Origin: Bacteroidaceae bacterium
GTDB lineage: Bacteria > Bacteroidota > Bacteroidia > Bacteroidales > Bacteroidaceae
Assembly (NCBI GenBank): GCA_024398475.1
Contig: JAKSJB010000004.1
Coordinates: 62,001 to 126,000, forward strand
Direction of reading: 5' to 3'
Length of the DNA: 64,000 bases
The position numbers and the translations under genes are program-made. Position 1 is the stretch's first letter. Each line of letters begins with the position of its first letter. A model generated the notes under the pieces. That model was not told the origin of the DNA. It searched no databases and was given only the letters and a program-made list of their open reading frames with translations. This document shows, in pieces, positions 1 through 64,000 of this stretch.

Positions 1-3000
1 AATTGGGAGATTGTATGATACTGTAACATTCTTGAGTTTAAAATATGAACCATCTTCAATCCAACGATCAGAGAAACGGCTGTTGCCCATAGGATCACCG
101 AATGTTGCACGTGGAATATCAGTAATCTGACCTTCAGCCTTCCAACGACGTTCGATGGCTGTTGTCTGATTCATGAAGCGTGAACCGCTTTCAAGTACAC
201 TACGCTGGAAATTATAAATGTCATTGCCCAAACTATAGTTGAAGCGGCAATTTACCGTCCAGTGCTTTGCTATGTGGAAGTTTGCAAAAACGTTTCCGTA
301 AATGTCTGGATTTGGATCACCTATAATCACTTTGTCATTGTCATTAATAATACCGTCCTTATTCTGATCAACGAATTTCATATCACCGGCAGCATATGCC
401 TGCTTGGCACCAGTATTGTCAATGATTCCAAGATTTGCGTTTGCTGCTTCTGTGGAAGTTGCAAAGACACCATTAGTTTCAAATCCATAGAACATTCCGA
501 TAGGAGAACCTACACGTGATACAATTTCACCATCGAATGCAGAAGTAGTGAACTGAGTCTGACCTTCTGGCAACTTTGTAATCTTATTCTTATAGTGTCC
601 CATGCTTGCACCAAGTTCCATCTTAAATGAATTGGTGTTGATTACCTTACCCAATAATGTGACATCAAAACCTTCATTCTTCAGTTCTCCGTCATTTGTC
701 CAATAATCTGTAAGACCTGAGACGTATGCCAATGTTCCTAAAGAGATCAAGTTTGTAGTTGTTGAGTTGTAATAGTTGAAACGCGCAAAGAGTCGATTAT
801 TGAAGAAGTTACCTTCAAGACCGGCATTGAAACGATTTGTTGTTTCCCAGCGGAGTTTAGAATTACCAATGTTTGTAAGTCCGATTCCTGTCTGAGTTTC
901 ATTGAGCATTGTTGCACTTGACATTGAAGTAAGTGTTGCACTATTGTCAATGGCATCATTACCGACTGATTCAAAACCTACATTAAGTTTCAGCATATTC
1001 ACGCCATTATTTGGACGGAACCAACTTTCATTACTAATCACCCAAGCACCCTGAATTGATGGGAAGATACCCCAACGAACTCCAAAGAGTCCAAGACCAC
1101 CGTCAGCATCCTTACCATAACGAGAAGATGTTTCTGCGGAAACCTGACCTTGGAGATAATACTTTTCCTTGTAGTTGTAATCAAGGTTGAGATAGTATGA
1201 CAACGAGTTCCAATCAGTATTTGTACCCTTGACATTACGTCGGAACAAATCTGCAGTTGTGTTTGGAGTCTTGTCGTTACCTGTGTTGTAGCCCAAAAGT
1301 TTTGAAGCAGTGAATGAGTCACTCATAAAACGTGCGCCTCCGAATGCATCAATACGATGTGCTCCCAATGGTATAGCCCAATCAAAGCGTGTATCGCTGA
1401 ATATTGATGTATGCTTGTTATAGAGAGATGCTTTCGTGTTTTCAATTCTACCAACTCCAGCAAGATCAAAATTAGGCATACCTACCAATGGAGTATAATA
1501 ACTTTCATCCATGCTCTGCATAGTAAATGAGAAACGTTCTTGAAGCGAGAAGTTCTTTGTTGCCTGCCACTTTGGAGTAATGGCTATATTAATCATAGTG
1601 TTGTCAAAACTATTCTTATTCACAGCTTCTCCATATTCCAAAATTGCTTTTGGATTAGCCAATGAACCTCTGTTACCCAAGACCTCAGCCAAATAATCAT
1701 CGGCATCCGAGATGAATTCTGTCGGTACCCTCAATGTCGAGAAGTCATAAGGACTTACAAATGGAGACTTAATCAAAGAAAGGACACCTGGAGATGAGAT
1801 TGCTACTGTTGCATAGTCAGCGGCAAGACCATCATCACGAAGGTCACGGGTTACATTTGTATAAGATGCATCGAAACCTGTAGTGAAATCACGTCCCAAG
1901 ACAATATCTGAATTGAATCGGATATTGAAACGTTCCATATCATTCTTTTTCAGTGTCGCATTTGCATTGGTGTAACCCACTGAAAGGCTATATTGTGCGA
2001 CATCATCACCTCCGGAAATATGGAGACTGTAATTCTGGCTGATTGCTTCTTTATATGTTTCCTTTCTCCAATCTGTATTATTATGATACATATTGTAGTA
2101 ATAATAATCTGGATCAGGTTTCAGGAATTTGAAATCAACAAGTTTTGTACCTGTTCCCTGCAATAATTCGGAAGCTAATGTACGATAGCTTTCTGCGCCC
2201 ATCATGTCGATTTCCTTTGGAAGCAGTTCTATACCCGCAGCAGCATTCAACTCAATACGTGTTGCCTGACTCTTTACACGCTTTGTATTAATCAGGATAA
2301 CACCATTTGCAGCTTTTGCACCATAAATTGCAGTTCCATTCTTCAAAACTTTCACATCTTCGATATCTTCTACGTTGATTGCGGTAAGAAGATTATTGAA
2401 ATATCCGTTGTGTAGCATCTGAGAATCATAAAGCATGTCATATACAACACCATCAACAACAATCAAAGGCTGGGCATTTGACATCAATGAATTATAACCA
2501 TTGATGAACATTGTATTTCCCATGCCATTCAAAGCTGAGCGCTGGATTGAGCGTACATCTGCACCAAGGCGATTCTGGATTTCCTGATCAATGGTAATTG
2601 CCGTTGAATTGGAAAAGTCATTTGTAGAAACATCCTTGCTTGCTACAGTCTTAACTGTATACGTCTCAAGATAGCGATCTGTATATAACTGAATGTTTAC
2701 ACTGTGCGAACCATCTCCAATAGCAGTTCTATTAAGAGTGTATCCTTCCAAACTTGTTGATAAGGACGTTACAAATTCTGGGACCTTAATAGTAAACGTT
2801 CCATCTTCATCTGCCATAGCAGTATAATAGTTATTGTTATATGCCTTAATCTGAGCACCAGCAAGTGGTTCATGTGTGACTGCATCAATAACCTTTCCTG
2901 ATATCTCAACCATAGGATATTGCTTGGTTGGTCTATCTTGCTTTGGTGCCTTGAGAACTATCACATCCTCATCAGCAACTTCTTCCTGAGCATTGATAGC

Positions 3001-3048
3001 CAATGGACAATAACCGACTGCTAACAATAAAAATAATATTTTCTTCAT
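1..3048 (-). CDS. SusC/RagA-type TonB-dependent outer-membrane transporter (3' end outside window)
   Basis: This is the N-terminal 1016 codons of a SusC-like protein; the frame is open to the window edge, so the end of the barrel is missing. Translation from the ATG at 3046-3048 gives a signal peptide (MKKILFLLLAVGYCPLAINA), a short acidic linker, a carboxypeptidase-regulatory-like beta-sandwich (about residues 45-120) and a TonB plug. The plug contains NAQPLIVVDGVVYD and GAKAANGVILINTKR, hallmarks of SusC plugs, and is followed by aromatic-rich barrel strands. The family imports oligomers across the outer membrane together with a SusD lipoprotein lid. No SusD follows inside the window; one is expected just beyond it. 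The gene lies 37 bp downstream of a FAS1 lipoprotein gene on the same strand. Substrate unknown. Confidence 0.95.
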   Translation of the reverse strand, partial: MKKILFLLLAVGYCPLAINAQEEVADEDVIVLKAPKQDRPTKQYPMVEISGKVIDAVTHEPLAGAQIKAYNNNYYTAMADEDGTFTIKVPEFVTSLSTSLEGYTLNRTAIGDGSHSVNIQLYTDRYLETYTVKTVASKDVSTNDFSNSTAITIDQEIQNRLGADVRSIQRSALNGMGNTMFINGYNSLMSNAQPLIVVDGVVYDMLYDSQMLHNGYFNNLLTAINVEDIEDVKVLKNGTAIYGAKAANGVILINTKRVKSQATRIELNAAAGIELLPKEIDMMGAESYRTLASELLQGTGTKLVDFKFLKPDPDYYYYNMYHNNTDWRKETYKEAISQNYSLHISGGDDVAQYSLSVGYTNANATLKKNDMERFNIRFNSDIVLGRDFTTGFDASYTNVTRDLRDDGLAADYATVAISSPGVLSLIKSPFVSPYDFSTLRVPTEFISDADDYLAEVLGNRGSLANPKAILEYGEAVNKNSFDNTMINIAITPKWQATKNFSLQERFSFTMQSMDESYYTPLVGMPNFDLAGVGRIENTKASLYNKHTSIFSDTRFDWAIPLGAHRIDAFGGARFMSDSFTASKLLGYNTGNDKTPNTTADLFRRNVKGTNTDWNSLSYYLNLDYNYKEKYYLQGQVSAETSSRYGKDADGGLGLFGVRWGIFPSIQGAWVISNESWFRPNNGVNMLKLNVGFESVGNDAIDNSATLTSMSSATMLNETQTGIGLTNIGNSKLRWETTNRFNAGLEGNFFNNRLFARFNYYNSTTTNLISLGTLAYVSGLTDYWTNDGELKNEGFDVTLLGKVINTNSFKMELGASMGHYKNKITKLPEGQTQFTTSAFDGEIVSRVGSPIGMFYGFETNGVFATSTEAANANLGIIDNTGAKQAYAAGDMKFVDQNKDGIINDNDKVIIGDPNPDIYGNVFANFHIAKHWTVNCRFNYSLGNDIYNFQRSVLESGSRFMNQTTAIERRWKAEGQITDIPRATFGDPMGNSRFSDRWIEDGSYFKLKNVTVSYNLPI

Positions 3049-3085
3049 AATGTAAATTGTTTTTAGACTTTAATTATCATTGGCC

Positions 3086-4900
3086 TCAATCCTTATGAGG
3101 AACTAATAATATCTTGCTGAAATACATTTCACGTGAATATGTATTCTTTGCCTGACTTGATGAAATCTTTACTTCAAACTGGATGAGGATGCCTTCTTTA
3201 TCCGTATGATAGTAAGAATATTCAGGAGAAATCTGACCGATATACATTGTATCTATTGCATTTTCGACATTTCCGGTATAGTATGCCTTGCCAGTTTCTG
3301 GATTCTTCATAGACTGCCCCTTGGAAGGATACTTACCTAAATTCTTTGAAGTACCTTCACGCTCGAATACATTTACTTGGAAATAATATGGTGCCAGACC
3401 TGCATCAACCTTCCATGTTGCATTCTTGTTATCTGCCTGAGCTAAACTGTCAGCCATGGCTACTTCATAAGCAGCAGCATACGAAGGATACTTATTTACC
3501 CACAATGGAGAATATACCAAATAGATATCATATGTAGTCTTCAATGTATTTCTCACCTGGAACGTTACTGTTGGATTGGCGGACTTTGTTGTAGGCTTAA
3601 TATCCACAAAAGAGAAAAGTTTTCCTGTTTCCGGATCTGGAACAGACAACCAAGGGAACGACCCATCACACAATTTCGTATACAAATCATTTCCGGCGGA
3701 GTCCTTAGTCTTGTCAATATTCATATTATCGCATGATGTCTCCACTTTCCTGAGGAACTGGTCATATACAGAGATTGGATAGTCGTTGTATTGGTAGACA
3801 TATCCATTACTGCAAAGGATTTTTTGTCCCTGATTGAAAATACCACCTGGTTCGAAAGGTCGATAATATCTATGGAACTCCCAATCCTTACCTCCAGTCC
3901 ATTGTGTAGATATTACAGAGTCATTGGAATGCAGATTTCTATTGTCATTGTAGAACAAATCGCTCATTGCAAACAAATTTGCATAATAGTACTGAAGTGA
4001 ATCTGTTGTTGAAACAGCCTGATCCACTTGATCTGCTACATTTTCAACAGGATTGAAGCGCAGACAAGTCTTTGCTTCATTTACACGTGCGATGTAAGCA
4101 TCTACAGAAGGAAGTATCATTGAATATAGAGAGTCCTCATGATAAACCAATGCGCCAATTGATTTCAAAATCGTATTGTTACGCATCATTACAGAATCAA
4201 TCCAAATATATTCACCATTCTCATCTACACCAATCGATACGCTTCGGCTCTGATCCAATGAGTCAGAATTGTACTTCTTCAAGAAGGAATACATTGACAA
4301 TACAGAATCATCGATAATTACCTCTCCTTTGGCTGCTGCTTCTGCCTTCCACTGAACATACTGACGTTCAATTTGCTCATAGATATTGTCCAGATATGGC
4401 TGTGCTTCTGAGATTACATTTATTACGCCGTTATCACAGACAGTATTATAACTCAAGATATCAGCAGAACCAAAAGTGTGTTCGCTTGCATCAGACATAC
4501 TTACTGTCTTGTTGTTCAATAATGAAATTCTATGCTTTTGATTATCTAAAGAAACATTATAACGAGTCATATGATTTTTAATGAAACGAGTAATAACGTC
4601 TTTCTTGTTTGTCTTTGCCAATTCCAGCCATTCATTTTTATCAAAAGAACCATTGACAGGTGCCCAAAGAGTATAACTTTGGCTTGAATTCAGCTCAAGG
4701 TCATATCCTGTAGCTTCTACAATCTCGACAAAATCTGACAAGTTTGAATTTTGCTTCAGGAAATCCATGATAGTACCATCAAAAGAGTTGGAATCTCCAG
4801 GACCATCATAATGCTCATCCCAGGTATCTGTACAAGAGTACAGAATACCTACAGAGATGAGTAGGATGCATGATAGTGCTTTAAATATAATTTTATTCAT
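3086..4900 (-). CDS. FAS1 (fasciclin)-domain lipoprotein, 604 aa
   Basis: A predicted surface or periplasmic lipoprotein: the N-terminus has a hydrophobic stretch ending in the lipobox ILYSC (Cys at residue 23). A FAS1 module spans about residues 40-175, with the family cues NLSDFVEIVEATGYDLEL, YTLWAPVNGSFD and a closing NGVINVISEAQPYL. The rest (about 190-604) is not recognised; it is aromatic-rich and probably beta-structured. FAS1 domains mediate adhesion or ligand binding in many secreted proteins; the ligand here cannot be read from sequence. It follows the 712-aa FAS1 gene by 32 bp and precedes the second SusC gene by 37 bp, so it is probably an accessory ligand-binding lipoprotein of the same SusC/D machinery. 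Confidence 0.85.
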   Translation of the reverse strand: MNKIIFKALSCILLISVGILYSCTDTWDEHYDGPGDSNSFDGTIMDFLKQNSNLSDFVEIVEATGYDLELNSSQSYTLWAPVNGSFDKNEWLELAKTNKKDVITRFIKNHMTRYNVSLDNQKHRISLLNNKTVSMSDASEHTFGSADILSYNTVCDNGVINVISEAQPYLDNIYEQIERQYVQWKAEAAAKGEVIIDDSVLSMYSFLKKYNSDSLDQSRSVSIGVDENGEYIWIDSVMMRNNTILKSIGALVYHEDSLYSMILPSVDAYIARVNEAKTCLRFNPVENVADQVDQAVSTTDSLQYYYANLFAMSDLFYNDNRNLHSNDSVISTQWTGGKDWEFHRYYRPFEPGGIFNQGQKILCSNGYVYQYNDYPISVYDQFLRKVETSCDNMNIDKTKDSAGNDLYTKLCDGSFPWLSVPDPETGKLFSFVDIKPTTKSANPTVTFQVRNTLKTTYDIYLVYSPLWVNKYPSYAAAYEVAMADSLAQADNKNATWKVDAGLAPYYFQVNVFEREGTSKNLGKYPSKGQSMKNPETGKAYYTGNVENAIDTMYIGQISPEYSYYHTDKEGILIQFEVKISSSQAKNTYSREMYFSKILLVPHKD

Positions 4901-4932
4901 ATTTATTTATATTATATAATCTATTAATAATA

Positions 4933-7071
4933 CTAATGCCTGTCTTCTGCATAATACTCATTGTTATATACAGAACTTGGACAGAGCTCAATAAAGTCGA
5001 ACGCAAATTCATTGGTCTCAGATTCCATCATCTGCTGCATACGCACCCAATGTTCTTCATTTTCGCCCGTATGGAATTGAGTGATGACCTTACGAATAGT
5101 ATTGTTCTGATCACGGTGACACGTACCGAATGTCTTAGAACCTTCGTTTGAACCATCTGATGCATAAGAGTCCATACCTTTCATCCAACCACGGTTATGA
5201 AATGCCTTGTCGAATGCGGCAATGGCATCTTCATCGCCAAGGTCTGAGTCGCTTTTCCATCCGATACGTGCGTTATCCCCACTTGGACGCATGTCGAATG
5301 GTATACCGCATGGACGGCCATCGAGATAGACCTGAACAATACCGCGTGTTTGAAATCCCACACATGTCTGAAGACGGAGTTCGTATGTTCCTTCTGGAAG
5401 AGGAGGCAACTTGAACTGGAAGTCATAACGTCCCTTGATAAGAAGTTCGTCACCCTGATATGACCAGAACGTCAAAAAGCGGTTTCGTACATGCATGTGG
5501 GTAGCATCGGTAAATTTGAAGTTCGCGGCAGAACCTGGCTTGAAGCCAAGACATGTTGAAGTGTTTGTTGCAGCAGGACCCTTCTGACCGCCTTCTCCAT
5601 ATCTACCTCCGTCCACATTACTTCTGGTATAATGTCCGCGGGCTCCACTTGTAATAAAGTCAGGAGACAGAGTACAAGCATCAAGACGCATACGTTCTCC
5701 ACCAATAACTCTTTCCTGAGTCTGACGTCCAAAGAATACAATATCACTAATGTAATGATAGATTCCATTTACTGCAGTTTGAGAATTGCCACGAAGGGAT
5801 TCACTTGCAGAAAGGACTCTTGTTCCTGGAATCTTTACGCCTCTTTCATCAGAACGGGACATTACTCCACGACGATTAATATAAAGTCCTGATTCTGTTC
5901 CTGAAGGGAATGAGAACTTCATGAGGGCGGACATCATTGTTTCATACCAGTCTGCAATATCAAACTTACGACGATTGAAATTATATGGAAGAGTTGTATT
6001 CTCTCCATCAACGCAGGTAAGCTGATAATATGTTGCCTGGAATGGAAGAAGATGATATGCAATGAATCTATTTAGTGAATTTTTGCGGTTTGTCATATCA
6101 TCATAGTACTTTGCATCTTCTGGATATACGTCATCATACAATGCAGCTGCCATGTGTCTTAAACTATCAAATGCGTTCTCGCAACCAGAATAATCAACAT
6201 CATAAACTTGACCATAACGAACTAAGGCGACACTTGGATCTGTAACATTCTTGAATGCCTGACGCATAACATCGTCGGACTCAACAAATGCAGTATATTT
6301 GAAGAATCGTTTTTCCATATATGCCACATTGTCGCGTTCGTTGTCATTTGCTGTAGAAAGCACAAGTTTATTGTTTGTCCAGTCAATTGAATCAGCTCCG
6401 ACATGATATGTTGTATCAATATAATCTTCCATCAACAAGTCCAAACCTGTATTATGCAAAGCAGTATAAAATATACTTATTGTTGAATCTTGTGCAAGAA
6501 GAGATGGCAACATCTCGTTTTGGAGATCAATAACTCGGTTTACCGTATGGACAACTCCGTTTTCTACAGAGTCATCAGGATTAACGATTACAGACTTCTT
6601 GTTGATGCGCATGACCGGCATAGTCTGCCCATCTGGAATACTGTCATCACAGGTAATAGTGAGGAAGCGGTCACACATATTACAATGAGGATATGTACCA
6701 TCACTGTAATCGGTTGTAAAGTATGCAACTTCCTCAATAATATGATTCAATACCAATGTATCACAATCTACCTGAGACAATTCTTCGATACTACCTACAT
6801 TTTTTGTTTTCAGATACTCACCTATAGCTTCGTTAGTCGGAGCAAAGATTGTATATTGACCATACGTACCAATAAGGTCTAACTTATGAGATTTCTCTAT
6901 TGCCTTAACAAATTCAGAGAATTGAGGCTTACTTTTCAAGAAATCAGAAGCATACTGTTTTTTAGACGTATAATAGTTCTCTACCCCAGGATCGTCGGAG
7001 CAGCTGAAAACGGTTGCTGTCATTGCAATAGCAACGAGCATGTATAATGAATATTTCAAAATATTTTTCAT
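4933..7071 (-). CDS. FAS1-domain lipoprotein with C-terminal beta-sandwich-like region, 712 aa
   Basis: The signal sequence ends in the lipobox TVFSC (Cys 24), so an outer-membrane lipoprotein is expected. A first FAS1 module (about 44-185) contains YTIFAPTNEAIGEYL and ENGVVHTVNRVIDL. A second, more divergent one (about 190-450) ends with NGIYHYISDIVFF. The C-terminal 250 residues form a separate domain with LPPLPEGTYELRLQTC and VQVYLDGRPCGIPFDM, which look like a carbohydrate-binding-type beta-sandwich; this assignment is inference. It sits 12 bp after the SusD gene. The layout SusC-SusD-FAS1-FAS1 suggests extra surface subunits that capture a ligand for the transporter. No enzyme motif was found. 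Confidence 0.85.
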   Translation of the reverse strand: MKNILKYSLYMLVAIAMTATVFSCSDDPGVENYYTSKKQYASDFLKSKPQFSEFVKAIEKSHKLDLIGTYGQYTIFAPTNEAIGEYLKTKNVGSIEELSQVDCDTLVLNHIIEEVAYFTTDYSDGTYPHCNMCDRFLTITCDDSIPDGQTMPVMRINKKSVIVNPDDSVENGVVHTVNRVIDLQNEMLPSLLAQDSTISIFYTALHNTGLDLLMEDYIDTTYHVGADSIDWTNNKLVLSTANDNERDNVAYMEKRFFKYTAFVESDDVMRQAFKNVTDPSVALVRYGQVYDVDYSGCENAFDSLRHMAAALYDDVYPEDAKYYDDMTNRKNSLNRFIAYHLLPFQATYYQLTCVDGENTTLPYNFNRRKFDIADWYETMMSALMKFSFPSGTESGLYINRRGVMSRSDERGVKIPGTRVLSASESLRGNSQTAVNGIYHYISDIVFFGRQTQERVIGGERMRLDACTLSPDFITSGARGHYTRSNVDGGRYGEGGQKGPAATNTSTCLGFKPGSAANFKFTDATHMHVRNRFLTFWSYQGDELLIKGRYDFQFKLPPLPEGTYELRLQTCVGFQTRGIVQVYLDGRPCGIPFDMRPSGDNARIGWKSDSDLGDEDAIAAFDKAFHNRGWMKGMDSYASDGSNEGSKTFGTCHRDQNNTIRKVITQFHTGENEEHWVRMQQMMESETNEFAFDFIELCPSSVYNNEYYAEDRH

Positions 7072-7083
7072 AACGCTTTCATT

Positions 7084-8988
7084 TTAGTTTTTTACGACAT
7101 CTTCTTCGTCATAATAGATAGGATTCTGGTCCAAATATGGATTTATCTTCATTTGCTCCTTTAATACAGGAAGATACATGAAGTCCATAAGGTTCATCTT
7201 TGCAAGTGCCGCACGTGAAGCCTGACTGAACTTTGAGCCCACTTTAGTTTTAAACCAATTTGTATTTCCGTCACGACGTGAGTGACGTACTAAATCATAA
7301 TAACGCTTTCCTTCAAACAGTAGTTCACGCTGACGCTCCAATTCTACCAAAGCTAAAATTGAAGAATATGAAGTATAATTATTTGCCTGTGGTCGACACT
7401 TACTATTATCCCATGCTCCAGGATTTGAGCGCATGTAAACAGCTGAAACCAAATTAAAAGCGTCTTGATAGAGAAGTGAGTCAGAGTTTATAATGCTTCT
7501 TAACTCAGCCTCAGACACAGCTATTTGCTTGTTTTCTGCATCCAGAGCAATTGTTCCAGTTTCGGTTGTTGCTGGATTAATAAGTGCAGCAAGGCATGTT
7601 TCTGCTTCTGCACGCATAAGCATTATGTCCGTAATACGATAGAATATCCATCCTTCTGTACGCTGACCAGAAGAACGAACATCTTGGTCAGTAGAATGCT
7701 GGGGAGCCACCCAAGAGGAAGAAGTACGGGAAACTACTTTACCGTATTTATCTTCTGAGCCAGCTTTATTACTAGCAACTACATACTTTAAGATTTTAAA
7801 TATTTCACTTTCATCATACTTGAAAGAGGCAATAGAACGATAATCAGTAGGACAAGAGAAAACCTTTGTATCATCATACACATCTGTTTTCTTAAATGCT
7901 TCTAGAATAAGTTGGTCATTCGCAGAAAGCTGCTGAGAGCGTCCACCACCTTGGGATGTTGAATTGCCGTAAAGACGTGATACATCTTCATTCTTTTGCT
8001 TTGCATCGTCCTGAGTATCTTCATATGTAAGTTCGAAGATACTTTCAAATGAGTTACCCTTACCAAAGATTGCATTTGTAGCCAAAGGACCATTGCTGTT
8101 CTTTCCACCTTTTTCTTCTGCTAGCAATGGGAAATGATAATCCGCATAGACATCCATGTCCATACTTTTCACCAGTTCTCCATCTTCGTCCAGTTTATAC
8201 TCATCCATTTTTGCACGCATGACGTAATCACTGCATTCAATACTTTTCTGATAGTATTCCTTTTGACGTGAAACATCAAGATTAGCATCTGATGCTCTCC
8301 ACAAATAAAGGTCTGCAAGAAGTGCATAAATCGCAGATCTAGTTACCTTTCCCGAACTCTTGCGCATATCATGTGCATAACGGCTCTGCGCTGAGTTCTT
8401 GCAGGATTCCAAATCCATTATCAAAGTATCTATTATAAGTTCACCCGCTGTTTGAGGGAGCAAATAATTCTGATCATCATCAATGGATGCCTGGAAAGTA
8501 AATGGGACCTTTCCAAATGCCTTAACCAATTCAAAATAGCATAATGCACGAATGGTCTTGACTTCTGCCAAATTAATAGCCAAATCAGAATTTGTATAGT
8601 TTGGATCTTTTTCCGCAACAGAAGGAGCATACATTGTTACGACATTGCATCGGTTAATAACTTCATAAAATGGAGCCCAATCACATATTGTATTGGTAGT
8701 TTTCATATTACCCTTCAGCATGTTTTTGATTTCTTCATCGACATCTTGACCTTCTACAATATTATCAGAACGTCCCTCACCCCATAAAATCATTTTTTCT
8801 ACGCAACCACTTTCCTGAAGTCCTAAATAACAGGAACTCACAACACTTTGAACGTCTTGTTTGTTCGTCCAGAAATTTTCCAGAACGACATCATTCAAAG
8901 GGAGTAGGTCGAGATCGCAGCTTGCAACTGTAAGTCCCATAAGACCAACAAGCCCAACTAAACCTATATTCTTTTTTATATTTTTCAT
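7084..8988 (-). CDS. RagB/SusD family nutrient-uptake outer-membrane lipoprotein, 634 aa
   Basis: A SusD-type lipoprotein that caps the SusC barrel and binds the substrate at the cell surface. The N-terminus carries the lipobox TVASC (Cys 24), followed by the typical SusD start (DLDLLPLNDVVLENFW) and the helix-rich TPR-like core with EVKTIRALCYFELVKAFGKVP. The C-terminal half contains the conserved LVELERQRELLFEGKRYYDLVRH, the most diagnostic SusD stretch. The length is normal to slightly long for the family. It starts 12 bp after the 1121-aa SusC gene, so the two form the usual SusC/D pair. Ligand unknown. Confidence 0.96.
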   Translation of the reverse strand: MKNIKKNIGLVGLVGLMGLTVASCDLDLLPLNDVVLENFWTNKQDVQSVVSSCYLGLQESGCVEKMILWGEGRSDNIVEGQDVDEEIKNMLKGNMKTTNTICDWAPFYEVINRCNVVTMYAPSVAEKDPNYTNSDLAINLAEVKTIRALCYFELVKAFGKVPFTFQASIDDDQNYLLPQTAGELIIDTLIMDLESCKNSAQSRYAHDMRKSSGKVTRSAIYALLADLYLWRASDANLDVSRQKEYYQKSIECSDYVMRAKMDEYKLDEDGELVKSMDMDVYADYHFPLLAEEKGGKNSNGPLATNAIFGKGNSFESIFELTYEDTQDDAKQKNEDVSRLYGNSTSQGGGRSQQLSANDQLILEAFKKTDVYDDTKVFSCPTDYRSIASFKYDESEIFKILKYVVASNKAGSEDKYGKVVSRTSSSWVAPQHSTDQDVRSSGQRTEGWIFYRITDIMLMRAEAETCLAALINPATTETGTIALDAENKQIAVSEAELRSIINSDSLLYQDAFNLVSAVYMRSNPGAWDNSKCRPQANNYTSYSSILALVELERQRELLFEGKRYYDLVRHSRRDGNTNWFKTKVGSKFSQASRAALAKMNLMDFMYLPVLKEQMKINPYLDQNPIYYDEEDVVKN

Positions 8989-9000
8989 TTTTTCAATATT

Positions 9001-12000
9001 TTAAAGTCCTAAATTCAAACTAAATGTGAATGATTTTGAACGTGGAGTACGACCGCCATCACTTGCTGCAGAATAACCAGCTTGAGCGACTTCTGGATCA
9101 ACACCTGAATATCTAGTAAGCAAGAACAAATTATTCAAGTTGACATTACAAGTCAAATGACTAAGACCTAATTTCTTAATGAAATTTCTATCGAAATCAT
9201 AAGAAATCTGTATATAGTTTAGACGCAGGAAAGATGCATCTTCTACAAATCGGTCACTTCCTAAATAATTATATGTATCGTAATCAGTCTTTGTCGTTGC
9301 TGCACGAGGGAGGAAAGTAATATCTCCTTCATTATGCCAACGCCAATTGACGGAGCGACACTGGTTATTATTGTTAGCCATACTTTCAGCATCCATACGA
9401 GCCTTATTGATTACCTTATTGCCAACACGATAGTTGAATTGGAAGTTGACTTTCCAACGTGCATAGTTGAGTTTAAATCCGAATCCACCAGTAAGTTTTG
9501 GCAATGAAGAACCAAGATATACAATATCAAGTTCATTAATCTGACCATCATGATTGATGTCCTCATATTTGGCGTCACCACCTACAAACTTATACATTTT
9601 TCCATCATAATCGAAATACATATCTTTTGGATTGCCCTTTGAATTCAGGATTACTTCACCTTCCGCATTACGTGCGACTGGAGCATCTGGACCACTTACG
9701 CCCTTAACTTCTTCTGGACTGTAATCCGAATACTGGTATGTACCAAGATATCTAAAGCCATAAATAGAACCTAGAGGATTATGAAGTTGTACACGTGACA
9801 GATACTGTCCGTTATCAAAATTGAACTCATCATTCATACCCTCAAGAACAGTTGGTTCCATCTCAAGAATTTCATTTCGGTTGTTGGCAAATGAAATATT
9901 GAAATCTGCGGAGAACTTGCCTGACTTAATAATTTGATTACCATTAACATTGAATTCCCATCCATTATTACGCATTGCACCGCAGTTTTTGTATGAGAGA
10001 GAGGTATATCCTGAAGAACTAGATATTTTGTAATTACCCATCAAAAGATCCGTTGTCTTCTGTGTATAAATCGAAAGGTCACCGGTAATCTTTCCATCAA
10101 GGAAACCAAAGTCGAAACCTAAGTTCCAAGTTTCTTTCTTCTCCCAACGAAGGTCTGCCAGACGGATGTTGTCAGGATATACTGAAGCAGAACCGAGGTA
10201 TGTTCCACCTGTCTTATAATAACTATAGAATGTACCTTCAGAACCAGGTTGATTACCAACAATACCCCAACCTGGACGAATTGACAACATTGTAATCCAC
10301 TTGAGTTTCTGCATAAATGGTTCATCACTGATATTCCAACGTGCAGAGATACCTGGGAAGCTACCCCAACGACGGCCTGGACCGAACTTTGTCGAGCCAT
10401 CACTGCGGAGTGTTGCATCAAAGATATAACGTCCCTTATATGCATAGTGTAACTGAGTCAATATATAGAGGCTCTTAGATTCACCTGCAGATGTACTGAA
10501 ACTGGTAGGTACACCGCCCTCTGCAAATGCAGATGAAATACTACCTGTAGGTAACCATTTTTGAGCTACGTTCTGCGATGTATTGTTACCGATATTATAT
10601 TGTGAGCGTACCATAGCAAGTAAACTGTGATCCTCATTTTTAAAATGAGGTTGGAATGTCAATGAGTGACGGGTCGAGAGCTGACGGCTCTTACCTGAAT
10701 TTGCAGATGCTGAGTTATACGAATTGTTTGACCAGTTGTTCGAGATAAGAGTACCTGGAAGGTAATCCTCACCATCACGGTTCTGAATATTATAAGCAAC
10801 CTGTCCTTCATATGTCAAACTTGTCTGACCAGCTTCCGTTCCAAGAAGTTTGTACTGGAGAATAAGTTCTGGAGTCAGATTTAGGTTCTTTGTATTATTT
10901 TTTGCCCAATGAGCAACTGCTACTGGATTTGGTATTCCATATTGATCACCAAGCAAAGCCTGTTGATCACTATTGAAATCTCTACCACTACCAGCCCGTA
11001 CAGGAGAAGCAACGTATGGATTCATTATATAATAACGATCTGTATCTATGCCGTTGGCATCTTCCTCATATATGGATACATTTGGCATCTTCTTATAAGC
11101 AATAGACAGGAGGTCACCACCATAACTTGTATTTGTCAAATGTTGATTAGTATATGCAAGGTCGAAATTTGTCTTAACCGTAATACGGTTGCTTACAAAA
11201 TAGTCGAGAGCCAAACGAGTGGTGAAACGATCCTGATGCTGCTTGATTACAGTACCAGTCTGGTTATCATAACGTCCGGAAATTCGGAAATTTGCCTTTT
11301 CACCACCACCGGTAAGAGATACAGTATGTTCGTGTTGGAAACCCATCTGCTTTACGGCTTTCTCCCAGTTGGTATTGTCATTGAACATGTTGTATTCTGA
11401 GAAATTCTTATCATAGTTAATTTCAGGTATGTAATTTACATTTCCTTTTTCACTATAATCTGATTTCAACTGAGGATTGAAGTATGCCTCCTTCATATAC
11501 ATCGTGTACTCATCACCATTGAGAAGTTTCATTCCGGAAGGTTGCCAAGTACCAGTCAAACGATATGAATAACTTACTTGAGTCTTACCTCGACGACCAC
11601 GTTTAGTCTTGATTTCAATTACACCATTTGCTCCTTGAGATCCCCAGATTGCTGTAGCGGCAGCATCTTTTAGTACAGAAATACTCTCAATATCATCAGG
11701 GTTCACATTAAGAAGTTCTGCGAATCGATCTTCATTTGCATTTGTATAGTCAAAATCTTCTGCTCCGACATCTGACCAAACATTACCATTGACAACGATC
11801 AATGGGTTAGCATTACCATATATGGTACTTACACCACGGAGACGCATTGTCGTACCCGCACCCAGGTTACCTGAGTTTGAGACAATATCAAGACCTGCAA
11901 TACGTCCTTGAAGAGCCTCGTCAACAGTTGTCATTGCCAAACCTTCAAATTCCTTCATATCAATAGTCTGCTGTGCGACAGATATCTCTGTTACAGGAAT

Positions 12001-12366
12001 TGACAAACCTGAACCTTGACTCTTTTTAACAGCCTTTACGACTACTTCCTTAATTTGAGTTGCACTCTTCATCTTTATTTTATAAGATTTTCTATCAATT
12101 GGAAGAGTTACTGTATTATATCCAACATAAGAAATTTGAATATGGTCCTTAGGATTTTGAATACGGAAAGAGAAGTTACCGTTTATATCAGTAACACCAT
12201 GAGCAACGATACGCTTATTCGCATCAAGCTCAACAACATTTACCATCATCAGTGGTTCAATATCATCAGATACATTTCCACTGATTACATCACCAGCCTT
12301 TACTTGTGCGCATACAGCAACAGGAAATAGGCTAATAGCTAACAGAAAAAATAATATCTTCTTCAT
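9001..12366 (-). CDS. SusC/RagA family TonB-linked outer-membrane protein, 1121 aa
   Basis: A complete SusC-like importer. A cleavable signal peptide (MKKILFFLLAISLFPVAVCA) is followed by a carboxypeptidase-regulatory-like domain (about 25-100), a TonB-box-like segment (IKEVVVKAVK), the plug (about 120-255, with VDEALQGRIAGLDIVSNSG and WGSQGANGVIEIKTKRG) and a 22-strand-type barrel ending in a terminal aromatic-rich strand (FTFSLNLGL). No N-terminal STN/FecR-signalling domain is seen, so anti-sigma control is not suggested. It is separated by 1 bp from the upstream 961-aa FAS1 gene and by 12 bp from the downstream SusD gene, so the genes are surely co-transcribed. Confidence 0.96.
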   Translation of the reverse strand: MKKILFFLLAISLFPVAVCAQVKAGDVISGNVSDDIEPLMMVNVVELDANKRIVAHGVTDINGNFSFRIQNPKDHIQISYVGYNTVTLPIDRKSYKIKMKSATQIKEVVVKAVKKSQGSGLSIPVTEISVAQQTIDMKEFEGLAMTTVDEALQGRIAGLDIVSNSGNLGAGTTMRLRGVSTIYGNANPLIVVNGNVWSDVGAEDFDYTNANEDRFAELLNVNPDDIESISVLKDAAATAIWGSQGANGVIEIKTKRGRRGKTQVSYSYRLTGTWQPSGMKLLNGDEYTMYMKEAYFNPQLKSDYSEKGNVNYIPEINYDKNFSEYNMFNDNTNWEKAVKQMGFQHEHTVSLTGGGEKANFRISGRYDNQTGTVIKQHQDRFTTRLALDYFVSNRITVKTNFDLAYTNQHLTNTSYGGDLLSIAYKKMPNVSIYEEDANGIDTDRYYIMNPYVASPVRAGSGRDFNSDQQALLGDQYGIPNPVAVAHWAKNNTKNLNLTPELILQYKLLGTEAGQTSLTYEGQVAYNIQNRDGEDYLPGTLISNNWSNNSYNSASANSGKSRQLSTRHSLTFQPHFKNEDHSLLAMVRSQYNIGNNTSQNVAQKWLPTGSISSAFAEGGVPTSFSTSAGESKSLYILTQLHYAYKGRYIFDATLRSDGSTKFGPGRRWGSFPGISARWNISDEPFMQKLKWITMLSIRPGWGIVGNQPGSEGTFYSYYKTGGTYLGSASVYPDNIRLADLRWEKKETWNLGFDFGFLDGKITGDLSIYTQKTTDLLMGNYKISSSSGYTSLSYKNCGAMRNNGWEFNVNGNQIIKSGKFSADFNISFANNRNEILEMEPTVLEGMNDEFNFDNGQYLSRVQLHNPLGSIYGFRYLGTYQYSDYSPEEVKGVSGPDAPVARNAEGEVILNSKGNPKDMYFDYDGKMYKFVGGDAKYEDINHDGQINELDIVYLGSSLPKLTGGFGFKLNYARWKVNFQFNYRVGNKVINKARMDAESMANNNNQCRSVNWRWHNEGDITFLPRAATTKTDYDTYNYLGSDRFVEDASFLRLNYIQISYDFDRNFIKKLGLSHLTCNVNLNNLFLLTRYSGVDPEVAQAGYSAASDGGRTPRSKSFTFSLNLGL

Positions 12367-12367
12367 A

Positions 12368-15253
12368 TCATTTACTTAGTTTATTTGGAACCATATTCTT
12401 TATACCACTATTTGTTGAAAGTTTTCTATCCTTATATATGAATTGATTCTCATCAGGATTAGTTGAACCTGCCTTATAACTATACAGCAAAGGAGTATCA
12501 ACAGCATGAATAACTGCACTTGAAGAATTGTCAATCTTACAATTATAAGGTGTCTTGATATCTTTCTTATTTTTGTCATCTATTAGCCACCATTCCCGTG
12601 CCATCAAATTGAAATATCCAGCATCCGTTCGAACCTTTATTTCATTTTGCATTTCATCCTTTACAATAATTCCGTCAGGAGAACATGATACTACACTTAT
12701 TTTATAAGGACGACCTGGTGTATACTTTTCTGCACCATCAGAGCTTTCTGCTTCATCAGAAGTTGCAATATGAAGTTTTGTCTTTCCAGATTCATAATTT
12801 CCAGATTCAAAGCCATAATCAACATATATCGAATTGTCCTGTATATGATATCTTATGAAATCGAGCATTACTGACTTTATCGAATCTTGATGGAATGTTC
12901 CGCCCTCCTCTGCATCAAGGTTTTCTGCTACATCCAGGTCTTCAAGCGTTGGAAGTCCCATTGCGTAAGCCTTTTGCATAGCTGTATTTGTTGGAGCATA
13001 AATTGTATAATGATATGAATTAAGCAAATAATTTACACTCTTTTTTCCATCTTTCTCGGCATAATATAACAAATTTCCGAATTTCTGGTCTGCAGCATAC
13101 CAATTGTCCTTTGCGTCAACGGTTGAGACTGCGCCACAAGATTGGAGCATAGCTAGAAAATCTGAGAAGTCAGCATTTTCATTAAGTATCTGACAAACGG
13201 ACTTTGTAGTACCCATTGCCAAGCCATCAGCTACATATGAAGTACCATTCTTTACTTTAAAAATTTGGTGAGGAACCAAAGATGTTCCATGCTCAGCCTG
13301 CCATGTAGGAGTGATTCTTGTTGATGTAGGATCGTCAGGATTATTTGTACCCTCAAACTTTATGAAATTATTACCTTTTGTCTTGAAATATTTCTTATTT
13401 GGGAATTCCATTTCAGTCACAGAATCAGAAACTACAATAATATTATCTAATAAGTCATACATACGATTTAAGATAAATTCATTGTTTGTTCCATTTGTCA
13501 ACTTTGTGAGTGATTTTCCCTTAACTGCAGAGCCATCATCCAATACCTCGCACTCAAAAACTTCTGCATTAATTGATTGTTGTCTCTCGTCATACTTGAA
13601 TTCCCAAAGGTTACGGGTTGCCTGACCGTATGATACAGGATCGATATAAGTCAGCAGACCTTTATTCGTAGGAATTACGAAACGATAATGCGCTACCATT
13701 GAGTTCAAGTACTTGTCATAGTCCATGGACATAATGGCATTGTTTATTACCTTCATCTGAGTTGTATCTACGACAACTGGAAAAAGTACTGAAGAATATG
13801 ATTTTGGTGCAAACACTTTATCTGTAACATACACTGCACCATTACAACCTAAAATAACGTCTTCAATGCATTCTTTGGAAACTCCTAATTTTTCATTTGC
13901 ATCATCAAGGACATCTGCAAAGTTTGTTGGAAGAGCGCCAACGAATGAAGGCAACATATTAACATTCACGAGTTTGGCAATAACTGATGTTGGAACTGCA
14001 TTCAACTCAGAAATCATATCGCTGCCCTGGGCATATTTCTTGTAATAATCCTTAATAATCTTTCCAGCATCACCATTCCACCACTGATTTACAGCTTCGT
14101 CAGTTGGGACAAGCATCACAGCCATATCTTCCATCATTGCTGTTCGAGGGTTTGAAACATTTGAAACGTATGCGTTCCATCCTGGATCAAATTTCAACAA
14201 GTTCTCATTAGCATCAAAAATATTACCGTCTTTATCACGGTTAAATGCTGCATCGGAAGAACTACCGGCACTAACTGATGAGCCATAAGACCTTTTTGAG
14301 AAATAACGCTGCACAAACACATTCTCCGCACGTGAATTTCCAGTATATGCCCTTGTTATTTCCGCAGAATCCTGAGGTGCAGTGAAACGGTCAAGAATAG
14401 AGTTGAAATACCGTGTTTTAGGATTAGAACGAATTATCTCTGCCATGTTATCCAATGGAAGAATTACTTTGTCAACCTCGTGAATAAAACCATTGCTACA
14501 GAAAATATTAGATTTTCCTTCTGCTACTTTTACTTTAGCATTATTCACATAAACATCTTCTGTCTGGAAGGTTCCATCAGGATTTTTATATAAAAAGTCA
14601 ACATCTGTCGTTGCCAATTTATTACCTTGGAGAAACTTTCCATTGAAGTGAATCATTGGATGTGCCGTTGCATCCCTAAATAAAACGATTGTGTCTAGTC
14701 CTGCAATAGCATCGAAAAATTTGTTTTTTGGCAGTCGCGCAGCAAATTCACGAGCAGGGATCACATCCACTGTATCGAGAATAGACTGTGAAGATACTCG
14801 GCGGAAAACTTCTCCAGGGACTGGACCGCCTGTTGAAGAGCCAGGTTGTGCAGATGAAAGCAATGTTGTTGGATAAGGGTTGTCAATCATAGCTGAGTAA
14901 AGAAGCACTTTCTTCTGTGCAAGGCTCAACTCTGAATAACTACGCACATTCCAAGGGTTCGATTTAAAAAATTCATCGAACGCAGCATCATCAGCAACAA
15001 ACAAGGTTCTACTACCTGTCTTGGCAAGAATTTCATCTTCTCCAAGATCCTTAATCAATTGCACGAAATTAGTGAAATTACCTTGATCCTTTACATAGCC
15101 AAAGAGACTGTTCAAACCACTAGGTTGATCATTTTCTCTGTCTAATGCGTCATCTGAACAAGAGTAAAATCCCAAAGATGCAATCAGCATAGCACCTCCC
15201 ACCAGGAAATGTCTGCTTAGGTTTTTCCTTTGTAAGTTATACATCAGATTCAT
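12368..15253 (-). CDS. Multi-FAS1-domain lipoprotein, 961 aa, first gene of the operon
   Basis: The first gene of the SusC/D-FAS1 operon. A hydrophobic signal ends in the lipobox GFYSC (Cys near residue 32), so it should be membrane-anchored. Several FAS1-like modules can be traced: about 45-270 (SRTLFVADDAAFDEFF; NGFIHEVDKVILPLDN), 270-475 (MLVPTDEAVNQWW; NGAVYVTDKVFAP), a degenerate one at 480-620 (YRFVIPTNKGLLTYI), and about 690-940 (YTIYAPTNTAMQKAY; AVIHAVDTPLLYSY). Module borders are approximate. The ATG at 15251-15253 is used here; an in-frame ATG three codons later is equally possible. It probably acts as an elongated binding or adhesion subunit for the transporter encoded 1 bp downstream. 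Confidence 0.88.
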   Translation of the reverse strand: MNLMYNLQRKNLSRHFLVGGAMLIASLGFYSCSDDALDRENDQPSGLNSLFGYVKDQGNFTNFVQLIKDLGEDEILAKTGSRTLFVADDAAFDEFFKSNPWNVRSYSELSLAQKKVLLYSAMIDNPYPTTLLSSAQPGSSTGGPVPGEVFRRVSSQSILDTVDVIPAREFAARLPKNKFFDAIAGLDTIVLFRDATAHPMIHFNGKFLQGNKLATTDVDFLYKNPDGTFQTEDVYVNNAKVKVAEGKSNIFCSNGFIHEVDKVILPLDNMAEIIRSNPKTRYFNSILDRFTAPQDSAEITRAYTGNSRAENVFVQRYFSKRSYGSSVSAGSSSDAAFNRDKDGNIFDANENLLKFDPGWNAYVSNVSNPRTAMMEDMAVMLVPTDEAVNQWWNGDAGKIIKDYYKKYAQGSDMISELNAVPTSVIAKLVNVNMLPSFVGALPTNFADVLDDANEKLGVSKECIEDVILGCNGAVYVTDKVFAPKSYSSVLFPVVVDTTQMKVINNAIMSMDYDKYLNSMVAHYRFVIPTNKGLLTYIDPVSYGQATRNLWEFKYDERQQSINAEVFECEVLDDGSAVKGKSLTKLTNGTNNEFILNRMYDLLDNIIVVSDSVTEMEFPNKKYFKTKGNNFIKFEGTNNPDDPTSTRITPTWQAEHGTSLVPHQIFKVKNGTSYVADGLAMGTTKSVCQILNENADFSDFLAMLQSCGAVSTVDAKDNWYAADQKFGNLLYYAEKDGKKSVNYLLNSYHYTIYAPTNTAMQKAYAMGLPTLEDLDVAENLDAEEGGTFHQDSIKSVMLDFIRYHIQDNSIYVDYGFESGNYESGKTKLHIATSDEAESSDGAEKYTPGRPYKISVVSCSPDGIIVKDEMQNEIKVRTDAGYFNLMAREWWLIDDKNKKDIKTPYNCKIDNSSSAVIHAVDTPLLYSYKAGSTNPDENQFIYKDRKLSTNSGIKNMVPNKLSK

Positions 15254-15332
15254 TTGTAAGTTAATAAATATTTTGGTTAATTAATTCGTTCAAGTCTACA
15301 TATACGCGCACACGTACGCAATAAAACGGGTG

Positions 15333-15362
15333 CAAGTTACGAATTTTATTGTTAGTACACAA
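15333..15362 (-). promoter_or_regulatory. Probable promoter of the FAS1-SusC/D operon
   Basis: Read on the minus strand, a TTG (15360-15362) lies 20 bp before TAACTTG (15333-15339). This resembles the Bacteroidetes -33/-7 promoter, but the -7 box lacks one T of TAnnTTTG. It predicts a 5' UTR of roughly 80 nt. The remaining AT-rich spacer (15254-15527) shows no gene and no other clear site. Confidence 0.5.
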
Positions 15363-15527
15363 ATTTTCACAATATTTTAGATTGATTTTTTCTATATTTT
15401 ACGGTTTGAAACACCATTTTATTCTTTGGAGCGATTTCTATAACTAATTATATTATCCATTACAGCAAAATAGTATTCAACACAGAATCATATTCAAAAT
15501 AAACAATAATAAATTTCAAAATCAATC

Positions 15528-15567
15528 AAAAAACAAAAAGACCATGTCTCAATTAAGAAACATGGTC
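15528..15567 (-). terminator. Intrinsic terminator of the ribosomal supercluster
   Basis: An 8-bp perfect stem (15540-15547 with 15560-15567, GACCATGT/ACATGGTC) with a 12-nt loop is followed on the minus strand by a long T-rich tract (15528-15539). It lies 25 bp after the rplQ stop codon, as expected for the end of the operon, and separates it from the FAS1-SusC/D operon. Confidence 0.9.
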
Positions 15568-15591
15568 AAACTATCACGGAAAAATCCGAAA

Positions 15592-16089
15592 TTATTCTGC
15601 CTTTTCTTCTACAGATACTGATTCTGAAACAGTTTCAGCCTCAGTTGCATTCTCTTCTGCAACTGCAGCCTTTGGAGTGGCCTTACGACTACGGCGTGTA
15701 CGAGTTTTCTTCTCAACCTTTGCCATATTTTCATCAAAATCAACTAATTCGATGAAAGCCATATCTGCATCATCTGAAGGACGCTTACCCAACTTAATAA
15801 TACGAGTATAGCCACCTGGTCGATTAGCAACCTTATCAGCTACAGTTCCGAAAAGTTCAGTTATCGCATATTTGTTCTGCAAATAACTAAATACTACACG
15901 GCGAGAAGCTGTTGTATCTTCCTTTGCCTTGGTAATAAGTGGCTCAACATATACGCGAAGAGCTTTTGCTTTTTGAAGAGTCGTAGTAATACGCTTATGC
16001 ATAATAAGTGATGTTGCCATATTTGACAACATAGCAGCTCTATGAGCTGACTTACGGCTCAAATGATTAAATTTTTTATTGTGTCTCAT
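15592..16089 (-). CDS. rplQ: 50S ribosomal protein L17 (bL17)
   Basis: L17 binds 23S rRNA near the exit tunnel. The N-terminal 115 residues are canonical ([39 protein letters not shown]). A low-complexity tail of about 45 residues, rich in Ala, Glu and Val, follows a basic TRTRRSRKA patch; such tails are common in Bacteroidetes L17. It is the last gene of the cluster, 6 bp after rpoA, and is followed by an intrinsic terminator. Confidence 0.98.
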
Positions 16090-16095
16090 CGTTGA

Positions 16096-17088
16096 TTAAT
16101 CTTTATCCAGTTTATACTTACTAGTGTCAGTTCCGAATTGAAGACCATGCTGTTCAAGCAAATCATCTAATTCTGTAAGTGATTTCTTACCGAAATTACG
16201 GAACTTAAGCAAATCATTCTTTTGGTACTTCACCAAATCACCAAGCGTATCAACCTCTGCAGCTTTCAGGCAATTGAGAGCACGAACTGAAAGGTTCATA
16301 TCTGTGAGTTTGGTCTTGAGCAACTGACGCATGCGCAAAATTTCCTCATCAAATTCTTCTGCACCATCAATATCATTGTTATCCAAAGTGATCTTTTCAT
16401 CTGAGAACAACATAAAATGATAAATAAGGATTTTAGCAGCTTCCTTCAAAGCATCCTTAGGGTGAATTGAACCATCTGTAGAAATTTCCAGAATCAACTT
16501 ATCATAGTCAGTCTTTTGCTGAACTCGGTAAGGTTCTACTGCAAACTTCACATTGCGTATTGGAGTGTATATTGAATCTATTGCAAGTTCATTGATTTCC
16601 TTACAGAACTCACGATTCTCATCAGCAGGAACATATCCATGTCCTTTATTGATATTTAATTCAATCTCCAAAGTTGCCTTTGGGTCTAAATGACAAATTA
16701 CCAATTCAGGATTTAACACTCCAAATCCATTAAGATATTTGCTGATGTCACCAGCTTTAAACTCGGTTGAATTTTCGACTGTGATAGATACCTTCTCAGA
16801 TTCTACCTCGTCAACTGTTTGCTTGAATCTGACTTGTTTGAGATTCAAGATAATGTTGGTAACGTCTTCCTTCACGCCTGGAACAGTAGCGAACTCATGC
16901 TCAACACCGGCTATACGAACCGTATTGATAGCAAAGCCCTCAAGCGAAGAAAGAAGAATTCGACGCAAAGAATTACCAATGGTAATACCGAAGCCAGGTT
17001 CCAAAGGACGGAACTCAAAGCGACCGAACTTTTCGTCGGATTCCAACATTATTACTTTTTCAGGTTTTTGAAATGCTAATACCGCCAT
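16096..17088 (-). CDS. rpoA: DNA-directed RNA polymerase subunit alpha
   Basis: The alpha subunit dimerises to start RNA polymerase assembly. The N-terminal domain (about 1-230) shows the conserved [20 protein letters not shown] block and the assembly motif near [16 protein letters not shown]. The C-terminal domain (about 255-325) carries the DNA- and activator-binding helix-hairpin-helix ([32 protein letters not shown]). The 330-aa length is standard. It sits between rpsD (9 bp) and rplQ (6 bp), the usual alpha-operon order. Confidence 0.99.
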
Positions 17089-17097
17089 GGTTAATTA

Positions 17098-17703
17098 TTA
17101 TTTAGAGTACAACTCGACAATCATTTGCTCTTTGATATTCTCAGGTATATCTGCACGTTCTGGCATATGGAGTAAAGTACCACCCATAGCAGAATCGTTC
17201 CATTCAATCCAAGGATATTTACTGTGGTTAAAACCTGCGAGAGATTCTGCAATTACCTCGAGAGAACGAGCCTTCTCACGAACAGCAACCAACTGACCGG
17301 GTTTAACTGAATAAGAAGGAATATTAACAACCTGACCATCAACAGTGATATGCTTGTGACTTACCATCTGACGAGCTGCTGCACGAGTTGGTGCAATACC
17401 AAGACGATAGACAACATTATCCAAACGAGCCTCAAGGAACTGAAGAAGTACTTCACCAGTAACTCCATCAGAAGCTGCTGCCTTCTCGAACAAATTGCGG
17501 AACTGACGTTCTAGAACGCCATAAGTGTATTTAGCCTTTTGCTTCTCTGCAAGCATGAGACCGTATTCAGATGATTTCTTACGACGGTTATTTCCATGCT
17601 GACCTGCAGGATAGTTTCTCTTTGACAAAACCTTGTCTGGTCCAAAAATTGCCTCACCAAAACGACGGGAAATTCTTGACTTTGGTCCTATATATCTTGC
17701 CAT
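17098..17703 (-). CDS. rpsD: 30S ribosomal protein S4 (uS4), zinc-free form
   Basis: A primary 16S rRNA binder that in many bacteria also represses the alpha operon. The S4-type RNA-binding domain is visible from about residue 92 ([36 protein letters not shown]). The N-terminal domain has no cysteines where zinc-type S4 has a four-Cys motif, so this is the C-minus form. It is preceded by a 169-bp spacer, unusually long for this cluster, that holds a possible folded leader. Confidence 0.99.
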
Positions 17704-17749
17704 AATTCTGTAATTGTTTGACTATTTACTATTACTATTTCAAGTATAA

Positions 17750-17809
17750 CATCTTCTACCACATGCAGAGTACGTTGCAGCCGCGATAGCAGAAAGGAAA
17801 GATGCTATC
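17750..17809 (-). promoter_or_regulatory. Candidate structured leader upstream of rpsD
   Basis: In the 169-bp spacer between rpsK and rpsD the minus-strand RNA can form a 7-bp hairpin (17803-17809 with 17785-17791, GATAGCA/TGCTATC). The 3' part of its loop (CATCTT, read as AAGATG on plus at 17799-17804) can instead pair with AAGATG encoded at 17750-17755, a loop-to-downstream pairing that competes with or forms a pseudoknot on the hairpin. This could be an S4 autoregulatory site; that is inference from position and pairing only. Confidence 0.35.
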
Positions 17810-17872
17810 AATTATATTTATGAATAACATTACTGCAATGTATGTATAAGAATAATACTCTAATCTACATTA

Positions 17873-18262
17873 TTATACACGACGACGCTTTGGAGGACGG
17901 CATCCATTATGTGGAAGTGGAGTAACATCGACAATTTCAGTTACTTCAATTCCTGCTCCGTAACATCCGCGGATAGCAGATTCACGACCATTACCTGGAC
18001 CCTTAACATAAGCGGTTACTTTTCTCAAACCAAGATCATATGCAACCTTTGCACAATCCTGAGCGGCCATTTGAGCTGCATAAGGGGTATTCTTTTTTGA
18101 ACCACGGAAACCCATTTTACCAGCCGATGACCAAGAGATAACCTGACCCTCGCTATTAGCCAATGTCACAATGATATTATTGAATGATGAGTGAACATGA
18201 AGCTGACCTTGGGCTGTTACCTTTACATTTCTCTTCTTTGCAGAAGTTGATTTCTTTGCCAT
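17873..18262 (-). CDS. rpsK: 30S ribosomal protein S11 (uS11)
   Basis: S11 lines the 30S platform and contacts the mRNA exit region. The 129 aa include the conserved [33 protein letters not shown] and the terminal [18 protein letters not shown]. It follows rpsM by 62 bp in the standard alpha-operon order rpsM-rpsK-rpsD-rpoA-rplQ. Confidence 0.99.
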
Positions 18263-18324
18263 AATTCTATTTACTAATTGACAATTTACTAATTAATTTA
18301 TAAGAAGCATAAAGACGTCATTTA

Positions 18325-18705
18325 CTACTTAGTAGCTTTCTTCTTATTTGCAACGGTCTTCTTCTTACCCTTACGAGTACGAGCATTGTTCTTTGTACTC
18401 TGTCCGCGTACTGGAAGTCCAATACGATGACGAATACCACGATAGCAACCAATATCCATCAAACGCTTAATGTTTAATTGGATTTCAGAACGAAGATCAC
18501 CTTCGACCTTGAATTCTGAGCCAATAATTTCGCGGATTTTAGCTGCTTGATCATCAGTCCAATCTTTTACTTTCAAATCCTTGTCAACTCCAGCCTTTTC
18601 TAAAATTTTTGCTGAGCTGCTGCGTCCTATACCAAAAATGTATGTTAACGCAATTTCGCCTCTCTTATTCTGAGGGAGGTCGACACCTACAATTCTTATT
18701 GCCAT
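18325..18705 (-). CDS. rpsM: 30S ribosomal protein S13 (uS13)
   Basis: S13 sits in the 30S head and forms subunit bridges with L5. The N-terminal helix-two-turns-helix ([20 protein letters not shown]) and the basic tail ([20 protein letters not shown]) are typical. The protein has 126 residues, normal for the family. It begins the alpha group, 38 bp after the small rpmJ gene. Confidence 0.99.
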
Positions 18706-18743
18706 ATCTTAAATCTATTAATTATCTACTTGGCTTGTGAATT

Positions 18744-18860
18744 TTATCCCTGACGCATCTTATACTTAGGATTCTTCTTGTTGATTACAAACAAGCGACC
18801 CTTACGTCTTACGATTACGCAATCAGGAGTACGTTTTTTTAAAGATGCTTTTGTTTTCAT
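18744..18860 (-). CDS. rpmJ: 50S ribosomal protein L36 (bL36), zinc-free form, 38 aa
   Basis: A 38-codon frame from the ATG at 18858-18860 to the TAA at 18744-18746. It reads [20 protein letters not shown] and ends in [10 protein letters not shown], the L36 pattern. Only one cysteine remains of the usual Cys-Cys-Cys-His zinc site, so this is a C-minus version. It sits between infA and rpsM, where L36 is found in most bacteria. Confidence 0.97.
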
Positions 18861-18899
18861 TGTTTTTTAGCTTTTGCGGTCTTACTTATGTACTACCTG

Positions 18900-19118
18900 T
18901 TATTTATATCTAAATACGATTCTACCTTTGGATAGGTCATACGGAGACATCTCAACTTTAATCTTATCTCCTGGGAGAATTTTTATATAATGCATTCGCA
19001 TTTTCCCCGAGATATGAGCTATTATCTCATGGCCGTTCTCCAATTCTACCCGAAACATTGCGTTTGACAATGCTTCTACAATTGTTCCGTCTTGTTCTAT
19101 TGCTGACTGTTTTGCCAT
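18900..19118 (-). CDS. infA: Translation initiation factor IF-1
   Basis: IF-1 is a single OB-fold protein that occupies the ribosomal A site during initiation. The 72 residues match the family along their length ([57 protein letters not shown]). It lies 16 bp after map and 39 bp before rpmJ, the common secY-map-infA-rpmJ order. Confidence 0.99.
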
Positions 19119-19134
19119 ATCAATCTATAAATGA

Positions 19135-19923
19135 TTACCTTTGAATAAGATTTTCAATTTCATCAAACGATGATAAAATATCCGCCTTGCCTTTCCTGAC
19201 ACATATTGTATGCTCAAAATGCGCAGAGATAGACTTATCACGTGTTACTATGCCCCATTTATCAGGTAACAGGTAAATGTCTTTTGAGCCATAAGTTATC
19301 ATAGGTTCAATTGCTATACACAGACCATCCTTAAGCTGCATTCCATTTCCTCTTTTACCATAATTTGGGACTTGAGGATCTTCATGCATTTCACGTCCGA
19401 TTCCGTGACCTACAAATTCTCTTACGACTCCATATCCATGATTTTCGCAATGTGACTGAACAGCATAAGAAATATCACCTATGCGATGACCAACCACAGC
19501 CTGTTCAATTCCTTTATATAACGATTCCTTCGTAACACGCAACAAATTGCTAACAGTTTCAGAAACTTCGCCTACAGCAAAAGTATAGCATGAATCTCCA
19601 CAAAAACCATTAAGTTTTGTTCCGCAATCAATAGAAACAATATCACCGTCTTTCAAGGGAATATCATTTGGGATTCCATGGATAACGACCTCATTGACAG
19701 AAGTACATATACTCGCAGGAAATTCAGGACCATATGGATTAGGGAACCCCTTAAAAGTCGGTTCTGCACCATGATCTCGAATAAATGTCTCCGCCAAGAC
19801 ATCTAGCTGACGAGTAGTAACACCTGGTTTTATATTTTTAGCTAATTCTGCGAGAGTCTTACCTACCAAGAGATTTGCCTCTCGCAGAAGTTCAATTTCA
19901 TCGTCGGTTTTAAGATATACCAT
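19135..19923 (-). CDS. map: Methionine aminopeptidase, type I
   Basis: Removes the initiator methionine from nascent proteins in the cytosol. The metal ligands of the pita-bread fold are visible: the two aspartates in VSIDCGTKLNGFCGDSCYTF, His in GHGIGREMHEDP, Glu in IAIEPMI and Glu in SAHFEHTICV. The protein has 262 residues with no N-terminal zinc-finger extension, as expected for a bacterial type Ia enzyme. It starts 9 bp after the secY stop. Confidence 0.99.
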   Translation of the reverse strand: MVYLKTDDEIELLREANLLVGKTLAELAKNIKPGVTTRQLDVLAETFIRDHGAEPTFKGFPNPYGPEFPASICTSVNEVVIHGIPNDIPLKDGDIVSIDCGTKLNGFCGDSCYTFAVGEVSETVSNLLRVTKESLYKGIEQAVVGHRIGDISYAVQSHCENHGYGVVREFVGHGIGREMHEDPQVPNYGKRGNGMQLKDGLCIAIEPMITYGSKDIYLLPDKWGIVTRDKSISAHFEHTICVRKGKADILSSFDEIENLIQR

Positions 19924-19932
19924 CTCTAAAGA

Positions 19933-21303
19933 TTAATATGCACCGCCAACACCGGCATGAGCACCACGAACGCGTCCAGAATCCAGAAGTCCATCATAGT
20001 GTCTCATCAAGAGGTGACTTTCAATGTGCTGTAAAGTATCAAGCACTACACCTACAAGAATCAACAAAGATGTTCCTCCAAAGAACTGTGCAAATTCCTG
20101 CTTTACTCCGACCAAACCTGCAAAAGCAGGCAATACTGCGATTAATGCCAAGAACAAAGAACCTGGCAATGTGATACGAGACATAATTCGATCAAGATAC
20201 TCAGCAGTATTCTTTCCTGGTTTAACACCAGGAACGAAACCATTATTACGTTTCATATCCTCAGCCATTTGCGTAGGATTGATTGTAATTGCAGTATAGA
20301 GATAAGTAAACACAATAATCAAAATTGCGAAAATTAAATTATACAACCAACTTGTATTGTCTGTGAGAAGACTTACAAACTGGCTGCTTGACTTACCTCC
20401 AGTATATCCAATCAAAGTAATTGGAATAAACATGATTGCCTGAGCAAAAATGATAGGCATTACATTAGCTGCATATGGTTTCAATGGGATATACTGACGA
20501 GCACCTCCCACTTGTCGGTTTCCAGCAACACGCTTTGCATACTGAACAGGAACACGTCTAACGCCTTGTACAAGAAGGATTGCAGCTGCAATAACAATAA
20601 GCAATGCAACTATTTCTACGAGGAAAATAAACAATCCACCATTTCCACCAAAACGAGAAAGGAATTCCTGACCGATAGCAGAAGGGAAACGAGCGATGAT
20701 ACCAATCATGATAATCAAAGAAACACCCTGACCAATACCTTTATCTGTAATTCTTTCACCAAGCCAAAGAATAAACATACTGCCAGCAGCCAAAATTATG
20801 GTTGAAGTAATCAGGAACCATGTCCAATCAATAGATGGATAAATAGCCTGACCTGCAGTAGTCATCTTAAGGTTCACCAGGAATGATGGAGCCTGGAGAA
20901 GCAAAATAGCTACAGTTAAGTAACGAGTGTACTGATTCATCTTGCGACGGCCACTCTCACCCTCGCGTTGCATTTTCTGGAAATAAGGGACAGCAATACC
21001 TAGCAACTGCATTACAATTGAAGCAGAGATGTATGGCATAATACCAAGAGCAAAAATAGATGCCTTGGAAAATGCTCCACCTGAAAACATATCAAGCAAA
21101 GACATCAAACCTTCACTTGTTTGCTGCTTCAAATTACCCAAAGCCTCAGTATCGATTCCCGGCAGCACAATATATGAGCCGAAACGATACACTGCTATCA
21201 AAGCAATTGTTATCAGCAGACGAGTACGCAAGTCCTCTATCTTCCAAATGTTGGTCAAGGTCTTAATGAACTTGATGTCTGTTAGTTTATTTGCTTTTCC
21301 CAT
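19933..21303 (-). CDS. secY: Preprotein translocase subunit SecY
   Basis: The channel subunit of the Sec translocon in the inner membrane. The protein has 456 aa with ten hydrophobic segments. Visible landmarks include VYRFGSYIVLPGID in TM1, the plug region SGGAFSKASIFALGIMPYIS, IGQGVSLIIMIGI, and the cytosolic loop MKRNNGFVPGVKPGKNTAEY that contacts the ribosome and SecA. It follows rplO by 4 bp, so expression is coupled to the spc ribosomal genes. Confidence 0.99.
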   Translation of the reverse strand: MGKANKLTDIKFIKTLTNIWKIEDLRTRLLITIALIAVYRFGSYIVLPGIDTEALGNLKQQTSEGLMSLLDMFSGGAFSKASIFALGIMPYISASIVMQLLGIAVPYFQKMQREGESGRRKMNQYTRYLTVAILLLQAPSFLVNLKMTTAGQAIYPSIDWTWFLITSTIILAAGSMFILWLGERITDKGIGQGVSLIIMIGIIARFPSAIGQEFLSRFGGNGGLFIFLVEIVALLIVIAAAILLVQGVRRVPVQYAKRVAGNRQVGGARQYIPLKPYAANVMPIIFAQAIMFIPITLIGYTGGKSSSQFVSLLTDNTSWLYNLIFAILIIVFTYLYTAITINPTQMAEDMKRNNGFVPGVKPGKNTAEYLDRIMSRITLPGSLFLALIAVLPAFAGLVGVKQEFAQFFGGTSLLILVGVVLDTLQHIESHLLMRHYDGLLDSGRVRGAHAGVGGAY

Positions 21304-21307
21304 TATT

Positions 21308-21754
21308 CTAGAGTTTTACAGCGTTGCCACCTTTTTCAGTAATTTTTGCGATTGCAGTTTCAGAGAATGCATGAGCTTCAACTTCAAGTTTAGAAGTCAG
21401 TTCACCATTTGCAAGAACTTTCACCAATTGCTTTGCATTTACGAAACCTGCCTCAATAAGTTCAGCAATGCCAACTTTCTCGAGGTTCTTATCGTCAGCC
21501 AACTTTTGAATAGTCGAAAGGTTAATTGCCTTATATTCAACGCGGTTAATGTTCTTGAAACCGAACTTAGGCACACGGCGTTGGAGAGGCATCTGACCTC
21601 CTTCGAAACCAATTTTCTTCTTGTAACCAGAACGAGCCTTAGCACCCTTATGACCACGAGTAGAAGTACGTCCCTTTCCAGAGCCATATCCACGACCAAC
21701 TCGCTTACTATTATGAGTTGAGCCTTCTGCTGGTTTTAAATTATGTAATTCCAT
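21308..21754 (-). CDS. rplO: 50S ribosomal protein L15 (uL15)
   Basis: L15 is a late-assembling 23S rRNA binder. The 148 aa show the basic, glycine-rich extended arm (GSTHNSKRVGRGYGSGKGRT) followed by the globular part (QRRVPKFGFKNINRVEYKAI). It sits 25 bp after rpmD and 4 bp before secY, the normal spc order. Confidence 0.99.
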   Translation of the reverse strand: MELHNLKPAEGSTHNSKRVGRGYGSGKGRTSTRGHKGAKARSGYKKKIGFEGGQMPLQRRVPKFGFKNINRVEYKAINLSTIQKLADDKNLEKVGIAELIEAGFVNAKQLVKVLANGELTSKLEVEAHAFSETAIAKITEKGGNAVKL

Positions 21755-21779
21755 TGTGTCGAATTTTTAAATTAGTTAC

Positions 21780-21956
21780 TTAGTCGATAACCTCAACAAG
21801 GTGACTCACCTTATTAATCATACCACGTACAGAAGGGGTGTCTTCATGTTCAACTACACGACCCAACTTAGTAAGTCCAAGGGAATCTAATGTACGCTTT
21901 TGGTCTATTGGACGGTTTGCACGACTTTTAATCTGCTTAATCTTTATTGTTGCCAT
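21780..21956 (-). CDS. rpmD: 50S ribosomal protein L30 (uL30)
   Basis: The 58-residue product MATIKIKQIKSRANRPIDQK... is a standard L30. A longer frame opens at 21977, but the ATG at 21954-21956 is preferred: it matches the family N-terminus and has AGGAGG (21965-21970) 8 nt upstream, overlapping the rpsE stop codon. Translation is therefore probably coupled to rpsE. Confidence 0.97.
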   Translation of the reverse strand: MATIKIKQIKSRANRPIDQKRTLDSLGLTKLGRVVEHEDTPSVRGMINKVSHLVEVID

Positions 21957-21969
21957 GTTGTTGTCCTCC

Positions 21970-22479
21970 TTATCCATTGAATACTTTAGTCAAACTTACA
22001 CCGCGGTTCTGTGCAACAGTCTTAGGATCACGCATACTTGTAAGAGCATCAATTGTAGCCTTTACAAGATTGTGAGGGTTTGAACTACCCTTTGACTTTG
22101 CAAGAACATCAGTAATACCTACACTTTCGAGAACGGCACGCATAGCACCGCCGGCTACCACTCCGGTACCTTCAGAAGCAGGCATAATAAGTACTCGCGC
22201 ACCACCAAACTTAGCATAAGCCTCGTGAGGAACTGTTCCGTTGAGTACTGGAACCTTTACTAAGTTCTTCTTTGCTGCCTCAACACCTTTAGCAATTGCA
22301 GCAGTAACTTCACCTGCCTTACCAAGACCGCATCCAATTACGCCATTCTCATTACCAACAACAACGATAGCAGCAAATGTAAATGTGCGACCACCCTTTG
22401 TTACTTTGGTAACACGATTAATAGCAACCAATCGATCCTTAAGTTCGACGTCGTTTCCTATTTTTACTCTATTAACCAT
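21970..22479 (-). CDS. rpsE: 30S ribosomal protein S5 (uS5)
   Basis: S5 lies near the mRNA entry tunnel and takes part in decoding accuracy. The double-stranded-RNA-binding-like N-terminal domain ([37 protein letters not shown]) and the C-terminal domain ([20 protein letters not shown]) are complete in 169 aa. It is followed by rpmD, whose SD overlaps its stop codon. Confidence 0.99.
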
Positions 22480-22487
22480 AATCCTAA

Positions 22488-22829
22488 TTAAAATTTAAGT
22501 CCTGCGTTACGGGCAGCATCAGCTACCGCTTTTACTCTACCATGATACAAGTAACCGTTACGGTCAAAAACTACATTTTCAATACCTGCTGCGAGAGCCT
22601 TCTGAGCAATGAGTTCGCCGACCTTAGTTGCCTGTTCAATCTTATTACATTTTTCAAGTCCACGTGATGAAGCCGAAACAAGAGTTTTTGCATCTTCATC
22701 ATTAATTACCTGAACGTAAATCTGCTTATTACTTCTGAATACAGACATACGTGGACGTGCAGCAGTACCTGAAACTTTATTACGTACTCTATATTTGATT
22801 TTGATACGTCTTTCTATCTTTGTTATCAT
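22488..22829 (-). CDS. rplR: 50S ribosomal protein L18 (uL18)
   Basis: L18 binds 5S rRNA together with L5 and L25. The 113 residues carry the typical [20 protein letters not shown] and the C-terminal [23 protein letters not shown]. It lies between rplF (20 bp) and rpsE (8 bp), in the standard spc order. Confidence 0.99.
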
Positions 22830-22849
22830 AATTATCGTACAATTAAAAA

Positions 22850-23419
22850 TTATTTAGCACTTGCTGACTTACCTGACTTTCTTCTTACAACCTCGCCCTG
22901 GAAGCGGATACCCTTACCCTTGTATGGTTCAGGCTTACGCAATGAGCGGATTTTAGCACATACCTGACCGAGCAATTGCTTATCACAAGACTCGAGCATA
23001 ATAAGAGGATCCTGGTTACGCTCAGACTTTGTCTCAACCTTGATTTCCTTCGGAAGAGCAAAAAGAATAGCATGTGAGTAACCGAGAGCGAACTCAATCA
23101 CATTACCAGTATTTGATACACGATAACCGACACCTACGAGTTGAAGTGTCTTCTTATAACCTTCAGATACACCTACAACCATGTTGTTGATAAGTGCACG
23201 ATAGAGACCATGGAATGCGTGACGCTGCTTTGTATTGTCCTGCATCATCTCTGAATTCTCTTCCAAAGTGAGTTGACCATCTTCAATTGAAACCTTGATA
23301 GCTGGATTTACAAACTGTGAAAGTTCACCTTTTGGACCCTTAACTGTTACAATGTCATCCTTAAGAGTTACTGTAACTCCTGCAGGAATACTAATAGGTA
23401 ACTTACCAATTCTAGACAT
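22850..23419 (-). CDS. rplF: 50S ribosomal protein L6 (uL6)
   Basis: L6 has two repeated alpha/beta domains near the factor-binding site. Landmarks are [29 protein letters not shown] and the C-terminal [13 protein letters not shown]. The 189 aa are slightly longer than the E. coli protein because of a basic tail ([11 protein letters not shown]). An AGGAGG (23427-23432) lies 7 nt before the ATG, just after the rpsH stop, an unusually clear Shine-Dalgarno for this phylum. Confidence 0.99.
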
Positions 23420-23434
23420 TATATTTCCTCCTAA

Positions 23435-23830
23435 TTAATAAACGTAACAAAGCACTTCACCACCGATCTTCAGTTCTGAAGCTTCCTTGTCTGTCATTAC
23501 ACCTTTGGATGTAGATAAGATTGCGATACCTAATCCGTTAATCACACTTGGCATGTCTTTGTATCCAGTGTACTTACGAAGACCTGGACGGGACACACGC
23601 TTCAAGCTCTGAATTGCGCTTGTCTTTGTTGCGGCATCGTACTTAAGAGCAATCTTGATAGTACCCTGAGGACCATCTTCTACAAACTTGTAGTTAAGTA
23701 CATAGCCCTTGTCGAAAAGAATCTTAGTGATCTCTTTCTTCAAGTTTGAGGCTGGAATCTCTACGATTTTGTGCTTTGCCATAATCGCATTTCTCAGTCT
23801 CGTTAGATAATCTGCTATTGGATCTGTCAT
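23435..23830 (-). CDS. rpsH: 30S ribosomal protein S8 (uS8)
   Basis: S8 is a primary binder of 16S rRNA helix 21 and the classical spc-operon repressor in enterobacteria. The 131 aa begin MTDPIADYLTRLRNAIMAKH and carry the C-terminal core LGIAILSTSKGVMTDKEAS with GGEVLCYVY. It follows rpsN after a 60-bp spacer, in which no repressor-like structure was recognised. Confidence 0.99.
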   Translation of the reverse strand: MTDPIADYLTRLRNAIMAKHKIVEIPASNLKKEITKILFDKGYVLNYKFVEDGPQGTIKIALKYDAATKTSAIQSLKRVSRPGLRKYTGYKDMPSVINGLGIAILSTSKGVMTDKEASELKIGGEVLCYVY

Positions 23831-23890
23831 AATACTTAAATTAATCGGGACATCCCGACAATATTTAATTAATAAAAATGGGTCTAAATT

Positions 23891-24190
23891 TTACCAGCTT
23901 GCCTTCTTTACTCCAGGAATCAAACCTGCAGAAGCCATCTCACGGAATTGAATACGTGAAATACCGAATTGACGGATATAACCTCTTGGTCTTCCTGTAA
24001 TCTTGCAGCGGTTGTGAAGACGGATTGGATTTGCATTTGCAGGAATATCCTGAAGTTTACGAGCAGCCTCGTAAGCCTCCATAGGATCACCTGTAGCAAC
24101 AATCTTCTTCAACGCTGCACGCTTAGCAGCATACTTAGCAACAAGCTTTGCACGTTTAACCTCACGTGCTTTCATTGATTCTTTTGCCAT
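23891..24190 (-). CDS. rpsN: 30S ribosomal protein S14 (uS14), zinc-free long form
   Basis: S14 sits in the 30S head. At 99 aa this is the long, C-minus form: where the short zinc form has two CxxC motifs, this protein has a single cysteine ([20 protein letters not shown]). The C-terminus [17 protein letters not shown] is canonical. It lies 9 bp after rplE. Confidence 0.99.
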
Positions 24191-24199
24191 ACCGATAGA

Positions 24200-24754
24200 T
24201 TATTTATTAGCGTCCTTAAATGGTAATCCGAAAGCCTTAAGAAGAGCATAGCCCTCTTCGTCAGTCTGCGCAGAAGTTACAAACGTGATGTTCATACCCA
24301 TAATCTTATCAACCTGATCAATATTGATTTCAGGGAAGATTATCTGCTCCTGAATACCCAAAGTGTAATTTCCACGGCCATCGAATTTACTATCAATACC
24401 CTTGAAGTCACGGATACGTGGAAGAGAAACGCGGATGAGTTTCTCAAGGAACTCATACATTCTCTGACGACGCAAAGTTACCATAACACCAATTGGCATC
24501 TTCTTACGAAGGTGGAAATTTGAAATATCCTTCTTAGACATTGTTGCAACAGGCTTCTGACCAGTAATCTGAGCAATTTCCTGCATTGCAACTTCAATAA
24601 CCTTCTTGTCAGCAGTTGCCATACCAAGACCTTGGTTTACAACTATCTTCTTCAAAACCGGAATCTGCATAGGAGAAGAATAGTTGAACTGTTTCATAAG
24701 TGCAGGAGCAATCTGCTCTGCATATACGTTCTTAAGATTTGCAGTTGTACTCAT
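24200..24754 (-). CDS. rplE: 50S ribosomal protein L5 (uL5)
   Basis: L5 binds 5S rRNA and bridges to S13. The 184 aa contain PVLKKIVVNQGLGMATADKK, LRRQRMYEFLEKLIRVSLPR and the conserved GIQEQIIFPEI. The start codon shares a base with the rplX stop (TAATG overlap), and GGGAGG (24762-24767) lies 7 nt upstream inside rplX, so translation is probably coupled. Confidence 0.99.
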   Translation of the reverse strand: MSTTANLKNVYAEQIAPALMKQFNYSSPMQIPVLKKIVVNQGLGMATADKKVIEVAMQEIAQITGQKPVATMSKKDISNFHLRKKMPIGVMVTLRRQRMYEFLEKLIRVSLPRIRDFKGIDSKFDGRGNYTLGIQEQIIFPEINIDQVDKIMGMNITFVTSAQTDEEGYALLKAFGLPFKDANK

Positions 24755-25071
24755 TAGATTTCCTCCCCAGATTTTTTTGCATAACGTACTAATTTACCAT
24801 CAGCTCCCACCTTACGTCCAATGCGTGTTCCTTTTCCTGTCTTAGGATCAACTACATTAAGATTAGAGATGTGTATTGGAGCTTCTTGCTTAATAATACC
24901 ACCCTGTGGGTGCTGTGCGCTTGGCTTAGTGCTCTTAGACACTAAATTAACACCCTCGACAACGGCACGCTGCTTTTCAACGAGAACAGAAAGTACCTTA
25001 CCAGTCTGTCCTTTAGAGTTACCAGCATTTACGATAACCGTGTCACCTTTCTTAATATGTAATTTACTCAT
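24754..25071 (-). CDS. rplX: 50S ribosomal protein L24 (uL24)
   Basis: L24 initiates 50S assembly. The KOW motif is at the N-terminus ([20 protein letters not shown]), followed by the conserved [20 protein letters not shown]. The protein has 105 residues, normal for the family. Its last codons include the Shine-Dalgarno of rplE, and its stop overlaps the rplE start by one base. Confidence 0.99.
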
Positions 25072-25091
25072 TACTTTATTAATTCTAATAA

Positions 25092-25457
25092 TTAAAGAAC
25101 CTCAGTAGCCAATGAAACTACTTTCATATTAGCAGCACGGAGTTCACGAGCAACAGGACCGAAAATACGGCTACCTCTCATTTCACCGGCATTGCTCAAA
25201 AGAACACATGCATTGTCGTCAAAACGGATATATGATCCGTCTGGACGGCGTACTTCCTTCTTTGTGCGAACGATAAGAGCCTTGGAAACGGTTCCTTTCT
25301 TTAAATCGCTTGAAGGGATTACATTCTTAACTGTAACGACGATTGTATCGCCTACAGTGGCATAACGACGACGGGTACCGCCGAGTACACGGATACAGAG
25401 TACCTCACGTGCACCACTGTTGTCAGCAACAGACAATCTTGATTCTACCTGTATCAT
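25092..25457 (-). CDS. rplN: 50S ribosomal protein L14 (uL14)
   Basis: L14 forms subunit bridges next to L19. The 121-aa product starts [20 protein letters not shown] and contains [20 protein letters not shown] and the terminal [14 protein letters not shown] pattern. It starts 2 bp after rpsQ ends, in the standard order rpmC-rpsQ-rplN. Confidence 0.99.
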
Positions 25458-25459
25458 AA

Positions 25460-25717
25460 TTACTTAGCTCTTTCTACGATATTAACTAATCTCCATCTCT
25501 TTGTTTTACTCAGAGGACGGGTTTCCATAATGAGCACTGTATCGCCTACATTGCAATCATTATTTTCGTCATGAGCATGGTATTTCTTAGTCTTGCTAAC
25601 GAACTTACCATAAATTGGGTGCTTCTCCTTGAACTTAGCAGCAACAACGATAGTCTTATCCATCTTTGAGCTTACAACTACACCCATTCTTTGTTTTCTT
25701 AAATTTCTAGCTTCCAT
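25460..25717 (-). CDS. rpsQ: 30S ribosomal protein S17 (uS17)
   Basis: S17 is an OB-fold primary binder of 16S rRNA. The 85 aa include [20 protein letters not shown], the conserved [20 protein letters not shown] and the motif [14 protein letters not shown]. It lies 12 bp after rpmC and 2 bp before rplN. Confidence 0.99.
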
Positions 25718-25729
25718 GTAGATGCAATT

Positions 25730-25924
25730 TTATTTGTTAAGTTCTCTCTGACGCAACTCTGTCTTCATACGAGCGATGTCACGACGAAGCTTCTTAATTT
25801 GTGAATGATCCTCTACAGGAGAGATATTGTGGTTGAACTTCATATTGGTGTAGTTTGCAACCTCGGCTTCAAGGCGTTCTGCCAATTCAGCGTCTGTGAA
25901 TTCTCTTATTTCTGCAATTTTCAT
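25730..25924 (-). CDS. rpmC: 50S ribosomal protein L29 (uL29)
   Basis: L29 is a small two-helix protein at the tunnel exit, where it contacts SRP and trigger factor. The 64 residues have the expected helical pattern (EIREFTDAELAERLEAEVAN, IKKLRRDIARMKTELRQREL). It lies 5 bp after rplP. Confidence 0.98.
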   Translation of the reverse strand: MKIAEIREFTDAELAERLEAEVANYTNMKFNHNISPVEDHSQIKKLRRDIARMKTELRQRELNK

Positions 25925-25929
25925 AATCC

Positions 25930-26361
25930 TTAAGCGTTTTTGTCGTAGTCACGTCTTACAATAAACTTAGTTGTAGTAGGAAGTTTCTGTGCTCCGAGAC
26001 GGAGAGCTTCCTTAGCAATCTCATATGATACACCTTCGATCTCAAAGAGAATACGACCTGGCTTAGCAGGGAATACATATTTATATGGATCTCCCTTACC
26101 TTTACCCATACGTACGTCTGCAGGTTTCTTTGTGATTGGTTTATCAGGGAATATGCGAATCCAAACCTGACCTTGACGCTGCATATAACGGGTAATAGCA
26201 ACACGGGCTGCTTCAATCTGCTGAGCAGAAATCCAACGAGTTTGGAGTGCCTTAATACCGAAACTTCCGAATGAAAGTTCAGTTCCTCGGTGAGAAACGC
26301 CCTTCAGGCGACCGCGGCCTTTTTGGGGTCTTCTGTATTTTTGTCTTTTAGGCTGTAACAT
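25930..26361 (-). CDS. rplP: 50S ribosomal protein L16 (uL16)
   Basis: L16 stabilises tRNA near the peptidyl-transferase centre. The 143 aa open with [20 protein letters not shown] and contain [20 protein letters not shown], the region holding the arginine that is hydroxylated in some bacteria. It lies 14 bp after rpsC in the normal S10 order. Confidence 0.99.
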
Positions 26362-26375
26362 GTTTCTTCAACGTT

Positions 26376-27095
26376 TTAACGGTTAGACTTTCTGTTTCTG
26401 AATCTTCTACCGCCATTGTTGTTGCGGGCAGTATCCTTCTGCTGTGCGAAGTTAGGAGCAAGATCCTGCTTTCCGAACTTTTCTCCACGGCAGATCCATA
26501 CCTTGATACCGAGCAGACCGACTTTAGTAAGTGCTTCTGCGAGGCAGTAATCGATATCGGCACGAAGTGTGTGAAGTGGAGTACGACCTTCCTTGTACAT
26601 TTCAGAACGAGACATTTCTGCACCGTTTAGACGACCAGAAATCTGAATTTTGATACCTTCAGCACCTGAACGCATTGTGTTAGCGATAGCAGTCTTGATT
26701 GCACGACGGTAAGCAATCTTACCTTCAATCTGACGTGCAACATTATTTGCCACGATTACAGCATCAAGTTCAGGACGCTTGATTTCATAGATATTAATCT
26801 GAACATCCTTGTCAGTTAATTTCTTGAGTTCTTCCTTGAGCTTGTCAACTTCCTGACCGCCCTTACCGATGATAAGTCCTGGACGGGCAGTACATACAGT
26901 GATGGTTACGAGCTTAAGTGTGCGTTCGATAACAATCTTTGATACGCTAGCCTTAGCGAGACGCGCATTCAAATACTTACGAATCTTACTATCTTCGAGG
27001 ATGTTATCTCCGAAGTTGTTTCCGCCAAACCAGTTTGAGTCCCAGCCTCTAACAATACCGAGACGGTTGCTAATTGGATTACATTTCTGTCCCAT
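26376..27095 (-). CDS. rpsC: 30S ribosomal protein S3 (uS3)
   Basis: S3 forms part of the mRNA entry helicase. The KH domain is clear ([20 protein letters not shown], with the GxxG loop IGKGGQ), and the C-terminal domain has [20 protein letters not shown]. It has 239 aa with a basic Asn/Arg-rich tail. AGGAGG (27106-27111), within the end of rplV, lies 10 nt before the ATG. Confidence 0.99.
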
Positions 27096-27097
27096 AA

Positions 27098-27502
27098 TTA
27101 CTTTTCCTCCTGAGTTTTAGCGTCCACAAATACAGTAACATGATTAGAACGCTTGCGAATTCTGTATCCACGTCCCTGTGGTGCAGGTCTCATACGCTTG
27201 AGAGTAGCACCTTCATCTACGAAAATTCTTGTGATATACAGTTCGCCGTTTTCAGCCTTTCTTTCATTTTTCTGCTCCCAGTTAGCAATCGCAGAGCGAA
27301 CCAACTTCTCGAGATCATTTGAAGCATCCTTTGAGCAGAACTTTAGAGTTGCCAAAGCCTTGCTTACCTCCATTCCTCTAACAAGGTCTACTACGTAGCG
27401 CATCTTGCGTGGTGATGTTGGGATGTTGCGAAGACTTGCAAAGTAGGCAGTCTTTTTGGCCTCTTTTTGCTTCTGGGCCATTAATTTTTTTCTTGATCCC
27501 AT
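27098..27502 (-). CDS. rplV: 50S ribosomal protein L22 (uL22)
   Basis: L22 lines the nascent-peptide tunnel. The 134 aa contain the conserved [20 protein letters not shown] and the tunnel hairpin [20 protein letters not shown], where macrolide-resistance changes occur in other species; nothing abnormal is seen here. Its last codons supply the Shine-Dalgarno of rpsC. Confidence 0.99.
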
Positions 27503-27533
27503 TATTTCAATTTCTTAATTTCTGTGAATCTGT

Positions 27534-27803
27534 TTACTTCTTTCTATTACCTGCGTGACCGCGGAAAGTACGAGTAAGTGCAAACTCACCGAGTTTGTGG
27601 CCTACCATATTTTCAGTAATGTAAACAGGGATGAATTTATTACCGTTATGAACCGCAATGGTATGTCCGACAAAGTCTGGAGAAATCATTGAAGCTCGTG
27701 CCCATGTTTTTACAACGTTCTTCTTACCGCTCTCGTTCATATCAAGAACTTTCTTTTCGAGCTTAACGTTAATATATGGACCTTTTTTAAGTGATCGACT
27801 CAT
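27534..27803 (-). CDS. rpsS: 30S ribosomal protein S19 (uS19)
   Basis: S19 is a head protein that contacts S13. The 89-aa sequence has [40 protein letters not shown] and [20 protein letters not shown], all canonical. It lies between rplB (22 bp) and rplV (31 bp). Confidence 0.99.
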
Positions 27804-27825
27804 ATCTCTTACTTAGTTAACTATA

Positions 27826-28650
27826 TTACTTTTTACGTCTTTCAATTATGTACTTTGTTGATGCCTTCTTAGGAGCACGAGTCTTGAGACCCTTAGCGTA
27901 CAATCCATTACGTGAACGTGGGTGTCCACCAGACTGACGTCCTTCACCACCACCCATTGGGTGATCATGTGGGTTCATTACAACACCACGGTTGTGAGGA
28001 CGACGACCCAACCAACGGCTACGGCCAGCCTTACCTGAAGACTCGAGTGCGTGGTCAGAGTTGCTTACGCTACCGATAGTAGCACGGCAGATTGAAAGAA
28101 TCTTACGAATTTCACCAGAAGGGAGCTTGATTACGCAATAGCGGCCTTCACGTGAAGTCAACTGAGCAAAATTACCAGCAGAACGCACCATCTTGGCACC
28201 CTGTCCAGGACGAAGTTCGATATTGTGAATGACAGTACCGACTGGAATGTTCTGAAGTGGGAGAGTATTACCAAGATCTGGTGTTGCATTCTCACCTGAC
28301 ATGAGAGTAGCACCTACTTGCAATCCGTTTGGAGCAACGATGTAACGTTTTTCACCATCTGCATAGCAAAGGAGTGCGATACGTGCTGAACGATTTGGAT
28401 CGTACTCGATTGTCTTAACTACAGCTGGTATTCCATCCTTATCTCTCTTGAAATCGATGATACGGATAAGTTTCTTGTGACCGCCACCTCTATAGCGAAC
28501 TGTCATTCTACCATAGTTGTTACGACCACCAGTACTTTTCTTACCGAATACAAGAGTTTTCTCTGGTACTGATGTAGTAACATCATCGAAAGTACCAATA
28601 GCTTTGTGTCTTTGACCAGGGGTAATTGGTCTGAATTTACGAATTCCCAT
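27826..28650 (-). CDS. rplB: 50S ribosomal protein L2 (uL2)
   Basis: L2 is needed for subunit joining and supports the peptidyl-transferase centre. The 274 aa include the RNA-binding [20 protein letters not shown] and the highly conserved loop [16 protein letters not shown], which contains the functionally important histidine (DHP). It begins 7 bp after rplW. Confidence 0.99.
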
Positions 28651-28657
28651 TGTTTAA

Positions 28658-28951
28658 TTAAATGTTACTAAAGAAATCGATAGTTTCACCTTCCTTGAGA
28701 GTCACGATAGCCTTCTTGTAGGCATTGAGCTGACCCTTGATAACACCGGCACGTGTGTAACGGCTCTTACGCTTACCAGCGTACTTGGCAGTGTTAACTG
28801 AAACTACACTTACATTATACTTTGCTTCTACTTCTTTCTGAATCTCGATTTTATTGGCCTTAGGATGCACAATGAAGCCGAACTTATTGTTCTGCTTGTC
28901 TGTAACAGCTGTCATCTTTTCAGTTACCAATGGTTTGATAATGTATGCCAT
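28658..28951 (-). CDS. rplW: 50S ribosomal protein L23 (uL23)
   Basis: L23 sits at the tunnel exit and docks trigger factor and SRP. The 97 aa contain IIKPLVTEKMTAVTDKQNNK, FIVHPKANKIEIQKEVEAKY and NVSVVSVNTAKYAGKRKSRY. A full AAGGAGGT (28957-28964), ending 5 nt before the ATG, is the clearest Shine-Dalgarno in the cluster. It starts 18 bp after the rplD stop. Confidence 0.99.
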   Translation of the reverse strand: MAYIIKPLVTEKMTAVTDKQNNKFGFIVHPKANKIEIQKEVEAKYNVSVVSVNTAKYAGKRKSRYTRAGVIKGQLNAYKKAIVTLKEGETIDFFSNI

Positions 28952-28969
28952 ATTGTACCTCCTTACTTA

Positions 28970-29593
28970 TTAAAAGTTTTCGTTAACCAACTTAAGCGCA
29001 TCTTCAGTCACAACAAGTACATTTGCATTCATTACCTTGTAGGTATTGAGTGCACTGACTGAAGCGACTTCAACGCGCTGTATGTTACGAGCTGACAAAT
29101 ATACGTTTTTATTATTACTTGGCAAAACAAGAAGCAACTTTTTACCTTCAACATTGAGATTTTTTTGCATTTCAATGAACTGTTTGGTCTTTGGAGTGTC
29201 GAAATTGACATCTTCAATTACCATAATTGCATTCTGCTGAGCCTTGTATGAGAGAGCACTCTTACGTGCAAGATCCTTAACTTTCTTGTTAAGTTTAAAC
29301 CAATAATCGCGTGGGCGTGGACCAAACACTCTACCTCCTCCACGAAGAACAGGAGACTTAATATCACCACGACGGGCACCACCACCACCTTTCTGGCGGA
29401 TAAGCTTACGTGTAGATCCTGCGATTTCACTTCTTTCCTTTGACTTGTGAGTACCCTGGCGCTGAGCTGCAAGATACTGCTTTACTGCAAGATAGATTAC
29501 GTGGTCGTTAGGTTCAATTCCGAAGATAGCGTCATTCAATTCAACCTTCTTACCAGTCTCTTGACCTTTAATGTTTAAAACTGAAACTTCCAT
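28970..29593 (-). CDS. rplD: 50S ribosomal protein L4 (uL4)
   Basis: L4 lines the tunnel and in enterobacteria represses the S10 operon. The 207 aa show the conserved loop [20 protein letters not shown]-like segment ([19 protein letters not shown]) and [19 protein letters not shown]. Its start codon shares one base with the rplC stop (TAATG overlap), implying translational coupling. Confidence 0.99.
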
Positions 29594-30207
29594 TACTTCT
29601 TGATTGTTATGATTGAACCCTTACATCCTGGAACAGAACCCTTAACGAGAAGGAGGTTATGTTCTGGAATTACTTTAATTACCTGCAGGTTGTGTGTTGT
29701 AACCTGTACATTTCCCATTTGGCCACCCATCTTGAGGTTCTTGTAAACACGTGATGGAGTTGCACATGCACCAATAGAACCTGGCTTACGCTGACGGTCG
29801 TCCTGACCGTGAGTTGACTGACCTACACCACCGAAACCATGACGCTTTACTACGCCCTGGAATCCTTTACCCTTTGATGTACCTACAACGTCAACATAAG
29901 GAGCGTCATTGAAGAGTTCTACTGTAATAACATCTCCAAGGTTGTACTCCTCGTCAAATGCGAACTCGGCCAAGTGTCTCTTTGGTGTTGTACCTGCCTT
30001 CTGAAAATGACCCATCATAGGCTTAGTAGTGTTCTTTTCCTTAGCTTCCTGGAAGCCTACCTGAACAGCAGCATAGCCATCTTTCTCTACGGTCTTAATC
30101 TGGGTAACAACACAAGGACCTACTTCGATAACAGTGCATGGAAGATTCTTTCCCTCGGCACTGAAAACGGATGTCATTCCGATTTTCTTTCCTAATAATC
30201 CTGGCAT
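29593..30207 (-). CDS. rplC: 50S ribosomal protein L3 (uL3)
   Basis: L3 initiates 50S assembly and reaches the peptidyl-transferase centre. The 204-aa protein starts [20 protein letters not shown] and has the conserved [15 protein letters not shown] and [13 protein letters not shown] segments, followed by [13 protein letters not shown]. It lies 65 bp after rpsJ. Confidence 0.99.
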
Positions 30208-30272
30208 TTCTTACTTTGTTTAAAAATATGTTTAACTAAATCTGTTTTATCTTCTAAATGTGAAGCAGTTCA

Positions 30273-30578
30273 CTACACCTTGATTTCAACTTCAACACCG
30301 CTAGGCAATTCAAGCTTCATAAGTGAATCTACAGTCTTAGGAGTAGCATTGTAGATATCGATAAGACGCTTGTAAGTGTTGAGTTCAAACTGTTCACGAG
30401 ACTTCTTGTTAACGAATGTGCTTCGGTTAACGGTAAAGATACGCTTGTGAGTTGGCAATGGAATTGGGCCGCTTACTGTAGCCTCAGTTGCCTTAACTGT
30501 CTTTACGATCTTCTCTGCAGACTTATCTACGAGATTGTGGTCGTAAGACTTGAGCTTGATTCTGATTTTCTGACTCAT
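30273..30578 (-). CDS. rpsJ: 30S ribosomal protein S10 (uS10)
   Basis: S10 is a 30S head protein and the NusE partner in transcription antitermination. The ATG at 30576-30578 gives the family N-terminus [20 protein letters not shown] and a normal length of 101 aa; a longer frame opening at 30617 would add 13 residues with no family match. Conserved [19 protein letters not shown] is present. The 101-bp gap from fusA contains a strong hairpin. Confidence 0.98.
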
Positions 30579-30620
30579 TGTTCTTAATTTTAATTGTTTG
30601 TTAATATTATATCGCAAGAA

Positions 30621-30660
30621 GGAATATCGCAGTTAAGAGTCATTCGCTAACTGCGATTCC
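30621..30660 (-). promoter_or_regulatory. Strong hairpin between fusA and rpsJ
   Basis: GGAATATCGCAGTTA (30621-30635) pairs with TAACTGCGATTCC (30648-30660): 13 bp interrupted by a 2-nt bulge, with a 12-nt loop. No T-run follows on the minus strand, so it is not a simple terminator. It may be an attenuation, processing or S10-leader-type regulatory element; the function is inferred. Confidence 0.55.
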
Positions 30661-30679
30661 AACTTGATTGCTTATTTTA

Positions 30680-32797
30680 CTATACCAAATCTGCACGGCC
30701 GCCACATTCCTGAAGAACTGCCTTAGCAACAGAACTTGATACAGGAGCATGATGATCGTATGTCATTGTTGATGTAGCACGACCTGATGTGATTGTACGG
30801 AGTGCAGTTACATAACCGAACATTTCTGACAGCGGAACCATTGCCTTAACGATTCTCGCACCAGAACGGCTAGTATCCATACCTTCTACCTGACCGCGGC
30901 GCTTGTTGAGGTCACCGATTACATCACCCATGTTTTCCTCTGGAGTAACCACCTCAAGTTTCATGATTGGCTCCATGAGTACTGGCTTAGCCTGAGCACA
31001 TGCATTCTTGTAAGCCTGAAGTGCACAGATCTCGAATGACAACTGGTCAGAGTCAACCGGGTGGAAAGAACCATCGATAAGACGGACCTTCATTGAATCC
31101 ATTGGGAAACCGCCGAGGACACCATTTGTCATGGCATTTTCAAATCCCTTCTGGACAGATGGGATGAATTCCTTAGGGATGTTACCACCCTTAACCTCGT
31201 CGATAAACTGAAGTCCGTTTTCATTATAGTCTTCATCCTTAGGACCGATTTCTACGATGATATCTGCGAACTTACCACGACCACCAGACTGCTTCTTGTA
31301 AACTTCGCGAAGGTTGACAGGCTTTGTAATTGCCTCCTTGTAGTTAACCTGAGGCTTACCCTGATTACATTCAACCTTAAATTCACGCTTCAGACGGTCA
31401 ATAATGATATCGAGGTGAAGTTCACCCATACCGGAGATTACGGTCTGTCCGCTCTGCTCATCTGTCTTAACGGTAAATGTTGGGTCTTCTTCGGCAAGTT
31501 TAGCAAGACCTACAGAAAGTTTATCAAGGTCTTTCTGAGTCTTTGGCTCAACTGCGATACCGATTACAGGATCTGGGAAGTCCATTGATTCGAGAACGAT
31601 TGGAGCATCCTCATCACAAAGAGAGTCACCAGTATGAATATCCTTGAGACCTACAACTGCACCGATGTCACCTGCAGAAATTTCCTCTACCGGGTTCTGG
31701 TGGTTTGAGTGCATCTGGAACAGACGTGAAACACGTTCTTTCTTACCAGAGCGGCTGTTGTAGATATAAGAACCTGCACTAACCTTACCTGAATAAACAC
31801 GGATAAATGTCAGACGTCCTACATATGGGTCAGTAGCGATCTTGAATGCAAGAGCTGCTGTCTTGTCATCTTCGCTTGGCTGGCGGTCTTCCTCTTCCTT
31901 GGTTGTAGGGTTAGTTCCTACCACGTTAGGAGTATCGAGTGGAGAAGGAAGGAATGCACATACATAGTCGAGAAGAGTCTGAACACCCTTGTTCTTGAAT
32001 GAAGAGCCGCAGAGCATAGGAGTGATTTCCATGCTTACAGTACCCTTGCGGATAGCAGCGATGATTTCTTCTTCAGTAATTGTTGAAGGATCATCAAAAT
32101 ACTTCTCCATGAGAGCGTCATCGACATTAGCTGCAGTTTCAAGCATCTTATCGCGCCATTCCTCAGCCTCACCCTGGAGTTCAGCAGGAATTTCCTCTAC
32201 ACTGTAGTCAGCACCCATAGTTTCATCGTTCCAAACGATAGCCTTCATCTTGATGAGGTCAACCACACCCTTGAAACTTTCTTCAGCACCGATTGGAATT
32301 ACTACTGGACATGGGTTGGCACCAAGAACTTCCTTCATCTGACGTACTACTTCGAAGAAGTCTGCACCAGAGCGGTCCATCTTGTTAACATAACCCATGC
32401 GAGGAACGTTATACTTATCTGCCTGACGCCATACGGTCTCTGACTGTGGTTCAACACCACCTACAGCACAATAAGCAGCAACTGCTCCATCAAGAATACG
32501 AAGTGAACGTTCAACTTCAGCGGTGAAGTCAACGTGTCCCGGAGTATCAATCAAGTTGATCTTGTACTTGTTGCCGTCATAGTTCCAGAATGTAGTCGTT
32601 GCAGCCGAAGTGATAGTGATACCACGTTCCTGCTCCTGCTCCATCCAGTCCATTGTTGCTGCACCATCATGTACCTCACCGATCTTGTGAGTGAGTCCTG
32701 TATAGAAGAGGATACGTTCTGATGTTGTAGTCTTACCAGCATCGATGTGAGCCATGATACCGATATTGCGCGTCAAATGCAAATCACGTTTTGCCAT
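30680..32797 (-). CDS. fusA: Translation elongation factor G
   Basis: EF-G is the GTPase that moves tRNAs and mRNA through the ribosome. Visible motifs are G1 ([15 protein letters not shown], near residue 17), the switch region with [18 protein letters not shown]3 (DTPGHVDF) and G4 ([10 protein letters not shown]). Domains II-V follow in order, with the domain IV stretch [18 protein letters not shown]. The 705-aa length is normal. It follows rpsG by 53 bp and is not followed by tuf, so tuf must lie elsewhere. Confidence 0.99.
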
Positions 32798-32850
32798 ATT
32801 ATTCTATCCTTAATTTCTTACTTACCTAAAAACTTAATACCTTATTGAAA

Positions 32851-33327
32851 TTAGAAACGGAAGTGAGCAAATGCACGGTTAGCCTCAGCCATACGATGCA
32901 TATCTTCCTTACGCTTGAACGCACCACCCTGTTCGTTGAATGCATCCATGATTTCTGCAGAAAGTTTTTCTGCCATGTTCTTACCAGAACGCTTACGGGC
33001 GAAAGCAATCATATTCTTCATTGAGATTGCCTCCTTACGGTCTGGGCGGATTTCTGTTGGTACCTGGAAAGTAGCACCACCGATACGGCGGCTCTTAACC
33101 TCCACCTGAGGAGTGATGTTGTCGAGAGCCTTCTTCCATACTTCGATAGAAGACTTCTCTGCGTCCTTCATCTTGTTTTCAACGATACTGAGGGCATTGT
33201 AGAAGATAGAGTAAGCAATACTCTTTTTGCCGTCATACATAAGGTGGTTAACGAATTTTGTAACCTTAACGTCACCATAAACGGGATCTGGAAGGATCAC
33301 ACGCTTTTTTGGTTTAGCTTTTCTCAT
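32851..33327 (-). CDS. rpsG: 30S ribosomal protein S7 (uS7)
   Basis: S7 nucleates assembly of the 30S head. The start at 33327 ([20 protein letters not shown]) fits the family and gives 158 aa; the frame stays open upstream to 33399, but those 24 residues have no family match and lie in the rpsL-rpsG spacer. The conserved [20 protein letters not shown] and the C-terminal [20 protein letters not shown]-like tail (about 140-158) are present. Confidence 0.98.
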
Positions 33328-33445
33328 TGTTTTGCTTGTTTTGTAGTCTGGGGTTGCTTTGTTACTGTCTTCAACATCCTCACTTGGACATTTACTCAAC
33401 CATTTCCTTAGCGTCCTAAAAACCAGACATTGTTAATTGATTTGT

Positions 33446-33826
33446 TTACTTCTTAGCCTTTGGGCGCTTTGCACCATACTTTGAGCGACGCTGAGTACGG
33501 CTTTCTACGCCGGCCGTATCAAGAGCACCGCGGATAATGTGATAACGTACACCTGGAAGGTCCTTTACACGTCCACCACGTACGAGCACGATTGAGTGTT
33601 CCTGCAAGTTGTGACCTTCTCCTGGAATATAGGAGTTAACTTCCTTTTTGTTCGTCAGACGAACACGAGCGACCTTACGCATCGCTGAATTAGGCTTCTT
33701 AGGAGTTGTAGTGTAGACACGTACGCAAACACCACGACGCTGAGGACATGAATCCAAAGCAGGTGACTTGCTCTTGTCTACCAACACCTTTCTACCTTTT
33801 CTTACTAATTGTTGAATAGTAGGCAT
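33446..33826 (-). CDS. rpsL: 30S ribosomal protein S12 (uS12)
   Basis: S12 lies at the decoding centre. The 126 aa contain the conserved [40 protein letters not shown] and [20 protein letters not shown]. The lysines equivalent to K43 (TPKKPNS) and K88 (GGRVKDLPG), which are changed in streptomycin-resistant mutants of other species, are wild type. It is the first gene of the supercluster. Confidence 0.99.
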
Positions 33827-33944
33827 TTTTGTTTGTTTTTTAATTATTATTATATTATATATTGTATAAACACATTAAAATGCTTCCGGATTCGGCTCAA
33901 TTCTTACATTCCATAAATGCCAAACAAGCACATACTAATACGCT

Positions 33945-33994
33945 ACGAACGGGTATAGTTCGTGCATAATAGTCCAAAAAGCGGTGCAAAGGTA
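33945..33994 (-). promoter_or_regulatory. Promoter -7 box and leader hairpin of the rpsL supercluster
   Basis: On the minus strand TACCTTTG (33987-33994) matches the Bacteroidetes -7 consensus; no good TTG is seen 19-21 bp upstream (GTG at 34014-34016 is the nearest). The predicted 5' UTR is about 155 nt and starts with a 6-bp hairpin (33958-33963 with 33945-33950, ACGAAC/GTTCGT, 7-nt loop). Such a leader could be regulatory; this is inference. The rest of 33827-34414 holds no gene, only AT-rich DNA and the repeat at 34290-34337. Confidence 0.55.
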
Positions 33995-34289
33995 GTAATT
34001 TCTTTTCAAACAGCACGTTTTCTGAGCAATAAATTATCATTACGACCTCAAAAAAGTATGTATTTGTATCTAATTTTAAGATTATTTAACTTTCATAAAG
34101 ACTTTTTAATGCACAAAAAATCAAGAAACATGAATTTTGCAATCAAAACCTGACGAATTACGAGTCATTCTCACACACATTTTCTCACACTTGCCACAAA
34201 CTCAAAACAAACACTTCCGCCATTTATAGTTTTATATTACTACACCTATTATATATAAGAGCAATTTCACAAGAAAGCACATGGTTTTC

Positions 34290-34337
34290 GTTACTGACTC
34301 ATAACTGACTCATAACTGACCTGTTACTGACTCCCAG
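34290..34337. repeat. 11-bp-period tandem array, copy 1 (ACTGACTCATA units)
   Basis: Four consecutive 11-bp units can be read: ACTGACTCATA (34293-34303), the same again (34304-34314), ACTGACCTGTT (34315-34325) and ACTGACTCCCA (34326-34336). The whole 48-bp block recurs at 61770-61817 with only three base differences. It lies in non-coding DNA between the TonB-C-like gene and the rpsL promoter. Confidence 0.9.
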
Positions 34338-34414
34338 ACCACCCATTTCCGGTTTCAAATTCAAATCATGTCCAGGACACGCCGGACACAGTCCCCAACA
34401 TGGGAAGGACAAGG

Positions 34415-34879
34415 TTACATGTCAACCGTAGGAGCTGTAAGGAACGACACCTTACCATGACGGATGGGAAAGGTAACGTCATACTGATATTTCACTTTTT
34501 TCTTGCCTTGACGGGCAGGTTTGAATTTCAGTTTCCCCACCACCCTTTGAGCCTCTTCATTCAAAGCCTTGTCAAGACCTCTTACTATTGCCGTTTCAGT
34601 TACTTTTCCTTTCTCGTTGATAATAAATGCCACGACAATCTGTCCGTTCACGGAACTCAAGCCCACAGAACGGAAGTTCTTCTTTATGAAGCGGTTAATT
34701 CCTTCATTTCCACCCTTGAATTTAGGGGAAGAAACACTTTCACGCTGCGTCTGGCGACGTTGCATGAAAGGTGTATCAAATCCAAAATCGAATATTTGTG
34801 CCTCGACCCCGAAAGACAAAGAAAAAAACAACAAAAAGCACAATATAGTTATACAAGACTGTTTCATCATACCATTCAT
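34415..34879 (-). CDS. Small exported TonB C-terminal-domain-like protein, 154 aa
   Basis: A signal peptide (hydrophobic LFFSLSFGVEA, cleavage near residue 27) precedes a short linker and a TonB-C-like domain (about 50-145): INRFIKKNFRSVGLSSVNGQ, VVAFIINEKGKVTETAIVRG and FKPARQGKKKVKYQYDVTFP match the beta-alpha-beta pattern. There is no Pro-rich periplasmic spanner and no retained N-terminal anchor, so it is unlikely to be an energy transducer proper; a periplasmic partner role is possible. An in-frame ATG at 34870 is an alternative start. A well-formed promoter lies just upstream. Single-gene unit. Confidence 0.75.
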   Translation of the reverse strand: MNGMMKQSCITILCFLLFFSLSFGVEAQIFDFGFDTPFMQRRQTQRESVSSPKFKGGNEGINRFIKKNFRSVGLSSVNGQIVVAFIINEKGKVTETAIVRGLDKALNEEAQRVVGKLKFKPARQGKKKVKYQYDVTFPIRHGKVSFLTAPTVDM

Positions 34880-34895
34880 TTAATATTTTCGACTG

Positions 34896-34925
34896 CAAAA
34901 TTAATTAAACCAAAAATAATTTCAA
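34896..34925 (-). promoter_or_regulatory. Promoter of the TonB-C-like gene
   Basis: On the minus strand TTG (34923-34925), 19 bp, then TAATTTTG (34896-34903): a full match to the Bacteroidetes -33/-7 pattern. The 5' UTR would be only about 12-20 nt. Confidence 0.75.
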
Positions 34926-34988
34926 TACAAATTGCAAGAAAAGTAGAAATAAATCGAATCTTTTAGCAGATTATTCTTAATTAATTAT

Positions 34989-34996
34989 TAACTTTG
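34989..34996 (+). promoter_or_regulatory. Promoter -7 box of the IMP cyclohydrolase-mreB unit
   Basis: TAACTTTG matches TAnnTTTG and is followed by C, as is common in this phylum. No TTG is found at the expected -33 spacing, so strength is uncertain. It lies 38 bp before the ATG. Confidence 0.5.
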
Positions 34997-35034
34997 CACA
35001 CTCAAAGTAGTTTTCAATTAAACAGAACAACATT

Positions 35035-35625
35035 ATGGACACAAAGAAAATAAAGACTGCCTTAGTTTCCGTTTACCACAAGGACGGACTCGACGAATTG
35101 TTGGCCGAACTGAACAAGAACGGAGTAAAATTCCTATCAACAGGCGGAACACAGGCGTTCATCGAAGGTTTAGGCTATCCTTGTCAGAAGGTTGAAGAAC
35201 TGACAACATACCCTTCAATCCTTGGAGGACGAGTTAAGACACTCCATCCAAAAGTATTCGGAGGAATCCTCGGACGACGCGAACTCGAAAGCGACCAGCA
35301 GGAAATGGCAAAATATGAAATTCCTGAAATCGATTTGGTAATCGTGGATCTCTACCCATTTGAAGAAACAGTAGCATCTACAAACGACGAGCCTACAATT
35401 ATCGAAAAGATTGACATCGGCGGAATTTCACTTATCCGTGCAGCAGCAAAGAATTTCAACGATGTAGTCATCGTTCCAAGCAAGGCAGAATACAAGCCAT
35501 TGTTGGATATCGTAAAGGCACAGGGAGCAGAAACCACAAAAGCACAGCGCAAGCAATTTGCAGAACGCGCCTTTGCCACAAGTTCACATTACGATACTGC
35601 AATTCATGCATATTTTGCAAAATAG
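35035..35625 (+). CDS. IMP cyclohydrolase domain protein (N-terminal half of PurH only), 196 aa
   Basis: Matches the N-terminal, MGS-like IMP cyclohydrolase domain of bifunctional PurH, which closes FAICAR to IMP. Recognisable segments are KTALVSVYHKDGLDELLAEL, KFLSTGGTQAFIEGLGYPC, SILGGRVKTLHPKVFGGIL, DLVIVDLYPFEETVAS and IDIGGISLIRAAAKNF. The AICAR formyltransferase domain (about 300 residues in normal PurH) is absent: the frame stops cleanly at 35625 and mreB follows 50 bp later. The formylation step must be encoded elsewhere, or by a separate enzyme. It is probably co-transcribed with mreB. Confidence 0.92.
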   Translation: MDTKKIKTALVSVYHKDGLDELLAELNKNGVKFLSTGGTQAFIEGLGYPCQKVEELTTYPSILGGRVKTLHPKVFGGILGRRELESDQQEMAKYEIPEIDLVIVDLYPFEETVASTNDEPTIIEKIDIGGISLIRAAAKNFNDVVIVPSKAEYKPLLDIVKAQGAETTKAQRKQFAERAFATSSHYDTAIHAYFAK

Positions 35626-35675
35626 GCAGAACTGCGTACCAAACAAATAGAAATCCATTAAACAAACATGCTATC

Positions 35676-36698
35676 ATGGGCCTTTTTTCATTAACAGAAG
35701 ACATTGCAATGGACCTTGGCACAGCCAATACCATTATCATCTGCAACGGGAAAATCGTTGTCGATGAACCATCTGTCGTAGCATTGGACAAGCATACCAA
35801 TAAAATGATAGAAGTTGGTATGAAAGCCAAGATGATGCACGAAAAAACCCATCCGGACATACGTACATGCCGTCCGCTTAAGGACGGAGTTATCGCAGAC
35901 TTCAATGCCTGCGAGCAGATGATGCGCGGACTTATAAAGAAAATCAATACAAACAAGTATTTCTTTACCCCATCATTACGCATGGTCATTGGTGTCCCTT
36001 CCGGCTCAACAGAAGTAGAACTCCGTGCCGTACGAGACAGCGCTGAACATTCAGGAGGACGCGATGTATACCTATTATTCGAGCCAATGGCAGCAGCAAT
36101 CGGTATAGGCCTTGATGTCGTAGCACCAGAGGGAAACATGGTAGTGGATATAGGTGGTGGTTCCACCGAAATTGCAGTAATTTCACTCGGTGGTATAGTA
36201 AGCAACAGTTCTATTCGCGTTGCAGGAGACGAACTCACATACGACATTCAGGAATACATGAGCCGCCAGCACAACGTAAAGGTATCAGAACGTATGGCAG
36301 AACGTATAAAGATACACGTAGGTTCTGCACTTACAGAACTTGCCAACAATGCTCCGGAAGACTATGTCGTACACGGTCCAAACCGAATCACGGCACTTCC
36401 GATGCAGATACCAGTATGCTATCAGGAAATCGCCCATTGTATCGACAAATCCGTGGCAAAGATAGAAACCGCGATTCTTTCTGCGCTTGAACATACCCCA
36501 CCAGAGATTTATGCCGACATCGTAAAGAACGGAATCTGGCTAACCGGTGGCGGTGCACTTCTCAGAGGCCTCGACAAGCGACTTACAGACAAGATACACA
36601 TTCCATTCCACATTGCAGAAGATCCACTTCACAGCGTTGCGAAAGGAACCGGTAAGGCGTTAAAGAACATTGCGAACTATCCATTCCTGATGAGATAG
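35676..36698 (+). CDS. mreB: Rod shape-determining protein MreB
   Basis: An actin-like ATPase that forms membrane-bound filaments directing lateral cell-wall synthesis. Actin-fold nucleotide motifs are present: phosphate-1 (IAMDLGTANTIIICNG, about residues 10-25), phosphate-2 (MVVDIGGGSTEIAVISLGG, about 153-171) and the adenosine motif (IWLTGGGALLRGLDKRL, about 288-304). The 340-aa length is normal. It heads the cluster mreB-mreC-mreD-mrdA-rodA, but a hairpin with a T-run after its stop may reduce read-through to mreC. Confidence 0.99.
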   Translation: MGLFSLTEDIAMDLGTANTIIICNGKIVVDEPSVVALDKHTNKMIEVGMKAKMMHEKTHPDIRTCRPLKDGVIADFNACEQMMRGLIKKINTNKYFFTPSLRMVIGVPSGSTEVELRAVRDSAEHSGGRDVYLLFEPMAAAIGIGLDVVAPEGNMVVDIGGGSTEIAVISLGGIVSNSSIRVAGDELTYDIQEYMSRQHNVKVSERMAERIKIHVGSALTELANNAPEDYVVHGPNRITALPMQIPVCYQEIAHCIDKSVAKIETAILSALEHTPPEIYADIVKNGIWLTGGGALLRGLDKRLTDKIHIPFHIAEDPLHSVAKGTGKALKNIANYPFLMR

Positions 36699-36735
36699 TC
36701 ATTCACACGAAGAAAACAGGACACAACATTATTCT

Positions 36736-36788
36736 AAAAGTTAAGGAATGGTCTTTCTGGACATCAGCAAAGCCATCCTTAACTTTTT
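36736..36788 (+). terminator. Hairpin with T-tract between mreB and mreC
   Basis: AAAAGTTAAGGAATGG (36736-36751) pairs with CCATCCTTAACTTTT (36773-36787) through about 15 bp with one bulged A; the arm ends in T's. It fits an intrinsic, possibly partial, terminator that sets mreB levels above the rest of the cluster. Confidence 0.7.
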
Positions 36789-36846
36789 AACTACATTAAT
36801 AACAAGCGTTTAAGCCAATTCTCTCTCAGATTTCACAGAAAGAAAA

Positions 36847-37713
36847 ATGCAAAACCTGATTGACTTCATAATAAAGTATAAGCATTGGTTTCTCTTCCTG
36901 CTGCTGGAAATATTCAGCCTTTCCCTGATGTTTCGGTTCAACAACTATCAGGGAAGCGTATACTTTACTACAGCAAATTCCATGGTTGGAGGAATCTATT
37001 CAACTGTAAATGGAGTCAGTTCATACGTCAACCTCGGAACGGTCAACAGCAAACTCGAAGCCGACAACGAACAGTTGCGTGCAGAACTCTACGAAATGAA
37101 GCGGCTACTTGCAGCCCACCACATCGACACACTCCATTTCAAAGGATTTCAGTCATCACGTTTTCATTTCATCGGAGCCAAGGTCATCAATGCCACGCTG
37201 CACCAAAGCAACAATACGCTGACCATCAACAAGGGAGAAAAAGACGGGATACGTCCTGAAATGGGAGTCATTTGTTCAAGTGGTGTTGTAGGTACAGTTT
37301 ATCTTACCAGCGCCCACTATTCAATAATCATACCATCCATCAACGTAAACTCAAAAATAAGTTGCAGACTCGGAAAAAGCAATTTCTTCGGTACACTTGA
37401 ATGGGAACATGGAAATCCTACTCATGCCCAGATGGTTGGAGTACCGCTACATGCAAATATAAAGAAAGGTCAACTTATTGAGACCAATGGTTTTTCCGAT
37501 ATCTTCCCGGCATCAATCCCGATAGGTCATGTAGAGAGCGTTGAACCTTCAGCAGACGGACTGTCACACAAGATTTCCGTGGCACTCACCACAGATTTCA
37601 ACACCCTGCAGGACGTGAGCATCATTACGAACTATGCACACGCAGAAAAAAGATTGCTTGAGCAGAAAGCAGACTCCATCCTATCTGAAAATGAGACAGA
37701 TAGTTTCTATTAA
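36847..37713 (+). CDS. mreC: Rod shape-determining protein MreC
   Basis: A bitopic inner-membrane protein that links MreB to the periplasmic PBP2/RodA synthase. There is one N-terminal transmembrane helix (about residues 14-30, WFLFLLLEIFSLSLMF), then a short coiled coil (about 60-95, NSKLEADNEQLRAELYEMKR) and two beta-barrel domains (conserved ATLHQSNNTLTINKGEKDGI, MGVICSSGVVGTVYLTSAHY). The protein has 288 aa, normal for the family. It is followed by mreD after 45 bp. Confidence 0.96.
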   Translation: MQNLIDFIIKYKHWFLFLLLEIFSLSLMFRFNNYQGSVYFTTANSMVGGIYSTVNGVSSYVNLGTVNSKLEADNEQLRAELYEMKRLLAAHHIDTLHFKGFQSSRFHFIGAKVINATLHQSNNTLTINKGEKDGIRPEMGVICSSGVVGTVYLTSAHYSIIIPSINVNSKISCRLGKSNFFGTLEWEHGNPTHAQMVGVPLHANIKKGQLIETNGFSDIFPASIPIGHVESVEPSADGLSHKISVALTTDFNTLQDVSIITNYAHAEKRLLEQKADSILSENETDSFY

Positions 37714-37718
37714 CACAA

Positions 37719-37734
37719 AATGCGTTAACGCATT
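37719..37734. promoter_or_regulatory. 16-bp perfect palindrome between mreC and mreD
   Basis: AATGCGTTAACGCATT is its own reverse complement over all 16 bases and lies 5 bp after the mreC stop. It could be an operator, or a short stem if transcribed; there is no T-run to make a terminator. Confidence 0.5.
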
Positions 37735-37758
37735 CAATTAATAATATCATCATAAACA

Positions 37759-38295
37759 ATGGGTTACACAACATTACTTCGGTTCGTACGATTTGCAATA
37801 CTGCTGACTGTGCAGTTGTTGGTACTCAACAATCTGCACCTCTTCGGCTATGCCACTCCGTTGCTCATTGGCTATATGATTATTTGCTTCGAGACAGGAA
37901 CGTCACACACCATATCACTTCTATGGGGATTCTTCATAGGACTGATATTTGATATCTTCTCCAACACAGTCGGAATCGGAGCAGCAAGTTGCACACTCCT
38001 CGCAATGGTACAGCCATACGTTCTGAAACTCTTTATGCCACGTGACGTAAACGAATCGTTCCGTCCTACAATTCAGACACTTACCATTCAGAAGTATGTA
38101 AGTTACGTACTTACCTGTATGGGTATCCTACATTTCTGCTTCTATCTCCTGCAAGCATTCACCATGGCAAACATCTGGCTTACCATAGGAGCGATGTTTG
38201 GAGGAACACTATTGGCTTCGCTTATTGTCGTATGCGTAGAATTCATCATTCACAACAAGAATGAAGATACTGATATTCTCAAGGGACAGAAATGA
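37759..38295 (+). CDS. mreD: Rod shape-determining protein MreD
   Basis: A small polytopic inner-membrane protein of the elongasome. The 178 aa hold five to six hydrophobic segments (for example LLRFVRFAILLTVQLLVL, LLWGFFIGLIFDIFSNTVGI, LLASLIVVCVEFII). The conserved GFFIGLIFDIF region supports the assignment, as does its place between mreC and mrdA; MreD is otherwise poorly conserved. Its end overlaps the mrdA start by 4 bp, implying coupled translation. Confidence 0.92.
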   Translation: MGYTTLLRFVRFAILLTVQLLVLNNLHLFGYATPLLIGYMIICFETGTSHTISLLWGFFIGLIFDIFSNTVGIGAASCTLLAMVQPYVLKLFMPRDVNESFRPTIQTLTIQKYVSYVLTCMGILHFCFYLLQAFTMANIWLTIGAMFGGTLLASLIVVCVEFIIHNKNEDTDILKGQK

Positions 38296-40118
38296 AAGAT
38301 GTCAATCTCGAACATAGAAAATTCATTGTAGCGGCAATTGCACTTGCAGTTGTCTTTATCTATATCTGCAGATTGGCATACCTCCAACTAGGTCCCAACG
38401 ATTATGAAGACAATGCCAAGCACAATGCCATTTACAATAAAGTCCTCTTCCCTTCACGCGGATCCATTTACGACCGTAACGGCAAGTTGCTCGTTTATAA
38501 CGAACCTGCATACGATGTAATGGTCATCACTCGGGAAATAAGCGATCTCGATACTGCTGCATTCTGCAAGACGCTGCAAATCACGAAGGAAGAGTTTGAG
38601 GAGCAGATGGATTTCATCAAAGACACAAGTCGCAATCCAGGATATTCATCATATTCCCAACAACTTTTCATGCCTCAGATTTCTGCATCTGAATATTCAA
38701 TACTGCAGGAGAAACTATACCGATTCCATGGATTTTACGTACGCGAGCATACGGTTCGCAGATACAAATACCCCAATGCTGCCCACATTCTAGGTGACGT
38801 AGCAGAAGTATCTGGTACCGACATCGAAAAAGATGACTACTACAGCGCCGGCGACTACATAGGCAAGCAAGGAGTAGAACGGTCATACGAAAAGGAACTG
38901 CGAGGCACTAAGGGAGTGGAAGTACTGCTGAAGGATGCCCGTGGAAAGATACAGGGACGCTATCAGAATGGAGAACTCGATTCACTACCACGTCCAGGAA
39001 AGGACATTACCTTAAGTATCGACATCGAACTTCAGGCACTAGGCGAACGCCTCATGTCGGGAAAACGAGGCAGTATCGTAGCGATAGAACCAAGTACGGG
39101 CGAAGTACTTTGTCTTGTTTCCGCACCGAACTACAACCCACAGACCCTCGTAGGCAAGGAACGCAGCAAACGTATTATCCAGATGATCAAGGACCAAAGC
39201 CGCCCTATGCTCAACCGAGCCATATCCGGCACCTACCCACCAGGATCCACATTCAAGCCTGGTCAGGCATTGACCATGCTTCAGGAAGGAATCATCACAT
39301 CAGGCACGCCATTCCCATGCAACGGAGGATTCAGATACAGAAATCTGAAAGTAGGCTGTCACGCCCATCCATCACCGATATCACTCTATCCTGCCATAGC
39401 CACATCATGCAATGGATATTTCTGCTGGGGACTCTACCACATGTTCAACAACCGCAGTCGCTATTCCAGCACACAGGAAGCCATGACCACATGGAAAGAC
39501 TACATGGTGTCAATGGGATTCGGATATAAATTAGGCATCGACCTTCCCGGAGAAGCACGAGGGATGATTCCAAATGCAGAATACTACGACAAGCATCTCC
39601 ACCATTGGAACGCACTAACCGTCATCAGTATTGCCATTGGTCAGGGAGAAGTAACGCTGACCCCACTTCAGATAGCCAATCAGGGAGCCACAATCGCCAA
39701 CCGTGGTCACTACATCACGCCACACATTGTGAAAAGCATACACGGAGGACACATAGCAGACAGTCTCCGTCAAGTACATCACACCAAGGTAAGTCCACGC
39801 TACTACGACGACATCATACGAGGGATGCGAAGTGCCGTAACTACAGGAACATGCAAAGGAGCGGAAAATCCCTGGTATGACGTATGCGGGAAAACCGGAA
39901 CGGCACAGAACCGAGGTCACGACCACTCAGCATTCATGGGATTCGCGCCACGCAACAATCCACAGATTGCCATTGCGGTATATGTAGAGAACGGAGGATT
40001 CGGAGCAGCCTTCGGAGTACCGATTGGAGCCCTCATGATGGAACAGTACATACGAGGCGAACTCTCCCCCGACAGTAAGGTACGTGCCGAAAACATACAA
40101 AGCAGAAGCATAAACTAA
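38292..40118 (+). CDS. mrdA: Penicillin-binding protein 2 (elongasome transpeptidase)
   Basis: Crosslinks peptidoglycan during cell elongation in complex with RodA. An N-terminal transmembrane anchor (about 11-29) is followed by the dimerisation/pedestal domain (SRGSIYDRNGKLLVYNEPAY) and the transpeptidase domain with all three active-site motifs: SxxK in PPGSTFKPGQA, SxN as SCN in ATSCNGYFCWG, and KTG in CGKTGTAQNRGHDHSAF. The 608 aa are normal for bacterial PBP2. It overlaps mreD by 4 bp and precedes rodA by 9 bp. Confidence 0.98.
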   Translation: MKDVNLEHRKFIVAAIALAVVFIYICRLAYLQLGPNDYEDNAKHNAIYNKVLFPSRGSIYDRNGKLLVYNEPAYDVMVITREISDLDTAAFCKTLQITKEEFEEQMDFIKDTSRNPGYSSYSQQLFMPQISASEYSILQEKLYRFHGFYVREHTVRRYKYPNAAHILGDVAEVSGTDIEKDDYYSAGDYIGKQGVERSYEKELRGTKGVEVLLKDARGKIQGRYQNGELDSLPRPGKDITLSIDIELQALGERLMSGKRGSIVAIEPSTGEVLCLVSAPNYNPQTLVGKERSKRIIQMIKDQSRPMLNRAISGTYPPGSTFKPGQALTMLQEGIITSGTPFPCNGGFRYRNLKVGCHAHPSPISLYPAIATSCNGYFCWGLYHMFNNRSRYSSTQEAMTTWKDYMVSMGFGYKLGIDLPGEARGMIPNAEYYDKHLHHWNALTVISIAIGQGEVTLTPLQIANQGATIANRGHYITPHIVKSIHGGHIADSLRQVHHTKVSPRYYDDIIRGMRSAVTTGTCKGAENPWYDVCGKTGTAQNRGHDHSAFMGFAPRNNPQIAIAVYVENGGFGAAFGVPIGALMMEQYIRGELSPDSKVRAENIQSRSIN

Positions 40119-40127
40119 ATTATCCCC

Positions 40128-41597
40128 ATGTATAACAACTATCAGTCAAACAAAGGTATATTCTCGTCACTCGATTGGATTACAATCGGGCTGTACGTCA
40201 TTCTGATAATCTGGGGATGGTTTTCAGTATGCGGAGCATCATACGACGTAGGTCATCCGAACGTTTTCGGATTTGAGAGCAACTCCGGCAAACAACTCGT
40301 TTGGATAATCACCTCACTCGCATTGGCAGGAGCCTTGCTAATGATTGAAAAACGGTTCTACTACAATGCAGCCACGTTCATATACGTACTAATGCTATTG
40401 CTGCTCATACTCACCATATTCATAGCCCCCGACACAAAAGGCTCACGCTCATGGATACCAATAGGTCCTGTAAAACTCCAACCTGCAGAATTTGCCAAGT
40501 TTGCAGCTGCCCTAGCCATCGGGAAATATATGGACAGTTATGGTTTCAAGGTATCCAACATACGTGAGTTCTGCAAGGTAGCAGCCATGGTATTCATACC
40601 GATGATACTGATTATCTGCCAAAAAGAGACAGGATCCGCACTCGTATATCTAGCATTCTTCCTTGTATTCTATCGTGAAGGAATGACAGGCAGCATCCTC
40701 TTTGCAGCCTTTGCCTTCGTTGTTTATTTCGTGATAGGACTGAAATACGAAGATGACCTCATCACCAATATGCCCGTATCAGTCGGAGAGTTTGTCGTAC
40801 TACTCCTTTCTTACATTTTTACTGCAGCGCTCATGCTACGCTACCAGCGAGGATGCCCACATCTCATTGAAACCATTCTCGCAGGGATAGGTATTAACCT
40901 GGCAGCATACCTCTTCTCTGCCTTCGTCATACCGTTCAACATCTGCATCGTACAGATAATAGTCAACATCGGACTAATGGTTTATATATTCTCGCAATAC
41001 CTCTACGACAAGTTGGCAAAACACCTACTCATACTCCTTTTTGCCCTATCTTCTACCCTCACATTCTTCGCCTGCGACTACGTGTTCAACAACATTCTGC
41101 GTGACCACCAACGAGTACGTATAGAAGTTCTGTTAGGAAAGAAAGACGACATACGCGGAGCCGGTTACAACGTCAATCAGGCAAAGATTGCCATTGGGTC
41201 AGGAGGTTTCTTCGGAAAAGGGTTCCTGCAAGGCACCCAGACAAAACTACGTTACGTACCAGAGCAGGATACCGACTTCATTTTCTGTACTGTAGGGGAA
41301 GAAGAAGGATTCGTGGGATCAGTAGGCGTGTTGCTATTCTATCTCTTCTTTATCTGGCGACTCATCGTCCTTGCCGAACGACAACCCGACACCCTCGGAC
41401 GAGTCTATGGCTACAGTGTTGTAAGCATATTCCTCTTCCACCTCTTCGTCAATATCGGTATGGTACTCGGTATGACACCCGTCATAGGCATACCGCTGCC
41501 ATTCTTCAGTTACGGAGGCTCATCGCTGTGGGGATTCACCCTTCTTCTCTTTATTTTTCTGCGCATGGATGCAGAACGTAATCTCAAGACCAAATAA
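40128..41597 (+). CDS. rodA: Rod shape-determining protein RodA (SEDS glycosyltransferase)
   Basis: The SEDS-family polymerase that makes glycan strands together with PBP2. Multi-pass membrane protein; SEDS landmarks are RSWIPIGPVKLQPAEFAKFA, the loop QVRIEVLL-like VRIEVLLGKKDDIRGAGYNV, AIGSGGFFGKGFLQGTQTKL, PEQDTDFIFCTVGEEEGFVG and TPVIGIPLPFFSYGGSS. At 489 aa it is longer than the usual 370-420, owing to extra hydrophobic segments in the middle (about residues 205-310). It is the last gene of the shape cluster. Confidence 0.97.
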   Translation: MYNNYQSNKGIFSSLDWITIGLYVILIIWGWFSVCGASYDVGHPNVFGFESNSGKQLVWIITSLALAGALLMIEKRFYYNAATFIYVLMLLLLILTIFIAPDTKGSRSWIPIGPVKLQPAEFAKFAAALAIGKYMDSYGFKVSNIREFCKVAAMVFIPMILIICQKETGSALVYLAFFLVFYREGMTGSILFAAFAFVVYFVIGLKYEDDLITNMPVSVGEFVVLLLSYIFTAALMLRYQRGCPHLIETILAGIGINLAAYLFSAFVIPFNICIVQIIVNIGLMVYIFSQYLYDKLAKHLLILLFALSSTLTFFACDYVFNNILRDHQRVRIEVLLGKKDDIRGAGYNVNQAKIAIGSGGFFGKGFLQGTQTKLRYVPEQDTDFIFCTVGEEEGFVGSVGVLLFYLFFIWRLIVLAERQPDTLGRVYGYSVVSIFLFHLFVNIGMVLGMTPVIGIPLPFFSYGGSSLWGFTLLLFIFLRMDAERNLKTK

Positions 41598-41738
41598 CCC
41601 CTCACACGTAAAGCATTCATTTTTGCAGCATCGCGATGTCACCGTTGTAAGTTCTACATCAGTTTGTTTCAACTTTGTTGTTAATTCGAACAACTCTCCG
41701 TTCATTCTCCTAATTACATACTATAGAACATTTCTGTT

Positions 41739-42242
41739 ATGGGAAAGATTAATATTATGGTCGGTGACATCACCAAACTTAAAGTTGACGCAATAGTCAA
41801 TGCTGCAAACCGTTCACTTCTGGGCGGAGGCGGTGTGGACGGAGCCATACATCGTGCTGCAGGAAGGGAACTTCTGAAGGAATGCATGACCTTGGGCGGT
41901 TGTGAGACAGGGCAGAGCAAGATTACGGAAGCATACAAGCTGCCATGCAGGTACGTGATTCATACTGTAGGTCCAGTTTATTACGGTCGTGAAGATGAGC
42001 CAGCCCTACTCGCTTCATGCTACAGGACAGCTCTTGCCATCGCGAAGGAAAAGGGCATCAGAAGTATTGCCTTTCCGTGCATAAGTACAGGTGTATATGG
42101 CTATCCAAAATCCGAAGCGGCACAGATTGCGATGAAGACAATTCAGGAAGCATTTGCCGAAGGTTATGACGGAGAAGTAATCATCTGCTGCTTCGTAGAC
42201 GAGGATGCAACTTTCTATAATTTGAATGCAATTGAAGAATAA
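41739..42242 (+). CDS. Macro-domain protein (ADP-ribose/O-acetyl-ADP-ribose processing)
   Basis: A single macro domain of 167 aa, close to the YmdB-like type that removes ADP-ribose-linked modifications or deacetylates O-acetyl-ADP-ribose. Ligand-binding signatures are clear: [20 protein letters not shown], the glycine loop [27 protein letters not shown] and the distal loop [16 protein letters not shown]. Cytosolic, no signal. It begins 141 bp after rodA; that spacer has no recognised promoter and only a weak 6-bp hairpin at 41677-41694. Confidence 0.95.
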
Positions 42243-42272
42243 TAAGAATCAACACAAAAAGCGATTAATACT

Positions 42273-43064
42273 ATGTCATTCTATATAGGTTTATACGACA
42301 AGTCAAAAGCTCCGCAAAAGAAGGAAGAATTGGCAGAATGGCTTCACCAGCAAACGGATTACAATGTTCAAGACGGCATCTACGATGATATTTCCATTGT
42401 GTCAAATCCCAATTTGGAAAAAGCCTACCGAGAACTTATCAAGGTCTTTCCTACTGGCAACGGAAGGGATGCTCTGCCGGAAGAAGAACAGTTTGAGGAC
42501 TTTGACGATTGGTGGGCGGATTATGCCATAACCGACGGGCTTGTTTACATACAGTTTGGTTCTGCTCATGGAGAAGAAGCAAACGACATGGTTATTCAAT
42601 TGGCAGAAAAGTACGACCTTGGAATATTCGACCCATACGATGACACTTATGCCGTAGCCGAAGAGTCAGAAAATCAATCACCTGCCACGGCTACATACAT
42701 TCCAAAGCAGCCATACCCACTAACTGATCCGACACTTTATTCCATCCGCTATTATGATGCCGACAGAATGACCATAATTCAGGCAGTCAAGGTTTCCTTT
42801 GACAACAGTTACAAATGTGCCTACTCTTCATTGAAGATATGGTTTTTCCACACATTTGCCATTACATTCCTTTTATGCCTTGCATTGACAATATGTCTTT
42901 TCATTTTTGTATTATGTAAGTACGGTATAGAAGAAGTGACATCCAAATGGTATATGTTCACGATACCTTTCATATTCATTCCGCTCATTTTATTGTATTC
43001 ATTTTGGACGGAATTTCTTGTTCCTCGTAATGATCGTCTGCAAAAAGCAAAGTTACACAAGTAA
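42273..43064 (+). CDS. Unknown protein with two C-terminal membrane helices, 263 aa
   Basis: Not recognised. The N-terminal 150 residues are soluble and acidic; the pattern FDDWWADYAITDGLVYIQFG followed by LAEKYDLGIFDPYDDTY suggests a small alpha/beta domain seen in scattered bacterial proteins of unknown role. A linker leads to two strong hydrophobic helices (about 193-215 and 226-247) and a basic end. The likely topology places the acidic domain in the cytosol. It starts 30 bp after the macro-domain gene and probably belongs to the same transcript. Confidence 0.75.
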   Translation: MSFYIGLYDKSKAPQKKEELAEWLHQQTDYNVQDGIYDDISIVSNPNLEKAYRELIKVFPTGNGRDALPEEEQFEDFDDWWADYAITDGLVYIQFGSAHGEEANDMVIQLAEKYDLGIFDPYDDTYAVAEESENQSPATATYIPKQPYPLTDPTLYSIRYYDADRMTIIQAVKVSFDNSYKCAYSSLKIWFFHTFAITFLLCLALTICLFIFVLCKYGIEEVTSKWYMFTIPFIFIPLILLYSFWTEFLVPRNDRLQKAKLHK

Positions 43065-43178
43065 TATTTTTTTGACAAAATAAATGATATAGAACAAGTG
43101 GAACTGACAGAATATGTTTTTTTCACTCACTTATTACAATTATTTGGACATAATGTATAGATGTATTGAAATTCTTAC

Positions 43179-43186
43179 TATCTTTG
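43179..43186 (+). promoter_or_regulatory. Promoter -7 box of the thioredoxin gene
   Basis: TATCTTTG fits TAnnTTTG and lies 57 bp before the thioredoxin ATG. No TTG occurs at the preferred distance; the nearest are 10 and 32 bp upstream. Confidence 0.45.
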
Positions 43187-43243
43187 CAGTGATAAATCAA
43201 TCAACTTACCAAACAATAACCAAACAATACAAAAAAACATATT

Positions 43244-43552
43244 ATGGAAATTACTACAGAAAATTACAAGGAGATTCTTGCTCAGGACAAATTGGTCGTT
43301 CTCGACTTCTGGGCAACTTGGTGCGGGCCATGCAAGAAAATTGCTCCATTTGTGGAACAACTTGCTGAGGAATATGCCGACAAGGCCATCATCGGTAAAG
43401 TAAACGTAGAGGATGAAGATGACCTCGCTTCTGAATATAGCATCCGTAACATACCTACTATTCTTTACATCAAGAACGGGGAAGTGGTAGACAAGTTTGT
43501 TGGAGCCACTACAAAGGACGTTCTTGAGGAGAAGCTGAAGGCTCTGCTTTAA
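43244..43552 (+). CDS. trxA: Thioredoxin
   Basis: A cytosolic disulfide reductase of normal length (102 aa). The active site is FWATWCGPCKKIAPF (WCGPC near residues 28-32), and the cis-proline loop is IRNIPTILYIKNG with the following GE-VVDKFVGATT. No signal peptide. The unit is flanked by spacers of 179 and 98 bp; after the stop an ACAAATC/GATTTGT hairpin (43576-43594) lacks a T-run and is only a weak terminator candidate. Confidence 0.97.
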   Translation: MEITTENYKEILAQDKLVVLDFWATWCGPCKKIAPFVEQLAEEYADKAIIGKVNVEDEDDLASEYSIRNIPTILYIKNGEVVDKFVGATTKDVLEEKLKALL

Positions 43553-43650
43553 TGAGTAAGCGAACCTACAAGACAACAAATCAATAAGATTTGTGATTCG
43601 GTTGGAATTCCAGGATTCAGTCAGAAACATCTAATCATAAATAAAACATT

Positions 43651-43971
43651 ATGGCAGGAATTGACGACGAGATACTCCGCGGTGCGGAAGAAGACGCACA
43701 GGAAGTGGCATACATCATGAACTATCTTCCACAGGAAGTGAAGGAGAGGTTCAATGAAGATGACATCTATTATTGCATAGATGTAATTCTTGACTATTTC
43801 ATGTCGGCAAATCCCGACAGTGAAGGTTATTACGACATTGACCTCGACGAACTGACAGATATAGTCATAAAAAAAGCCAAGCAGGAAAAGATCGGCGAGT
43901 GGGAACACGACGACGTATTCTTCATTGTGCAGGCAGAACTTGATTACAACGAGCAATTGGAAGACGAATAA
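43651..43971 (+). CDS. Small acidic protein of unknown function, 106 aa
   Basis: Not recognised beyond being a soluble, very acidic protein (many Asp and Glu, and several Tyr), predicted mostly helical, with MNYLPQEVKERFNEDDIYYC and IDLDELTDIVIKKAKQEKIG. No motif for catalysis or metal binding is evident. It ends 10 bp before the zinc metallopeptidase gene and is probably co-transcribed with it. Confidence 0.8.
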   Translation: MAGIDDEILRGAEEDAQEVAYIMNYLPQEVKERFNEDDIYYCIDVILDYFMSANPDSEGYYDIDLDELTDIVIKKAKQEKIGEWEHDDVFFIVQAELDYNEQLEDE

Positions 43972-43981
43972 CAGAAAATAT

Positions 43982-44713
43982 ATGTACGACTACGGACCTA
44001 CATCACTGATGGCTTCGCCATCGACCATATATTGGGTACTTTTCATCGGAGTTGCCATCATCAGTTGGCTAGTACAGAAAAATCTGCAGAACAAGTTTGA
44101 GAAGTACTCCAATGTGCGTGGTTTTGTAGGGCTGACAGGAAGGGAGATTGCTGAAAAAATGCTTTCTGACTACGGAATTACCAACGTAAAGGTATGCAGC
44201 ATTAACGGACAACTTACCGACCACTACAACCCTACAGACTTGACACTCAACCTCAGCGAGGCCGTGTATGCAAGCAACAGCATCATGGCTCAGGCAGTTG
44301 CTGCCCACGAATGTGGTCATGCCGTACAGCACGCTCTCAGTTATGCTCCTCTCACGCTTCGAAGCAAACTCGTACCAGTGGTCACGTTCTCTTCAAAGTG
44401 GATGACACTTATTCTGCTTGGAGGTATGCTGTTACTCAGTTATTCTGGTAACCCATGGTTGTTGGGAGTAGGAATAGTTTTCTTCGCAATGACCACACTC
44501 TTTGCATTCATCACACTTCCAGTGGAGATTGATGCTTCACGACGTGCCATACAATGGCTCGATCAGCGTGGAATGACCGACAGAGACACACACGGCTATG
44601 CGGTAAGCGCACTCAAGGCTGCTGCATATACATACGTAGTGGCTGCTCTCAGTTCACTTGCCACACTGCTTTACTACATTATGATTTTTGTTTCAGGTGC
44701 AAGGCGTAGGTAA
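43982..44713 (+). CDS. Membrane zinc metallopeptidase (YugP-like), 243 aa
   Basis: An inner-membrane protease-like protein. The start at 43982 (MYDYGPTSLMASPSTIYWVL) is chosen because it lies right after the previous stop; the frame extends upstream to 43925 but would overlap that gene by 47 bp. A first helix (about 14-33) is followed by AEKMLSDYGITNVKV and the zinc motif HECGHAVQHA (about 107-116), with further helices at about 135-155 and 160-185 and a last one near the C-terminus. The HExxH plus DASRRA pattern matches the YugP family of unknown physiological substrate. Confidence 0.92.
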   Translation: MYDYGPTSLMASPSTIYWVLFIGVAIISWLVQKNLQNKFEKYSNVRGFVGLTGREIAEKMLSDYGITNVKVCSINGQLTDHYNPTDLTLNLSEAVYASNSIMAQAVAAHECGHAVQHALSYAPLTLRSKLVPVVTFSSKWMTLILLGGMLLLSYSGNPWLLGVGIVFFAMTTLFAFITLPVEIDASRRAIQWLDQRGMTDRDTHGYAVSALKAAAYTYVVAALSSLATLLYYIMIFVSGARRR

Positions 44714-44784
44714 TGCCTCAGACAGACAATCATAATAGATACAGCAATTATTATACTCATAACACATATTCAAGACGTAGATAA

Positions 44785-46269
44785 ATGCCACAGCATCAGG
44801 GAGAATACCAAATTCAACAGCAACGGCAACAAACAAAACTCTCACCACAGCAGTTGGCCGTGATGAAACTCATCGAACTACCTATCGGCGAGTTGGAGCA
44901 ATGCGTCAAGAATAACGTAATAGAAAATACAGCACTGGAGGAAGGACGTCAGGATTTCGGCAAGGAGGAAGATGATTATCAGGAAGACGGCATCGGTGAG
45001 GAATACAGCAACGACACTAGCAGAAACGAAAAGACTGATACTTCTTTCGATGACTATGCTTCCCTGGATGACGTGCCCAGTTACCTCTACAACCAAAGAG
45101 AGGAAACACGACAGGAAATGCCGTTGGGTGACACAAAATCCTTCATGGACGACCTAATCGGACAGATTTCAGACTATGACCTCAATGAGCATCAGCAAGA
45201 ACTGCTGAAATACCTAATAGGTTCGCTCAACGACGACGGATTTATCGAACGTGATATTCCAGGGTTAGTTACCGACATCATACTTTACCACGATATAGAA
45301 ACCGACGAAGAGGAACTAACCTATCTGCTGCACATCCTGCAACAGTTTGACCCTGCAGGCATAGGGGCAAGGAATACTCGGGAATGTCTGCTTATTCAAT
45401 TGGAACGCAGGAACATTGCAGAGAACCCGTCAGAATTGATTGAGCATAGGATTATTGCAGATTATTACGATGACTTGGTGAATCAGCGTGTGGAATCACT
45501 TGCGCGCAAGTTGGGCGTGACTGTGCAACGTATACACGAAGCCTTTGAAAATCTTTCTAAACTGAACCCACGTCCGGGTATCGCCCTTTGCGAATCAGCC
45601 AACACAGTTTCACAGACTATAATACCCGATTTTATCATCGAGACTTCACCCGATGGAACTATCGACCTTTCACTAAATAATGGTGATATTCCAGAACTGC
45701 ATATTAGCAAAGAATACGAAGCCAACCTAAAACTGTATCAGCAGAACAAGGGAAAGATGTCGCGCCAGGCTCGTGAGGCATTCGAGTACACACAGCAGAA
45801 AGTAGAGAAGGCACGTTTCTTTATAGACTCCATACGCCAGCGCCATAACACCCTATTATCCACGATGAAAGCAATTATTGACTATCAGCGAGAATTCATT
45901 CTATCGCAGGACGAATCTGCATTGATACCCATGAGATTGGAGGATATTGCACAACGCGTAGGATTAGATACCTCAACTATATCACGTGTAAGAAAGAGCA
46001 AATATGCCGTCGTAGACGGAAATATATATCCACTCGACATTTTCTTCAAGCACGCGAGAACAAATGCCGACGGAGAAATCATCGAACATTCGGAAGTTAC
46101 TGATGCCCTGCGTCGGTTGATCGACAGTGAAGACAAGTCGAATCCTCTGACTGACATGCAACTGTCAGAAAAACTAAAGACAGCCGGATTCAATATTAGC
46201 CGCAGAACCATAGCAAAATACCGTCTTGGTATGGGAATTCCTTCGACTAAGGATAGAAAGGATATCTAA
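44785..46269 (+). CDS. rpoN: RNA polymerase sigma-54 factor
   Basis: Sigma-54 directs RNA polymerase to -24/-12 promoters and needs AAA+ activators. Region I is Gln/Leu-rich (QQRQQTKLSPQQLAVMKLIE, residues about 9-30), region II is acidic (about 50-110), the core-binding domain lies at about 120-310, the DNA-binding HTH near RLEDIAQRVGLDTSTISRVR, and the RpoN box is SRRTIAKYRLGMGIPSTK at the C-terminus, slightly altered from ARRTVAKYRE. The 494 aa are typical. No activator gene is visible nearby. Confidence 0.98.
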   Translation: MPQHQGEYQIQQQRQQTKLSPQQLAVMKLIELPIGELEQCVKNNVIENTALEEGRQDFGKEEDDYQEDGIGEEYSNDTSRNEKTDTSFDDYASLDDVPSYLYNQREETRQEMPLGDTKSFMDDLIGQISDYDLNEHQQELLKYLIGSLNDDGFIERDIPGLVTDIILYHDIETDEEELTYLLHILQQFDPAGIGARNTRECLLIQLERRNIAENPSELIEHRIIADYYDDLVNQRVESLARKLGVTVQRIHEAFENLSKLNPRPGIALCESANTVSQTIIPDFIIETSPDGTIDLSLNNGDIPELHISKEYEANLKLYQQNKGKMSRQAREAFEYTQQKVEKARFFIDSIRQRHNTLLSTMKAIIDYQREFILSQDESALIPMRLEDIAQRVGLDTSTISRVRKSKYAVVDGNIYPLDIFFKHARTNADGEIIEHSEVTDALRRLIDSEDKSNPLTDMQLSEKLKTAGFNISRRTIAKYRLGMGIPSTKDRKDI

Positions 46270-46314
46270 ACTGCAAGAATGTAAAATAGGAACATATCAT
46301 AACACAATACTGTC

Positions 46315-46944
46315 ATGCCACAACTCACATCAAGGCAATTGATCAACAGCGCCCGTATATACTGTATGGTATTCTCGCCATTCTATGCTCCTATATGGGC
46401 ATTCATTTGGCTGTTCCTATTCAGTTATCTAAGACTGTCACCCCTATTCTACAAGATATTCATACTGGTAACGGTATTAATGTTTACCATAGTAATACCG
46501 AGAATTACCATCAATATATTTCGCAGAATAAACAAATGGACACATTGGCAACTCAGCCATCGCGAACATAGGTACACTCCTTACGTGATTACCATTGCCA
46601 GTTATATTGCATGTGTACTGCTGTTTGCCAATATGAATGCCGCCCAGTTCATGCTTGGTATCCTTGTAGCCACACTCGTGGCTGGTATTCTTTGCGGCAT
46701 ACTGAACATCTGGTGGAAAATAAGCACACACGTAGCCGCCATGGGAGGACTGACAGGAACGGTACTGGCATTCAGTCATCTGTTCTACTTCAATCCTATC
46801 CCAATGCTTTGCGTAATGTTATTCCTGTCTGGATTGATGGGAACAAGCAGAATGATTCTGCGTCAGCACAGCCTCTCACAAGTATTGGGGGGATTCTTCG
46901 TTGGTTTGATTTGTGCAATGGTTTTCATCCTTATTGGATGGTGA
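46315..46944 (+). CDS. PAP2-like membrane protein, 209 aa
   Basis: A polytopic inner-membrane protein with about six hydrophobic segments. The pattern STHVAAMGGLTG followed by GTSRMILRQHSLSQVLGGFF resembles the second and third PAP2 phosphatase motifs (SxxxxH with Ser-Arg ... His). The first motif (KxxxxxxRP) is not evident, so catalytic activity is uncertain. It follows rpoN by 45 bp and may share its transcript. Confidence 0.7.
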   Translation: MPQLTSRQLINSARIYCMVFSPFYAPIWAFIWLFLFSYLRLSPLFYKIFILVTVLMFTIVIPRITINIFRRINKWTHWQLSHREHRYTPYVITIASYIACVLLFANMNAAQFMLGILVATLVAGILCGILNIWWKISTHVAAMGGLTGTVLAFSHLFYFNPIPMLCVMLFLSGLMGTSRMILRQHSLSQVLGGFFVGLICAMVFILIGW

Positions 46945-46990
46945 TTAAACGCAAGTTCCAACGCAGACACTAGTACATACACAAATCTGA

Positions 46991-47035
46991 ATAATCGAGG
47001 ATTCGAAATATTGAAAATCAGAGAACTCGAATTAT
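46991..47035. promoter_or_regulatory. Inverted repeat upstream of purE
   Basis: ATAATCGAG (46991-46999) and CTCGAATTAT (47026-47035) are complementary over nine pairs with one bulged T, around a 26-nt centre that itself starts with ATTCGA. No T-run follows. It could be an operator for the purE-ispG unit. No TAnnTTTG box was found in this spacer. Confidence 0.35.
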
Positions 47036-47066
47036 CAAAAAAAGCAAAACATAAAAATATAGAATT

Positions 47067-47462
47067 ATGGTTTCAATTATCATGGGCAGTCAGTCAGACA
47101 TGCCAGTTATGGAAAAAGCGAAGGCATACCTCGAAGAGCAGGGAGTGCCTTACGAAGTAAACGTTATTTCAGCACACAGAAATCCTGAAGGCGTTGCAGA
47201 ATTTGCAAAGACAGCCAAGGACCGTGGGGTGAAAGTTATCATTGCCGGAGCCGGAATGGCTGCAGCCTTGCCCGGAGTAATTGCGGCATACACATCACTC
47301 CCCGTAATCGGTGTGCCTATCAAGTCGGGAGCACTTCAAGGCATTGACGCATTGCTTGCAATCGTTCAGATGCCACCTGGAGTACCTGTAGCAACTATGG
47401 CTATAGATGGAGCAAAAAATGCTGCAGTCTTTGCATGCAGGATCCTCAATCTCAACAAATAG
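47067..47462 (+). CDS. purE: 5-(carboxyamino)imidazole ribonucleotide mutase, C-terminally short
   Basis: PurE converts N5-CAIR to CAIR in purine synthesis. The N-terminal and active-site parts are canonical: [34 protein letters not shown] with the catalytic His, and [20 protein letters not shown]. The protein stops at residue 131 after [12 protein letters not shown], whereas family members usually have about 155-170 residues with a C-terminal helix. There is no frame extension past the TAG. ispG follows after 15 bp. Confidence 0.93.
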
Positions 47463-47477
47463 TACTATACTTTTATC

Positions 47478-48662
47478 ATGCGAAGAAAAACAACTGTAGT
47501 ACACATAGGCAACGTGCCCATGGGTGGAGACAATCCTATCCGTGTGCAGTCAATGACGACCTGTCCGACTACCGATACTGAAGGTTGCATTGCCCAGATA
47601 AAACGTATTGTCGATGCAGGAGGTGAATATGTTCGACTTACGACACAGGGAATACGTGAAGCTGAAAACTTGAAGAATATAAAGAAATGTCTCAGGCGTG
47701 ACGGCTACACGGTTCCACTCATTGCCGACGTTCACTTTAATGCCAACGTGGCTGACATCGCTGCCTTATATGCCGACAAGGTACGCATCAATCCTGGAAA
47801 TTACGTTGACCCTGCCCGCAAGTTCAAGCATTTGGAGTATACCGATGAAGAATATGCCGATGAAATTAAGAAGATTGAGGCACGCTTCATTCCATTCCTT
47901 AACATCTGCAAGGAACACCATACTGCGATTCGCATAGGTGTGAATCACGGAAGCCTCTCCGACCGCATAATGAGTCGTTATGGCGATACACCGGAAGGAA
48001 TGGTCGAGAGTTGCATGGAATTTCTCCGTATCTGTGTAAATGAAAATTTCTCCGATGTAGTTATCTCAATAAAGGCTTCCAATACCAACGTGATGGTAAC
48101 GACTGTACGTCTACTTGTTAAGGCTATGGATGCTGAAGACATGCATTTTCCATTACATCTCGGAGTTACAGAAGCAGGTGAAGGAGAAGATGGTCGTCTG
48201 AAAAGTGCAGTTGGAATCGGAGCGCTGTTGGTGGATGGAATCGGAGACACTATACGTGTAAGTCTTAGTGAAGCACCTGAGAAGGAAATACCTGTAGCAT
48301 TCGGTATTCTTCAGGCAGCCGGATCACGTACCACAAAACCGGAGTTCATATCCTGCCCTGGTTGTGGACGCACCATGTACAACTTAGAGGAAACCATTGC
48401 GCATATCAAACAGGCATTTGCAGAAAGTTTCGGCAGCGAGGATGCAAAAAAAATCTGGCCAATGGCAAACAGCCTGAAGATTGCAATCATGGGATGTATC
48501 GTAAACGGTCCAGGAGAAATGGCAGATGCTGACTATGGCTATGTTGGTGCGGGACGTGGAAAAGTAAGTCTGTATAAACGCAAGGAATGCATCGAGATGA
48601 ACATTCCGGAAGATGAAGCAGTAGAACGGCTGATAGACTTCATCAAGAAAGATCTTGCATAA
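47478..48662 (+). CDS. ispG: 4-hydroxy-3-methylbut-2-enyl diphosphate synthase, compact form
   Basis: A Fe-S enzyme of the MEP isoprenoid pathway. The TIM-barrel part contains VQSMTTCPTTDTEGCIAQIK, GVTEAGEGEDGRLKSAVGIG and DGIGDTIRVSLSEAPEKEIP. The Fe-S domain has the ligands ISCPGCGRTMYNLEET and IAIMGCIVNGPGEMADADYG. At 394 aa it has the two-domain length of E. coli IspG, although its barrel resembles the plant and Bacteroidetes three-domain type; the middle insert is replaced by about ten residues (QAAGSRTTKPE). It lies 15 bp after purE and is followed by an intrinsic terminator. Confidence 0.96.
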   Translation: MRRKTTVVHIGNVPMGGDNPIRVQSMTTCPTTDTEGCIAQIKRIVDAGGEYVRLTTQGIREAENLKNIKKCLRRDGYTVPLIADVHFNANVADIAALYADKVRINPGNYVDPARKFKHLEYTDEEYADEIKKIEARFIPFLNICKEHHTAIRIGVNHGSLSDRIMSRYGDTPEGMVESCMEFLRICVNENFSDVVISIKASNTNVMVTTVRLLVKAMDAEDMHFPLHLGVTEAGEGEDGRLKSAVGIGALLVDGIGDTIRVSLSEAPEKEIPVAFGILQAAGSRTTKPEFISCPGCGRTMYNLEETIAHIKQAFAESFGSEDAKKIWPMANSLKIAIMGCIVNGPGEMADADYGYVGAGRGKVSLYKRKECIEMNIPEDEAVERLIDFIKKDLA

Positions 48663-48675
48663 ACAACTGTATTAA

Positions 48676-48714
48676 TAAACGCATCTTGCAAACAGCAAGG
48701 TGCGTTTATTTTAT
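48676..48714 (+). terminator. Intrinsic terminator after ispG
   Basis: A 15-bp stem (48676-48690 with 48696-48710, one T-G wobble) with the 5-nt loop AAACA, followed by TTTTA. It begins 14 bp after the ispG stop codon. Confidence 0.9.
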
Positions 48715-48785
48715 AAGATGATAGATACCAATTGTTGAATGAAAGAAAAAAAACTTAATAATTGTCAAAATAGGTAGAATGAAAA

Positions 48786-48815
48786 TTGTCCTTTCGTGAG
48801 AATTTACTACTTTTG
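48786..48815 (+). promoter_or_regulatory. Promoter of the TPR/outer-membrane barrel operon
   Basis: TTG (48786-48788), 19 bp, TACTTTTG (48808-48815): a full Bacteroidetes -33/-7 promoter. The ATG at 48843 gives a 5' UTR of about 22-25 nt. Confidence 0.8.
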
Positions 48816-48842
48816 CACTCAGAATACTTACTGTAAGAACTC

Positions 48843-51689
48843 ATGAAAATAATCAACCTCATTATTTCCGGTGGTATATTGTCAATGATATGCTGTCCAT
48901 CATACGCACAGTCGGGAATTCCTGACGTAAATGCATCCATAGCATATAGGGACGCATTGCAACTATCTGAAATGGGACATTTTGCCGCATCCGGACTTTC
49001 CGCAGAATCGTTCGAAGATTATGCCGATGTAAATGAACGTACTACGGAATGGGAACAAACCACAGCCCAGAAACTCATCAGTAACTATTTTCTTGCAAAG
49101 GAAGGAACCGGTGAAGCTATTGACAAATGGCTGAAAGAGCCAAACGTTTATCACAGGGTTTCTTCGATGGCAAGACGGATACGAGTGCTCGGAGCAAACA
49201 TAAAGGTTAAGGATGGCAAATATGATGAGGCCCTTGATGTCTATAGGACATCCGAACTCTACCTTCTGAGCAGACGTGAATATGAAGAAGCCACACTATG
49301 CTATGCCATTGCTTCAATCAATGCAGGGGACATTGAGACTGCCGATGCACTTTTGCAGTCACTCCAAGGTTGCAAGACCCACCAGATGGACATGGTGTAT
49401 TATTCGGCATACATTAACTATTTCAAGGGAAAATATAGAGATGCCATTGCTGATTTCGGTATCGTACGCAACCACAGCGACTATTCAAGCAGTGTTGCCA
49501 TATATTTGGCAGACTGTTATCTTCATACTGGAGAACCCGAGAAGGCTCTCTCCATACTCAACAATCAATTGCCTATAGACATTCTCAACAGTCAGGAACA
49601 GAATGCGGACAAACGATACAAGGATGAAATAAACCGCATTAAGGGTGAGGCATACTACGATATAGGTAACTACAACAAGGCCATACAGTCACTCCAGCAG
49701 TATTGCTACAACGTTGAAACGCCACGACGTACTGCACTCTATAAGTTGGGTATGAGTCTATACAATATTCAGGAATACAAGACGGCCGCACCGGTCCTCA
49801 GTAGAAGTGCATCTACGGCAACTGACGTGATGGCACAGAATGCATGGCTGAATGCAGGTATCAGTTACGTTCACTCTCAAAACAGGAAATCTGCACAGAT
49901 TGCATTCCAGCAGGCATCAGAAATGACTGCTGATACCAAGATGCAGGAAGAGGCTCTCTACAATTATGCCCTTACCCTGCACGAAGGCAATACTATGGGA
50001 TTTGGTGAATCAGTAGGTGTGTTCGAACGTTTCCTCAACCAATTCCCAAAAAGTCAGTATGCACCAAGCGTTGCAAAGCATCTCACGGAAGTATATTTCA
50101 CTACAAGAAACTATAAGGCTGCCCTGGAATCCATCAACAAGATAGGAAATCCTTCGGCAGATATTCTTCAGGCCAAACAGAAAGTACTGTACAACCTTGG
50201 CGTACAGGAATTCATTAACGGAAACTACAAGACTTCAGACACTTATACCTCACAAGCCATCAAACTTGGTTCTAGGGAAGCTCAGTATCTCAAGGGAGAA
50301 TCGGAATACAGGCAGGGGAAATACAGTATGGCAACTACAGACCTGAATAAATATGTAGAAGGTAATCGTGGCGTCAACTACATCCAAGGTGTATATACTC
50401 TTGCATACAGTCTTTTCAAGCAGAAACAATATACTGCGGCAAAACCTTACTTCAAGATATGTACCGACAAGCAAACAAGCAAACAAGCAAATGCTCAATT
50501 GACTGAAGGACAGTATGACGATGCCTTATGTCGCTATGCCGATTGCTTGTATAGTGAAAGACAATATGACGATGCCTACACACTTTACCAAAGGGTTATT
50601 GACTCCAACAGTTCTCTTGCCGACTATGCAATCTATCAACAGGCTTTCATATGTGGTCTCCGTGGCAATTACAATAAGAAGATTGAACTGCTCAGCAAAC
50701 TGACTGGCAATGGCGTTCCATCCAACCCATTGACAGCAAGCGGAAATTCACCACAGATTCAGACAGACGCCCTTTACGAACAGGGACGTGCCTTGGTACA
50801 GACAGGCGCAAGACAGGAAGCATTGGAAACATTCAGACGTTTGGCTACCCTCTATCCTAATTCCCAGCGGGCACGTCAGGCATACAACGAAATGGGACTA
50901 CTCTATTCAGAAATGGGTAATACTGAAGCAGCAACAAACATTTACAAGCAAGTGATTAATAATTATCCTAACACTTCTGACGCTCAGACAGCCCTTGCCA
51001 ACATAAAAAACATCTATACACAACAGGGCAAGATCAATGAATATGCAGAATTGGCGAAGAAAGCTGGAAAGAATCTTTCACAGGCGGAATTCGAACAACT
51101 TATCAGTGATGCTGCCGTCAATTCCATGAATGAAGGAAAATACTCTGACGCATATAAATACTATGACCAATTAAGTCAACAGACACAATCCGGTTCTCTG
51201 TCAGAAATTGCATTGGAAGGTAAACTTCGCAGTGCATACAAGGCTAAGAACTATGAAGCGACGATAAATGCCGCCTCACAGATTATAGGTGATGCCACTC
51301 TCTCGCATAATCTTCGCGAAGAAGCACAGTTCTATCGGGCTGAAGCAGAGCTCGCACTCGATAAGACACAGGAAGCCATCAAAGATTTACAGCAATTATC
51401 AGAAAGGAATCAGACACTGTATGGAGCACAAGCTAATGTACGATTGGCTCAATATGCATTCGAAACAAATCAGTATCAAGCCGCAGAACAACTGCTCTCC
51501 AAGTTCATTGATTCAGGAACTTCACAGCAGTATTGGCTGGCACGTGCCTTCATAGTCCTTTCCGATGTGTATGCAAAGACTGACCGAAAGGTTGAGGCAA
51601 AGGAATACCTGCTGTCACTCAAGAGCAACTACAATGAAAACGAAGAAATAAATCAAATGATTGCTGAAAGATTGGCTAAACTACAATGA
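48843..51689 (+). CDS. Exported tetratricopeptide-repeat protein, 948 aa
   Basis: A secreted or outer-membrane-associated scaffold. The signal peptide (hydrophobic IINLIISGGILSMICC, cleavage near SYAQ, residue 23) is followed by TPR-like helical repeats over nearly the whole length. Clear units include DALYEQGRALVQTGARQEAL, RQAYNEMGLLYSEMGNTEAA and YADCLYSERQYDDAYTLYQ. There is no catalytic motif. Its stop codon overlaps the first ATG of the next frame (ATGA), and the downstream partner is an outer-membrane barrel protein; the two probably form one complex. The repeats resemble BamD/YbgF-type assembly scaffolds, but an exact role is not known to me. Confidence 0.9.
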   Translation: MKIINLIISGGILSMICCPSYAQSGIPDVNASIAYRDALQLSEMGHFAASGLSAESFEDYADVNERTTEWEQTTAQKLISNYFLAKEGTGEAIDKWLKEPNVYHRVSSMARRIRVLGANIKVKDGKYDEALDVYRTSELYLLSRREYEEATLCYAIASINAGDIETADALLQSLQGCKTHQMDMVYYSAYINYFKGKYRDAIADFGIVRNHSDYSSSVAIYLADCYLHTGEPEKALSILNNQLPIDILNSQEQNADKRYKDEINRIKGEAYYDIGNYNKAIQSLQQYCYNVETPRRTALYKLGMSLYNIQEYKTAAPVLSRSASTATDVMAQNAWLNAGISYVHSQNRKSAQIAFQQASEMTADTKMQEEALYNYALTLHEGNTMGFGESVGVFERFLNQFPKSQYAPSVAKHLTEVYFTTRNYKAALESINKIGNPSADILQAKQKVLYNLGVQEFINGNYKTSDTYTSQAIKLGSREAQYLKGESEYRQGKYSMATTDLNKYVEGNRGVNYIQGVYTLAYSLFKQKQYTAAKPYFKICTDKQTSKQANAQLTEGQYDDALCRYADCLYSERQYDDAYTLYQRVIDSNSSLADYAIYQQAFICGLRGNYNKKIELLSKLTGNGVPSNPLTASGNSPQIQTDALYEQGRALVQTGARQEALETFRRLATLYPNSQRARQAYNEMGLLYSEMGNTEAATNIYKQVINNYPNTSDAQTALANIKNIYTQQGKINEYAELAKKAGKNLSQAEFEQLISDAAVNSMNEGKYSDAYKYYDQLSQQTQSGSLSEIALEGKLRSAYKAKNYEATINAASQIIGDATLSHNLREEAQFYRAEAELALDKTQEAIKDLQQLSERNQTLYGAQANVRLAQYAFETNQYQAAEQLLSKFIDSGTSQQYWLARAFIVLSDVYAKTDRKVEAKEYLLSLKSNYNENEEINQMIAERLAKLQ

Positions 51690-51706
51690 CACATAAGGAG
51701 AAAAAC

Positions 51707-53350
51707 ATGAAAAGGAACAGCATAATATTAGGTTTGATTCTGTGTACTTCCAGCGGACAAATGGCTGCACAGATGAATAATGTAGTAGAGGTGGAAAACA
51801 ACTTCCGCCCTACCGTTAAGGATGCCAACAAGATAAATACCAATCCTCAGTTCGAGGAAAGTACTGTAACTCACTATAACGTTGATTATTCCGTGAATGC
51901 AGCGGCAACTAACCAGTTCGTATTCCAACCAATGTGGGCAGACAAGAACGCTCATCTCCTTAAAAGCGACAAAACCATGTTTGCATCTTTCGGCTATGGT
52001 ACGGAGGGGAATGTTCTCGGACGTTTTGCAGGAGATCTGAACTTGAAGAAAGGCAACCGCCTTACATTTGATTACTCCACACGGGGATATAACGGAACCC
52101 TTCCAAACACCGAGTCATCAATAGATGACTGGAAAAGCCGAAACTATACCACACGTGCCTCAATATCCCTGATACACCCACTATCCAATGACTCCGAACT
52201 GAAAATCAGTGGAGGGTTTGGCGAAGATCTATTCAACTATCAGCCGACACTTTTACTCTATGCAGTCCCTAATCTACATGAGTTAGATACAGACAAACAA
52301 CACAACAATCTATATAATTTCAATATAGAACTTACCCCATTTGCTTTCGGCAGATTCGCAATAGGTGCAAAGGCTGGTTATGAGCATTTCGGGCAGAAAT
52401 ACAAAACCACTATGATTGACAGTAAGAACAGCGAAGACATCATAGAAGTGGAACTGTCTCCTGAATTTGAACTCAACGACAGAATGAAGATAGACGTAGA
52501 GATGGGACTGGATTATGCCAAGTACGGAATGATTGACGTAGACGGTCATACAGAATTGGAAGTGAAGCCACATTTCAAATACAGAAATGACAATCTCAGT
52601 ATCAGTGTCGGTGCTTTCATCAATTCTGAAGGAAAAATTGCTCCCGACGTGGATTTATCCTATCATGCCAATCATTCCCTTGATTTCTATGTGAAGGCAA
52701 CTGGAGGAGAAACGGCTCAGAATTTCCGCACGTTCAGTCAGATGACTCCTTATTTTTCAATGGCACATCCAAGTAAGATGGGATATTCCATTGACAATTC
52801 ATTCGACCAATTGCGTGCAAGGGCAGGCGTGCGTATCCACACTGCAAAACGCCTACTTGCAGACTTAAGTGCAGGATATGACATAAGGGAGAATGTAGCA
52901 GAACTGGACAATGGTATTTTCAACTACACAAATGGGTACTCTTTGATAGAATTTAACGACAGCAAACATTTTTATGTTAATGCAGATATTGTATATGAAT
53001 GGGAAGACCTATTCTCCGTAAATCTCTTCAACCAGTACAACCATTGGTCATGGGACAATGACAAAACATATCTATGGCGACCTATCATCAATCTTGACTG
53101 GAATGCTTCATACCATATAATCGGAGGATTGCGTGTCGGAGCAGGTTTGCTTTACCAGACATTCGATGATGATATTGCTTACGACCGTCCAACTACATTC
53201 AATCTCTCAGCCAACATCTCATATACCTTCCCTTGCCGCCTAACCCTCTATGCCACAGGCAACAACCTTCTTGGAAAAAAATATGACCAATACATGTGCT
53301 ACCGTGCCCAGGACAGGAACATCCTATTTGGTGCAGCATGGACATTCTAG
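51707..53350 (+). CDS. Plug-less outer-membrane beta-barrel protein (TonB-receptor-like barrel), 547 aa
   Basis: The start at 51707 is chosen over 51686: it has AAGGAG (51695-51700) 6 nt upstream and begins a good signal peptide (MKRNSIILGLILCTSSGQMA, cleavage near AAQ). The mature N-terminus VEVENNFRPTVKDANKINTN is a short periplasmic segment. No plug domain follows; alternating amphipathic strands with girdles of Tyr and Trp run to the terminal strand (NILFGAAWTF, ending in Phe as outer-membrane barrels do). It is probably a structural or transport partner of the TPR protein encoded just upstream. Substrate unknown. Confidence 0.85.
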   Translation: MKRNSIILGLILCTSSGQMAAQMNNVVEVENNFRPTVKDANKINTNPQFEESTVTHYNVDYSVNAAATNQFVFQPMWADKNAHLLKSDKTMFASFGYGTEGNVLGRFAGDLNLKKGNRLTFDYSTRGYNGTLPNTESSIDDWKSRNYTTRASISLIHPLSNDSELKISGGFGEDLFNYQPTLLLYAVPNLHELDTDKQHNNLYNFNIELTPFAFGRFAIGAKAGYEHFGQKYKTTMIDSKNSEDIIEVELSPEFELNDRMKIDVEMGLDYAKYGMIDVDGHTELEVKPHFKYRNDNLSISVGAFINSEGKIAPDVDLSYHANHSLDFYVKATGGETAQNFRTFSQMTPYFSMAHPSKMGYSIDNSFDQLRARAGVRIHTAKRLLADLSAGYDIRENVAELDNGIFNYTNGYSLIEFNDSKHFYVNADIVYEWEDLFSVNLFNQYNHWSWDNDKTYLWRPIINLDWNASYHIIGGLRVGAGLLYQTFDDDIAYDRPTTFNLSANISYTFPCRLTLYATGNNLLGKKYDQYMCYRAQDRNILFGAAWTF

Positions 53351-53549
53351 GTTGTATTATTAATACTGTTGCGTAGCGAAAGGACAAAATTTCTCTGCAT
53401 TAGTTAAAGCATAGAGAATATTATGCCGAATGTAGTAAAGACAACTTTCAAAGAGGAAGAGCGAGTACCACGCTGAGGTGCAGTCAGTTAAATACTTGCA
53501 GTAGGAATAAGTATGAATAATGCTGGGTAAATACTAATAATTCAAATAA

Positions 53550-53987
53550 ATGGAAAAGAGAAACTTCTGTATCAGTTGTCTGTTAATTCTGTATTTGTCC
53601 GTTGCACCTGCAATCCATGCACAAAACACAGATTTACAGCAAGACAAGACTGCCAAGCAAGAACTTGAACAGTCGGCATGTCATGTACGGCATTTAATAA
53701 TGTGGACATTAAATAAGGATGTATCACAGGAAAAGAAAGACAGCATCGTTGCCGAACTGAAAAATGATTTTAAGAGACTCAGGGAAAATATACCCGGGGT
53801 ACTGCAACTTGACCTACTCTATGAGGGACGATTGGAATCATCCAACTGCGATTTTATGTTTGACATTCTTTTTGAAAGCGAAGAGGCACTTAAATCATTC
53901 TCCACCAATCCTGAACATCTAAAGTCTGCAGGGAAACTGAAACCATACATTGCAGGAAGAACCTGTCTTGACATCAGTACCCACTAA
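53550..53987 (+). CDS. Exported Dabb (A/B-barrel stress-response) domain protein, 145 aa
   Basis: A signal peptide (LLILYLSVAPAIHA, cleavage near residue 24) precedes a Dabb ferredoxin-like domain (about 45-140), recognised by CHVRHLIMWTLNKDVSQEKK, LRENIPGVLQLDLLYEG, FMFDILFESEEALKSFSTNP and HLKSAGKLKPYIAGRTCLDI. Dabb domains dimerise and bind small hydrophobic ligands or act as small enzymes; most are cytosolic, so export is unusual. The 199-bp gap before it (53351-53549) shows no clear promoter or RNA, only weak 5-bp hairpins. Its stop overlaps the convergent ybaK-like gene by 4 bp. Confidence 0.85.
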   Translation: MEKRNFCISCLLILYLSVAPAIHAQNTDLQQDKTAKQELEQSACHVRHLIMWTLNKDVSQEKKDSIVAELKNDFKRLRENIPGVLQLDLLYEGRLESSNCDFMFDILFESEEALKSFSTNPEHLKSAGKLKPYIAGRTCLDISTH

Positions 53988-54475
53988 TACAACTTAATCC
54001 ACTCGTATTCGTTTCCGCTTGCATCCATGTAGCGGATGAAATCCTCCAGACGTATATTAAGTGAGGCATGATTGTCATTGGGATGAAAAGACAAATGGGA
54101 GTAGTTCTTCAGGTTTTCATCCAGAAACACATACACATGATGTTCCGTGTCATTGACCAATCCAAAAGGAGAAACAGAACCTGGACGAAGACCTAGATAG
54201 CGGTCCATACGTTGTTCAGAAGCAAAACTGAGTTTACCTTGATGGAGAATATGTTCAAGATCATGAATTGCCAGGTTTTGGTCACACTGGAATATCACCA
54301 GATAATGACGGTTACCCTTGTGGTTGCGGAAAAATAGATTCTTGCAATGCGTTCCCGGCAGATCTGCCCAGTATTGCCTACCGATTTCAATGGTAGGAGC
54401 CGCAGGATGTTCAGTATAAGTAAAAGAGATATTCAGTTCGCTTAGCCTATCGTATACCTGTTGTTGACCAATCAT
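53984..54475 (-). CDS. YbaK/ProX-type prolyl-tRNA editing domain protein
   Basis: A free-standing deacylase of the YbaK/PrdX superfamily that hydrolyses wrongly charged tRNA, most likely Ala-tRNAPro (ProXp-ala type). The 163 aa show HPAAPTIEIGRQYWADLPGT, KNLFFRNHKGNRHYLVIFQC with the conserved lysine, LSFASEQRMDRYLGLRPGSV, SPFGLVNDTEHHVYVFLDE and the late HPNDNHASLNIRLEDFIRYM. Cytosolic. It is convergent with the Dabb gene. Confidence 0.92.
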   Translation of the reverse strand: MIGQQQVYDRLSELNISFTYTEHPAAPTIEIGRQYWADLPGTHCKNLFFRNHKGNRHYLVIFQCDQNLAIHDLEHILHQGKLSFASEQRMDRYLGLRPGSVSPFGLVNDTEHHVYVFLDENLKNYSHLSFHPNDNHASLNIRLEDFIRYMDASGNEYEWIKLY

Positions 54476-54551
54476 GTTCTTTTGTCTTTATTGAAGTTAT
54501 TTAAAAATACAGATATTGAAAAATTGATATCTAATTCTCTCTGCAGAATTT

Positions 54552-55295
54552 CTATTTCCTGAATAGGAACTTGATGTGACGGAATATCGTTGTACACAAT
54601 CCATAGTGATGACGCATCACATTAAACCGTTCAATGAGTGAAGCACGATGGTTGCGCGTAGTCATTCCTTCTTCCAGATAATCAGTAAGAACCGTATGTG
54701 TATAATAGTTGGTCATATCTGAAGCCTCTACTGCCATCAATACACGTATGCACCAATCTACATCAGCAGAGAAGCGATACTGCAAATCATATTGAGGAAC
54801 AAGTGAACGCCTCGCATAAAATGACTGGTGACATACAAGCATACCGTCTTTAAACGAATCAGACGTAAGTTTTTCTGGAGGAGATAACCTACGTTTATGA
54901 AGGAACTGTTCGTTACTGTCCACAATATCCGTATCTCCATATATCACTCCAATACCATCCGTATCGCAGTTGAAAGTATCAGCAACCGTAATGTTGGAAT
55001 GCAACTTATCTCCGGCATTGAGGAATACGATAAAATCTCCTGTTGCCAAACCTATACCCTTGTTCATGGCATCATAAAGTCCACGGTCGGGTTCGCTTAC
55101 GACAGTAATAGCGTATCGCTGCTCATTGCGCTGCTGATAATCGGAAAGAATCTGCAGCGTGCAATCCTTCGACGCACCATCAATGACTATGTGTTCAATG
55201 AGATTGCATCCAGATTGCTGTTCCACACTTTTCAGAGTACGTTTCAATGTATCCTGAGCATTGTAAGTTACCGTGATGATGGAAAGTTTTGGCAT
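54552..55295 (-). CDS. Glycosyltransferase family 2
   Basis: A GT-A fold transferase acting on a surface-polysaccharide intermediate. The ATG at 55293-55295 gives the normal start [20 protein letters not shown]; six more codons are open upstream. The nucleotide-sugar motifs are visible: [36 protein letters not shown] and the metal-binding LNAGDKLH (in place of DxD). The middle shows [20 protein letters not shown], common in colanic-acid-type GT2 enzymes. It lies 48 bp after the GT4 gene; the donor and acceptor are unknown. Confidence 0.92.
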
Positions 55296-55343
55296 AATCT
55301 TATAGAAGTTCAATTCTGAAAGCCTAACAGGACATATAATGGA

Positions 55344-56603
55344 TTATTGTAATTGACGGGCCATTTCATATACTTCAGTATATCTATGGGCAATATGTTC
55401 CTCACTGTATGAATCAAGAACCTTCTGACGGGCATTGGCACATAGCATAGAATAGTTTTCAGGAGCAAGACACCATTGAATACCCTTGGCAAAATCCTCA
55501 GCATCACGATACTGAGCCACATAACCATTTTGCATGTGGTCAATCATTTCAGGAATACCACCGATATTGAAACCAACACACGGAGTACCGCAAGCCATTG
55601 ACTCCATTATGGTATTTGGAAGGTTCTCCTGCAATGAAGGAGTGACGAATAGGTCAACAGCATTGTAAAGACTGATTACAGCCTGTTGATTACTCATATA
55701 ATCAACAGGATAGACATCCAGAGGTATCAGGGTTTTTATCTTGTCGCTGTCTTCTCCGAGTACCACAACCCCCAACCGGTCTGCTATGTCAGGATATTTC
55801 TCCTTGATGACCTTACATGCATCAGCCAAATATTGAAAGCCCTTATAATAATCCGTAATTCTGCGTGAACAGAACAGAATAAGATACTTGTCAGTAGGCA
55901 ACTTACACAATTCGCGACTTGCCTTGACGTCCATCGGAGTAAACAGTTTCACATCTATCGGATTTGGTATGTTTAGTATAGTCTGTCCTCTGGTAAGACG
56001 ACTTTGCAGACAGAGAGAAGTCATCCACTGACTGCATCCAACAAACACGATTTTCCTGCGACGATAGATATGACGTTTCTGCCTAAACACCTTCTTTGCC
56101 AAGTCCATACCAATACCACCGTAAATCAACGGACACGATTCGCATTTAAACTTGTATCTGTTACATTTGCCGGCATGATGGCAAATACCCGTAAAATACC
56201 ACATATCGTGCATTGTGATAACAACAGGTTTACCTGATTTCAGTATGAGATCAATATCTTTCAATGAAAGGAAGCCCTGATTTATCCAATGAAGATGGAT
56301 TACATCAGCCTGCTTGAATTCAAACATCTGCGTGATATCGGTTCCTGTATTGGCAATATCCACCATGAAGAGGTTACGCTTGCTCAGCCGATTGTTTATC
56401 CAGATAATGAATCGTTCCCACAAAAACTTCACGGTAAGAGTCCACGATGATGGAATGGACGCAACCGTTAATTTGTCGGTTTCTTTATCGCGTACAAGCA
56501 TCTTGGCCTTGATTCCGTTTTTCTGCAAGGCGTCCATCAGTCGGTTGGCTGCTATTGCAGCACCTCCGGTACGTTCAGATGTATTTATTATCAGTACTCG
56601 CAT
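55344..56603 (-). CDS. Glycosyltransferase family 4 (GT-B)
   Basis: A 419-aa retaining transferase. The N-terminal GT-B domain starts MRVLIINTSERTGGAAIAAN with the glycine-rich acceptor loop; HLHWINQGFLSLKDIDLILK and VITMHDMWYFTGICHH follow. The C-terminal donor-binding domain has ILFCSRRITDYYKGFQYLAD and the EX7E region DLFVTPSLQENLPNTIMESM with ACGTPCVGFNIGGIPEMIDH. Cysteines in CHHAGKCNRYKFKCESCPLI suggest a small structural zinc site, as in several WcaL-like enzymes. It lies 34 bp after metK and 48 bp before the GT2 gene, probably in one transcript. Confidence 0.94.
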   Translation of the reverse strand: MRVLIINTSERTGGAAIAANRLMDALQKNGIKAKMLVRDKETDKLTVASIPSSWTLTVKFLWERFIIWINNRLSKRNLFMVDIANTGTDITQMFEFKQADVIHLHWINQGFLSLKDIDLILKSGKPVVITMHDMWYFTGICHHAGKCNRYKFKCESCPLIYGGIGMDLAKKVFRQKRHIYRRRKIVFVGCSQWMTSLCLQSRLTRGQTILNIPNPIDVKLFTPMDVKASRELCKLPTDKYLILFCSRRITDYYKGFQYLADACKVIKEKYPDIADRLGVVVLGEDSDKIKTLIPLDVYPVDYMSNQQAVISLYNAVDLFVTPSLQENLPNTIMESMACGTPCVGFNIGGIPEMIDHMQNGYVAQYRDAEDFAKGIQWCLAPENYSMLCANARQKVLDSYSEEHIAHRYTEVYEMARQLQ

Positions 56604-56637
56604 TTCCTCTCGTTACTATTCACCATTCCACTAAATC

Positions 56638-57903
56638 CTACAGTCCGAATTCCTTTCTGATATCCTCCACTCTATCGAGCTTCTCCCAAGTAAAGAGTTC
56701 CACGTCTATGGTCTTTTCTCCACCAGACATGTAAGGAGAAGAGAAATGCTTGGTCACGGTCTGAGGAGTACGTCCCATGTGACCATAGGCTGCAGTTTCA
56801 CTGTATATTGGATTACGTAGTTTCAGGTCGCGCTCAATGGCATAAGGTCTCAGGTCGAACATCTTGCCAATCTTTCTAGCAATCTCGCCGTCGGTCATGT
56901 CTACGCGTGAATGTCCGTATGTATTTACATAAATACTTACAGGTTCAGCCACACCGATAGCATAACTGAGTTGCACGAGCATTTCGTCTGCCACACCGGC
57001 AGCCACCATGTTCTTTGCAATATGACGTGCTGCATAGGCAGCAGAACGGTCAACCTTAGATGGATCCTTACCCGAGAAGGCACCACCGCCATGAGCGCCC
57101 TTACCGCCATAGGTATCTACGATTATCTTGCGACCGGTAAGACCCGTATCTCCGTGAGGTCCGCCAATGACAAACTTACCAGTTGGGTTGATGAAGTATT
57201 TGATGTCAGGCGTAAACAGAGCCTTGATTCTCGGATCGTTGATTTCACTTATGACACGCGGTATCAGGATTTCCTTCACGTCACGACTTATCTGACGGAG
57301 CATAGCCTCGTCGTCATTGATGAATTCATCATGCTGGGTAGATACAACAATAGTATCAATCCTTACCGGACGGTCATCATCGTCGTATTCAATCGTCACC
57401 TGACTCTTTGAATCAGGACGCAGATAAGTCATTTGCTTATGTTCACGACGGATGTCAGCAAGTGTACGTAGGATGTGATGGCTGAGGTCGAGAGCAAGAG
57501 GCATGTAGTTTTCTGTCTCATTAGTTGCATAACCGAACATCATTCCCTGATCACCGGCACCCTGATCCTCAGGACGTTCGCGGTCAACACCCTGATTGAT
57601 GTCGGCACTCTGTTCATGTATTGAAGAAAGGAGTCCGCAGCCTTCAGCCTCAAACTTATATTCCGACTTTGTATATCCGATACGGCTGATTGTGTGACGT
57701 GCCACCTCCTGCAGGTCAGCATAAGCCTTTGATTTCACCTCACCGGCAATCACCACAAGACCGGTAGTCACTAGAGTTTCACAAGCGACCTTTGAATTTG
57801 GGTCAAAAGCCAGCAGTTGGTCAAGAACTGCATCACTGATTTGGTCAGCCACCTTGTCGGGGTGACCTTCACTCACCGATTCCGATGTAAACAAATATGC
57901 CAT
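56638..57903 (-). CDS. metK: S-adenosylmethionine synthetase
   Basis: Makes SAM from methionine and ATP. The conserved [20 protein letters not shown] (ATP and Mg site), the hexapeptide-type [13 protein letters not shown], the second signature [20 protein letters not shown] and [20 protein letters not shown] are all present. The 421-aa length is slightly above the E. coli protein, as usual in Bacteroidetes. Its own promoter leaves a short 5' UTR with no room for a SAM riboswitch. The two glycosyltransferase genes lie downstream. Confidence 0.99.
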
Positions 57904-57932
57904 AATTATTTCGTTTATCCTTATTTATGGTG

Positions 57933-57990
57933 CAAAGGTAGGAAATAATTGACAATAAACAATTGATATTTTATTATTTTCGTATCTTTG
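57933..57990. promoter_or_regulatory. Back-to-back promoters of metK (-) and the PNPOx-like gene (+)
   Basis: For metK, the minus strand has TTG (57960-57962), 19 bp, TACCTTTG (57933-57940). For the divergent gene, the plus strand has TTG (57963-57965), 17 bp, TATCTTTG (57983-57990). The two -33 triplets abut and form the palindrome CAATTG (57960-57965), so the two promoters cannot easily be occupied at once. Confidence 0.7.
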
Positions 57991-58020
57991 TCAGCGAATA
58001 ACCAAACTAAACCAAATTAT

Positions 58021-58524
58021 ATGAAGAAACTGATTACAATGGTTCTTGCCCTTACATGTTTTCTCGGAGTTTCCTCCTCATGCTACGCACAGCAGGATGC
58101 AAGTACCTACAAGACCACAAACGAAAAAGGCATGAACGAAGTTTATGAATTTATCAAGAACTGCAAGACTTACTACATCGCAACAGTCGATGGCGACCAA
58201 CCGAGAGTACGTCCGTTCGGTACCGTAAACATCTTTGACGGAAAACTCTACATCCAGACAGGAAGAAAGAAGCGTGTAGCCAAGCAACTGGCACAGAATC
58301 CAAAGGCAGAAATCTGTGCACTCAACGGCAGCACATGGATACGGCTCAGCGGAGAACTTATTCCCGACGAGCGGGTAGAGGCAAAGAAGTCCATGCTTGA
58401 TGCCAATCCGTCGCTGCGCAGCATGTACAGCGAAACAGACGAGAATACCGTTGTATATTATTTCCGCAACGCCACAGCGTATATTTCATCATTTACAGGA
58501 GAAGACAGGAAGATTGAATTCTGA
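58021..58524 (+). CDS. Exported pyridoxamine-5'-phosphate-oxidase-like (PNPOx) flavin-binding protein
   Basis: The start at 58021 (MKKLITMVLALTCFLGVSSS) gives a clean signal peptide; the frame is open to 57988, but that codon overlaps the promoter. The PNPOx split-barrel domain (about 35-165) shows NCKTYYIATVDGDQPRVRPF, LYIQTGRKKRVAKQLAQNP and AEICALNGSTWIRLSGELIP, a pattern of anaerobe PNPOx-like proteins that bind FMN or F420-type cofactors. Cytosolic homologues are common; the signal peptide (SSSCYAQ, which may also be read as a poor lipobox) is unusual. The true reaction is unknown. Confidence 0.85.
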   Translation: MKKLITMVLALTCFLGVSSSCYAQQDASTYKTTNEKGMNEVYEFIKNCKTYYIATVDGDQPRVRPFGTVNIFDGKLYIQTGRKKRVAKQLAQNPKAEICALNGSTWIRLSGELIPDERVEAKKSMLDANPSLRSMYSETDENTVVYYFRNATAYISSFTGEDRKIEF

Positions 58525-58550
58525 TAGTCTACGTGACAACAAATCAACGA

Positions 58551-58600
58551 GTCAACAAGTTTCACCATTAACAATCCTAATGGATACTTGTTGACTCTTT
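58551..58600. terminator. Long hairpin between convergent genes
   Basis: GTCAACAAGT (58551-58560) pairs with ACTTGTTGAC (58586-58595), and inside it CCATTA (58565-58570) pairs with TAATGG (58578-58583). TCTTT follows on the plus strand. It serves the PNPOx-like gene and perhaps the convergent DUF3109 operon. Confidence 0.75.
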
Positions 58601-58643
58601 ATGGTTTGCATTATCCCCCGTCAGTAGGCATTTTTATTGGCTT

Positions 58644-59228
58644 CTAAATATACCCTGCTTTCCTAAGTTCTACGGCAGCAGTTTCAACTTCTTTCCACCA
58701 ATCCTCGCCGAACCGACGTATAAGAGGTTCCTTCAGGAACTTATACAGAGGAAGATTAAGCGTACAACCTTTTTCCACAGCACACTTGCAGATATCCCAT
58801 CTGTCGTAATTCACACCGACCATACCGCCCTGTATGTTTTTCAGTCTTACAGGATAGAGATGACATGATATGGGTTTCTGGAAACCAATGCGTCCCTGAC
58901 GGTATGCACGGTCGAGTATACAGTAGCACATACCGTTGTCGTCATGACCGGCATACACACAGTCACGTCCGTCCACGATACTAGTAACAAGTTCCCCTGA
59001 TGGGTCAGGATAGACCACCCCCTGTTCATTTATTACCTTCTGAGCCTTCGGTGATAGTTCGTTCCATACCTTTTCAGTAGCCTCTTCCAGGAGAGCCACC
59101 TCATCCGTTTCTACCGGAGCACCAGCATCACCCTCTTCACAGCAGCAGCCACGACATCGGTCGAGGTCACAGCAGAAAAATTCGGTAAAGATATCGAGTG
59201 AGACGAGAGTATTCTGTATTTCAAGCAT
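58644..59228 (-). CDS. DUF3109 family cysteine-rich protein
   Basis: A cytosolic protein of 194 aa with many cysteines arranged as in YkgJ-like metal or Fe-S proteins: FFCCDLDRCRGCCCEEGDAG near residues 16-35, then RDCVYAG, GMCYCILDRAYRQG, PISCHLYPVRL and WDICKCAVEKGC. DUF3109 proteins are common in Bacteroidetes; the function is unknown. The ATG at 59226-59228 is preferred and overlaps the DUF4435 stop by 8 bp (an upstream frame opens at 59249), so translation is coupled. It is the last gene of the four-gene operon. Confidence 0.9.
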   Translation of the reverse strand: MLEIQNTLVSLDIFTEFFCCDLDRCRGCCCEEGDAGAPVETDEVALLEEATEKVWNELSPKAQKVINEQGVVYPDPSGELVTSIVDGRDCVYAGHDDNGMCYCILDRAYRQGRIGFQKPISCHLYPVRLKNIQGGMVGVNYDRWDICKCAVEKGCTLNLPLYKFLKEPLIRRFGEDWWKEVETAAVELRKAGYI

Positions 59229-60231
59229 TTGTCTGCGTAATTCTGTCAATTATAGTTTGTAGTTTAGCCTTCAGCATTCCATACTGAGGCGATGACTTGT
59301 AGTTTGTGTTGCGGCGTAGCATCTGAACCACCTCTGCCTGACTGTGCTGATACGACGCCAGTTCATTGTCCATCTGCTGCTGTTGCGTAGCAAGTTGTTT
59401 TATTTCCTTTTCACGAGCCCTGCGCAGACTCTGACAGATAGGGTTCATTGCCACTAGAACCACATTGTCCATTATGTGATGTCCCTGAATATACATGTAG
59501 GTATTGTCGGGATTGACACCGAGAGCCGCCAGTTCCTCCTTCAGCGGCTGCAATTTACCCTTTGCTTCAGGAAAAGACTTCTGGAGCCATGCCACTTTGC
59601 GGTTCACACTCCTTCGCAATTCCTCGAATGCCGTTTCAGGCTTGTAGGTATTCAGGTTCATGACCTTACTTATGTTACAGAACGACGACATAGTGAACTG
59701 CTGCCCCAGTCCCTCACGGTTTATCCAGATAGCCCAGATGAAAAGGTCATACACAATCTGCGAGTATGTAGCAAGATACTGCTCAAAGTCGAAGATGCGG
59801 TGATCGTTCAGAGTCACCATCACGCACACCTCATGAAGACTCGGAGCATAACACTGGTAACTTTCAATGGCATAGGCAAAGGTATGAGCCACGAACTGGT
59901 TCTCCAGCATATTTCGGCTTGCAGGAGTCTTGCCCTGCAGCAGATAGTCGTAATCGGCATCCACACAGGCAATCATACTTGTACCGAGTCCTTCGCCCAG
60001 TCTGTTCATCATGGCAGTCTTCTTACCCCTTGCAAGCGAAGTACGTGAAGGCAGCACCACTTCGAAGCCCAGCGATTCGGTTTCGAATTCCGACAAAACG
60101 TCACGCCAAAAGAAGATGTCGTCGTAACTCTCCACGTACACCACCACCTTCTGCTTCCTCCACTTCGGGCGCATACTGTTCGCCGCCTCGAAATAGTCGG
60201 AATTCACGTTGTCTATTAACCTCTTGCCCAT
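59221..60231 (-). CDS. DUF4435 (TOPRIM-like) protein, AriB-like
   Basis: A 336-aa protein with a TOPRIM-like DUF4435 fold: VVVYVESYDDIFFWRDVL (acidic Glu34) and IACVDADYDYLL (Asp91, Asp93, Asp95) form the expected acidic metal site, followed by HTFAYAIESYQCY. A second, helical region (about 255-330) includes a charged coiled coil (EKEIKQLATQQQQMDNELAS). In PARIS anti-phage systems the DUF4435 protein AriB is the toxic nuclease released by the ATPase AriA. Here the gene lies 21 bp after an ATPase gene, in the same order. Whether it acts in defence or housekeeping is not shown by sequence. Confidence 0.88.
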   Translation of the reverse strand: MGKRLIDNVNSDYFEAANSMRPKWRKQKVVVYVESYDDIFFWRDVLSEFETESLGFEVVLPSRTSLARGKKTAMMNRLGEGLGTSMIACVDADYDYLLQGKTPASRNMLENQFVAHTFAYAIESYQCYAPSLHEVCVMVTLNDHRIFDFEQYLATYSQIVYDLFIWAIWINREGLGQQFTMSSFCNISKVMNLNTYKPETAFEELRRSVNRKVAWLQKSFPEAKGKLQPLKEELAALGVNPDNTYMYIQGHHIMDNVVLVAMNPICQSLRRAREKEIKQLATQQQQMDNELASYQHSQAEVVQMLRRNTNYKSSPQYGMLKAKLQTIIDRITQTNA

Positions 60232-60252
60232 AATGGATTTGGATTGACTTTT

Positions 60253-61077
60253 CTATATGGTCACATCCTCCACCTCAGTCACGATGTCGAGCCATCCATT
60301 CATGATGAGCGCAGGTGAATGAGTAGAAAGAATGACCTGAGCGTTAGGATTCAGTTCACGAATAAGTCCGATAAGTTGTTTCTGCCATTCAATGTGCAGA
60401 CTTATCTCAGGTTCGTCCATGAGCAAAGCATAGTGCTCACCGTTCTCCACCAGTACCGTCATCATGATTACGAGCATCTGCTTCTCACCCGACGACAACT
60501 GATAAGGAGTCAGTACCTCACCGTTTTGAATGAACTGGATTTCGTTGCTGGTACGGTCGATTGACTTGTGAGTATCACGGAACAGTTCGTCCATTATGTC
60601 CTGAAAACGGAGTTTGGCAGTTGATACCTGAGCCGCAAGTTTCTGGTCTTCAGGATTGCCGCTCGTGAGCAATGCAATCATACGGTTACCGATGTTCACC
60701 TGATAGTCAAGATAACGTTTCTGCAATTTATACACCTGCCAGTCAAGTTCTGTCTGTACACGTGAATCGGCAAGTTTCTCCAACAGATTGCTGTTGAGCA
60801 AAGGACGGTCGAACGAACGTATCACGTCAAAACGTATACTGGTAGCATCCTCGGGAAAGAGTTTTATCGTAACGCCCTCAGCCACCTCACCTGCAGGAAT
60901 CTCACCACCTTCCATAAGTCGCAGTCCCTTGGCAGAATGGTTGATTATGGTACTCTTACCCACACCGTTGATACCACTCAGGATGTTCACGTCCCTGTTG
61001 AGTTGCCAGCGCACATGCTTACCGCCCTTCCACAAGGCATTGATTTCAATACTCTGAATGTATTCGGCCTGTTTCAT
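60253..61077 (-). CDS. AAA/ABC-type ATPase (AriA/OLD-like), 274 aa
   Basis: A compact P-loop ATPase. From the ATG at 61075-61077 the motifs are Walker A GINGVGKST (35-43), ABC-type signature LSSGEKQML (194-202), Walker B ALLMDEPE (217-224) and the H-loop STHSPA (251-256). The insert between them (about 60-190) is helical. A TTG at 61084 is a possible but less likely start. It begins 5 bp after the TM2 stop and is followed 21 bp later by DUF4435. AriA proteins are longer, so this is a minimal relative; it is also similar to the ATPase halves of OLD and Abi systems. Confidence 0.9.
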   Translation of the reverse strand: MKQAEYIQSIEINALWKGGKHVRWQLNRDVNILSGINGVGKSTIINHSAKGLRLMEGGEIPAGEVAEGVTIKLFPEDATSIRFDVIRSFDRPLLNSNLLEKLADSRVQTELDWQVYKLQKRYLDYQVNIGNRMIALLTSGNPEDQKLAAQVSTAKLRFQDIMDELFRDTHKSIDRTSNEIQFIQNGEVLTPYQLSSGEKQMLVIMMTVLVENGEHYALLMDEPEISLHIEWQKQLIGLIRELNPNAQVILSTHSPALIMNGWLDIVTEVEDVTI

Positions 61078-61082
61078 AATAT

Positions 61083-61427
61083 TCAAATAAACTTCATCAA
61101 TTTATCGAGATTCTTCTGACGGGTAGCATCCATGATGAGGAAGAGGTCCACAAGCCACCATATCAAGCCCAAGCCGCAGCAACATGTAGTCAGCAGTTTG
61201 CCGATACCAAGACCTACGTCACCGATAATAAAACGGTCAATGCCGAGTTCACCGAAAAACACCGACAGTACGATGTTCAATACCGGACTAATATAACTAA
61301 GACTCATAATAGCCAATTCCGAGTCGGGGTCTGCCTTGAGCAGCCTTTCACGAATCATTGGGATTGCCTCAGCAGGGAAATATTCACCCTTAGCGGCAAT
61401 AAACATGTTAACTTTTTCTATATCCAT
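61083..61427 (-). CDS. TM2-domain membrane protein, 114 aa
   Basis: The N-terminal 45 residues are soluble and helical (EAIPMIRERLLKADPDSELA). A TM2 domain follows (about 45-112): two hydrophobic helices with the conserved junction FFGELGIDRFIIGDVGLGIG and the Cys-rich LLTTCCCGLGLIWWLVDLF, then LIMDATR. TM2 proteins are small inner-membrane proteins of unknown role. It is the first gene of the TM2-ATPase-DUF4435-DUF3109 operon and has its own full promoter. Confidence 0.92.
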   Translation of the reverse strand: MDIEKVNMFIAAKGEYFPAEAIPMIRERLLKADPDSELAIMSLSYISPVLNIVLSVFFGELGIDRFIIGDVGLGIGKLLTTCCCGLGLIWWLVDLFLIMDATRQKNLDKLMKFI

Positions 61428-61467
61428 ATCAGTAAGTATTTATTTGTATTGATTGTCATTATGTCGG

Positions 61468-61498
61468 CAAAATTACGATAAATAAATGAAACTACCAA
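61468..61498 (-). promoter_or_regulatory. Promoter of the TM2-ATPase-DUF4435 operon
   Basis: On the minus strand TTG (61496-61498), 20 bp, TAATTTTG (61468-61475). The 5' UTR would be about 37 nt. The -33 element abuts the first 11-bp repeat array (from 61501). Confidence 0.75.
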
Positions 61499-61500
61499 AA

Positions 61501-61544
61501 TAAAGACAGAATAAAGATGGAACAAAGACAGAACAAAACTCTCC
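61501..61544. repeat. 11-bp-period array (AAAGACAGAA units)
   Basis: Units TAAAGACAGAA (61501-61511), TAAAGATGGAA (61512-61522) and CAAAGACAGAA (61523-61533) follow head to tail; a fourth, CAAAACTCTCC (61534-61544), is degenerate. It lies just upstream of the TM2 promoter, in a 537-bp spacer without genes. Confidence 0.85.
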
Positions 61545-61559
61545 GATTTTTACTTCCAT

Positions 61560-61636
61560 ACCACCTACGTTCCTCCTATGTTGTTCCTCCGCAGCAAATT
61601 CGAACCAAATTCGATGCAAGTTCGAACTAACTCCGC
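61560..61636. repeat. 11-bp-period array (AxCAAATTCGA and CCTCCTATGT units)
   Basis: Seven in-phase 11-mers: ACCACCTACGT, TCCTCCTATGT, TGTTCCTCCGC, AGCAAATTCGA, ACCAAATTCGA, TGCAAGTTCGA and ACTAACTCCGC. Units 1-2 and units 4-6 are clear relatives; units 3 and 7 are degenerate. The sequence between 61637 and 61769 shows no further repeat. Confidence 0.75.
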
Positions 61637-61769
61637 TATTTCATCAAGTTTGCTACAGTTCTACAACTAACTTACATAAAATTAATGACAGGAGAATAGC
61701 ACAGATACAAAATGACGCCAATTCTGCAGAATGAACTACCTGCAATTTTACTTACACCACATACCTGAT

Positions 61770-61817
61770 GTTACTGACTCATAATAGACTCATAACTGAC
61801 CTGTTACTGACTTCCAG
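61770..61817. repeat. 11-bp-period tandem array, copy 2 (ACTGACTCATA units)
   Basis: Units ACTGACTCATA (61773-61783), ATAGACTCATA (61784-61794), ACTGACCTGTT (61795-61805) and ACTGACTTCCA (61806-61816) repeat the 34290-34337 block with three substitutions. It lies between the divergent TM2 and ABC-F promoters. Confidence 0.9.
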
Positions 61818-61925
61818 GAACCAAAAAGGCACCAGATTCTATTCTCTGGAACCACGCCTTTCAATTAGAAACGGTACGTCACATGCCGACGTCACCTTGT
61901 TTATCAGAAAAAAGCACCCAACATA

Positions 61926-61956
61926 TTGTGATGTAGAAAAATTATCGTTAACTTTG
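61926..61956 (+). promoter_or_regulatory. Promoter of the ABC-F gene, giving a nearly leaderless mRNA
   Basis: TTG (61926-61928), 20 bp, TAACTTTG (61949-61956). The ATG follows at 61965, only 8 nt after the -7 box, so the transcript should have almost no 5' UTR. Confidence 0.75.
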
Positions 61957-61964
61957 CAGTCGAA

Positions 61965-63749
61965 ATGATATCAATAGAACAATTATACGTTGAATTCAGC
62001 GCAAAGCCTTTGTTCAGGGACGTGAGTTTCGTAGTAAACCCACGCGACAGAATTGCACTGGTGGGAAAGAACGGAGCCGGAAAATCGACTCTGCTGAAAA
62101 TCATTGCCGGACTGCAGGAACCTACCGGGGGTGTAGTGGCACGGCAGAAGGACGTAACCATAGGTTACCTGCCCCAGGTGATGCTCACAATAGATGAGCG
62201 GACTGTGGAGGAAGAGGCTATGCTTGCCTTCGAGGGATCAGATACTGAAGAATGGAACCGCAGGGCGGAACTCGACAAGACACTCATCGGACTCGGTTTC
62301 AGCCGGGAGGACTTCACACGTCCCACGAGTGAGTTTTCGGGTGGATGGCGCATGCGAATTGAGTTGGCAAAGATTCTGCTGCGAAAACCCGACCTTCTTC
62401 TGCTCGACGAGCCTACCAACCACCTCGACATCGGTTCGATTCAGTGGTTGGAATCGTTCATTCAGAATTCCGCCAAGGCTGTGCTATTGGTAAGTCATGA
62501 CCGTGCATTCATCAACAACATCACGAACCGCACGATTGAGATTACCTGCGGACGTATCAACGACTACAAGGTGGCTTATGACCAGTACGTAGTGCTGCGC
62601 GACGAACGCCGTGAACAACAGTTGCGTGCCTATGAGAACCAGCAGAAAGAGATTGCGGAGATAAAGGACTTCATCGAGAAATTCAGATATAAACCAACCA
62701 AGTCAAACCAGGTGCAGAGCCGCATCAAGCAACTCGAGAAAATCATACCGATTGAGATTGACGACGTGGATACAAGTATGCTTCGCTTGAAGTTTCCTCC
62801 ATGTCAGCGAAGCGGCGACTTCCCAATAATCTGCGACTGCGTAGGTAAAACTTATGGAAACCATAACGTATTTCACGACGTAAGCCTCAGCATCAGACGC
62901 GGTGAGAAGGTGGCATTCATGGGCAACAACGGTGAGGGTAAATCCACACTTGTGAAGTGTATCATGAATGAGATTCCGTTCGACGGAATGCTGAAAATTG
63001 CTCAGAACGTACAGATTGGCTATTTCGCACAGAATCAGGCCCAATTGCTCGACGGAGAAATCACCGTATTCGACACCATCGACAGGGTGGCTACGGGTGA
63101 CATTAGGTTGAAGATACGCGATCTGCTCGGTGCGTTCATGTTCGGCGGAGAAGCATCGGACAAGTTCGTAAAAGTACTCAGCGGTGGAGAAAGAAGCCGA
63201 CTTGCCATGATTCAGTTGCTGCTGCAACCTGTGAACCTGCTCATTCTTGACGAGCCTACCAACCACCTCGACATGCAGTCGAAGGATGTGCTGAAAAATG
63301 CCATCAAGAATTTCGACGGTACTGCTATCATCGTGAGCCACGACCGTGATTTTCTCAATGGGCTTGTGGACAAGGTGTTCGTGTTCAAGGACCAGGGAGT
63401 GAGAGAAGAAAATCCGTTCCTGCCCGCCATCAAGGACATAAACCTGCAGAACAAGCCTGCGAGCCAACGAGTAAATGAGGCAACAAAACAACATGCCAAC
63501 GAATCGGCAGGACAGCAGGACGGCGCACTCAGTTATGCTCAGCAAAAGGAACTGGCACGCCAAAAGGCTAAGGCAGAGAAGGCCCTGAAGGCCTGTGAAG
63601 AGAAGATAGCGAAACTGGAGACAGAAATAGCGGAAGTGGAAAGTACACTCGCCACGAAGAACGACATGCAACTCGTGGAACGCTACACACAGTTGAAGGA
63701 ACAACTTGACAAGGCCATGGAGGAGTGGATGGAATATTCCGAAGCATAA
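61965..63749 (+). CDS. ABC-F family ATP-binding protein (duplicated ABC), 594 aa
   Basis: A soluble ABC-F ATPase that acts on ribosomes rather than transporting. The first ABC domain has Walker A GKNGAGKST (about 36-44), signature FSGGWRMR and Walker B LLLLDEPTNHLD; the inter-domain linker of about 75 residues is helical with KPTKSNQVQSRIKQLEKI. The second has GNNGEGKST, LSGGERSRLAM and LLILDEPTNHLD. A C-terminal coiled coil (about 530-590, AEKALKACEEKIAKLETEIA) resembles the Uup/YdiF type. The subgroup, and any role in antibiotic protection, cannot be settled by eye; a housekeeping member is likelier. Confidence 0.95.
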   Translation: MISIEQLYVEFSAKPLFRDVSFVVNPRDRIALVGKNGAGKSTLLKIIAGLQEPTGGVVARQKDVTIGYLPQVMLTIDERTVEEEAMLAFEGSDTEEWNRRAELDKTLIGLGFSREDFTRPTSEFSGGWRMRIELAKILLRKPDLLLLDEPTNHLDIGSIQWLESFIQNSAKAVLLVSHDRAFINNITNRTIEITCGRINDYKVAYDQYVVLRDERREQQLRAYENQQKEIAEIKDFIEKFRYKPTKSNQVQSRIKQLEKIIPIEIDDVDTSMLRLKFPPCQRSGDFPIICDCVGKTYGNHNVFHDVSLSIRRGEKVAFMGNNGEGKSTLVKCIMNEIPFDGMLKIAQNVQIGYFAQNQAQLLDGEITVFDTIDRVATGDIRLKIRDLLGAFMFGGEASDKFVKVLSGGERSRLAMIQLLLQPVNLLILDEPTNHLDMQSKDVLKNAIKNFDGTAIIVSHDRDFLNGLVDKVFVFKDQGVREENPFLPAIKDINLQNKPASQRVNEATKQHANESAGQQDGALSYAQQKELARQKAKAEKALKACEEKIAKLETEIAEVESTLATKNDMQLVERYTQLKEQLDKAMEEWMEYSEA

Positions 63750-63833
63750 CTACACGGAATTCATCGAAATTCTGTAACAATAAATATCTCGTATACAAAT
63801 GGTTATTACCTAATAATCTCTAAATTCGTTATT

Positions 63834-64000
63834 ATGAAAACTAAACATTTAATTCTAGCATTCGCAATGGCAACAACATGCGTGGGATGTCAGAACCAGT
63901 TGGGTATCGGCATCAAACTTGAAAACATGAATGATTCCGTCGCTCCAGGTACCGACTTCTATCAGTACGCCTGTGGCGGATGGATGAAGGACAATCCACT
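63834..64000 (+). CDS. M13-family (PepO/neprilysin-like) metallopeptidase lipoprotein, start only
   Basis: The first 55 codons of a gene running out of the window. The N-terminus has a lipoprotein signal (AMATTCVGC, Cys 19) and then the diagnostic M13 stretch PGTDFYQYACGGWMKDNPL. M13 enzymes are zinc endopeptidases of peptides; the HExxH motif lies beyond the edge. The 84-bp gap after the ABC-F gene contains no clear promoter, only a 5-bp hairpin near 63757-63772. Confidence 0.9.
   Translation, partial: MKTKHLILAFAMATTCVGCQNQLGIGIKLENMNDSVAPGTDFYQYACGGWMKDNP

Follow-up and report, generated by a model that had tools for sequence, protein, structure and literature searches.

A core, vertically inherited AriA-AriB-like gene pair in Bacteroidaceae

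Does an ABC ATPase gene followed closely by a DUF4435 gene in a Bacteroidaceae chromosome represent a phage defence system, or does it have a resident cellular role? The question is raised by a strip of four genes in the window, i.e., the whole 64,000-nucleotide stretch of DNA that was analysed. An adjacent ABC ATPase gene followed by a DUF4435 TOPRIM gene is likewise found in the PARIS system of E. coli B185 (PDB 8ux9, 8v45-8v49), and ariAB is present in 5.2% of genomes (Rousset 2022). In the window the genes run in the order TM2, ATPase, DUF4435, DUF3109 (Table 1), and the ORF coordinates bear out the order and the 21 bp ATPase-DUF4435 gap of the preliminary description. The TM2 gene ends 5 bases before the ATPase start, and 8 bases at the start of the DUF3109 gene are shared with the end of the DUF4435 gene; thus translational coupling of these two genes is plausible. 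The genes that flank the strip are ordinary.

Table 1. Positions of the four-gene strip and its neighbours in the window
Feature	Position	Strand	Length and basis
MetK-like gene, neighbour of the strip	56638-57903		read by eye
DUF3109 Cys-rich protein	58644-59228	minus	194 aa from ATG; Pfam DUF3109 2.3e-72
AriB-like DUF4435 TOPRIM protein, putative nuclease	59221-60231	minus	336 aa; Pfam DUF4435 1.5e-46
AriA-like ABC ATPase, short subtype	60253-61077	minus	274 aa from ATG; AAA_21 5e-17
TM2-domain membrane protein	61083-61427	minus	114 aa; Pfam TM2 2.4e-12
ABC-F-like gene, divergent neighbour of the strip	61965-63749		

The ATPase matches the PADLOC AriA model PDLC04164 (253 positions) over residues 2-273 at 1.2e-55, and scores 63.5 bits with Pfam AAA_21 and 55.7 bits with AAA_15. 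When a profile of 87 relatives was compared with the PDB, the best match was AriA of the solved PARIS complex (1.2e-30). The AF2 model of the ATPase (pLDDT 83.5) aligned best with the same protein in VIA-align (8ux9_B, Z 16.0, rmsd 3.8, 241 residues). The Walker A, LSSGEK signature, DEP Walker B and H-loop, which were described at the outset as complete, are invariant or nearly so in the 87 relatives.

The ATPase had also been described as oddly small. However most of its relatives within Bacteroidaceae have about 270-283 aa, and the size is thus normal for a short AriA subtype, in keeping with the 253-position PADLOC model. The E. coli B185 AriA is longer, with 464 aa. In the profile alignment, a stretch of about 50 aa in the window ATPase faces about 220 aa of its E. 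coli counterpart; the window ATPase is thus without the approximately 170 aa that E. coli AriA has between its two ATPase halves.

The DUF4435 protein (Pfam score 159.5 bits) matches the PADLOC AriB model PDLC02983 at 7.7e-56, with most of its length covered. Its AF2 model (pLDDT 88.8) aligned best with AriB 8ux9_A (Z 11.2, rmsd 5.2, 242 residues) and gave Z 10.5 with AriB 8v46_D, and the next unrelated structures fall to Z values of about 5. Thus both single-protein models match their PARIS counterparts, and the suspected TOPRIM relationship of the DUF4435 protein held up in the structural comparison. At the sequence level the AriB of E. coli B185 is too divergent from the window protein to be detected: PDB sequence searches from DUF4435 did not find AriB, even with the 87-row profile or with plasmid AriB queries, and it was recovered in the PDB by fold search only.

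Residues E34, D91, D93 and E123 of the DUF4435 protein are invariant in the 87 relatives. Glu34, Asp91 and Asp93, which were first noted as intact, are among these; Asp95, which was included in the same set and is present in the window, is an Arg in one related family. The window lysines K70 and K71 may be the counterparts of the anticodon lysines K60/K64 of E. coli AriB, although this pairing is a guess. Plasmid AriB proteins of Enterobacteria carry the same catalytic motifs. Judged by profile matches, modeled folds and conserved catalytic residues, which are of the same classes as in PARIS, the assignment of the ATPase and the DUF4435 protein as true AriA and AriB relatives is firm.

The nucleases of the OLD family also combine an ATPase with a TOPRIM domain. 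In these the two are fused, whereas the window has two separate ORFs, and the DUF4435 model shows only a weak match to the OLD TOPRIM region (Z about 4.9), far poorer than that to AriB. Among the PADLOC short AriA/AriB models (PDLC04164 with PDLC02983 and PDLC04165), the ATPase match is near full-length and the DUF4435 match covers most of the protein. It should be noted that these models imply defence by name only, and that they carry no record of family-wide fixation or of genomes with AriB alone.

DUF4435 relatives are found in 285 of 301 Bacteroidaceae genomes, nearly always in single copy, and in 162 of the 169 that are of high quality; 28 of 30 genera are represented, and the window's genus has the gene in 17/17 genomes. 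In an order-wide sample the count is just 24/295. AriA is adjacent to, upstream of and co-directional with AriB in 120/120 Bacteroidaceae loci (a number that includes a few genomes twice), with a median gap of 21 bases. A random association of the two genes is thus not seen. In a third family, f106, the pair is mostly genus-consistent and AriA is adjacent in 15/15 loci. The location among housekeeping genes rather than in a mobile island, which had been remarked on, is a case of chromosomal fixation stronger than first guessed.

The descent of the pair follows that of the genomes. Distances for rpoB correlate with those for AriB (r 0.74) and AriA (r 0.60; Mantel p 0.001), and in 43 genomes the pair tree and the rpoB tree are nearly identical. 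The Bacteroidaceae clade has a support of 99, with the exception of one genus. The AriA-AriB pair is core and vertically inherited in Bacteroidaceae. In genus g190 of this family (L188, G300) the AriAB is distant and non-orthologous, and its place is with a second copy that belongs to another family. In one genome (G304; L187, L189), DUF4435 is split into two matches beside an intact AriA, which suggests a frameshift or an assembly error.

AriAB homologues are also present on small plasmids, some of them ColE1-like, and on proviral contigs, which marks the wider family as mobile and defence-like. The plasmid pairs (pRK2, pK708696-4 and a Psychrobacter plasmid) are adjacent as well, and their AriB shares the E, D, DxD, E and GH motifs. 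They differ from the window pair in being mobile, in having an AriB that is about 20-23% identical and an AriA of 325-336 aa, and in lying outside the Bacteroidales chromosomal clade. Such relatives raise the possibility that the window pair is a recently gained mobile defence cassette that came to lie among housekeeping genes by chance. Against this, the pair tree tracks rpoB across the family, the Bacteroidaceae clade is well supported apart from one genus, and a search of 2.9 million viral contigs and a phage collection gave no close relative. Recent mobile acquisition is refuted for the window locus by the congruence of the gene trees with rpoB, and we accord it hardly any probability.

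The close spacing of the strip and the gene overlap at its end are compatible with a membrane-linked operon of four genes, in which TM2 and DUF3109 would act together with the ATPase and DUF4435, and in the window's genus most loci do have these two genes alongside the pair. However they adjoin it only in that genus, and not in all of its members, and neither is found beside the pair in any of the 73 longer loci outside it. The neighbours of the pair vary between clades: TrkA and Dxs-like genes in some, EamA, MeaB and MscS-like genes in others, and a divergent EamA gene adjoining AriA is common to several genera. The survey of flanking genes across the Bacteroidaceae loci revealed no conserved partner beyond AriA. 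TM2 and DUF3109 are thus incidental bystanders, the membrane link suggested earlier fails with them, and the four-gene operon as a general mechanism is largely refuted and very improbable.

Both genes of the pair are under strong purifying selection, with median dN/dS values of 0.055 for AriA and 0.082 for AriB. AriA is the slower of the two in 29 of 31 genome pairs, 3 of which repeat the same genomes. A slow putative sensor and a faster effector are the opposite of what a sensor arms race predicts.

The pair has been lost in some lineages and is therefore not essential. In genus g2, four genomes that are complete or nearly so are without it; they retain meaB, and the EamA-AriA-AriB-MscS block that follows meaB is gone. 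One of these was checked gene by gene, and the site holds housekeeping genes, which we take to be pfkA, ispH and cmk, and no other defence genes. Thus the site downstream of meaB in that genome is not a defence hotspot.

A different kind of loss is seen in the GC-rich sister family f113, which is probably Rikenellaceae. AriB is present in 111 of its 120 genomes and in 71 of the 72 of high quality. Among 38 good genomes (L274-L311) AriA is found in 7, in 4 of them adjacent to AriB and in 3 elsewhere in the genome (G598, G604, G617). A search at E 1e-10 found no AriA in the remaining 31, single-contig genomes included; one of these (G612), which is counted as lacking AriA, has one weak ATPase match. 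Pairing is constant in the Bacteroidaceae loci, in contrast to these 31 genomes where AriB stands alone. The 31 AriB copies form one clade on the AriB tree (98/98), for which a single loss suffices, and AriA was apparently lost once. Residues E34, D38, D91, D93, E123, G250 and H251 are kept in all 31 copies, and dN/dS is 0.04-0.23 in seven close pairs. The long and constrained survival of AriB after the loss of AriA speaks for a separate role of AriB. A short gene often lies just ahead of these AriB genes in divergent orientation (L275, L283, L287, L298 and others); by eye it looks like a SUI1/YciH translation initiation factor gene.

We favour a resident cellular function over accessory immunity, at a probability of roughly 0.58. 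The pair would be an orthologous, vertically inherited AriA-AriB module that has been core since the Bacteroidaceae ancestor, with AriB as an RNA nuclease and AriA as its regulator. This rests on the fixation of the pair, its vertical descent, the slow evolution of the putative sensor and the survival of AriB in f113. AriB may act as a metal-dependent TOPRIM endoribonuclease on structured RNA, for which tRNA is the best guess as substrate, and AriA may be an ABC-ATPase that holds or times AriB. We infer for the pair nuclease activity, an RNA substrate, control by AriA and a cellular rather than an anti-phage job.

However a fixed innate immunity should also be considered as the main alternative. 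Here a real PARIS would have been kept as a core system, in which AriA senses a phage product and releases AriB, tRNA is cut and growth arrest follows. Gut Bacteroidales are under heavy phage pressure. Both catalytic centres are intact, and the modeled folds match those of the two proteins in the solved PARIS complex. In PARIS, AriA sequesters AriB until a phage trigger such as Ocr leads to its release. The AriB of E. coli cuts host tRNA in the anticodon stem (PMC12409363). The pair also falls under the published detection rule, in which an AAA_15 or AAA_21 protein lies next to a DUF4435 protein (>32, 27 and 27 bits; Rousset 2022), and it displays the PARIS features of an AriA fold with ATPase motifs and an AriB fold with the TOPRIM Glu and DxD. 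By this sequence definition it may be classed as a new, clade-fixed variant of PARIS type. A DefenseFinder run has PARIS among the systems of B. thetaiotaomicron jmh43 (PMC12135933), and this call may concern the core pair.

On the other side, the E. coli B185 system is an accessory phage defence, whereas the window pair, as known from sequence and models, is core and vertical. The patchy and mobile distribution that is typical of accessory defence genes is not seen in a pair that is near-universal, rpoB-congruent and slowly evolving. Nor do the greater conservation of the sensor than of the effector and the lack of the 170-aa section of E. coli AriA fit well with fixed immunity. The f113 genomes bear on the question in two ways. 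Deleting either gene is non-toxic in E. coli (PMC9122126). An AriB on its own is therefore not necessarily a danger to the cell, and the fact that it survives does not by itself prove a new role. Both genes are required for defence in the same system (PMC9122126), and AriB alone, as PARIS, would thus be of no use; PARIS as described could not work where AriA has been lost. We regard fixed immunity as possible, with a rather low probability.

The resident function is to be weighed against the mobile and defence-like nature of the wider family, the PARIS label given by the published rule and by a defence caller, the lineages without the pair and the non-orthologous genes of g190. If it is correct, the pair was probably domesticated from a PARIS type, and an abortive-infection nuclease would then have become a household enzyme. 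If the pair serves immunity, an unusual growth-arrest system has been fixed across a whole bacterial family. More tentatively, and at somewhat less than even odds, AriB-type DUF4435 proteins could be resident nucleases of RNA processing or translation control in Bacteroidales, with AriA as an optional regulator; on this reading the ancestor of the families concerned would have domesticated a PARIS system, or PARIS would itself derive from such a cellular pair. Because callers and published rules label such pairs as PARIS, a core cellular pair may be entering the PARIS counts of immunity surveys in Bacteroides and Prevotella. The literature that was searched holds no report of family-wide AriAB fixation or of AriB without AriA, and no link of DUF4435 to a Bacteroides phenotype. 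In the rumen defence surveys consulted, PARIS is not named in the main text.

AriAB-like pairs lie on K. pneumoniae pK708696-4, on the Psychrobacter plasmid and on E. coli W pRK2 (L205, L207, L208), and the AriB of pRK2 is annotated as "hypothetical protein" only. The DUF4435 gene of the core pair is also present in two records that are deposited as plasmids, one from B. finegoldii (L206, NZ_OY725943.1) and one from P. massiliensis (OY726067.1). In NZ_OY725943.1 this gene is surrounded by meaB, DUF1573 and alpha-2-macroglobulin genes, and the record looks like a chromosomal fragment.
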